Below the pieces are notes generated by a model. That model did not search any database and was not told where the DNA came from. It saw nothing but the letters and a program-made list of their open reading frames with translations. Below, in pieces: positions 1 through 40,523 of a DNA stretch of 40,523 nucleotides (position 1 is its first letter; the number at the start of each line of letters is the position of its first letter). A program made the position numbers and the translations under genes. The DNA lies in assembly GCA_022826155.1 (NCBI GenBank), contig JAJDVL010000013.1:1-40523 (forward strand). The letters are read 5' to 3'. The DNA is from Prochlorococcaceae cyanobacterium jk18x22bins.40. GTDB lineage: Bacteria > Cyanobacteriota > Cyanobacteriia > PCC-6307 > Cyanobiaceae.

Positions 1-567
1 CTAGCCGAGCAAGGCCTGATGCTGAAGGAGGGGACGATCCTGGATGCCAGTATCATTGCAGCGCCAGCATCGACGAAGAACCGTACCAGAGAAGGTGACC
101 CTGAGATGAAGCAGACCAAGAAGGGGAACCAGTGGTCCTTCGGTATGAAGCTACACATCGGTGTTGATGATCAAAGCGGCTTGGTCCATAGCCTGGCAAC
201 CACCTCTGCCAAGGTGCATGATCTGAGAGTTTCAGAGCAGCTACTGCACGGAGAAGAAGTCCGTGTCCGGGGTGATGCAGGGTAGCGTGGTATTGAGAAG
301 CGCGAGGCCCACCAGAATAGCAAGGTGGCATGGCACATTGGGATGGGAGCAGGAAAGCGCCGAAGATTAGCCAGAGATCAGCTGGAGCGACTAATGGAGG
401 AGTGCAAGGCAAGTGTGCGGGCCAAGGTGGAACACCTGTTTTTCTATGTGAAGCAGATGTTTGGCTACAGCAAGACCCGCCACCGTGGCCTGTCGAAGAA
501 CGAGAATCGGCTGGCCCTGCTCCTTGGATTCGCCAATTTACTGCGTGGGGAATCCTGTATGGCATGA
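1..567 (+). pseudogene. IS5-family transposase, 5' partial, interrupted by a stop codon
   Basis: The reading frame is open from base 1, so the gene begins outside the window. It encodes the C-terminal part of a DDE transposase of IS5 type. Visible family landmarks are GTILDASII, the [13 protein letters not shown] stretch carrying the first catalytic Asp, RGDAG carrying the second, and the KASVRAKVEH block carrying the catalytic Glu, followed by YSKTRHRGLSKN. After RGDAG the frame meets TAG at 283-285, where the family normally has Tyr (TAC or TAT), and then continues in the same frame as RGIEKREAHQ up to 567. One base change would restore it, so this is a recent nonsense pseudogene unless the stop is read through. 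The inverted terminal repeat lies downstream near 826-837. Confidence 0.9.
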
Positions 568-644
568 TGCTCATAGGATAGGTGTGCTGATTGAGGTGAA
601 TCAGCCAAATCAGACCATGCAACAAGGCTTATGACTCCTGTTAG

Positions 645-753
645 GGAACCTCTGAACAAGTCTCCCTGGGGCTCTGATGAACTTTGGGAAGCCCTGTAGA
701 GACAGGGGAAGCGAGAGCCTGTGGTGGACGACTTCGACTTGTTCAGAGGTTCC
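645..753. mobile_element. 109-bp MITE with perfect 18-bp inverted repeats
   Basis: The left end GGAACCTCTGAACAAGTC (645-662) is matched by its exact reverse complement at 736-753. The 4-bp direct repeat TTAG flanks both sides (641-644 and 754-757), a YTAR-type target duplication as made by IS5-group transposases. There is no coding capacity inside. Its ends match the first 12 bases of the IS right end at 826-837, so the IS5 transposase family is the likely mobilising enzyme. It sits inside the 3' non-coding tail of that IS. Confidence 0.8.
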
Positions 754-837
754 TTAGCCAGCTTTGAGGAGCATATGTCACGAATCACAACCCAAAATCT
801 TGAATGCCACCCCCTTGTGGGCTAATTCAGAGGTTCC

Positions 838-1698
838 CTAAAGCGCAAACCCCGGATCAATGGAGGCCATGGCCACCCGGGCGCGGGCTTCCAGTTGCTC
901 CTGACAGGGGCCGTGGCTGGCGATCAGACAGCCCGTCTGCCGTAGATCGCCGCTGCTGTAGACGAGGGGGCGACCGTCCCCATGGCGAAAACAGCCCCCA
1001 GCGGCCCGGAGCACCGCTTCCGGCGCCGCCATGTCCCAGTGTTTGGGTGCGGAGTGGCCTGAGAGGGAGACATACACATCCGCCTCGCCCCGCAGGATGG
1101 TGGCCACCTTGCAGCCCACGCTGCCCACGGAGCGACTGCCCGCCAAGCCCAGGCGGGGAATCAGGGCCTCCAGGCGCTCATCGCGATGGTTGCGGCTGGC
1201 CACCAGGATCAAGTCTTCACAACGGCGGCGCCGACTCAACCGGGCAGGGCAGCTCCTGCCTTGGCGATCTTCCCGCCAGCAACGGCCCTCCAAACCAAAC
1301 CAGAGTTCCTCCCGCTCCGGCAGCATCACCAGCCCCAACCGGGGGTGGCCCTTGTGCAGGAAGGCCAGGTGGATGGCGTAGTGCCCGGTCCCTTCCAGAA
1401 AATCCTTGGTGCCGTCCAACGGATCCAGCAGCCAGACCCACTCCCGATCCAGGGGATGGTCCCGGTCGTCGTGGCGGGTGGTTTCTTCACTCAGCAGACC
1501 CCAAGAGACATGGGGCCAAGTCCGACTCAAGGCTTGAAACACGTGGTGATGGACGGCCCGATCAGCGGCGCTCACCGGGCCGTCCCGTCCCTCCTCCACG
1601 GTCAACCGCCGTGGATAGCCGTAGGGTGGCTGTTGGCCACGGGCATAGGCCCGCAGGAGATCCGAGGCTTCCCAGGCGCTGCGACGCAGCATGGCCAT
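838..1698 (-). CDS. cysQ: Inositol-monophosphatase-family phosphatase, CysQ-like
   Basis: Predicted metal-dependent phosphatase of the inositol monophosphatase / 3'(2'),5'-bisphosphate nucleotidase family. CysQ proteins remove the phosphate from PAP produced by sulfate assimilation. Family motifs are visible: LLSEETTR (metal-binding Glu), LLDPLDGTKDF (the DPxDGT loop) and WDMAAPEAVL (the C-terminal WDxAA motif). I chose ATG 1698 because GGGAG lies 8 bases upstream; longer forms from 1746 or 1770 would run into the divergent rsmI start. That gives 286 residues, normal for the family. Substrate is not provable from motifs, so a generic inositol-phosphatase role is possible. Confidence 0.82.
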   Translation of the reverse strand: MAMLRRSAWEASDLLRAYARGQQPPYGYPRRLTVEEGRDGPVSAADRAVHHHVFQALSRTWPHVSWGLLSEETTRHDDRDHPLDREWVWLLDPLDGTKDFLEGTGHYAIHLAFLHKGHPRLGLVMLPEREELWFGLEGRCWREDRQGRSCPARLSRRRRCEDLILVASRNHRDERLEALIPRLGLAGSRSVGSVGCKVATILRGEADVYVSLSGHSAPKHWDMAAPEAVLRAAGGCFRHGDGRPLVYSSGDLRQTGCLIASHGPCQEQLEARARVAMASIDPGFAL

Positions 1699-1744
1699 GA
1701 GGTGGTCTCCCTTCACACCATGGGGCAAGACAACGGGACTGGCC

Positions 1745-2656
1745 ATGATGGCAACACAGGCAGGTGCCATTGTGGAACAGCCCAGGGAAGAACCCCGTGG
1801 CGGGGTGCTCTATGTGGTGGGCACACCCATCGGCAACCGGGAAGATCTCAGTCTCCGGGCCCGCAGGGTGTTGGAGCAGATCGACGTGATTGCTTGTGAG
1901 GACACGCGCCACAGTGGCCAGTTGCTGCAGGGTCTCTCCGGTCATGGCCGACTGATCAGCTTTCATCGCCATAACCGCCAACAGCGTCAGCCCCAACTGC
2001 TGGGGGTATTGGCGGCAGGTCACAGTTTGGCGTTGATCAGTGATGCCGGCCTGCCTGGCATCAGCGACCCCGGCGAGGAGTTGGTGGCGGCAGCGCGCCA
2101 GACAGGGCATGGGGTGATTTGCATTCCTGGTCCCACCGCTTTTGTCACGGCCCTGGTGGGCAGTGGCTTGCCCTGCGGACGATTTGTGTTTGAAGGCTTT
2201 CTGCCGGCCAAGCGCGGCGCCCGCCGTCAGCGGCTCCAACACATGGCGGGGGAGCCCCGCACCGTGGTGTTCTATGAAGCCCCCCATCGGCTGCTGGCCC
2301 TGCTGGAGGATCTCCTGGAGCTTTGGGGTGATCGCCCCCTCCAGGTGGCGCGGGAGTTGACCAAACGCCATGAGGAGTTCGTTGGTCCCACCACGGCCAT
2401 GGCCCTGGACCATTTTCGTGGTCGGCCTCCACGGGGTGAATGTTGCGTCGTGGTGGGTGGCTGCCCGGAACCGGTCACTTTGCCCTGGGATGGGGATGTC
2501 CTGGCGGCCCAGTTGCAGCGCCTGATCCGGCAGGATGGCCTCAGCCCCAGCCAAGCTGCCCGCGTTTTGGCCCAGCGTAGCGGCCACAGCCGACAGCGGC
2601 TCTACAAGCTGTTGTTGCAAAAGCGCCGTGGCGAGCAACAGGAACCTGGGCCATAG
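1745..2656 (+). CDS. rsmI: 16S rRNA (cytidine-1402 2'-O)-methyltransferase
   Basis: RsmI uses SAM to 2'-O-methylate C1402 in the decoding centre of 16S rRNA. The tetrapyrrole-methylase-type fold is recognisable from LYVVGTPIGN near the N-terminus, CEDTRHSG, the SDAGLPGISDPG loop and PGPTAFVTALVGSGLP. A basic C-terminal tail (SPSQAARVLAQRSGHSRQ) matches the HTH-like end of RsmI. The start is ATG 1745 or the adjacent ATG 1748; ATG 1691 would overlap the divergent phosphatase gene. About 303 residues. The stop codon shares one base with the GTG start of the next ORF, suggesting translational coupling. Confidence 0.93.
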   Translation: MMATQAGAIVEQPREEPRGGVLYVVGTPIGNREDLSLRARRVLEQIDVIACEDTRHSGQLLQGLSGHGRLISFHRHNRQQRQPQLLGVLAAGHSLALISDAGLPGISDPGEELVAAARQTGHGVICIPGPTAFVTALVGSGLPCGRFVFEGFLPAKRGARRQRLQHMAGEPRTVVFYEAPHRLLALLEDLLELWGDRPLQVARELTKRHEEFVGPTTAMALDHFRGRPPRGECCVVVGGCPEPVTLPWDGDVLAAQLQRLIRQDGLSPSQAARVLAQRSGHSRQRLYKLLLQKRRGEQQEPGP

Positions 2657-2922
2657 TGGTTGCCATGGTTCATCGTCTTCTCCTGCTGACCACCGGCTGG
2701 GGTGTGGGCTTGCTGATGCTCCTCAGCCTCAGCCTGGGCGCCCAGAATCTGGAACGCTCGTCGGAGCGCCTCAGGCTTGATTTGGGTTTTGGTCACCACA
2801 CTGTCCCTTTGCCCAGCGGCGTGATCATCGGGGTGGGGCTGATTGCCGGTGTGGTGGCTGGCAGCAGTGCCAGCGCCCTGGCGTGGCCTCGCCCCTCCCC
2901 GGTTGAGGAAGATCGGGAGTGA
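2656..2922 (+). CDS. Small two-helix membrane protein
   Basis: An 88-residue protein of unknown function. Two hydrophobic segments are clear: LLLLTTGWGVGLLMLLSLSL near the N-terminus and GVIIGVGLIAGVVAGSSASA near residues 54-75, separated by a short charged loop, with an acidic tail (SPVEEDRE). The two-helix hairpin loosely resembles LapA/DUF1049-type proteins, but I cannot assign it. It starts at GTG 2656 overlapping the rsmI stop, or at ATG 2665, so it is probably co-translated with rsmI. It ends 4 bp before the stop of the convergent double-HTH gene. Confidence 0.65.
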   Translation: MVAMVHRLLLLTTGWGVGLLMLLSLSLGAQNLERSSERLRLDLGFGHHTVPLPSGVIIGVGLIAGVVAGSSASALAWPRPSPVEEDRE

Positions 2923-2926
2923 GGGT

Positions 2927-3787
2927 TCAGGGTTGAGCCGGGGCGGTGCTGCCGGGCAGGGCATAGAGGGCGCCTTCAACCACCAGACGACTGATCCCCT
3001 GGGCCAGGAGGTGGGGAGCTGTCTTACCCAGCAGCTTGGGGTCGGCCAGCTTCACAATCCGCTGGTTCCTGCGGCACTGGCGCCGCGCCTGACGAACGTT
3101 GCTGAACAGGACCAGCCCCTGCCGCTGTTGTTCGTCAGTGTGCAGAGGACCCAGATGGTGGAGACTGCCCAGGGTCTGGGGTTGTAGCTCCACGCTGCGG
3201 TCCACCAGGAGATAGAGGGGAGACGGCAACCGATTCAGGTCAAGATTGGTGGCTTGGGCCGCCTCTCGGCGCTGATCAGCCTCCGTGGCGTTGGAGTTAC
3301 GCACTGCCGGCATGGCATGGGTCTGGCTTGATCGCTTGCGGTTGTGCTCCTTGAGCGCTGCCAGCTCTGCAGAGTCCAGGCGGGCGCGAACAAGGCGCAT
3401 CACCGTCCTGTCGCTACAGCCAAAACGCTTGCCCACCACGACGCTGCTGTTGCCGGCGCGATACTGCTCCACCATCTGAGCCTTCTGGCTCTCCGTGAAC
3501 TGGCCAGTGCCACCACTGGCGGGCTTGCTTCGAGCGGCTGAAGGGTGGTTCTGCGGCGCAGCGGCCGGGTCCGGCGTGGACGGTGTGGTGTGGGGCTGAG
3601 CTGGTCGCCTGCGGTTCTGTTGCTTCAGGGCTTCGAACTCGGCAGGACCCAAGCGACCCTGGACGAAGCGCATCACCGTCCTGTCACTACAGCCAAAACG
3701 CTTGCCCACCACAACGCTGCTGTCGCCAGCGCGATACTGCTCCACCATCTGGGCCTTCTGGCTCTCCGTGAATTGACTAGCGGACAT
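2927..3787 (-). CDS. Protein with two tandem helix-turn-helix domains
   Basis: A 286-residue protein. Residues 5-60 and 96-151 are two nearly identical copies of an HTH-like module (QFTESQKAQMVEQYRAG, then SVVVGKRFGCSDRTVMR, the likely helix-turn-helix). They are joined by a Pro/Ala-rich linker. Residues about 175-286 form a different domain (PLYLLVDRSVELQPQTLG ... SRLVVEGALYALPG) that I cannot name. The HTH resembles those of transposases and resolvases (homeodomain-like), so DNA binding is likely. I set the start at ATG 3787, where the first module begins; the open frame extends to 4213 but that extension is antisense to another gene and low complexity. A possible promoter lies 23 bp upstream. 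Confidence 0.7.
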   Translation of the reverse strand: MSASQFTESQKAQMVEQYRAGDSSVVVGKRFGCSDRTVMRFVQGRLGPAEFEALKQQNRRRPAQPHTTPSTPDPAAAPQNHPSAARSKPASGGTGQFTESQKAQMVEQYRAGNSSVVVGKRFGCSDRTVMRLVRARLDSAELAALKEHNRKRSSQTHAMPAVRNSNATEADQRREAAQATNLDLNRLPSPLYLLVDRSVELQPQTLGSLHHLGPLHTDEQQRQGLVLFSNVRQARRQCRRNQRIVKLADPKLLGKTAPHLLAQGISRLVVEGALYALPGSTAPAQP

Positions 3788-3809
3788 GGCCGACGTCGGG
3801 CAGCACTCC

Positions 3810-3838
3810 AGTGTAGAACAAGCAGTCCAGGGAATCCA
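3810..3838 (-). promoter_or_regulatory. Possible sigma-70 promoter of the double-HTH gene
   Basis: On the minus strand TGGATT is followed after 17 bases by TACACT (complement of 3810-3815), which gives a start site near 3803 and a 5' leader of about 16 bases before ATG 3787. Both hexamers match consensus only partly (3/6 and 4/6). Confidence 0.3.
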
Positions 3839-3967
3839 GGGCAAGATGGGACGGAGCCCAGCCGCTAGTGCAGGGATGGATGTAATTCTCTTTATGAACA
3901 GTTCCACAGCGGTACCGTCCCGCCCCGCCCCCGGCGCCATAACTAAGGGTAGAAGCAGCCACGGTCT

Positions 3968-4276
3968 ATGGAACGTCTTTCCCCCTATCAGGTGCGGTGC
4001 ACCCTCACCTTTGGCGATATCTATGGGCAGATTCTGCTCTGGATCATGGTGATTCTCATGAGCCTGGCGACTGCCATGGCCCTGATGGGAGCGAGTCGTC
4101 CACTGTTTGGCCTGATGGCGGTGGGGCTGGTGTTGGTGCTCTCCCTCCCCTTTCTTCTGTTCGCCTTTGTCACCACCCTCTTGAACCACGTGGTCCTGGA
4201 GCCCCTCTCCCAAGGGGCCACCACCCCGGCATCCACCAGAGAAGGGAATTTCCCCAAAACAATGGCCGCCGGTTAG
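3968..4276 (+). CDS. Small conserved-type membrane protein, function unknown
   Basis: A 102-residue protein with two long hydrophobic segments: ILLWIMVILMSLATAMALMG (about residues 22-41) and LFGLMAVGLVLVLSLPFLLF (about 46-66). A short charged N-terminus (MERLSPYQVR) precedes them and a Ser/Thr-rich polar tail follows. No catalytic motif is seen. It is divergent from the double-HTH gene and converges with queE 52 bp downstream. It looks like one of the short inner-membrane proteins conserved among picocyanobacteria, but I do not recognise a named family. Confidence 0.6.
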   Translation: MERLSPYQVRCTLTFGDIYGQILLWIMVILMSLATAMALMGASRPLFGLMAVGLVLVLSLPFLLFAFVTTLLNHVVLEPLSQGATTPASTREGNFPKTMAAG

Positions 4277-4328
4277 GTCTGGTTAATCCCTGTTGAATCC
4301 GCTCAAGGGGCAGTTTGTTCGTTCTCCT

Positions 4329-8432
<4,104 letters not shown>

Positions 8433-8612
8433 GGGGCCATGGAGCAGGAGCGCTCAGGATTTTCCCACATGGCCGCCACATGGGGCCATGTCAGAAGGCT
8501 TGCAGAACCTCTTCCGATGGGCGCCGCAATCTTGCTGCTGCGGGCGCTATCCTCAAGGATGATTCAATCCAGCCCGGACTTCTCACCGTGTCTGGTCGGG
8601 AGGAACACAACC

Positions 8613-8948
8613 ATGACCAATCAGCCAACAGCCCCTCCTGAGATGTCTGAAGAGTCCCGGATCACCGAACTTCTACAGGAGCAAACATGGGACTCAGTTG
8701 CCGCTTGGAAGGTGGAGACGGGGGAAGATCCCTTTGGCGACCCGGCCATCCGGGTCTGGGTCATTCTTGAGAGCAGCCAGGAGTTTGAGCAACGGCATAA
8801 AACCCGTAAACGGGTCCGTGAGACAATTGTCGGATCAGGGGAGCAGCGCTGGGTCTATGTACGATTCCGCACAAAACAGGAACAAGAGGAACTGGATGAA
8901 CTGGAGCGCCAGGAAGCCCTTGAGGAAGACCGGGAGGAGTCAGCGTGA
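8613..8948 (+). CDS. Small acidic protein, partner of the HEPN-like gene
   Basis: A 111-residue protein I do not recognise by name. ATG 8613 has a good ribosome site (GGGAGGA, about 8 bases upstream). It has a polar N-terminus, a predicted strand DPAIRVWVILE, a helical segment EFEQRHKTRKRVRETIV, a second strand RWVYVRFRTKQEQ, and a very acidic coiled tail (EELDELERQEALEEDREESA). The strand-helix-strand core is compatible with a reduced nucleotidyltransferase-like or antitoxin-like fold, but no GSxxxGxxxxxSDxD motif is present, so this is inference. The stop overlaps the next gene's GTG by 4 bp (GTGA), typical of toxin-antitoxin pairs. Confidence 0.75.
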   Translation: MTNQPTAPPEMSEESRITELLQEQTWDSVAAWKVETGEDPFGDPAIRVWVILESSQEFEQRHKTRKRVRETIVGSGEQRWVYVRFRTKQEQEELDELERQEALEEDREESA

Positions 8949-9514
8949 GTATTGCTGCTGATCTGCTGGAGCAGGCAAAGGGTCTTCTCGACAGCAAAAG
9001 ACCTGAGAATAGGGGCAGACCCAAGCAGGTGGATCTGAGGCGATCAATCTCAACAGCATATTACTCCCTGTTTTCTCTCCTCGTCGAGGAAGCCGCCACA
9101 GCGATGATTGGCGGTGGAAGCAAGAAAAAAGCCCTACGGGGTTACGTGAGTCGCGCCATTAGCCATGAGGCGATAAGAGATGTCTGCAAAGGGTTTGCCA
9201 ACAGGAATCCTGACGGTAAAATCAAGAGTGCCCTGGCTGACCATGAGATTCCTGGTGATTTAGCTTATATAGCGATCACTTGCCATGATCTTCAAGTTGA
9301 GCGCCAGGAAGCTGACTATAATTTCATTCGTAGCTTCACGAAAGACGAAGCCATAGATATTGTTGACGAAGTTGCAGAAGCTCACAGAAGGTGGAAAGTC
9401 ATCAAAGACAATGAAGCGACAAAGGTTTTTCTTACGGCGCTGATTGTATATAAACGCGTTCAGACGTCCGGGACAACCATCAGAGCATCCCAGATCAGTG
9501 TAAGGGGGCAGTGA
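8945..9514 (+). CDS. HEPN-like domain protein, possible toxin of a two-gene cassette
   Basis: A 189-residue, mostly helical protein. RRSISTAYYSLFSLLVEEA (residues 32-50) resembles the helix with the conserved YY/YF pattern of HEPN-domain families. R70 and H74 form an R-x3-H pair (SRAISHEA) that could be a version of the HEPN RNase motif, although the canonical spacing is R-x4-6-H. QEADYNFIRSFTKDEAIDIV (residues 121-140) matches the ADY segment often seen in the last HEPN helix. The GTG start has a strong GGAGG site inside the upstream gene and overlaps it by 4 bp. Base composition is more AT-rich than the flanking core genes, which suggests transfer. RNase or abortive-infection activity is inference. 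Confidence 0.65.
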   Translation: MSIAADLLEQAKGLLDSKRPENRGRPKQVDLRRSISTAYYSLFSLLVEEAATAMIGGGSKKKALRGYVSRAISHEAIRDVCKGFANRNPDGKIKSALADHEIPGDLAYIAITCHDLQVERQEADYNFIRSFTKDEAIDIVDEVAEAHRRWKVIKDNEATKVFLTALIVYKRVQTSGTTIRASQISVRGQ

Positions 9515-9538
9515 TTGAGATTGGCCCAACTCGGTACA

Positions 9539-10996
9539 TCATAGACCCTGCACAAACGCCTCCGCCCAGGCCAGGGTGGCGCGCACCTGCTCTGCGGTGG
9601 GGGCCTCGCAATAGAGGCGCAGCAGCGGCTCTGTCCCCGAGAAACGCAACATCAGCCAGTGGCCCAGGCCTTTCCCCAGCCGCAGTTTGATGCCGTCCCG
9701 ATGGTTGATCTCCGTCACAGGCGCACCGGCAACGGTTGGGGGTGGCTGCTGCTGCAACACTGCCAGTAGCCGGTTGGGGGTGACCGGATCGCTGAGGTGC
9801 AGGTCCAGGCGGTCGTAGTGGAGTTGGCGGCTGGAGCGCCGTTGCAGGGCTGCCAGATGTTGACCGAGAGGCTGCTCCGCCGTCACCAGGGCCTCCAGCA
9901 CCAGCAGGGCCGCCAGGAGGCCGTCCCGCTCCGGCATGTGGTGGCCAAATCCCACCCCGCCGGATTCCTCTCCCCCCAGCAGCACCGCCTCCTGGCGCAT
10001 CACGGCGGCAACGTGCTTGAAGCCCACAGCCGTCTCCACCACCCGCCGGCCACGGTCTTCAGCCACGGTGGTCATCAGATCCGAGCCGCTAACGGTCTTC
10101 ACCACCACACCGGGCTGGGTGGCATCACGGCCCAGGTGGTTGATGAGCAAGGGAATCAGCAACTGGGTGCTGCAGAACGCACCGGTTTCGTCCACGGCGG
10201 CCAGGCGGTCCCCGTCCCCGTCAAACGCCAGTCCCACCGCAATCCGGCCCGCCGTGGCGGCGGCCTGGATCCTCTGGGTCAGTTCCTGCAGATTGGCGGC
10301 CAGGGGTTCGGGCGCATGGCCACCAAACAACGGATCCCGTTCACTGCGGATCTCCTCCACCGGAGCCCCCAGCAGCCGCTGCAGTCCACCCGCTGCAGCC
10401 CCGTGCATGGGATCCGCCAACACCTGCCAACCCAGGCGCTGCAGCCGCTGCCGCAGCATCCTGCAATCCACCAACCGGGACAAGGCTTTCAGATAGGGGG
10501 TCCAGGCATCAAAGCGGGGGATGGGACCAGGGCCGGGGGGAACCACGGAGCCAGCCCGCAAGCGGCGCTCCACTCGGGCCGTAAACGCGGACTCCACAGA
10601 GCCGCCAAAGGGACCCTTGATCTTGAGACCCAGCCATTCGGGGGGGTTGTGGCTGGCGGTGACGACCAACGCCCCCAGGGCCTGCCGGTCTCGTACCGTC
10701 CAACTCATGGTGGGGGTGGGAGTGGGACCAGTGGTCAGCAGCGGCAGCAGGTGACAGCCCTGCACTGCAGCACCAGCCAACTCCGCCAGTTCCGGAGCCA
10801 GGAAGCGGCGATCAAAGCCAATGAGCACCTCTCGGCTGTCGAGACCCTCCGGTGCGGCCGCGGCCAACTCCTGGGCCGCGGCAGTGGCCACTTGCAACAC
10901 CGTTGCAGCCGTCACGTCAACACCCAGCACACCACGCCAGCCGTCGGTCCCAAAACAAATAGGTCCAGCAGATTGCATCAGGGGGAGAAGGGACAT
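9539..10996 (-). CDS. Alpha-D-phosphohexomutase (phosphoglucomutase/phosphomannomutase)
   Basis: Interconverts hexose 1- and 6-phosphates for glycogen, sucrose or cell-envelope sugar synthesis. All four domain motifs are present: FGTDGWRG at the N-terminus, VTASHNPPEW with the phosphoserine, AFDGDGDRLAAVD (Mg loop), GGEESGGVGFG (sugar-binding loop) and MLRFSGTEPLLRLY (phosphate-binding loop). ATG 10996 has TGAGG upstream; ATG 10978 is an alternative. About 485 residues, family-typical. Glucose versus mannose preference cannot be read from these motifs. It lies 10 bp downstream of the MBL-fold gene on the same strand and is probably co-transcribed with it. Confidence 0.93.
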   Translation of the reverse strand: MSLLPLMQSAGPICFGTDGWRGVLGVDVTAATVLQVATAAAQELAAAAPEGLDSREVLIGFDRRFLAPELAELAGAAVQGCHLLPLLTTGPTPTPTMSWTVRDRQALGALVVTASHNPPEWLGLKIKGPFGGSVESAFTARVERRLRAGSVVPPGPGPIPRFDAWTPYLKALSRLVDCRMLRQRLQRLGWQVLADPMHGAAAGGLQRLLGAPVEEIRSERDPLFGGHAPEPLAANLQELTQRIQAAATAGRIAVGLAFDGDGDRLAAVDETGAFCSTQLLIPLLINHLGRDATQPGVVVKTVSGSDLMTTVAEDRGRRVVETAVGFKHVAAVMRQEAVLLGGEESGGVGFGHHMPERDGLLAALLVLEALVTAEQPLGQHLAALQRRSSRQLHYDRLDLHLSDPVTPNRLLAVLQQQPPPTVAGAPVTEINHRDGIKLRLGKGLGHWLMLRFSGTEPLLRLYCEAPTAEQVRATLAWAEAFVQGL

Positions 10997-11006
10997 CACA
11001 GCAGCC

Positions 11007-11765
11007 TCAGGAAGGGGTCAGTGGATAACAGCGGCCTGGTTCCGGATCCAGTAGTTGGGCCTGGGGGGCGTGGGTCTTGAGCAGGCCCGTTGCCGTGGCC
11101 GTGCTGCCGCGACTCCAGATCAGCCTGGGCAACAGCCCGGAGGTTTGCGTCTGTCCCCCAGCCGTGCTGGCCAGCACCCAGCGGGGCTGAAACCGCTCCA
11201 GCAACCGGGGCAACACAGTTTGCCCCCGCACAAAGGCGCCCACCAGGGGCAGACCAAGATCCACCACAGGCGTGATCACCGCATCCAGCTTCTGGGGCGG
11301 CAGGGTTGGATCCAAAAAGCCGTGGGGCTCGGCGTAGAGGCGACCATCAGGGTGCTGGAGCAGAAAACCGTTCTCCTGCCCCGGCACGGCTGCACCTGCC
11401 GTGGCCGTGATGGTGAGGTGGGCGCCAGCGCCGTTGGCGTGCTGGTGGCTCTGGCCAGGGGCCAGGGCCGTCACCCGGGTAAAGCCCAGCGCGCTGGCCA
11501 CCTGGGCCGCGGCGGTAGAGCCCACCACAGGAATGGAGCGCTCCAGTTTCTTGAGGGTGGGGGGATGGGCATGGTCCGGCAGGCCCTGGGTAAGCAGCAC
11601 CAGATCAACGGCCGGTGGGATGGGCCAGTCTTGCAGGAAGCGGGACTCAAAAAACCAGGGACTGTTGCCAAAGCAAAGCGGCCCCACCAACCAGGGATCC
11701 AGCAGCACGTTCAGATTCGAGAAAACCAACTGCCAGCCGTTGGCGCCAAAATAGGTGGCCCGCAT
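11007..11765 (-). CDS. Metallo-beta-lactamase-fold protein, cyanobacterial/plastid type
   Basis: A 252-residue protein that starts MRATYFGANGWQLVF, followed by LLDPWLVG, the usual N-terminal strand pair of this MBL branch. The metal-site region reads LLTQGLPDHAHPPTLKKL: the DH is kept but the first His positions of HxHxDH are Gln and Leu, so metal binding may be altered. ELAC/RNase Z-type function is not supported. A later GAFVRGQ may be the C-terminal region of the fold. Function unknown. It precedes the phosphohexomutase by 10 bp. A TATACT -10 box lies 19 bp before the start. Confidence 0.72.
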   Translation of the reverse strand: MRATYFGANGWQLVFSNLNVLLDPWLVGPLCFGNSPWFFESRFLQDWPIPPAVDLVLLTQGLPDHAHPPTLKKLERSIPVVGSTAAAQVASALGFTRVTALAPGQSHQHANGAGAHLTITATAGAAVPGQENGFLLQHPDGRLYAEPHGFLDPTLPPQKLDAVITPVVDLGLPLVGAFVRGQTVLPRLLERFQPRWVLASTAGGQTQTSGLLPRLIWSRGSTATATGLLKTHAPQAQLLDPEPGRCYPLTPS

Positions 11766-11783
11766 GTGATGGTCTTGGAGTGA

Positions 11784-11812
11784 AGTATACTCTAGGGGCT
11801 GGCTTCAGTCAG
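11784..11812 (-). promoter_or_regulatory. Probable promoter of the MBL-fold / phosphohexomutase pair
   Basis: On the minus strand TATACT (complement of 11784-11789) is a 5/6 match to the -10 consensus. A weak -35 (CTGACT) lies 17 bases upstream at 11807-11812. A transcript would start near 11777, about 12 bases before ATG 11765. The -35 overlaps the 3' end of the upstream binding-protein gene. Confidence 0.45.
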
Positions 11813-12866
11813 TTGCGGGAATGACGCCCATGGCACGCTTCATAAACACCTGGGGATCAGTACGCCACTCGCTATAGCCAATGCGCCGGTGATCCGTCAG
11901 CCAGTCCAGCTTCTCGCTGAGACAAGCAGCCAGAACCGTGTTGTCATGGTCCAAGGCAAAACCTCCCAACTCCTTGGCGGAATCAAGGATACCAATGGTC
12001 AAACGTCCGCCAGAGTCATAGCTGGCGTCCCTGTTGCCGACTTCACCGCGGGCAACCGCATCAACGGTGCCGTCAGAGACCATGGCCAGTAACTGTAGCT
12101 CATCTGTCCTGTAGATAATCTCCGGCTTGTTATCTGATGGATTGTATAACTTTGTGCGACCAGTGAGAGCTGGACTACTTTGGGATGCCGTGATCATCCA
12201 ATCGTCACTGCCATCTGCAACAAGCAGCCCGCGGGGGGTTTCCACGTGGACGCCCTTGGCCAAACGACCGTTGGGCTGGGCCAATTCCGTGAGCACCAGC
12301 AGGCGGTGCTCGCCTGTGGTTCCCGCCAGGGCGCCAATCCGAACCGTGGCATCCAACCGGTCATAGCTGGAGAACCGCTCCACGTCAGCAGCCCGCACCA
12401 GCAGGGATTGGCGGAAGGTGATATGGCCTGACGTGAAGGTGACCACGGTGTCTCCAGCAGCGCTACGGGTGCGGGAGTCGAGAATTGTGATGCCGCCGCC
12501 AACAATATCAAATTCCGGCTCGGCAGCCCGTAGCCAGATACCAGGCCAGCGTGCAATAGCCCGGCGAGAAAACTGCAGTCCTGCCCCATCCATGGCCTCC
12601 AGAGCATCCAGCAGGTCCGCTTCATAGCCCCGATGCTGATGAAATCCTGGTGAGCCCGGCGTGGGATCAGCGCTATAGCTCACAGGCCGAAAATCAGCAA
12701 AGAAGCCCACATTCAGCACAGTGCCCGGAGGCGCGCAGGGTCGATGGTCTGCAAACACAGGCTGCCACCAGCCCGTATTGACGATCCCCGCCAAGCCCAG
12801 GGCAAGTAATTCAGGCAGAGCACGGTGGAAGCGATGGGTGGCCTGCTGTGGCCGCGTGGGGGCCAT
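11805..12866 (-). CDS. Periplasmic solute-binding protein, family 3 type
   Basis: A 353-residue protein with an N-terminal signal sequence (ALPELLALGLAGIVNTGWW, ending near VFADHRP), so it is probably exported. The mature part follows the bacterial family-3 binding-protein pattern: VLNVGFFADFRPVSY, GYEADLLDALEAMDG, the FDIVGGGITI strand, then TRSAAGDTVVTFTSGHI. Such proteins feed amino-acid ABC transporters, but no permease or ATPase gene is nearby, so it may be an orphan or act with a remote transporter. ATG 12866 was chosen because AGGAA precedes it and it starts the signal peptide; the frame extends to 12923. It borders the distal end of the CRISPR array. Confidence 0.8.
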   Translation of the reverse strand: MAPTRPQQATHRFHRALPELLALGLAGIVNTGWWQPVFADHRPCAPPGTVLNVGFFADFRPVSYSADPTPGSPGFHQHRGYEADLLDALEAMDGAGLQFSRRAIARWPGIWLRAAEPEFDIVGGGITILDSRTRSAAGDTVVTFTSGHITFRQSLLVRAADVERFSSYDRLDATVRIGALAGTTGEHRLLVLTELAQPNGRLAKGVHVETPRGLLVADGSDDWMITASQSSPALTGRTKLYNPSDNKPEIIYRTDELQLLAMVSDGTVDAVARGEVGNRDASYDSGGRLTIGILDSAKELGGFALDHDNTVLAACLSEKLDWLTDHRRIGYSEWRTDPQVFMKRAMGVIPATD

Positions 12867-13001
12867 GGGATTCCTGGAGCGCCAGATCATTGAAGCAAAG
12901 CAGAGGCAACGTCTGCTTGGCAACAGTTACCTTCTACAATCACTTTGTACTTCTGGTTGGCAAGTGGGAAGAAGGCCGGAGGGCATCGTCGCCAGCAATA
13001 A

Positions 13002-15934
13002 GCTTCAATGAGGCCGGGGCAAGAAGCCCCGGATGACTACAGGAAGTCGGGGTCCTCAGGGTCCCAGGGGTCGCTTCAATGAGGCCGGGGCAAGAAGCCC
13101 CGGATGGTCCTTGAGTTCGGTGCCCCCGGCGCGTTCGGGTTCAGGCTTCAATGAGGCCGGGGCAAGAAGCCCCGGATGCTAGAGTGGCCGCAACGATCAA
13201 GCCCCAATGGCCGCACGCTTCAATGAGGCCGGGGCAAGAAGCCCCGGATGACGCGGGATGATCTCCCTGACGTGATGCGGGAGCTCATGCTTCAATGAGG
13301 CCGGGGCAAGAAGCCCCGGATGCATCTCTATCGCCCTCAGCAATGCGCCAGAACGCTTCGCTTCAATGAGGCCGGGGCAAGAAGCCCCGGATGACTGGCG
13401 CCGCGTAATAGGCCTTCAGCAACGTCTGCTGAGCTTCAATGAGGCCGGGGCAAGAAGCCCCGGATGGCTGGCTATACCTGTCGGATCGCCTCCATCCGCA
13501 ACGAGAGCTTCAATGAGGCCGGGGCAAGAAGCCCCGGATGATTCCCTAGCACTTGACCTATGTTAGGTGCATGGGGCGCTTCAATGAGGCCGGGGCAAGA
13601 AGCCCCGGATGATCCACCGCTCGGTTCCCTTTGCCCTGCTTCACCAGGTCGCTTCAATGAGGCCGGGGCAAGAAGCCCCGGACGACTGGCGGCGGGTGCC
13701 GACCCCAATGAGCGTGTGCCACTGCTTCAATGAGGCCGGGGCAAGAAGCCCCGGATGATCGCTCTTTCTCGTGCATATTTTTGAGCATATAAAAGGCTTC
13801 AATGAGGCCGGGGCAAGAAGCCCCGGATGACCAACAGTGAGTCATGGGCAACAGCGCCAACAGCGCGCTTCAATGAGGCCGGGGCAAGAAGCCCCGGATG
13901 ACAAACTCGGTGCTGACGTGAACGCAACCAACACGTTCGCTTCAATGAGGCCGGGGCAAGAAGCCCCGGATGACCTGTTTCGGCACTTGCTCAGGAAGGG
14001 CGCTGACGCGCTTCAATGAGGCCGGGGCAAGAAGCCCCGGATGATTCCGTAGAAGGTTCCGTCGGCGCGTTGGCAGCGGACGCTTCAATGAGGCCGGGGC
14101 AAGAAGCCCCGGATGACCGTGGTTGCCCATGACTCACTGGTCCCAAAGAACCCGCTTCAATGAGGCCGGGGCAAGAAGCCCCGGATGACTGTGAATTCTC
14201 TGTAGGAAGTTTCATAGGTAAAATGAGCTTCAATGAGGCCGGGGCAAGAAGCCCCGGATGACTCTGGCAAAGGAACGCGGTCTCTCCGTCTGCATACGCT
14301 TCAATGAGGCCGGGGCAAGAAGCCCCGGATGACCAGGTGCGTTTGCGGTGTCCAACCCCCGCGCCATCATGCTTCAATGAGGCCGGGGCAAGAAGCCCCG
14401 GATGACACCGGGATCCACGGACTGGGTGACTGTGTCAGGGCGGCTTCAATGAGGCCGGGGCAAGAAGCCCCGGATGACGTTAGCGAGCTGCTCCCTGAGT
14501 CTCGCTGGGTCACGCTTCAATGAGGCCGGGGCAAGAAGCCCCGGATGACGGCGCTGTCAGAGCCCGCAATGATCGTTTCTGTGTAGCTTCAATGAGGCCG
14601 GGGCAAGAAGCCCCGGATGACGGGTTTGCCAGGATGATCCGGACGCCAGGTTGGCAGTGCTTCAATGAGGCCGGGGCAAGAAGCCCCGGATGAGTCGAGA
14701 TGCTCATGGATTGGGCGGCGCGCCGAGGTTGCTTCAATGAGGCCGGGGCAAGAAGCCCCGGATGATACGGGAGGCCTGGTTTAGCCTGTTCCGTTTCAGC
14801 CAGCTTCAATGAGGCCGGGGCAAGAAGCCCCGGATGACACCCACACCTGCCGTGTCGTTCGATCTCGGTGAGCAGCTTCAATGAGGCCGGGGCAAGAAGC
14901 CCCGGATGACTCCTCGGCAGGAAGGGGGTGAGACCCGACGCTCCGAGATGCTTCAATGAGGCCGGGGCAAGAAGCCCCGGATGACACCCAGCTCCTGAAA
15001 ACGTTTCCTGGCTGCGTGCTGCTTCAATGAGGCCGGGGCAAGAAGCCCCGGATGACACGCCCTCGTCACCGGCCCGCAAACCCTGTTCTTCGCTTCAATG
15101 AGGCCGGGGCAAGAAGCCCCGGATGACAAACACCCAGCTTCTGAAAATGGCACCTGGCTGCATGCTGCTTCAATGAGGCCGGGGCAAGAAGCCCCGGATG
15201 ACCGGGACGGATGCGCATAACGCGGCGAACGACCACCTGCTTCAATGAGGCCGGGGCAAGAAGCCCCGGATGACACTTGTTGGCGGCTTGGCCGCTGGTC
15301 TCAATGAGCCGGCTTCAATGAGGCCGGGGCAAGAAGCCCCGGATGACCAAGCGGGGCGTGCTGTCCTGACGGGGCTGATTCCGCGCTTCAATGAGGCCGG
15401 GGCAAGAAGCCCCGGATGACACCTGGCAGCCAGGAGATCTCCGTGACCGAGTGCGTGGAGCTTCAATGAGGCCGGGGCAAGAAGCCCCGGATGACTTCGT
15501 TTGCTGGTGGGTGAGGTCAGGGTGAGGTCAGCTTCAATGAGGCCGGGGCAAGAAGCCCCGGATGACAGCGGCGGTGGACTCGGCCACGGGGACACCTGTG
15601 ATCGCGCTTCAATGAGGCCGGGGCAAGAAGCCCCGGATGACACACGCAGCTACGACTGCGGTCCGAAATGGGTCTCAGCTTCAATGAGGCCGGGGCAAGA
15701 AGCCCCGGATGACTGATCACGACCGCTGCAACTATTGCCACCGGGCAAAAGCTTCAATGAGGCCGGGGCAAGAAGCCCCGGATGACGAGCCAGATCCAGG
15801 AGACTGGGAACGTCCCAACTGTGGCTTCAATGAGGCCGGGGCAAGAAGCCCCGGATGACACTAGGCGCACTACCTGACGACTACCATGGCCCTAGCTCGC
15901 TTCAATGAGGCCGGGGCAAGAAGCCCCGGATGAC
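13002..15934 (-). CRISPR. CRISPR array, 41 repeats and 40 spacers, type I-G
   Basis: Forty-one 36-bp repeats recur every 71-75 bp, the first at 13002-13037 and the last at 15899-15934. Spacers are 35-39 bp. On the minus strand each repeat starts GTCAT, has a 7-bp stem CCGGGGC/GCCCCGG around the loop TTCTT, and ends CCTCATTGAAGC. ATTGAAGC fits the usual 8-base 5' handle of type I crRNAs, so transcription should run on the minus strand, from the cas side leftwards. Repeats on the left (13073, 13145, 13289, 13433, 13507, 13578, 13724) have lost the first two bases GT, and the one at 13651 has an internal change. That is the decay expected at the old, leader-distal end. Repeats near 15.0-15.9 kb are uniform. 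Csb2 is the expected processing nuclease. Confidence 0.98.
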
Positions 15935-16247
15935 ACCCCAGTGTACAGACCCCTGACACCAAGCGCAAGCTCAGCCCAGTTTGCGAGCGGGTCGGATTTC
16001 TCCGTGATCCAGGCTCCCCATTGACCACGGATGAGGCCTGGTCGACCCTCCAAAGCCTCCGCAAAATCAGCAGGTTGGAGCAGTTCGAGCGGCCCTTGGG
16101 CATCTCAAGCTGCCTCACCAGTCGACTTGCCTCGGCAAGGGAAGGGGCGCGCCCCTTGCTTAGGGAAAATGGGCATGGATGCATCAAAAGCCTGATTAGG
16201 CCAGAGAAGAGGGCAGGGAGAAGATAGTTTTTCAAGATCCTCCGGCA
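15935..16247 (-). promoter_or_regulatory. CRISPR leader between cas2 and the first repeat
   Basis: A 313-bp non-coding stretch between the cas2 stop and the youngest repeat. It contains the perfect 16-bp palindrome AAGGGGCGCGCCCCTT (16142-16157). At the repeat-proximal end there is a possible promoter read on the minus strand: TTGCGC (complement of 15963-15968), 17 bases, then TACACT (complement of 15940-15945), which would start transcription at the edge of the first repeat. An open frame runs through part of it (minus strand, 16235 leftwards) but has no ribosome site and enters the array, so I treat it as chance. Unlike many leaders it is not strikingly AT-rich. Confidence 0.65.
16142..16157. 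repeat. Perfect 16-bp palindrome in the CRISPR leader
   Basis: AAGGGGCGCGCCCCTT is its own reverse complement and lies about 208 bp upstream of the first repeat. No T-run follows on either strand, so it does not look like an intrinsic terminator. It could be a dimeric protein-binding site acting in adaptation or array transcription; this is inference. Confidence 0.6.
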
Positions 16248-16541
16248 TCATATCACGATTGCCTGACGTTCGATTGCTGCATAGGTCTTGCCGATGCTGG
16301 TGACAGCAATGTCCGTTTTATCTGCCGGGCCAATGTCGATCACCAGCACATGGTCCTGACCCACTTTGATGAGGTCCCGCAGACGCGCTTCCAGTTCGGC
16401 GCGACGGCGCTTGGATAAACGGCACTGGAACACGGAGAGTTGGAGCCACTCCCCAAAGCCGTTCATGGTCTTGAAGACCCGCCGCCAGCGACGGCTATCG
16501 GCAATGTCGTAGGTGACGATGTAGGTGCGCTCATCGCTCAT
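16248..16541 (-). CDS. cas2: CRISPR adaptation nuclease-fold protein Cas2
   Basis: Cas2 dimerises and bridges two Cas1 dimers in the spacer-integration complex. The 97-residue sequence begins TYIVTYDIADSRRWRRVFKT, the canonical first strand with the conserved Asp, and continues with GEWLQLSVFQCRLS, the second-strand pattern of Cas2. The tail is TYAAIERQAIVI. It starts 12 bp after the cas4-cas1 stop and is the last gene of the cas operon before the leader. Confidence 0.95.
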   Translation of the reverse strand: MSDERTYIVTYDIADSRRWRRVFKTMNGFGEWLQLSVFQCRLSKRRRAELEARLRDLIKVGQDHVLVIDIGPADKTDIAVTSIGKTYAAIERQAIVI

Positions 16542-16553
16542 GGTGGGGCAAGC

Positions 16554-18293
16554 TCATCTGGGTAGATAGTGGGGATAGCTGGGCAACTCTCCCAGGAGAT
16601 GCCGACACAACAACCGGGCTTGCAAAAGGAGTAGTCGGCGCATACTCAGCCGATACCCGAACAATGGATGGGTGGTTTCCTGGGACAGGCGACGCTCGAA
16701 GGCGCCCACAAAACGCCGACGTCCTGTGGTGGTCAGGGAAGTTCCCGTCAGGGCGCTCACGAAGTGCTCCGATGAAATCTCCCCGGTATTCACCACGGCC
16801 AGCACCACGGAATCAGCAATAATCGGACGGAAAGGCTCCATGATGTCCAGCGCCAACGCGGGTTTGCCGTAGCGGGAGGTATGAAGAAAGCCACGATAGG
16901 GATCCAGCCCCACGGTGGCCAGAGCAACCGTCAGGTGACGCGTCAGCATGGCGTAGGCAAGGGACAGCATGGCGTTCACCGGGTCCGTGGGTGGGCGGCG
17001 ATTGCGGGCCTCAAAGCGGAACGACGCCAATTCTTCTTCCACAGCATCCTTTGACTTCTCCTTGCCGGGCGGCGCCAGCAAGTGGGCAAAGGCCCGGAAA
17101 TAGATGGCTGCTGCGTCCCCTTCCACGCCCAGTAGCGCGCTGATGGACGGTGCGGTCTTGGTGGATCTGCGGGCCCCACTGAGCCGGTCCAGCACAATTT
17201 TGCGCTGGTCTCGATCACCACGCCAGTTCCGCCGCACAATGGTGCGTTGATTGATGATCTTGGCGGCCACCAGTTGGCGGGCAAAGCTCAGGCAATGGTT
17301 GACGTCAAAGCTGCGTTGGTACTGGGCTGTGCGCACCTCCACATTGCGGTGTCCCATCCCCTGGGCCATGCCGCGAAACCACCCCCCATGGCTATGAAAC
17401 GCCACAGGGATGTCCCGCTCCATGAGGGCGGTGAGGGCAGGCGTGGTGATGGACACATTGCCAAACAACGCCACGTCGGACACTTCATTGAGCCGCACGG
17501 TGATATTGCCCTGCTCCTCGTCAGCAATTTTGAGGGTCTCCCCGTCCTTGCGGATGCGCGCCCGCTGGGACTGAACAATCAATGGCATGGCTTCGTCCTT
17601 GCCAACGGCGATTGGGCGGGGCGCCAGGTCTGATCCGCTGAGCGCACTCATCTCGTCAGGGAGGCAGATGGACACCAGGGCACAGCGGGGGCATTTGGGG
17701 CTATCCCTCAGCGGGGGCGGGATCCGGCCATAGGCAACCGTCAGGCGCAGCCGACTCACTGCTTCCTGGGCAGCAATGCGCAATTCGTCACTGAGCACGA
17801 CCCGGACCCGCTCGCGGCTCTCCGCATACCAGATGGCGCCTTCTTCCACCTGATAGCCATGCTCCTCCAGCAACAGTGCCTGGAGGCAGACCTGAACCCG
17901 CTCCGGTTCGTAGGCGCCCTGCGCCACGTGGGGACGCTTGCCCCGCTTGTAGTCCACGGGCGTGACCACCCCATCCTCCGCCTCGGCAATGTCAATTTTT
18001 GCAATAACCCCGAGGGTTTGTGAGGAGAGGGTCAGGGAACGGCTCACCACCTTGCTCTCCCGTTCATCCAGTGTTTCCGGATCAGGCAGGGGCGCGTTGG
18101 GACGGTCAACCCGGACATGAACACGCCTCCCATCCACCGTGTCCCCAGTCTCCGCCCATTCGGCCTGGCTCCACATGAGGTAGGCCAGGCGCGGACAATA
18201 CACAAACTCATTCACCATCCGCGCCGGAACCAGCGGATCATTGCCGCTTGTGGCTGATAGGGGGAGGTGGAGCTGGAGTTGAGGGGAAGTCAA
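16554..18293 (-). CDS. cas4-cas1: Cas4-Cas1 fusion, adaptation integrase with PAM-processing nuclease
   Basis: A 579-residue fusion typical of type I-G. Residues 1-215 are Cas4, a RecB-like nuclease that trims prespacers. Cluster cysteines are seen at C33 (EFVYCPRLAYLMW) and C201, C204 and C210 (KCPRCALVSIC), with acidic residues in AKIDIAEAEDG and the VDYKRGKRP motif as the nuclease core. Residues about 236-579 are Cas1, with catalytic E391 (LLGVEGDAAA), H471 (FLHTSRYGKPAL) and the acidic patch ALDIMEPFRP. The start codon is TTG 18293, overlapping the preceding stop as TTGA; ATG 18218 (M26) is a weaker alternative that would remove the Cas4 N-terminus. A partial second copy of its 5' end lies at 25303-25349. 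Confidence 0.93.
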   Translation of the reverse strand: MTSPQLQLHLPLSATSGNDPLVPARMVNEFVYCPRLAYLMWSQAEWAETGDTVDGRRVHVRVDRPNAPLPDPETLDERESKVVSRSLTLSSQTLGVIAKIDIAEAEDGVVTPVDYKRGKRPHVAQGAYEPERVQVCLQALLLEEHGYQVEEGAIWYAESRERVRVVLSDELRIAAQEAVSRLRLTVAYGRIPPPLRDSPKCPRCALVSICLPDEMSALSGSDLAPRPIAVGKDEAMPLIVQSQRARIRKDGETLKIADEEQGNITVRLNEVSDVALFGNVSITTPALTALMERDIPVAFHSHGGWFRGMAQGMGHRNVEVRTAQYQRSFDVNHCLSFARQLVAAKIINQRTIVRRNWRGDRDQRKIVLDRLSGARRSTKTAPSISALLGVEGDAAAIYFRAFAHLLAPPGKEKSKDAVEEELASFRFEARNRRPPTDPVNAMLSLAYAMLTRHLTVALATVGLDPYRGFLHTSRYGKPALALDIMEPFRPIIADSVVLAVVNTGEISSEHFVSALTGTSLTTTGRRRFVGAFERRLSQETTHPLFGYRLSMRRLLLLQARLLCRHLLGELPSYPHYLPR

Positions 18294-19267
18294 GGAGCAG
18301 TTGTCGGCTCCGCTCTCGTGAAGTTCATGAACTTCCCTGCAGAGATTCGCCGAGCCTGCCGAATCTCCTTAACTCCAACAACAGCAAGCTTGTTGTCGGA
18401 TCCCAAGCCAGGATGACCTAGCAACGCTCGTATAGCGGCAAGGCTGATTGGCTCCTGCCAAATCGGCCACCGAAAGACGAAGCCACCACGAGATTCACGC
18501 TGACCACCAAGGACCGCTAATCTCACACCCCCAGCTTGCCGCCTCGGAGTAACGGTTAGGAGTGAAAGTCCGATGGCAGCCAGTCTATTAGCACCATGTT
18601 GTGTCGTTTCTTTTGTCTTGGGATCAGTCGGGTTATGGGCACGCAACGCATAGCGGACATCCTCATTAGGATCCCAGCGAAAGGAAGGCGTTGCGTCGTG
18701 ACGCTTCCAAGACTCAAACAGGGCTTCACGCAGGCAGGCAGTCTCGGAAACAGTGATCTTACTTCGCCTTTTACCACGCTTTGGCGGAGTCCGCTGTTGC
18801 GGAACCGACTTGAGACGTTCCAGGAAATGTTGGTGCCCCTGACCAAACATCAGACAGAGCGGCGTTGGCTCCACTTTCTTGCCGTCGCGGGAGATCGCTG
18901 CATCGCTAACAAGGGCTGCCCATAGATCAGCGGTGTATCGGTCTCGGTCCGCAGATTTTAGGATTTCATGTAGCTTTCTGGCTGCGTCCTCGGGAGGGAG
19001 CGTCAAATCAACAAGCCCGCCAAACTCGTGGTATTGCGCCAAAAGGTCAAGTCCCTCAACAACAGCATGGGCGATGGTGTCGCTATCAACCCCTTCCGGC
19101 ACGCGCAAGGCCGGTCGAAGGGGTGGCTTATCGACTGTCCAAGAGACACGGGAATGCCACTTCGGCCTCACCTCCTCAAGAGTTCGCAGCAGACCCAGCA
19201 ACGCCATAAAGGCAAGCAAGTTGTCCGGCTCCAGTCCTTCAAGCCGGTGGGTTACGTAGCTGGTCAT
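18290..19267 (-). CDS. csb3: Type I-G Cascade subunit in the Csb3/Cas8u2 position
   Basis: A 325-residue protein encoded between cas3 and cas4-cas1, the slot taken by csb3 in operons ordered csb1-csb2-cas3-csb3-cas4/1-cas2. The N-terminus reads LEGLEPDNLLAFMALLGLLR, a pattern common in type I-U/I-G subunits of the Csx17/Cas8 or 'Cas3-extension' kind. No catalytic motif is visible. The rest includes a basic central part (PPKRGKRRSKITVS) and a FRWDPNEDVRYALRA segment. At 325 residues it is much shorter than Csx17-type Cas8 subunits (about 700). Role by position: PAM recognition or Cas3 recruitment in Cascade. ATG 19267 overlaps the cas3 stop by 4 bp. Confidence 0.68.
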   Translation of the reverse strand: MTSYVTHRLEGLEPDNLLAFMALLGLLRTLEEVRPKWHSRVSWTVDKPPLRPALRVPEGVDSDTIAHAVVEGLDLLAQYHEFGGLVDLTLPPEDAARKLHEILKSADRDRYTADLWAALVSDAAISRDGKKVEPTPLCLMFGQGHQHFLERLKSVPQQRTPPKRGKRRSKITVSETACLREALFESWKRHDATPSFRWDPNEDVRYALRAHNPTDPKTKETTQHGANRLAAIGLSLLTVTPRRQAGGVRLAVLGGQRESRGGFVFRWPIWQEPISLAAIRALLGHPGLGSDNKLAVVGVKEIRQARRISAGKFMNFTRAEPTTAP

Positions 19268-22212
19268 GGTTGATGACGCTCCTCCTCTGAGGCCCGATGG
19301 TCTGCAAGCCGCAAGATGGCCTCCAAATGGGCCAAGCCCCAGATACCATAGCGCCGCTTCAGGTCTTCAAATAGAGAAGACCAGTCGGCTTCTTCAAAGT
19401 CAAAGGCCAGAGATTGTGGCCCTACTTCATCAGAGGGCAATTGCCATTGGTCCATCTCAAGGCAGGGTAGCGGCTTCAATTCTGGATCTGGATCACGGAA
19501 GTTAAAAAAGGGCCGGCCAAAACCATGGTGAGTCCCGATGAGCCAAAGAACAAGGCCAGGGTCATTCGCCTCAGCTAAGCGCGGATGCAGGCGCGCCATC
19601 CGCACCGACAACGCCTCATGCCGCCAGCCCTTGGGAAGGCCAGCCTGCTCCCAGGCTCGTAATGATCGAGAAGATCGTCTCCCACCCTTAGCTAGGGGTG
19701 GCCCGTCAGGGCGATTCCACCAGTCACCACCCGCAAGCATGACCTGAAAGCGCGGATCGGCCTTGCCAGCATCGTGCAAATAGGCAGCCAAGCCGAGATC
19801 ATCTGCTTCCTTGAGACCAAGAGTCTGGGCAAAGCCCTTGGCGAAGCGCTCCACTCTGTGCCCATGGGCATCAAGGGGCACTGGTGTATTGGATGTCTGG
19901 GAAGCTGCATCGTCCTCAGTTGCAGGGCTGGCCATCGAGGAGTCAACATTCTGCACATGCGCCTTAGTCCGAATCCCCTGCTCAGCAACAAGAATAGCGC
20001 CTCCTTGATGACGGTTGGCATAAGGAAAATGACAGTCAATTTTGCTCCCCGTTTGACCTTTGGCAGAGCGAAGGTCTCGCAGCGCTTCCCGCACGTCGCG
20101 AGGCTTTAGATTAGTATCGTTTTCGTTTTCTCCTGTTTCTGGTGGCAGTGCTGTAAGGAGGCCCTCAATCAAATCCGAACCACTAACACCTTCTGCAGCA
20201 AGCAGGTTTGATAACCGTTCCCACTGAGCATCCGTGCGCACCACATCGCGGGTAATGCGAATAGCACAGCGCCGCCCCCAATAGGGCCTTGCAGCCTCAT
20301 CAGCGACATCTACAACGGGATCATCACAATCTGACGCCCAGCCAAATTTGTCACAACCGCCATACTGTGCAGGAACAACCAGGAAATCACCTGTGCGCAG
20401 ATCACTCGCGCTGACCACACAAGTATCTGGATCATCAGGACCAGCCCAACGGAAGGCTTTACGCTTTGTGGTCCCTTGACCATGTGCTGTGTCATTGGTT
20501 TCCGCTTCACGTTCAGGTGCGTCAGATGGGTCACAAGGATTTTCCGATTGACTTAGCCACGCACGCGCAACCCAGAGTGGCACTTCAATGGCTTCAGCCG
20601 CCCGTGGTGGGACCAGTTCCATGATCTTGATTAGGTCAACGCTGCTGTTCTCTTCAAGGTCCGTTTTAGAAACGTCACCCCTCCAGACGATGGACACTCC
20701 TACTGTCGTCTGCTCACTCCCATGGAGAAACAAGCTGACCTCCGGATCCGCAGTTGGCCGTGGCCATGTTTGGGACCAAAGATGAAGATAGGCAGGCATG
20801 AGTACTGGAGCATCTGGCTGCTTGGTAGAAAGGGTATCTGGGTCGATACCTTTATCCTTCAGTTTCTCAGACAAAGCTTCCACCCCAAAATCCACTGTTT
20901 TGTCCTCATCAGCAATGTGTTGAAGTGCTTCCCAGGTGCAGCGGATGCGGTCACCATACACTGGATCATCAGCTTTGTTGGCAATATCCTTAGCAAGAGC
21001 AAATATGGCACCTTCAGCAGCAATGGGCCGCCCAGCACGGTTCAGCCGTCCAAAGCGTTGACGGACAGCATCCAGCGATGCAGCCTGAGTCACGAGGCCA
21101 TCCAAATCCAGATCCACACCCACCTCCAGGCACTGGGTAGCAACCACAAAGAGCGGTTTAGCCTGACCCCTTCCTTCTGCACCAGTATGGAAGGGAGCCA
21201 GTGCTTTGACAATCCCATCTCTATCTATGTTGCGTGACCGGCCAATTAGTAGGATGGCATTGGCCAGACTATTCTTGTTCAAGGATGTGAAGATGTCTCG
21301 CGCTAGTGCAATACGATTGACAATAACGCCTATAGCAGAAGAAGTGACACCTTGTTGTTGTAGACGCTTCATCATGGCACAAGCCTCTACTATGAATGCA
21401 TCAGCAGTATTCTTTGTATCACCGCCTGGAAGCGGTTTTTTGAGCACGGCCGGTTTGCTTGCCGTAAGCCTGGTTTTCAAGGTGGGATGGGTTCGGTCTT
21501 CTGGAGACAGATTGAATGGTCGTGTTGCCTTCTTCCCTGGCGTAGCAGATAAGAGCGCCAGCTTAACTTGGGCTTTTCCAATGTTGCACACACCATCAAG
21601 CGTTTGCCGAAAGGGTTCAGAGATATGGGCTTCGTCCAGCAAGATCAGGCTGTTGACTCCAAGCAGGCCCCCATGGACTGGCTTCATGCGGTCAGACACA
21701 CCATAGCCACGAAACAACAAGCGTGAGCCCACCTGATCCACCGTAGAGCAAAGGATAGTGGGTTGCGTGGGTGTACGCGCCCAGTCGTGCTCTAAGGGGA
21801 CGCCACCGCGAAGCCGTTGCACAACCAGTGGCGGCCCATCACCTGCCAAGTGATGTAGGCGTTTAGCTACTACCTGGACAACCCTGCATTCATCCGTTTT
21901 GTCTGCCAGGCTGTCGCGAAGCTTTTGAGCAATCTTCTCTGCCCGGGTAAAGGCATCGTCCACCACAAGCCGCCGATCCACCACAAGGGCAATCCGCAAA
22001 GCGGCTTTCCCCGGTTCATCAGCACTCAACGCCAGATGAAATACAGCTACATCCAGAGCCGCAGTCTTTCCTGATCCAGTCGGCAATTCCAGGACATCCG
22101 GCCATGTGTCGGTATCTGCAAGCTTATTGACCAGAGCCTGCTGCCAAGGAAATGGATCATACCCATGTACGGCATGAAAGAAACCACCAAAGTCAGTTGC
22201 AGAAAGGTTCAT
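19264..22212 (-). CDS. cas3: Cas3 helicase-nuclease with C-terminal HD domain
   Basis: The effector that unwinds and degrades DNA bound by Cascade. A superfamily 2 helicase comes first: ELPTGSGKTAALD (Walker A, residues 42-54), LILLDEAHISEP (DEAH, residues 193-196), GVDLDLDGLVTQ and RQRFGRLNRAGR (motif VI). The HD nuclease is C-terminal: LGLAAYLHDAGKADPRF at about residues 805-822, with further metal-site histidines in WRHEALS and GTHHGFGRP. The helicase-then-HD order is characteristic of type I-G; most type I Cas3 proteins have HD first. I place the start at ATG 22212 (AGGGG about 8 bases upstream, 2-bp gap from csb2) rather than 22236, which would overlap csb2. About 982 residues. Confidence 0.95.
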   Translation of the reverse strand: MNLSATDFGGFFHAVHGYDPFPWQQALVNKLADTDTWPDVLELPTGSGKTAALDVAVFHLALSADEPGKAALRIALVVDRRLVVDDAFTRAEKIAQKLRDSLADKTDECRVVQVVAKRLHHLAGDGPPLVVQRLRGGVPLEHDWARTPTQPTILCSTVDQVGSRLLFRGYGVSDRMKPVHGGLLGVNSLILLDEAHISEPFRQTLDGVCNIGKAQVKLALLSATPGKKATRPFNLSPEDRTHPTLKTRLTASKPAVLKKPLPGGDTKNTADAFIVEACAMMKRLQQQGVTSSAIGVIVNRIALARDIFTSLNKNSLANAILLIGRSRNIDRDGIVKALAPFHTGAEGRGQAKPLFVVATQCLEVGVDLDLDGLVTQAASLDAVRQRFGRLNRAGRPIAAEGAIFALAKDIANKADDPVYGDRIRCTWEALQHIADEDKTVDFGVEALSEKLKDKGIDPDTLSTKQPDAPVLMPAYLHLWSQTWPRPTADPEVSLFLHGSEQTTVGVSIVWRGDVSKTDLEENSSVDLIKIMELVPPRAAEAIEVPLWVARAWLSQSENPCDPSDAPEREAETNDTAHGQGTTKRKAFRWAGPDDPDTCVVSASDLRTGDFLVVPAQYGGCDKFGWASDCDDPVVDVADEAARPYWGRRCAIRITRDVVRTDAQWERLSNLLAAEGVSGSDLIEGLLTALPPETGENENDTNLKPRDVREALRDLRSAKGQTGSKIDCHFPYANRHQGGAILVAEQGIRTKAHVQNVDSSMASPATEDDAASQTSNTPVPLDAHGHRVERFAKGFAQTLGLKEADDLGLAAYLHDAGKADPRFQVMLAGGDWWNRPDGPPLAKGGRRSSRSLRAWEQAGLPKGWRHEALSVRMARLHPRLAEANDPGLVLWLIGTHHGFGRPFFNFRDPDPELKPLPCLEMDQWQLPSDEVGPQSLAFDFEEADWSSLFEDLKRRYGIWGLAHLEAILRLADHRASEEERHQP

Positions 22213-22214
22213 AC

Positions 22215-23660
22215 TCAATCCCCTATCCTGCGACAAAGGCCAAGCCCAGTAAATCGTCCTGCGCCTAGAAGGACAGGGCCAGGTACCTGTTCTTCGAAGT
22301 CAATGATGGCATGGGTCAATTGCCGAGCCTTCAGCAACCTTGGCAATTTCCATTTGGTCCAGGGCGGTTCACCTGTCAAGGGGCGGGCAGGGGGTGCGCC
22401 TTCAATGGCTGAATGCTTGCCGATCCAGATTCGTTCAGGGTTTGGACGGGGCAGTCCTGAATGTTCGCAACTGTTGGCAACAAGCTCTTGGATCTCCGCA
22501 TCATGGTTCTTCTTCAGATAGCGTTCCAGGACGATAGGGGTTACGGTGGCCCAGCGGGACGATGTCTTCAAATAAGGATCAGACGAGAGAGACCGCTTGC
22601 TCTCTTCAGTAGCGGGGGAAAGACGTAGCGGCCTGCGCAGAGGTGATCCCTGCAAGGTCAGAACGCGCCTTTGCTTCTCAGGGTCATAATGGGCAACCGT
22701 TTCCCAGGCGGTGCGGAATCCGTCAATACAGTGCAGAGACTCCCCACGCGGCGGAACCAACGCGAAACCGAAGACGCGGCCATCTGCATGGGGCCAGCCC
22801 ACGAAGGCCATGGGCACAACAGCCAGATGGGGATTCCGTGTTGGCATACCGTCAGGGGTATGGCCAGAAACCACCTCAGGAATGGCGTCTCTCTGATCTG
22901 AACGACGGTAGCCGCACATTAAGGCTTGCCGCAAAAGACGGCAGATGAGTGCTGAAGCACGGATATCAGGAACCTCGCCCCCAATAGCCTCTAGAATCAG
23001 CCATGTGTTCGGGGAGCCAGATTCTGATAAGTTGTTCTGAGAGGAAAACGCCCAGCCAGACCTGATGACGGGACGCTCGGGTCGAGCGTGATATGCCGCC
23101 TCCAACTCACACAATCGTCCGGGATAGACCCACCGCCGGGCTGGCGTCAATTTTTGCTCAGACTGTCTGGCGGCATCATCAACCAGGAAGCGGCACCGTA
23201 CTAAGCTAGCCGAATGGCCGATATATCCTACGCAGTGGGCAAGTACATTCAAGGCGTCCAGAACCTTGGCCTCCGGCGCAACATCCTGCCAGGCCAACTC
23301 CATGGTTGGATCATCTGGCAAGGCGACAGGAAACTGGCGGGGCTGGCGCGGACGATGATCCGGCATCACACGGATGTATGTCTTCTCAGCATTTGACGCC
23401 TTGGGATCATTCACTGGCACGTACACATCAGGAGCAGTTCTGGCGCTGTACCCACTGGCCTGGATCATTGGGGGCAGTTGTCCTTCCAGCCACTGCAGCG
23501 CAGCGCGTTCCTCAGGAGCTTCACCCCGGACTCCCCAGGCTGATACCAATGCCGAGAATACGCGGTCGGGCTGTGGAGGCCAGTCCGGCTCATCATCACT
23601 TGGTCCGCGAGCTGCACGGCACACGCCAGTGAGGAACTCAATTTCGAGGATGAGTTTCAT
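22215..23660 (-). CDS. csb2: Csb2, fused Cas5/Cas6-like Cascade subunit (GSU0054 family)
   Basis: Csb2 is the signature of type I-G; it caps the crRNA end (Cas5 role) and cleaves pre-crRNA (Cas6 role). The 481-residue protein begins MKLILEIEFLTGVCRAA, followed by WPPQPDRVFSALVSAWG, the typical Csb2 N-terminal RAMP-like region. It ends with GPVLLGAGRFTGLGLCRRI, a glycine-rich loop typical of RAMP proteins. H-rich segments (ALNVLAHCVGYIGHSASLVR) lie near residue 150 and could hold catalytic histidines, but I cannot assign them. ATG 23660 overlaps the csb1 stop by 4 bp (ATGA). Confidence 0.9.
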   Translation of the reverse strand: MKLILEIEFLTGVCRAARGPSDDEPDWPPQPDRVFSALVSAWGVRGEAPEERAALQWLEGQLPPMIQASGYSARTAPDVYVPVNDPKASNAEKTYIRVMPDHRPRQPRQFPVALPDDPTMELAWQDVAPEAKVLDALNVLAHCVGYIGHSASLVRCRFLVDDAARQSEQKLTPARRWVYPGRLCELEAAYHARPERPVIRSGWAFSSQNNLSESGSPNTWLILEAIGGEVPDIRASALICRLLRQALMCGYRRSDQRDAIPEVVSGHTPDGMPTRNPHLAVVPMAFVGWPHADGRVFGFALVPPRGESLHCIDGFRTAWETVAHYDPEKQRRVLTLQGSPLRRPLRLSPATEESKRSLSSDPYLKTSSRWATVTPIVLERYLKKNHDAEIQELVANSCEHSGLPRPNPERIWIGKHSAIEGAPPARPLTGEPPWTKWKLPRLLKARQLTHAIIDFEEQVPGPVLLGAGRFTGLGLCRRIGD

Positions 23661-24904
23661 TGGCCTTTCTCGTCTTCTCCGCCTTCGCCTTCCAACGCCA
23701 ATTGGCGACTCCGGCGAATAATCTCAACCAACTTGTCCTGTGGTTTGAGCGTAAGCGAGCGAAAGTCAAAGCCTGCTTGTTCAGCTTGTGCATAGGCTTC
23801 CTGGTAGAGCGCCCTAGCTGAGGCGCGATCAAACTGGACCTTCTCTCTGGAGCCATCCCAATGTACCAGTTCAAGCGGCGCGACGCCTTCACAAACCAGA
23901 TCACAGCGAGAGCGTAAGGCATAGCCACAAGCATCCTGCTCAGCCATGGCCAGAAGGCCAAGGGATACGATCAGTGCTCTGCCAGCGACATCCTTCTCCC
24001 CGCCTCCAAAACGTAATCGTCTGATTCCTGCAAGGGTAATTGTGACCCGGTGCTCTGCATAGTCACAGGTCACGCCAAGGGGCTCAATAGTAGGGGCAAT
24101 GTTACTGTGGTTGATTTCTGAAGGACGGACCTTCTTTGCTCTTTTGCCTGCTGACTTCTGGTCAGTACTCCAACCTGAGGCTCCCTTGAAGACCTCCACT
24201 TTCCGGAGAGTGCCCAACGGATCAATGCGACTACCAGTGCGTCGACCGGCAGTTTGAATGCGCAACTCTCCGGTGCGCCGATCAACCAGGGTCTTTTCCA
24301 CTGGCACATTGATGCCCATGATTTCAGAAACAAGGGTGCGTGGGAACTTGGCCCCCAGACCACCGCCACCTCCCTGGCTGTGCCAAGCCCCAAACACAAG
24401 CGCCGTAGGGGAGATTTCCAGCAATGCTGTGGCGTCGGCAGGCTTTGCTGTTGCCAGGCTGCGGCCTTCATCACTCTCCATGAAAGGCTTTGTGTCCAGC
24501 AGGCTGTCCCTCAAGATGGCGTCATAGACACGGTGTGGCGCATCAAGGGAGGTGATTCTCTGCAAGGGCTCCAAGTCTCTGCCTGCAAAATCCACGGTGA
24601 TATGGGGAATGGGCACCGGACTATCTCCACTCTCTTGGTTGGTCAAGGTCAGAAGCGCCTCTTCCAACCGATTGGCTTGACTCTGAACACTGTCGATCAG
24701 GACACACCAGATCTCCTCACCCCCAATGCGCCGCCGCTCGAATACATGGCGTGGCGATGTGCCTCGTGGAGCATTTGGTTCGGGTGGGTAGGTAGGCGGG
24801 AAGATCTTGTCCCCTTGTCCCCCAACCGGCTGAAGCCTCCTGATGCGGCGGAAGGCAGCACCCTGGCTGACCGCATCCCTCAGATCTGAAAATTCGATTG
24901 TCAT
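23657..24904 (-). CDS. csb1: Csb1, Cas7-type backbone subunit of type I-G Cascade (GSU0053 family)
   Basis: Csb1 forms the helical backbone that holds the crRNA spacer. The 415-residue protein shows family features: GGQGDKIFPPTYPPE near residue 28, RIGGEEIWCVLIDSVQSQAN, then VFGAWHSQGGGGGLGAKFPR, a glycine-rich loop about mid-protein, and GRRTGSRIDPLG. It is the first gene of the operon csb1-csb2-cas3-csb3-cas4/1-cas2. The 5' leader is very short if the -10 at 24922-24927 is used. Its base composition is more AT-rich than the core genes around it, in line with acquisition by transfer. Confidence 0.9.
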   Translation of the reverse strand: MTIEFSDLRDAVSQGAAFRRIRRLQPVGGQGDKIFPPTYPPEPNAPRGTSPRHVFERRRIGGEEIWCVLIDSVQSQANRLEEALLTLTNQESGDSPVPIPHITVDFAGRDLEPLQRITSLDAPHRVYDAILRDSLLDTKPFMESDEGRSLATAKPADATALLEISPTALVFGAWHSQGGGGGLGAKFPRTLVSEIMGINVPVEKTLVDRRTGELRIQTAGRRTGSRIDPLGTLRKVEVFKGASGWSTDQKSAGKRAKKVRPSEINHSNIAPTIEPLGVTCDYAEHRVTITLAGIRRLRFGGGEKDVAGRALIVSLGLLAMAEQDACGYALRSRCDLVCEGVAPLELVHWDGSREKVQFDRASARALYQEAYAQAEQAGFDFRSLTLKPQDKLVEIIRRSRQLALEGEGGEDEKGQ

Positions 24905-24921
24905 GCCTTGCAGGGAACCAA

Positions 24922-24927
24922 ATTTTA
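24922..24927 (-). promoter_or_regulatory. Possible -10 box of the cas operon
   Basis: On the minus strand TAAAAT (complement of 24922-24927) lies 17 bases before ATG 24904 and matches the -10 consensus in 5 of 6 positions. No convincing -35 is present at 16-18 bases, which is common in cyanobacteria but weakens the call. TTGACG occurs further upstream at a distance too great for a classical promoter. Confidence 0.3.
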
Positions 24928-25163
24928 CAGTAAGCGTGCCTGAGGCCCTGAGAAAGCCTGGAAACCCGTCAACAGGTCCAGTCTGGTCCCAACCGTAGCT
25001 TCCAACAAGGCTTTCAAGTCGTTCAGTTGGGCCAAGGGAGTTCCAAAACCTCCACGCTGCCTTGGTTGGATATTCTGCTGCGTGTCGGTGCAGCGCCCTT
25101 CCCCGCAGGCCATTGGGACTACACTGTTGCGTTTAGAGGAAGGAAGGGACCAATTCCACGGCC

Positions 25164-25283
25164 ATGGAGGGCGAGCCAGTGGATGAGGCCTGGATTCGGC
25201 AACGCCTTGCCCGTCGGATTCGGACACGACTCATCCGCATTGCTCAGCCACCCGCCCCGCCAAAACCCGAGGAGCCTTCCTGA
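25164..25283 (+). CDS. Possible 39-residue basic small protein
   Basis: ATG 25164 opens a short frame ending at TGA 25283. The peptide has a charged amphipathic part, DEAWIRQRLARRIRTRLIRI, followed by a Pro-rich end (AQPPAPPKPEEPS). That composition reads more like real protein than chance, and it resembles the tail of a nucleic-acid-binding or scaffold protein. A purine-rich run AGGAAGGGA lies about 14 bases upstream, too far for an ideal ribosome site. It overlaps the cas4 relic antisense. It could be a genuine small protein, a gene remnant, or spurious. Confidence 0.25.
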   Translation: MEGEPVDEAWIRQRLARRIRTRLIRIAQPPAPPKPEEPS

Positions 25284-25357
25284 GAGACCAGGATTTTGAA
25301 CCGGCGCGGGCAATACACAAACTCATTCACCATCCGCGCCAGGACCAGCATGGGCAT
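25244..25357 (-). pseudogene. Truncated second cas4 5' end
   Basis: A 37-codon frame starting ATG 25357 encodes MPMLVLARMVNEFVYCPRR and then runs into unrelated sequence (FKILVSQEGSSGFGGAGG) and a stop. The part ARMVNEFVYCPR, including the first Fe-S cysteine, is identical to residues 25-36 of the intact Cas4-Cas1. At DNA level 25303-25349 matches 18188-18234 in 44 of 47 bases. The rest of Cas4 and all of Cas1 are missing. It is therefore a relic of another cas4 or cas4-cas1 copy, on the same strand, directly upstream of the surviving operon. Confidence 0.75.
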
Positions 25358-25443
25358 CCGACCCTGTCCATGCCACCCCATGCAGGGCGGAGCCACAGCC
25401 ACAGATTGTGGGAAGTCTCTAGCATGGGAGACCCAATCACCCC

Positions 25444-26064
25444 ATGACCTCCGACACCCCGTCAATGAGTCCCGAGACGCAGGCCCAGGCTCCAGCCACA
25501 GCGGCGCCAAGCAGAACCAATTCTAACCGCCGCCCATGGCTGGAGCCTGCCGTGGTGGTGGCGGTGATTGGTGTGGCGGTGACCATCTTTGGTTTATTGC
25601 TGTCCATCGTTTTCGGGATTTACAGTATGAACAACCACATTGACGCCCTTGGCTCCGAACTCAAAGCTGATATTCGAGACCTCAACAACCGCATGGATAC
25701 CCTTAGCTCCGACTTCAATACCCGGAGTGATGCTCTTGGTTCCGACTTCAACACTCGGATTGACGCCCTTGGCTCCGAACTCAAAGCTGATATTCGAGAC
25801 CTCAACAACCGTATGGATACCCTTGGCTCCGACTTCAACACCCGGATCGACGTCCTTGGCTCCGAACTCAAGGCTGATATTCGAGACCTCAACAACCGCA
25901 TGGATACCCTTGGCTCCGACTTCAACACCCGGATTGACGCCCTTAGCTCCGAACTCAAGGCTGATGTTCGAGACCTCAATGCCCGGATTGACGCCCTTGG
26001 CTCCGACTTCAACGTTCGCATTGAGCAGGTGTACCAACTCCTCTTGGGTACCACGGAAAACTGA
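25444..26064 (+). CDS. Membrane-anchored coiled-coil protein with tandem repeats
   Basis: A 206-residue protein of unknown function. Residues 1-34 are a polar Pro/Ala/Thr-rich tail ending in basic NRRPW. Residues 35-60 form one transmembrane helix (AVVVAVIGVAVTIFGLLLSI). The remainder is a long coiled coil of four 29-residue units (IDALGSELKAD, IRDLNNR, MDTLGSDFNTR; an 11-7-11 hendecad/heptad pattern) plus one extra 11-residue unit. The basic flank before the helix predicts N-terminus inside and coiled coil outside the cytoplasm. It is divergent from the cas operon. Such architecture suits a structural or scaffold role; a CRISPR role is not supported beyond proximity. Confidence 0.75.
   Translation: MTSDTPSMSPETQAQAPATAAPSRTNSNRRPWLEPAVVVAVIGVAVTIFGLLLSIVFGIYSMNNHIDALGSELKADIRDLNNRMDTLSSDFNTRSDALGSDFNTRIDALGSELKADIRDLNNRMDTLGSDFNTRIDVLGSELKADIRDLNNRMDTLGSDFNTRIDALSSELKADVRDLNARIDALGSDFNVRIEQVYQLLLGTTEN
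25639..26019 (+). repeat. Four 87-bp tandem coding repeats plus one 33-bp partial unit
   Basis: Units lie at 25639-25725, 25759-25845, 25846-25932 and 25933-26019, with a 33-bp partial unit at 25726-25758. Units 2 and 3 are almost identical at DNA level, including synonymous sites, so the array arose by recent duplication or is kept uniform by recombination. Repeat number is expected to vary between strains. Confidence 0.85.
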
Positions 26065-26529
26065 TTTTCTCATGGTGTGAGGGCATCCCATAGCGTAGGC
26101 ACGGCATGGCCAATGCAGCGTGGAGGCAGGTTCTGGCTGATGGCCCGGCTTCCTCCGCAATTCCGGCAAGCCGGTCCGGCGTTTGGCGCAGGGCCGCCAG
26201 AAAACGGGGGCGCCACCAATGGACCGTGCTGGGTGCAATGGCGGGCCCATATACACCCCGGATAGATCCTCATAACGGCTTCGTCAACACCAAGACAACG
26301 CCTTTTCTTCAATGGTGAAGCCTCTTGGCACCATAAGACTCATGCGCGGTTTTGGGAAAACGAAGACACCCAGCGGACCTCATACCAGCGCTCTGTTGGG
26401 GGCACCATGGGAGCAAGCCTCCAAAACCAGAGACATCATAACAGCCGTGGGACGCATCCCCCATCCCATGCTTTCGTAAAGGACCCACGGCTTGCTACGA
26501 TCAGATGTGTTTGCCAGCGGATGCGAGCC
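26065..26529. other. 465-bp intergenic region upstream of pyrH
   Basis: No convincing gene. Several short frames occur on both strands; on the minus strand one reads [18 protein letters not shown] and another GGAPVFWRPCAKRRTGLPEL, fragments in different frames that might be debris of a decayed gene or IS, but I cannot match them to a family. The final part should contain the pyrH promoter; I could not pick out clear hexamers. Confidence 0.4.
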
Positions 26530-27252
26530 ATGCCCTACAGGCGCGTCCTGCTGAAACTCAGTGGCGAGGCTCTCATGGGAGAGCAGAGCTACGGCATCGA
26601 CCCCCTGGTGATCCAGCGCATTGCGGCGGAAATCGCCGGGGTGGTGGCCCAGGGGACGGAGATGGCCATTGTGGTGGGGGGCGGGAATATTTTCCGGGGT
26701 TTGAAGGGGGCAGCGGCGGGCATGGATCGGGCCACGGCAGATTATGTGGGCATGTTGGCCACGGTGATGAACGCCATGGCCATGCAGGATGCCCTGGAGC
26801 GGGTGGAGGTGCCCTGTCGGGTACAGACGGCCATTGCCATGCAGGAGGTGGCGGAGCCCTATATCCGCCGTCGGGCCATGCGTCACCTGGAGAACGGCCG
26901 GGTGGTGATCTTTGGCGGAGGTTGCGGCAACCCCTTCTTCACCACGGACACCACAGCGGCCCTCCGGGCAGCGGAGATTGGCGCCCAGGTGGTGCTCAAG
27001 GCCACCAAGGTGGACGGGGTCTACAACAAGGATCCCGCCTGCTTCAAGGATGCGGTTCGCTACGAGAGGCTAAGCTTTCAAGATGTGTTGCGGGGGGAGT
27101 TGGCGGTGATGGACAGCACGGCCATTGCCCTGTGTAAGGACAACGGCATCCCCATCGTGGTCTTCAACCTGTTTGAAGGGGGAAATATTGTCCGCGCCGT
27201 TGCCGGGGAGCTGGTGGGGACCGCCATTCATCCGGAAGAGGCGCCCCACTGA
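26530..27252 (+). CDS. pyrH: UMP kinase
   Basis: Phosphorylates UMP to UDP in pyrimidine nucleotide synthesis; the bacterial hexameric amino-acid-kinase type. The N-terminus [14 protein letters not shown] is the phosphate-binding signature. [12 protein letters not shown] is the second glycine loop, [15 protein letters not shown] is the acceptor-site motif, and [13 protein letters not shown] is the nucleotide-binding block. The start is ATG 26530 or ATG 26521 (three codons longer); about 240 residues either way. The upstream frame to 26407 is not conserved-looking. frr follows 18 bp downstream on the same strand, the usual bacterial pair. Confidence 0.95.
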
Positions 27253-27270
27253 GGGGATTTATGTTCACCA

Positions 27271-27834
27271 ATGCCTGATCACGTCAACCCCATGGATCTG
27301 GAAGCCCACATGGAAAAGTCGCTGGAGGCCACCCAGCGGAACCTGAACACCATCCGCACAGGTCGGGCCAACCCCAATCTGCTGGATAAGGTGATGGTGG
27401 AGTACTATGGCTGCGACACGCCACTGCGCTCCCTGGCGGGCATCACGGTCCCCGACTCCCAGACCCTTCAGATTCAGCCCTTTGACGTCAGCGCCATCCG
27501 CGCCATTGAAAAGGCCATCCTCGGTTCCAGCCTTGGCCTGACCCCCAACACGGAAGACGGCAAGCTCATCCGGATCGGGATTCCCCCCCTCACGGAAGAG
27601 CGCCGCAAGGAACTGGTGAAGTTGGCGGCCGGCTACATCGAAGAAGGTAAGGTGGCGCTCCGCAACGTGCGGCGGGAGGGCATTGAGCGGATCAAGAAGC
27701 AGGAAAAAGCCGGTGACCTGTCCGAGGACCAGTCCCACGATGAACAGGACCAGGTGCAAAAGCTGACGGATCGCTTTATCCAGCGCCTCAACACCATGCA
27801 GAAGGACAAGGAGAAGGAGATCCTCTCAGTTTGA
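27271..27834 (+). CDS. frr: Ribosome recycling factor
   Basis: With EF-G it splits post-termination ribosomes. The 187-residue protein has the conserved N-terminal [18 protein letters not shown], then [17 protein letters not shown] and the helical C-terminal part [16 protein letters not shown]. The frame starts at ATG 27271; M8 (27292) would match the usual family length slightly better. It is placed directly after pyrH and is convergent with the transaldolase gene, 17 bp between stops. Confidence 0.95.
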
Positions 27835-27846
27835 TCCCCCTCTCCC

Positions 27847-27868
27847 CCCTCTCAACGGGCTGAGAGGG
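27847..27868. terminator. Hairpin between convergent frr and transaldolase genes
   Basis: CCCTCTCA (27847-27854) pairs with TGAGAGGG (27861-27868) around a 6-base loop. It lies 13 bp after the frr stop and spans the transaldolase stop codon. There is no T-run on either side, so it is at best a non-canonical shared terminator. Confidence 0.35.
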
Positions 27869-29027
27869 CCAGGGGGGCGCCGAGGGCGGAACGGATTTCC
27901 TCCGGCTTGAGGCAACCGTCATGGTCCGTATCCAGGGCATCGAACACCGCATCAGTGCCCAGCCACTCTTCACGGGTGATGGTGCCGTCCCCGTCCAGAT
28001 CGTTGAGGAGGAAAATCTCCTGGGCCGCATGGGCAAAGGCTGCTTCCCCCTCCAGCACCGCCAGACGGTGACCCAACTGGGCCTCCAACGCCTCAATGGC
28101 CCGACTGAAACCCCGAATCCCCTCATCCAGCTTCTCGGACGCCATGGGGTCCTGGGCCATCAGTTCTGCGAAGCTGTGTTCATTCACCTGGAGCTTGGCG
28201 CCGGGTGGGTCCGTCAAGTTGGCCGGATCCAGTTTGCGGACCAATAGCGCCTTGGTGCTGCCCAGTTGATCCAGAAATTTGGGGGCAATGGTGAGCAGGT
28301 CACAACCAGCCAGTTCGACAATTTCCTCCGCATTGCGGAAGCTGGCCCCCATCACCTGGGTCTGGTGACCAAAGGTTTTGAAGTAGGTGAAGATCTGGGT
28401 AACGGAGAGCACGCCAGGATCTTCTGGACCGGGATAGCTCTGGCGACCGGTGTGCTTTTTATGCCAATCCAGGATGCGGCCCACAAAGGGGGAGATGAGG
28501 GTCACCCCGGCCTCGGCACAGGCCACAGCCTGCACCAGGCAGAACAGCAGGGTGAGGTTGCAGTGGATGCCTTCCTTCTCCAACACTTCCGCTGCCTTGA
28601 TCCCTTCCCACGTGGAGGCAATTTTGATCAGCACCCGCTCCCGGCTGAGGCCGGCAGCTTCATAGCGGCCGATGAGCTGACGGGCCTTGCGGATGGTGGC
28701 CTCCGTGTCGTAACTGAGACGGGCATCCACCTCGGTGGACACCCGACCGGGCACCACCTTGAGGATTTCTTCCCCGAAACGGACGCTCAGCTCGTCAATG
28801 GCTTCGCTGATCACCTCCTCGGCGGGGGCCGCTGCGCCAACGGCCTGGCGTGACTGCCGCAGGGTGACGTCGATCAGCCCCTGGTAGTCGGGAAGCTGGG
28901 CAGCGGCCAGGATGAGGGAAGGGTTGGTGGTGGCTTCCTGGGGGGTGAGGCGACGAATTGCCTCCAGGTCGCCAGTATCGGCCACCACGGTGGTCATGGC
29001 GGACAACTGATCCAGCAGAGAGGCCAT
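27852..29027 (-). CDS. tal: Transaldolase with C-terminal EF-hand pair
   Basis: Moves a dihydroxyacetone unit between sugar phosphates in the pentose phosphate pathway. Catalytic features: [26 protein letters not shown], and the Schiff-base lysine in [11 protein letters not shown]. Residues about 1-330 are the transaldolase. The last ~55 residues carry two EF-hand loops, [13 protein letters not shown] and [13 protein letters not shown], with Asp at positions 1, 3 and 5 and Glu at 12 as required for calcium binding. At 391 residues it is longer than the ~320 of ordinary transaldolases because of this domain. Calcium control of the enzyme is inference. Confidence 0.95.
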
Positions 29028-29117
29028 GGGGAAGAGAGAAGTGAGAGATCCAGTTCAACGCTAGCCATGGTGCGGGCCATGACCAGAAGCCGCCAGAATC
29101 CCTAAAGGCTTTGCCGG

Positions 29118-30881
29118 TCAACCGGGGGCGCCATGGGCAGGCGGCAGGTTGTCCAACGCCACCATGCTGTCAATGACCCGGTAAGCCACGGGCAAGGCCA
29201 CGGTGGATCCGTAGGTCTCCTCGCCGTGGGGTTCGTCCACCACCACCAACACCAGGAAACGGGGACGATCCGCGGGCAAGTGCGCCACGAAGCTGGTGAT
29301 GACCGCCTCCGGGTCATAGTGGCCCTGGCGCGCCTTCTGGGACGTTCCCGTTTTGCCGGCCGTGGGATAGGCATGGATCCGGGCCACGGGCACCTGCGCC
29401 AGCGTGGTGGCCGACGCCATCCAGCTTCGCACGGTGGCGGTGGATGCCTCCTGGAAGATGCGTTTGCGCCGGGGTGGGGTGGTGGTGGTCTTCATGGTGT
29501 CCATGTTGCGCAGACCCTGAACAACATGGGGCTGCACCAGCCAGCCGCCATTGGCCAACGCGGCATGGAGCTGGAGCAATTTGAGGGGGCTGAGGGCAAT
29601 CCCCTGGCCAAAGGATGCCGTGGCGGCATAAATGGGGTTTGAACGGAAAACCTGAAGGGACGTCAACTGGCCCGCCGTGGCGCCCGGCAAGTCCGTATCG
29701 GGCACCTGCTCAATCTCCAGATTGTGAAGCCGTTGCCAGTAGCGGTTCCGGGACAGCCGCAGCATGGTCTTGACCATGCCCACGTTGCTGGACACCTGCA
29801 GCAGCCGCGGCATGGTGATCACGCCATGAATACGATCCTGATTGTTGCGAATCTTCCAGGACCCCACATCCACACTGCCCGTATCCTGCACCGTGCTGTT
29901 GCCGTCAATCAGGCCCTCCTCAAGGGCAATCACCAGGTTGATGGGCTTGAAGGTGGAGCCGGGCTCATAGAGGTCTTCCACAGACCATTCACGGAACTGC
30001 CGGGGTTGGGCCTGCCAGAAACGGCTGGGGTCATAGCTGGGTTGTGACGCCAGGGCAAGGAGTTCCCCGTTGTGTACGTCCATCACCATCACCGCACCCC
30101 GGGCGGCCTTCCATTCCTCCATGGCTGTCGACAGGGCGGTATGGGCGGCCCGCTGCAGACGGGTGTCCAGACTCAGTTGCAATTGCATGGAGTCGTCCTG
30201 GATGGTACCCATGGATAAATGGACGGGCAGCACTGCGTTATCCCCACTGCGTAGCAGCCATGGGCTGCGCTCCCCTTGCAGCAGTTGGGCGTTGTGACTC
30301 AACTCCAGACCAGCCTGGGGTTGGCGCTCCAGATTCAGGAAGCCCACCACGTTGGCGAAGAGTTCACCTTGGGGATAACGGCGCTGGGGATAGATCTCCA
30401 CGTCAATGCCGCTGATGTCCAGGGCTTTCACCGCCTCCCCTGTCTCCAGACTCAGGTGTTCCAGCAGGCGAATGCCGCTCTCTTGCCCCAGGAGGCGTTG
30501 CTCCAGATCAGCAGACGACAGGCCCAGGACCGGGGCGAGCCGCTGGCTCACTTCTGCCGCGGAGCGCTGCCGGCCCTCCCGGTCCCCAGGGAACTGAAAA
30601 TACACAGGGTGAGCCCAGATCCGCGCCCGCATCTCGTCCCAGGCCAGGATCTCCCCTTGACGATCAACAATGGGCCGTCGCGTGGCGAGGGACCGGGCCG
30701 AGGGCATCTGCCGGGAGGGGGCCTGTCGGGCCAGAACCTCCCCTTGAACCAACTGGAGCCAGAACAACCGCCCCGCAAGACCCAGGACGGGGAGCAGCAG
30801 CAGCAGGAACACCAACACAAGCCGCATCTGGGTGGAGACACCCGGCCTGGGGCGCTGCGGGCGTGGACGCGAACGACCCAA
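29118..30881 (-). CDS. ftsI: Septal peptidoglycan transpeptidase (FtsI / PBP3)
   Basis: Class B penicillin-binding protein that cross-links septal peptidoglycan. A basic cytoplasmic tail (RSRPRPQRPRPG) is followed by one membrane anchor (LVLVFLLLLLPVLGLAGRLF), a PBP dimerisation domain, and a transpeptidase domain with all three motifs: EPGSTFKPIN (SxxK), LQVSSNVGMVK (SxN) and AGKTGTSQKA (KTG). 587 residues. The start is TTG 30881, 3 bp after the FtsL-like stop; later GTG 30839 or ATG 30827 are possible. It lies downstream of a small membrane protein in the position of ftsL. Confidence 0.93.
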   Translation of the reverse strand: MGRSRPRPQRPRPGVSTQMRLVLVFLLLLLPVLGLAGRLFWLQLVQGEVLARQAPSRQMPSARSLATRRPIVDRQGEILAWDEMRARIWAHPVYFQFPGDREGRQRSAAEVSQRLAPVLGLSSADLEQRLLGQESGIRLLEHLSLETGEAVKALDISGIDVEIYPQRRYPQGELFANVVGFLNLERQPQAGLELSHNAQLLQGERSPWLLRSGDNAVLPVHLSMGTIQDDSMQLQLSLDTRLQRAAHTALSTAMEEWKAARGAVMVMDVHNGELLALASQPSYDPSRFWQAQPRQFREWSVEDLYEPGSTFKPINLVIALEEGLIDGNSTVQDTGSVDVGSWKIRNNQDRIHGVITMPRLLQVSSNVGMVKTMLRLSRNRYWQRLHNLEIEQVPDTDLPGATAGQLTSLQVFRSNPIYAATASFGQGIALSPLKLLQLHAALANGGWLVQPHVVQGLRNMDTMKTTTTPPRRKRIFQEASTATVRSWMASATTLAQVPVARIHAYPTAGKTGTSQKARQGHYDPEAVITSFVAHLPADRPRFLVLVVVDEPHGEETYGSTVALPVAYRVIDSMVALDNLPPAHGAPG

Positions 30882-30884
30882 GGT

Positions 30885-31376
30885 TCAATAGCCCCGTAAA
30901 ATAGCGTCGGCATTGAGCCAGTGACCCGGGCTTGCCACCAGCGGGCGGCGCTTCAACCGTCGGCTCGGGGGGGGCGGCAGCAGCAGCGGTTCAGGTTCCT
31001 GACCGGCGAGACCATTACCCTGCTCCGTGGTCCCGGCGCCGTCCACCGTGCCCAGGGCGGCCACGAGCTGGGAGCGGGAGTCCAGGTACAGTTGCTGCAT
31101 GGTGCGGGCCTCCTGGAGGGCCGTATAGGTGCGGTTCATGTTGAGGCGCACCTGTAACTCCAGAACACAGAGGACGGTGGAGAGTAGCAAGGAGCCCAGG
31201 AGTACACGGTTGGCCAGCCAGTGGATGCCACGCAACCCTGGTGGGGCAGGGTTGCTGTCTGACACAGGAACGGTCCGTTTGACGCCGTGGGACCAGCGCT
31301 GGGGGCGGCCACGTCTGGAGACCGACGACATGGTCACGGGATCACCAGCGGATTTGCGGGGGACGGGCTTTCCCAT
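30885..31376 (-). CDS. FtsL-like small bitopic membrane protein
   Basis: A 163-residue protein with a basic N-terminal tail, one membrane helix (VLLGSLLLSTVLCVLELQV) and a following helix-prone, coiled-coil-like segment (YTALQEARTMQQLYLDSRSQ), then a Pro-rich C-terminus. That topology and the position 3 bp upstream of ftsI match FtsL, which recruits and activates FtsI/FtsW, although FtsL is too variable to identify from sequence alone. It begins 1 bp after the stop of the CPBP protease gene, so the three genes are probably co-transcribed. Confidence 0.6.
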   Translation of the reverse strand: MGKPVPRKSAGDPVTMSSVSRRGRPQRWSHGVKRTVPVSDSNPAPPGLRGIHWLANRVLLGSLLLSTVLCVLELQVRLNMNRTYTALQEARTMQQLYLDSRSQLVAALGTVDGAGTTEQGNGLAGQEPEPLLLPPPPSRRLKRRPLVASPGHWLNADAILRGY

Positions 31377-31377
31377 A

Positions 31378-32844
31378 TCACAGACTCAGGAGCACCAGGT
31401 TGGCAAGGGTATAGCCGTTCCATGTGGCATGCATTAGAACACAGGCACTCAGACGTCCGCCCCGCAGCCGCAGCCAGCCCAGGCCCAGGCCCAGGATCAG
31501 GAGAGGCAAGAACTCCACCAGGCTCAGATGGGCTGCGGCAAACAGCAGGCTACTCAACAGAACACCGGCCCCGGTCCCATAGGACCTGGCCATGGTGGGC
31601 AACACCGTGGCGCGGAACACCAGTTCCTCATAAAGGGGCGCCAGAACACAGGCCGTCAGCGCAAAAAAGATCAGCGCCGTCCAGTCCCGACTGTTGAGCA
31701 CCAGGTCCAGCAACGGGTTGCTGCCTCCCACATGGGGAAACAGGCGGGACACCCCCCAACTGGTCAGTAACACCAGCGGCAGGGTGAGCAGGAGTGTCCC
31801 CAGGGCCATGGGCAACGATCTCCAGCCCAGGCCCCATTGCAGCCATTGCCAGCCGGATTGGCCCTCGCTGCGCCGCAACCAATGAAGAACCGCCAGCCCC
31901 GGCAGGGCCTGTGCCCCGTAAACCAGCATGGTGGCCATGGCCTGCCCCATGCTGCCAGCCTGCTGGATCCAGGGCCGCAATGCGGACAGCGCCAGAATGC
32001 CACACCCGTTGCCCAACACCACCACCCCGCTAAAGAAAAACAACATCAGCGCAGAGAGGGTCAGGGGCGCCGCCATGGGTTGGGAGGACGGCGGTTGGGA
32101 GCGGTTCCGAGACCACAGCCAGCGGGCCAACTGCACCAACCAGAGCAGGATGCCCACCAGGGCTGCTAGCGGCCCCACCAGGCCCACCAGCACAAGGCGC
32201 GTCATGGCGCCGGCATGGGATCCACGACAGAAGGGGTGGTCCAGATCCAGAACGGAGCAGGCCAGGGACGGGTAGAGGGGATGGCGGGGAAGCGCGTCCT
32301 CAAGGGCCTCCGGCGCCAGGTCCGCCAACGGGGCAACCTTCGTTGGCGTCCCGGCCGCCCGCTGCAGGAGGGCCTGTCGCAGGAGGGCCGCCGCTGACGG
32401 CTCCTCTGACGGCTCCCCTTGGCCCATCACGGGGGGCAGGCTTTCCAGCAGAAGACGGGCCTGCTCCGGCTGGTGAATAGCCAGCAGCACCAGCGCTTGG
32501 CGCAGTCCCAGATCCTGGTCTGTGGTGGCTGTGTTGTCCTGGCGTTCCTGGAGGACGACCGCCAACTCCTGGAGGGCGTCAGGGCCAAAGAGTTGGCGGC
32601 TCAGCAAGGAGGCGTTTCCACCTGGGGGAACGGTGACGGTCCCCTCGCCCACCGCCCGGCTGGCCAGTGCCTGCAGCTCCAACTGCCGTTGCTCCAACAC
32701 CCCCTGCACGGAGGGCCTCTCCAAACTGCCCAGCAACGACGGTCCCCAAAACACAAAGACGGTCAGCACCAGGCTGAGGGCAAGGAGCAGCTTCTGCACA
32801 TCCTCAACCCATTTTAACCGGTGGGGGCGGGGCGTCTGGTTCAC
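31378..32844 (-). CDS. CPBP-family intramembrane protease (Abi/CAAX-like)
   Basis: A multi-pass membrane protein. The C-terminal third is the CPBP domain with its motifs: APLYEELVFRATVLP (EExxxR), FAAAHLSLVEF (a His motif) and LMHATWNGYT (HxxxN). The N-terminal half has one membrane helix (LLLALSLVLTVFVFWG) and a soluble region about 180 residues long before the multi-helix part, a layout seen in cyanobacterial members. The start is uncertain: I use GTG 32844 because the frame further upstream runs antisense through the neighbouring gene's end without good start signals. Substrates are unknown. It lies directly upstream of the FtsL-like gene. Confidence 0.78.
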   Translation of the reverse strand: MNQTPRPHRLKWVEDVQKLLLALSLVLTVFVFWGPSLLGSLERPSVQGVLEQRQLELQALASRAVGEGTVTVPPGGNASLLSRQLFGPDALQELAVVLQERQDNTATTDQDLGLRQALVLLAIHQPEQARLLLESLPPVMGQGEPSEEPSAAALLRQALLQRAAGTPTKVAPLADLAPEALEDALPRHPLYPSLACSVLDLDHPFCRGSHAGAMTRLVLVGLVGPLAALVGILLWLVQLARWLWSRNRSQPPSSQPMAAPLTLSALMLFFFSGVVVLGNGCGILALSALRPWIQQAGSMGQAMATMLVYGAQALPGLAVLHWLRRSEGQSGWQWLQWGLGWRSLPMALGTLLLTLPLVLLTSWGVSRLFPHVGGSNPLLDLVLNSRDWTALIFFALTACVLAPLYEELVFRATVLPTMARSYGTGAGVLLSSLLFAAAHLSLVEFLPLLILGLGLGWLRLRGGRLSACVLMHATWNGYTLANLVLLSL

Positions 32845-32902
32845 AGGACTGGTTCGCTCAAGCCATTCTCCATTGCCACGCCGTTGATGGGGGGACGCCC
32901 GT

Positions 32903-33721
32903 TCAGGGTCTGCGGGTGGCCGTGGTGGGGCCAGGAAGGGGGATGGGCATATCCACATTCGGCAACGGCGGGGCGCAGGCAGGGATGCGCTGATCCACCA
33001 CTCGACCCACCACCACAATGGCGGGGGCCTGTAGGCCGGACTCCCGCACCAGCCGGGGCAAGGCGGCGATGGGGCCGACGACGTGTTTCTGCAACGCGGT
33101 GGTGCCCTGTTGAATAGCCGCGGCGGGGGTGGCGGCAGCCAGACCACCAGCCAGCAGTTGGGCCACGATGGCCGCCAGGCTGTGGATGCCCATGTAGATC
33201 ACCATGGTGTCCGTGGCGGTGGCCAAGGCTTGCCAGTTCACCCTTTGGCGGTCCTTGTCCACCAGTTCGTGGCCAGTGACGAAGGTGATGGAGGATCCCG
33301 CCTCGCGATGGGTAACCGGCAGACCAATGTAGGCAGGGACAGCGATGCCGGCCGTGATGCCCGGAGTCACTTGCACGGGAATGCCCAGGCCGTGCAGGTA
33401 CGCAGCCTCTTCCGCACCCCGACCAAACATAAAGGGATCCCCCCCCTTCAACCGGACGATGGTCCTATGGGTATGGGCCAACCGGGCCAGCACCTTGTTG
33501 GTGGACTGCTGGGGGACAGAGTGGTGACCCCGGCGTTTGCCCACAAACACCTTGTGGCAGTCCGGTGAGGGCAGGGCCAGCAACTGGGTGGGCACCAAGG
33601 CGTCGTAGACCAGAGCATCGCACGTGCAGAGCAGACGGTGGGCCCGCACGGTGAGCAGGTCCGGATCCCCCGGACCGGCGCCCACCAGGTAGACCGTTCC
33701 CAGAGATGCTTGGGCAACCAT
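32903..33721 (-). CDS. cobA: Uroporphyrinogen-III C-methyltransferase (SUMT)
   Basis: Methylates uroporphyrinogen III at C2 and C7 to precorrin-2, the step leading to siroheme. Siroheme is the cofactor of the nitrite reductase encoded next door. Motifs: VYLVGAGPGDPDLLTVRA at the N-terminus, VRLKGGDPFMFGRGAEEA, the VTPGITAGIAVPAY loop, and PVTHREAGSSITFVTGH. ATG 33721, one codon inside a TTG-started frame, gives 272 residues. It is divergent from nirA, and the intergenic NtcA box could serve both genes. Confidence 0.95.
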   Translation of the reverse strand: MVAQASLGTVYLVGAGPGDPDLLTVRAHRLLCTCDALVYDALVPTQLLALPSPDCHKVFVGKRRGHHSVPQQSTNKVLARLAHTHRTIVRLKGGDPFMFGRGAEEAAYLHGLGIPVQVTPGITAGIAVPAYIGLPVTHREAGSSITFVTGHELVDKDRQRVNWQALATATDTMVIYMGIHSLAAIVAQLLAGGLAAATPAAAIQQGTTALQKHVVGPIAALPRLVRESGLQAPAIVVVGRVVDQRIPACAPPLPNVDMPIPLPGPTTATRRP

Positions 33722-33776
33722 CAAGATGCCTCATCCGCGATGATCCAATTCATGCCGAATAGCAAGTTCAGAATAT

Positions 33777-33790
33777 GTAGCAGAAGGTAC
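33777..33790. promoter_or_regulatory. NtcA-binding site in the cobA-nirA intergenic region
   Basis: GTAGCAGAAGGTAC is a perfect GTA-N8-TAC palindromic NtcA box, the global nitrogen regulator site of cyanobacteria. It lies 119 bp before nirA ATG 33909 and 56 bp before cobA ATG 33721. On the nirA side TTAATC at 815-820 bases into the 33-kb block (33815-33820) lies about 25 bases after the box, close to the spacing of class II NtcA promoters. On the cobA side TATTCG occurs 15 bases beyond it. Confidence 0.8.
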
Positions 33791-33827
33791 AGATGCCGAC
33801 GGCCACGATTGGGCTTAATCCTCCTAA

Positions 33828-33858
33828 CACAGCGACGCCCTCTTTTTGAAGCGCTGTG
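33828..33858 (+). promoter_or_regulatory. Inverted repeat in the nirA 5' leader
   Basis: CACAGCG (33828-33834) pairs with CGCTGTG (33852-33858) around a 17-base spacer that contains CTCTTTTTG. It sits between the presumed nirA start site and the ATG. It may be an RNA hairpin or a site for a second regulator; no family is recognised. Confidence 0.35.
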
Positions 33859-33908
33859 ACCTCTTGGAACGGCATTCGTTGCCTTCTGCACCTTGTACCC
33901 GCAACGCC

Positions 33909-35462
33909 ATGGTCACAACGCCTTTGCCGTCCTATCTGGAAGGCAAAACCCTCAACAAGATTGAGCAGAACAAGGCCGCAAAAGACGGCCTGCTGGTTGG
34001 CTCCGAACTGGAGACCTTTGCCCGGCTGGGCTGGGAGAACGTTGACTCCACAGATATTCAGTTGCGGCTGAAGTGGTACGGCATGTTCTGGCGGCCCAAA
34101 ACCCCGGGCAAGTTCATGCTGCGCCTGCGGGTGCCCAACGGTATTGCCACGGCAGATCAACTGAACGTGTTCGCGTCCATCGTGGCCCGCTACGGGGATG
34201 ACGGCGTGGGAGACATCACCACGCGCCAGAACATCCAGCTTCGGGGGGTGCTGCTGGAAGATCTGCCCGAGATTCTCGAACGCCTCAAGGCTGTGGGCAT
34301 CACCACCCTGCAATCGGGCTTTGACAATCCCCGCAACGTGACCGGCAATCCCCTGGCCGGCATTGACCCCCATGAAATCCTCGACACACGCCCCTACACC
34401 CAGGCACTTCAGGACTATCTGACCAATCACGGTCAAGGCAATCGGGAGTTTTCCAATCTGCCCCGCAAATGGAACACCGCCGTGGCGGGATCCAAGGACA
34501 ACTTCCTGCTGCACAACGATATTGTTTTCCACCCTGTGGAGAAGGACGGGGTGTTGGGGTTTGGCGTCTGGGTGGGCGGCGTACTCTCCTCCGTCCTGAA
34601 TGCCTATGCCGTCCCTCTCAATGCCTGGATTCCCCTGGACCAGGCTTGCCGCATGACCGGGGTGGTCTGTGGTCTGTGGCGCGATAACGGTGAGCGCAGC
34701 AAACGTCCCAAGGGGCGCTTCCGGTTCTATCTGGATGCTGTGGGCGTTGAGTCCTTTCGGGCCATGGTGGAGGAGCGCTTTGGCCCCCTGGCGCCTGATC
34801 CCGGATCGGTGTTTAACCAGCAGCCCCGCAACCTGTACGGCATCCAGTCCCAAAAGCAACCCGGTTTGAACGTGGCGGGGCTCCATGTGCCCGTGGGTCG
34901 CCTCAGTTGTGGCGCCATGCAGGAGTTGGCCCGCCTGTCCCGGTTCTACGGCTGCGGGGAGGTGCGCTTCACCGAAGATCAGAACGCACTGATTCCAGGC
35001 ATCCCGGACCACAAGCTGGAGGACTTCTGTGGGGAGCCCTTCCTGCAGCGCTACCCACTCCATCCCCAGGGCGTTGCCGCGGGAACGGTGTCCTGCACGG
35101 GCTCCAATTATTGTGGTTTTGCCCTCACCAACACCAAGGACCAGGCCATGGCCACGGCCACAGCCCTGGACAAAGACCTGGATCTGCCCCAGGAGGTGAA
35201 AATCCACTGGACCGGTTGCCCCAATTCCTGCGGTCAGGCTTACATGGGCGCCATTGGCCTCACTGGAACCAAGGCCAAAACCGCCGAGGGCATGGTGGAA
35301 GCCTACGACATCACCCTCGGTGGCAGCCAGGGCAGCCAACCCAGCCTGGGTGAACTGGTGCGCAAACGGGTCCCCAAGGCTGAAGTGAATGCTGCCCTGA
35401 AAGATCTGTTGATGGAGCACTACGGCGCCACGCCAAAAGCCGCTGCCGCTGCTGCAACTTGA
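33909..35462 (+). CDS. nirA: Ferredoxin-nitrite reductase
   Basis: Reduces nitrite to ammonium with six electrons from ferredoxin, using siroheme and a [4Fe-4S] cluster. The 517-residue sequence has the sulfite/nitrite reductase half-domains (FMLRLRVPNGIATADQL and GDITTRQNIQLRGVLLED). The cluster/siroheme cysteines are in VSCTGSNYCGFA and WTGCPNSCGQAYMG. WNTAVAGSKDN and LGFGVWVGG are further conserved blocks. It is followed by the nitrite channel gene 69 bp downstream and preceded by an NtcA box, so expression should rise under ammonium limitation. Full length and intact. Confidence 0.96.
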   Translation: MVTTPLPSYLEGKTLNKIEQNKAAKDGLLVGSELETFARLGWENVDSTDIQLRLKWYGMFWRPKTPGKFMLRLRVPNGIATADQLNVFASIVARYGDDGVGDITTRQNIQLRGVLLEDLPEILERLKAVGITTLQSGFDNPRNVTGNPLAGIDPHEILDTRPYTQALQDYLTNHGQGNREFSNLPRKWNTAVAGSKDNFLLHNDIVFHPVEKDGVLGFGVWVGGVLSSVLNAYAVPLNAWIPLDQACRMTGVVCGLWRDNGERSKRPKGRFRFYLDAVGVESFRAMVEERFGPLAPDPGSVFNQQPRNLYGIQSQKQPGLNVAGLHVPVGRLSCGAMQELARLSRFYGCGEVRFTEDQNALIPGIPDHKLEDFCGEPFLQRYPLHPQGVAAGTVSCTGSNYCGFALTNTKDQAMATATALDKDLDLPQEVKIHWTGCPNSCGQAYMGAIGLTGTKAKTAEGMVEAYDITLGGSQGSQPSLGELVRKRVPKAEVNAALKDLLMEHYGATPKAAAAAAT

Positions 35463-35531
35463 ACGCCACAGGATGGGTTTCCATAACGCTGGACAACCCT
35501 GAACACTGATTCAACTTTTTTCCAAACCACG

Positions 35532-36431
35532 ATGGCCAACTCTGCAAGTGAGATGGACTATGTCCTCCCCAATGAATTGGTGGACGGCATGATTGCTGCT
35601 GGCGGCAAAAAATCTTCTGTCAGTGCCAAGAATTTACTGTTACGGGGATTTTATTCCGGCTCCATTTTGGGCTTGGCCACCTGTCTGGCCCTGACGGTAG
35701 CCAAGCAAACCGGTCTCCCCTTCCTGGGTTCCGTGCTCTTCCCCTTTGGCTTCGTCAGCATTATTCTGTTTGGCATGGAGCTGGTGACCGGCAATTTTGC
35801 CCTTCTCCCCATGGCCACCTGGGCCGGCAAAAGCACTTGGCCCAAAACAGTCCGCAATTGGATTTGGGTGTGGATCGGCAATTTTCTGGGTTGTGCATTG
35901 GTGGCCATCATGCTGGCCATCAGTCTCACCAGTGCCGGAAACCTGGAGCCCACCGCCGATGGGGGCGTCTGGCAGGGCGTGGCACAAACTATCATCAATT
36001 TGAACCGCAATAACGTCATTGTTAAATATAAAGATTTGGGAGCCATCGGATTTTTGCTGGCCATTTTGCGGGGCGTAATCGCCAACTGGTTGGTGTGTCT
36101 GGGGGTCACCATGGCTCTGGTGAGCAAGAGTGTGCCTGGCAAACTCCTGGCCTGCTGGCTTCCCATCACCGCGTTTCAGACGTTGGGGATGGAGCATATT
36201 GTGGTGAACATGTTCCTGCACACCACCGGTCCCCTGTTGGGGTCCGGGGTCAGCTTTGCCGACGTGATCTTCTGGAACTTTTTCCCCGTCACCGTGGGCA
36301 ACGTATTTGGCGGCATGGTGTTTATCGGTATGGTGTTTTACAGCACCCATCGCTCCCCTCTGGCCAGTCTGCCCGACGTCAAAGACACCAAGCTGGCCCG
36401 GGAGTTGGCCGCAGAACTGGGGGCCCGTTGA
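35532..36431 (+). CDS. focA: Formate/nitrite-type channel (FocA/NirC family)
   Basis: A 299-residue membrane protein with six hydrophobic segments. Family markers are VLPNELVDGMIAAGG at the N-terminus, SIILFGMELVTGNFALLP (Omega-loop region of FNT channels), GVIANWLVCLGVTMA, LGMEHIVVNMF with the central His, and FPVTVGNVFGGMVFIG. Its place between nirA and a third nitrite-cluster gene argues for nitrite uptake rather than formate. It starts 69 bp after nirA and is probably in its transcript; I see no separate promoter. Confidence 0.9.
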   Translation: MANSASEMDYVLPNELVDGMIAAGGKKSSVSAKNLLLRGFYSGSILGLATCLALTVAKQTGLPFLGSVLFPFGFVSIILFGMELVTGNFALLPMATWAGKSTWPKTVRNWIWVWIGNFLGCALVAIMLAISLTSAGNLEPTADGGVWQGVAQTIINLNRNNVIVKYKDLGAIGFLLAILRGVIANWLVCLGVTMALVSKSVPGKLLACWLPITAFQTLGMEHIVVNMFLHTTGPLLGSGVSFADVIFWNFFPVTVGNVFGGMVFIGMVFYSTHRSPLASLPDVKDTKLARELAAELGAR

Positions 36432-36464
36432 TCACAGTATGTTGATGTGCCCCGCTCCTTCACC

Positions 36465-37418
36465 ATGGTTGCCGCCGAGCCTGTGCCATGCGCTGCTGAC
36501 GCTCTGGTGTGGCAGCACCTGGGCCAGCGCCCCTGCGTCCTCACAGCCCAGGAGTTGGCCCGATTCTTTCATCCTGGACGCCCGCAGGAACTACGCTCGG
36601 CCCTGGCGGAACGCCTGGGGATGCACAATGAGCGGGGTCTGCAACCTTGTCTGGCGCTGATTGAGCGGTACGGTCCCCAGCCGGAGTTGCTCATGGCGCT
36701 GGCCATGACCCATCAGCCGGCCGCCCGTGACACACTCTTCCGTTACCTGGATGATCTTGGCGTGGACCGCTTGGCGCTGCTTCGCGCCCTGGCCGGCTGG
36801 GGACGACAGGTGCCCCTACCGGTGATTGAAGAGGCCCTGCAGCACCCCGGCCAGGCCATGCGGTTGGCCGGGGTGGAGTTGCTCCAGTTCCATGCCCGCC
36901 TGCTCACGGCGCAACAGCTTCTGAAACTCTCCGAACCCCTCCTGGGGGATGTGCGCCCCCCTGTGGCCATGGCCGCCGTCCGTCTGCTGCAGCGCCGCAA
37001 CGAACCCCTCCTGGCTGGCCGCCTGGCCCAGTTGCTACAAGCGGATCCCCCGCAGCCGGTGTGGGAGGCGGCACTGCACGCCCTGGGCTGTATCGCCACA
37101 GAAACCAGCATCACCCTCCTGCTGGACTGCTGGCTTGCCTGCCGTGGAACGCCTAGAGCCATGGCGTTGCTCCACCAACTCGGCGCCCAGTTCCGTCACC
37201 AGCATCTGCTGCGTCAGCGCCTGGAGGGATTGCTGCAGGAGGGCAGAATCACGGTGGCGGAGGTGCGCCCCTCCTGGCGGGGTTGGAGGACACCTCAGCA
37301 GACATCAGGGCCTGACCTTCCTAAGATGTTGGCTGCTGAGGGTAATGCCGGTCTGCTGGGCAATCACCTGCAGAGACTGACTGGGTGGATCCTGCTGGAG
37401 AGTTGGTCACGGCTGTAA
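36465..37418 (+). CDS. Alpha-helical repeat protein of the nitrite cluster
   Basis: A protein of about 317 residues (starting at ATG 36465; GTG 36447 is an alternative) rich in Leu/Ala helices and resembling HEAT-like repeats, e.g. PQPELLMALAMTHQPAA, VDRLALLRALAGWG, MRLAGVELLQFHARL and PVWEAALHALGCIATE. No catalytic or metal motif. It starts 33 bp after the focA stop on the same strand. Cyanobacterial nirA regions often carry an extra gene needed for full nitrite reductase activity (NirB in Synechococcus elongatus) or of unknown role, so an assembly or protein-interaction role is plausible. I cannot confirm orthology. Confidence 0.6.
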   Translation: MVAAEPVPCAADALVWQHLGQRPCVLTAQELARFFHPGRPQELRSALAERLGMHNERGLQPCLALIERYGPQPELLMALAMTHQPAARDTLFRYLDDLGVDRLALLRALAGWGRQVPLPVIEEALQHPGQAMRLAGVELLQFHARLLTAQQLLKLSEPLLGDVRPPVAMAAVRLLQRRNEPLLAGRLAQLLQADPPQPVWEAALHALGCIATETSITLLLDCWLACRGTPRAMALLHQLGAQFRHQHLLRQRLEGLLQEGRITVAEVRPSWRGWRTPQQTSGPDLPKMLAAEGNAGLLGNHLQRLTGWILLESWSRL

Positions 37419-37469
37419 TACATAAGTTCTAAAATGTTTAAGTTGACTTGCCAACACAGAAAAACGACC

Positions 37470-38531
37470 ATGGGCATCGATCCAAAAACACCGCAACTCC
37501 CTGGGTTTAATTTCCCGCACCGCACCTATGGCCACTCTCTCATGGTGCATGCAGACTGCTTCCATTGGTTGAGGAAGATGCCGGAAAACTCCATTGACGC
37601 TGTCGTCACTGACCCGCCCTACGGCGTCCGGGAATACGAAGCGCGGGAGCTTGAGCAACGGCAGTGCGGCAAGACGGGCATCTGGCGCATCCCACCCTCC
37701 TTTGACGGCAATAAGAGGGCGCCGCTGCCCCGTTTCACAGCACTGGATCACCAGGAGCGCCAGGCAGTACGCCATTTCTTCCGTGAATGGGCAACCATCC
37801 TGCTGCCCAAGCTGAAACCCGGAGCCCATGTTTTCGTTGCCTGCAATGCCTTCATGTCCCAACTGGTGTTCTCCTCCCTGATGGACGACGGGCTTGAATT
37901 CCGCACCCAGATCATCCGCTTGATCCAGACCCTGCGCGGTGGCGACCGGCCCAAGCTAGGGGAGCAGGAGTTCCCGGACGTGTGCTCGCTCCCCCGGGGC
38001 AGCTATGAGCCTTGGGGTCTTTTCCGCAAGCCCCTTCCCAAGGGAATGCCCCTGCGTGAGTGCTTGCGGACCCATGGGACCGGGGGACTACGGCGCAGGA
38101 TGGACGGCAAGCCGTTCCTTGACGTAATTCCCAGTGAGAGAACGCCTCGGCGCGAGCGCCACATTGCCAACCACCCCAGCCTCAAACCGCAGTCACTGAT
38201 GCGCCAACTGGTGTGGTCAGCCTTGCCTTTGGGTGAAGGCATCGTCGTGGATCCCTTCATGGGCTCCGGATCCACCATCGCAGCAGCAGAGGCAGTGGGC
38301 TACCACTCCATTGGCATAGAACGGCACAGGGACTACTACACATTGGCTGGCAAGGCGGTCCCCCAACTCCATGCACTGTCAACCCATGGGCCAACAGGTG
38401 GGCTGCCTTCCTGCAACGGGCAAGCGCAGCTAGAGCTTGGGGCCGGGGTTCCTGTAGAGCCAGTTGCTTGTCATTTTGGCGTAGCCGCTGCGGCTGACGC
38501 TGGCTGTGATCGTACGCCGGCTGGTGGTTGA
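37470..38531 (+). CDS. DNA methyltransferase of a type II restriction-modification system
   Basis: SAM-dependent DNA amino-methyltransferase. The catalytic motif IV reads VVTDPPYGVREYE (DPPY, N6-adenine or N4-cytosine type) near residue 45. The SAM-binding motif I, VDPFMGSGSTIAAAEAVGYH, comes near residue 260, so the motif order is the beta class. The homologous core ends near VPQLHALST; the last ~50 residues look unrelated, and the final 102 bp are antisense to the restriction gene. ATG 37470 or 37434 may be the start; the upstream ~40 bp is AT-rich (TGTAATAC at 37414-37421 could be a -10). The target sequence cannot be predicted. Confidence 0.85.
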   Translation: MGIDPKTPQLPGFNFPHRTYGHSLMVHADCFHWLRKMPENSIDAVVTDPPYGVREYEARELEQRQCGKTGIWRIPPSFDGNKRAPLPRFTALDHQERQAVRHFFREWATILLPKLKPGAHVFVACNAFMSQLVFSSLMDDGLEFRTQIIRLIQTLRGGDRPKLGEQEFPDVCSLPRGSYEPWGLFRKPLPKGMPLRECLRTHGTGGLRRRMDGKPFLDVIPSERTPRRERHIANHPSLKPQSLMRQLVWSALPLGEGIVVDPFMGSGSTIAAAEAVGYHSIGIERHRDYYTLAGKAVPQLHALSTHGPTGGLPSCNGQAQLELGAGVPVEPVACHFGVAAAADAGCDRTPAGG

Positions 38532-39080
38532 GCGACCCGAAAATGTCCAGTCAGCCTTCTCAAGCCGAGCGCCAAACACCTCCAAGTAGCGAAATGGAAA
38601 GGGCTGGTGGATGCCTTTCTCCTGACCACCGGGACGGTTCGATGCAAAGTAGAACACCATGAGCCATACACTCTCTGGATTGTGCCCTTGCCAACCCCGA
38701 GGATAGCGTGAGCCCTTGACTTCTATTCCTTCCTGGGTATATTGCACCGTGTCGTTGGGGAAGATTCCCTTCGGCACCAGATCTGGATGGCCATTGTGAT
38801 AGCCATTCTTGACAATTGTCGGGCAGTACTTTGGAATGGTAGAAACCATAAACTCTCCAATGATTGAGGAGAAGGTTGCAGGCATCAGCATTGTCTCTAA
38901 CCGCGGGATTCTGCGATCATGGAGTTGTTGGTTAATAAAACCAATGAAATCAATGAATTCATTCATCGCCCCGCAGAGATGCTCAATGGTGAGCCCGTAG
39001 GGCATACTCGCTGCTGGATTAAAGCTCTCTATGGCCACGGGCTGGGGATGGCAAGCGCTCTCCTCAAGGGAAGACTTCAT
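38430..39080 (-). CDS. Predicted type II restriction endonuclease, PD-(D/E)XK type
   Basis: A 216-residue protein converging with the methyltransferase. NGYHNGHPDLVPKGIF followed by EGIEVKGSRYPRGWQGHNPE shows an acidic residue and, about 20 residues on, E-x-K, the PD-(D/E)XK nuclease core. FGARLEKADWTFSGR lies later. ATG 39080 was chosen over GTG 39086 because GGGGGTG stands 6 bases upstream. Pairing with a DNA methyltransferase supports a restriction role; no cognate family name is certain. It is AT-richer than the neighbours. Its last 102 bp overlap the methyltransferase tail antisense. Confidence 0.72.
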   Translation of the reverse strand: MKSSLEESACHPQPVAIESFNPAASMPYGLTIEHLCGAMNEFIDFIGFINQQLHDRRIPRLETMLMPATFSSIIGEFMVSTIPKYCPTIVKNGYHNGHPDLVPKGIFPNDTVQYTQEGIEVKGSRYPRGWQGHNPESVWLMVFYFASNRPGGQEKGIHQPFPFRYLEVFGARLEKADWTFSGRSTTSRRTITASVSRSGYAKMTSNWLYRNPGPKL

Positions 39081-39131
39081 ACTCACCCCCCACTCGGCGT
39101 ATTGAGTCTAGTTTATTGGCAGGGAGAAACA

Positions 39132-39258
39132 TCAACCAGCGGCGTGACCGTGATCCTCCAGTTTGCGCCAACGGCTGGCCAGTTCTTGTCCTGCCGCCTC
39201 GTCGCATTGCCCCAGCAATAAAGCACTTGAAGTTACGCACTCTCAGCTTGGTGAGCAT
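39132..39258 (-). pseudogene. Collapsed ATPase gene: N-terminal start joined out of frame to a C-terminal fragment
   Basis: ATG 39258 opens [13 protein letters not shown], the hallmark first strand of AAA/RecF/OLD-type ATPases, which should continue into a Walker A motif. Here it runs into low-complexity sequence instead. In another frame the same DNA reads LLLGQCDEAAGQELASRWRK, then LEDHGHAAG and a stop at 39132, which looks like a native C-terminus. An internal deletion that fused the two ends out of frame explains both. The start overlaps the trpB stop by 16 bp. The identity of the C-terminal part is inference. Confidence 0.5.
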
Positions 39259-40523
39259 GATGATACAGGCCCCTCACCCAGCCCCTGCCCCAACCGCTCC
39301 GCCACGCTGTTCACGTCTTTATCGCCCCGGCCAGAGCAGTTGATCACCACCTCGGTTCCTGACGGGAGGGTGGGGCAGAGGGTTTCCAGCCAGGCCAGGG
39401 CATGGGCTGTTTCCAGGGCGGGGATGATGCCCTCCAACTGGCTGAGCCGCTGCAGCGCCGCCAGGGCATCCTCGTCGGAGACGGCCACGTAGTCGGCCCG
39501 GCCAATGTCTTGCAGGTAACTGTGCTCCGGACCCACACCTGGATAGTCCAGGCCGGCGCTGATGGAATGGGCTTCCAACACCTGACCCTCCCCATCCTGA
39601 AGTAGCAGACTCATGGCCCCGTGGAGCACACCCGGCCGGCCGGCGGTCAGGGTGGCGGCATGGCGACCTGTGGCGACCCCTTTACCGGCGGCTTCCACGC
39701 CGATGAGCCGCACCCGTTGGTTCTCCACAAAGGGGTGGAACAGCCCCATGGCGTTGGACCCGCCCCCCACACAGGCCATGAGCACGTCGGGATGGCGACC
39801 AAAGGCTTTCCGGCACTGTTCCTTGGTTTCCTCTCCAATGATCCGGTGAAAATCCCGCACCAGTTGGGGATAGGGATGGGGGCCGGCCACGGAGCCCAGG
39901 ATGTAATGGCTGGATTCCACAGTGGCGACCCAGTCGCGGATGGCTTCGCTGGTGGCTTCCTTGAGGGTGGCCGTGCCCGCCGTCACCGGGCGCACCTCAG
40001 CCCCCAGCAGGCCCATGCGGAACACGTTCAACGCCTGACGGCGCATGTCTTCAGCGCCCATATAAATCACGCACGCCAGGCCAAAGCGGGCACAGACCGT
40101 GGCGGTAGCCACCCCGTGTTGACCGGCGCCGGTTTCCGCCAGGATCCGTGTTTTGCCCATGCGACGCGCCAGGAGCACTTGCCCCAGGGCGTTATTGATT
40201 TTATGGGCGCCGGTGTGGTTGAGATCTTCCCGCTTGAGCCAGAGGCGCGGACCACCGTCAGGGCGTTGGTAGTGCTCCGTGAGCCGGCTGGCCTCGTAGA
40301 GGGGGGTGGGCCGACCCACGTAGGTGTGCAGCAGGTGGTTCAGTTCCTCCGTGAACGCCGGATCCCGCCAGGCCTGGGCAGTAGCCTGCTCCAACTCCTG
40401 CAGGGCGGGAATCAGGGTTTCCGGCACATACTGCCCCCCGAAACGCCCGAACCGGCCCCTGCTGTTGGGGCGCGTGGTGGGGGATAGGGCGTCTCCGCTG
40501 ATGAGACCAGGCTGGGACAGGGT
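39243..40523 (-). CDS. trpB: Tryptophan synthase beta chain, 5' partial
   Basis: PLP enzyme that joins indole and serine to tryptophan. Motifs: [15 protein letters not shown] at the N-terminus, [17 protein letters not shown] with the PLP-binding lysine, [33 protein letters not shown] (phosphate loop) and [11 protein letters not shown] at the C-terminus. The frame is open to the window edge. GTG 40427 is internal, because the conserved RFGGQYVPE block is partly upstream of it; the true start is outside the window. The protein carries a short extra tail ([11 protein letters not shown]) where family members normally end, overlapping the ATPase relic. Confidence 0.95.

Follow-up and report, generated by a model that had tools for sequence, protein, structure and literature searches.

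We analysed a 40,523-bp stretch of DNA (the window), which is contig C27 of a 2.0-Mb genome in 51 contigs, alongside the other members of a sample of ten genomes of its cyanobacterial genus. On its minus strand the window has a complete type I-G CRISPR-Cas locus, consisting of csb1, csb2, cas3g, a gene for a Cas3-extension protein, a cas4-cas1 fusion (hereafter cas4-1), cas2 and a CRISPR array (Table 1). The Cas4g/Cas1g fusion, Csb1, Csb2 and Cas3g all score above the curated cut-offs. Two spacers of the array contain an 18-base exact match in opposite orientation (13835-13852 and 14122-14139). To the right of the operon is an open reading frame for a coiled-coil repeat protein, built of tandem units of 33, 54 and 87 bp, with several paralogues in the genomes of the genus.

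The locus lies in a CRISPR hotspot (11805-26481) between genes at 11007-12923 and a gene that we take from its protein to be pyrH. On the left, DNA similarity within the genus ends at 11766-11805 in five relatives and at 12915 in G004. On the right it picks up at 26481-26484, just before pyrH, in the seven other genomes whose pyrH contigs were compared (G002, G003, G004, G005, G006, G008 and G009); pyrH itself is matched in eight of the ten genomes, G000 included. The hotspot holds a type I-G system in the window and probably in G003, and a different type I cas3 with a CRISPR-like repeat tract in G004.

Table 1. Features of the type I-G locus and of the relics beside it (positions in the window).
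Feature	Positions	Strand	Basis or remark
CRISPR array, 41 repeats of 36 bp, spacers 35-39 bp	13002-15934	-	repeat analysis
cas2	16248-16541	-	TIGR01573
cas4-cas1 fusion	16554-18293	-	NF049935, above cut-off
Stretch inside intact cas4-cas1 that matches the relic	18188-18234	-	direct repeat
Cas3-extension family protein of type I-G	18290-19267	-	NF049934
cas3g	19264-22236	-	TIGR02621
csb2 (cas5-6g)	22215-23660	-	TIGR02165
csb1 (cas7g)	23657-24904	-	TIGR02570
csb1 upstream region	24905-25149		no match in other loci compared; left join at ~25149
Relic, C-terminal half of antitoxin-like gene and ~15 bases of fic start	25150-25298	+	82% to G003:C129:21093-21241
Join, fic start / cas4-1 relic	25284-25302	+	alignments; breakpoint between 25299 and 25303
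Relic, 5' coding part of a second cas4-cas1 (ARMVNEFVYCPR)	25303-25349	-	44/47 to own cas4-1, 45/47 to G003, 42/47 to G001
Join, cas4-1 relic / upstream region of coiled-coil gene	25350-25375		similarity to region upstream of coiled-coil paralogue (G003 C139) starts at 25376
Coiled-coil repeat ORF	25444-26064	+	relatives come after antitoxin-like gene in G004 and G007

An earlier note, made from the letters of the window alone, had reported that a short stretch upstream of the cas operon repeats the 5' end of cas4-cas1. A repeat search of the window bears this out: the two stretches form a two-copy direct repeat, 94% identical, with copies 7,115 bases apart. Searched against the whole genome of 2.0 Mb, the fragment has no other match than cas4-1 (E = 4.7e-14), which rules out a chance match. 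Both copies encode ARMVNEFVYCPR in the cas4-1 reading frame, so that the reported identity of the protein part holds as well. The abrupt end of similarity was recovered on both sides, and blastn against the better-matching cas4-1 allele of G003 again returns exactly 25303-25349. The fragment thus has significant DNA homology to part of a gene only, abrupt ends and no intact frame. Judged by its sequence, it is a real and statistically secure relic (pseudogene fragment), ordinary in kind.

The closest named relative of the window's cas4-1 is that of G003, a sister species (locus L070 on contig C129; L034 repeats the same locus), and the G003 allele matches the fragment slightly better than the resident gene does. 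The fragment differs from resident cas4-1 at three sites, at two of which it agrees with G003; it differs from G003 at two, and one base, in these 47 nt, is its own. For comparison, the resident and G003 genes agree overall at 1604 of 1737 positions (92.3%), and 44 or more matches are reached in 66% of the 47-nt windows along them. This is suggestive, at this length too short for a firm allele tree, of a third allele about as far from resident cas4-1 as the sister-species allele.

The bases to the left of the fragment are a relic too. The antitoxin-like coding sequence, which contains NSTAMEGEPVDEAWIR, ends with a stop codon at 25281-25283; its N-terminal half is missing, and an in-frame stop codon lies directly upstream. 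The alignment to G003 continues for about 15 bases beyond the antitoxin stop, into fic, and there the cas4-1 piece starts, such that the block 25150-25349 reads antitoxin (+), fic start (+), cas4-1 5' end (-). In G003 the aligned sequence codes for the C-terminal half of a protein of 77 residues and then takes in the opening bases of a frame with a Fic domain. Class I Fic antitoxins are marked by the motif [S/T]xxxE[G/N], which the segment SMAMEG of the G003 protein resembles.

This neighbour bears on the open frame that covers the fragment. The earlier note had described an ATG of its own and a distinct N-terminus, MPMLVL. The frame exists, 37 codons long (25244-25357, minus strand) and contained in a longer frame of 88 codons (25244-25510, minus strand), but its tail is no remnant of cas4-1: to the left of 25303 it is the antisense of the 3' end of the plus-strand antitoxin/fic relic. 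The ATG and the differing N-terminal residues are therefore incidental. Despite the ATG-started open frame, it is scarcely credible that either frame encodes a functional small protein, and we rejected this reading on account of the antisense tail. Neither frame matches an NCBIfam or Pfam family, and neither is conserved among 300 genomes of the family, each of a different species. The earlier note had named conservation as a small protein across strains as grounds against a relic; across species, the nine other genomes of the genus contain no second copy of the fragment. Among the 300 family genomes, the 47-base stretch is matched over its length in three: the window's own, G003 and G001, the last two in cas4-1 itself only. 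Partial matches over 27-39 bases, all of them weak (E about 4e-4 to 8e-4), occur in three of the 300. A 38-base pattern of the fragment had no match among the viral contigs searched, and 25100-25600 had none among plasmids.

The window and G003 share a closely related adaptation module next to different effector operons. Cas4-1 and Cas2 are each 95% identical in protein sequence, and DNA similarity ends at the start of cas4-1 (18287 in the window). Beyond this point the G003 operon runs divergently and encodes a different Cas3g, Csx17 and Csb1; the order is cas4-1 (-), cas3 (+), antitoxin (+), fic (+), the intact antitoxin-fic pair being placed between cas3g and cas8g1/csx17. The array, cas2, cas4-1, cas3, antitoxin, fic, csx17 and csb1 all lie on C129, which stops just past csb1. 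On another G003 contig, C47, the C-terminal part of Csb2 (TIGR02165, 65.8 bits against a cut-off of 45) adjoins pyrH and a gene whose protein we read as ParA. C129 and C47 are very probably neighbours. Because its csb2 end adjoins ParA and pyrH, the G003 effector operon apparently occupies the same pyrH-linked hotspot as that of the window.

The G003 locus has further peculiarities. The open frame of its cas3g extends without a break into a Fic domain (residues 1030-1129; 10233-13766 of L070), crossing an overlapping small antitoxin-like gene in another frame between cas3 and csx17; this could represent read-through from Cas3 to Fic, or else a toxin-antitoxin pair embedded in the operon. Its array (5786-7735 of L070) has two repeat registers, with the period constant at about 73. 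On the trailer side most repeats read GTATCC...CTCATTGAAGC, the 11 repeats closest to cas2 read GGCGGGGTATCC...CTCAT, slid by about 6 bases, and one repeat bears both ends. It seems that acquisition shifted its cut sites and left the repeat length unchanged. Our literature search found nothing relevant on shifts of repeat register and nothing on Fic inside type I-G/I-U operons. With antitoxin-fic inside the cas operon and an array in two registers, the sister locus is a more unusual object than the scar.

Comparison of the layouts of the window, L070, L009 (G001) and 29 further loci (L035-L063) revealed repeated exchange of effector modules around cas4-1 and cas2; L034 was omitted as a repeat of L070, and L064-L069 as remote Cas1 matches. 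The same cas4-1/cas2 pair is accompanied by effector operons of at least two kinds, placed codirectionally, divergently or downstream. Operons of the window's type, in the same direction and with proteins of at least 45% identity, occur in L035, L036, L042, L050 and, within the genus, G001, whose csb1 is split into two frames, perhaps by a frameshift (L009, 5674-6929). Csx17-type operons in several orientations occur in L040, L044, L047, L052 and L061. Since the window's type is a common companion of cas4-1, the G003 effector operon is more likely the newcomer at this place. A phylum-wide search for cas4g_cas1g found 2 of 386 genomes above cut-off and did not widen the comparison. A near-identical adaptation module beside different effector operons in relatives is what in-situ replacement leaves, and effector genes swapped in situ with retention of the cas4 and adaptation genes, also within subtypes, have been described in the part of the literature available to us (PMC5704561), with a further precedent in the corresponding part of PMC6452270.

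On these comparisons, 25150-25349 is best read as a junction between two pieces of an I-G locus similar to that of G003, next to an effector operon that is intact and different. We think it probable that the fragment is a scar with no function, in which the 5' end of a second cas4-cas1 from a lost I-G segment survives. In the hotspot before pyrH, that segment would once have stood immediately upstream of the present effector operon, on its right, and the scar would have arisen while effector modules were exchanged in situ around a fixed cas4-1, cas2 and array. A plain deletion from the G003 layout fails as an explanation, because antitoxin-fic is on the right of cas4-1 in G003 but on its left in the scar. 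One deletion could produce the block if a csx17-type operon with antitoxin-fic stood to the left of cas2-cas4-1 (-), as in a layout like that of L061, which reads, when reversed, cas3-csx17-csb1 (+) / cas2-cas4-1 (-). Two systems in tandem could be an alternative source, and either layout would put a second cas4-1 to the right of the present effector operon. Both relic pieces would then derive from one lost segment, ordered for example cas3-antitoxin-fic-csx17-csb1-csb2 (+) / array-cas2-cas4-1 (-). We infer that one deletion removed everything from the fic start to codon ~35 of cas4-1, and that additional deletions trimmed both outer sides. The earlier note's proposal of a second-cas4 relic marking a deletion or exchange junction gains support from the apparent third allele, the adjoining antitoxin/fic relic and the shuffled effector operons. 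Against a lost segment stand the lack of a genome with both systems in tandem among the nine other genus genomes and the lack of antitoxin and fic in L061, whose type of layout would be needed in place of a tandem.

The antitoxin relic could also be a resident, independent of any cas operon. An antitoxin-like gene is intact in G004 and broken in G007 and G009, in all three without fic. In G004 and G007 the gene order is type I cas3, antitoxin-like gene, coiled-coil gene and ParA (again as read from the protein; for this cas3 the best full-length model is PRK09694, with a score below that model's cut-off). The window has the antitoxin relic, the cas4-1 piece and the coiled-coil gene in succession. 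It is conceivable, if unlikely, that repair filled a break with about 47 bases of resident cas4-1 while fic was deleted beside the coiled-coil gene, and that no second cas4-1 ever stood at this place. Such a templated duplication would suit the small size of the piece, its two abrupt ends, its position right where the broken fic ends, the same antitoxin-coiled-coil order in G004 and G007, both without I-G, and the failure to find a tandem system in the nine other genus genomes. However, the piece does not look like a recent copy, given that two of its three differences from resident cas4-1 agree with G003, and the direct repeat flanking it is weak, with 8 of 9 bases matching, a result that 7 of 100 shuffled sequences also gave. 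With no clearer target-site duplication than this, ectopic insertion by Cas1-Cas2 and transposition were rejected. A misjoin of the loci of two strains is quite improbable: the metagenome-assembled genome is fragmented, and repeats and strain mixtures can cause misjoins, but such an artefact would not typically show three separate small pieces within 200 bp, nor divergence from all known copies.

If the fragment is the remnant of a lost I-G segment, it might more specifically be the footprint of a tandem intermediate, through which effector modules were swapped with cas4-1, cas2 and the array retained. We regard this as distinctly unlikely. A second I-G segment would enter next to the first, the cas4-1 genes of both pointing the same way, and these two copies would act as direct repeats bracketing an effector operon. 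Recombination between them would give the sister-type locus, and loss of the newcomer would give the scar of the window. An intermediate with two cas4-1 copies, required by this mechanism only, was not found in the nine other genus genomes. Nor did the comparison with related genomes that the earlier note had proposed reveal an intact tandem second system in these nine, as far as their contigs reach; in several of them contigs break at the hotspot. No extra copy of the cas4-1 5' end was found in 36 cas4-1/Cas1 loci (L034-L069), several of which end too early to cover the far side of the effector operon. The scan returned just short or low-complexity matches, a 41-base repeat in L053 of the region upstream of cas4-1 and not of its coding part, and CRISPR repeats in L051, where the cas4-1 5' end is absent.

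The complementarity of the fragment to cas4-1 (44/47), its position upstream of the cas operon and an 8-bp stem formed by its plus strand, better than in shuffled sequences (z -2.6), would suit a regulatory element, either a crRNA-like (CreR-type) RNA or an antisense RNA repressing cas4-1. We consider this very improbable. The stem is inherited, as the inverted repeat is already present within the cas4-1 coding sequence (18188-18234). No CRISPR-repeat-like sequence adjoins the fragment (shuffle p 0.17 and 0.95), and its 47 bp exceed the 35-39 bp of the array's spacers; the absence of repeat similarity and the wrong length leave a spacer or crRNA-like element unsupported. There is no promoter-like or terminator-like match in 24800-25600, no Rfam family above its gathering score, and no second copy in the nine other genus genomes or the 36 cas4-1/Cas1 loci. 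Among the matches listed in a comparison of the 40 spacers with the window, none to 18188-18234 or 25303-25349 extends beyond about 12 bases.

Most likely, the scar records gene exchange at a CRISPR hotspot and has no function for the cell. It is nevertheless one copy of a 47-bp direct repeat, the other being in cas4-1, with the effector operon between them, and recombination between the two copies would excise the whole operon and place cas4-1 in frame after a new ATG. The G003 locus did not arise by such a recombination, as its cas4-1 retains the normal N-terminus and not that of the relic. Exchange of effectors around a fixed adaptation module is already known from gene comparisons, and its recombination steps are seldom visible. 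The 5' end of cas4-1 beyond the effector operon is a trace at the nucleotide level that would fit a tandem intermediate, and through the scar that mechanism becomes open to testing in populations of the genus.

The intact operon of the window satisfies the curated models of type I-G systems (Cas4g/Cas1g, Csb1, Csb2 and Cas3g), whereas the fragment covers merely about 15 codons of Cas4g/Cas1g. It is like CreR and CreA, as far as the available part of PMC12737573 describes them, in being a short sequence linked to cas genes that resembles a site in the cas locus. It differs from them in matching the cas4-1 coding sequence rather than a cas promoter, in not being conserved and in lacking repeat-like flanks; the combination of a CRISPR-repeat-like flank and a spacer-sized guide is not present in the fragment. 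The nearest parallel lies in the in-situ replacements of PMC5704561, with which the window shares a related cas4-1/cas2 pair next to different effector operons of the same subtype, probably at a shared syntenic place. The available part of that paper contains no such scar, whereas here the 5' end of a second cas4-1 persists beyond the effector operon together with a toxin-antitoxin relic.
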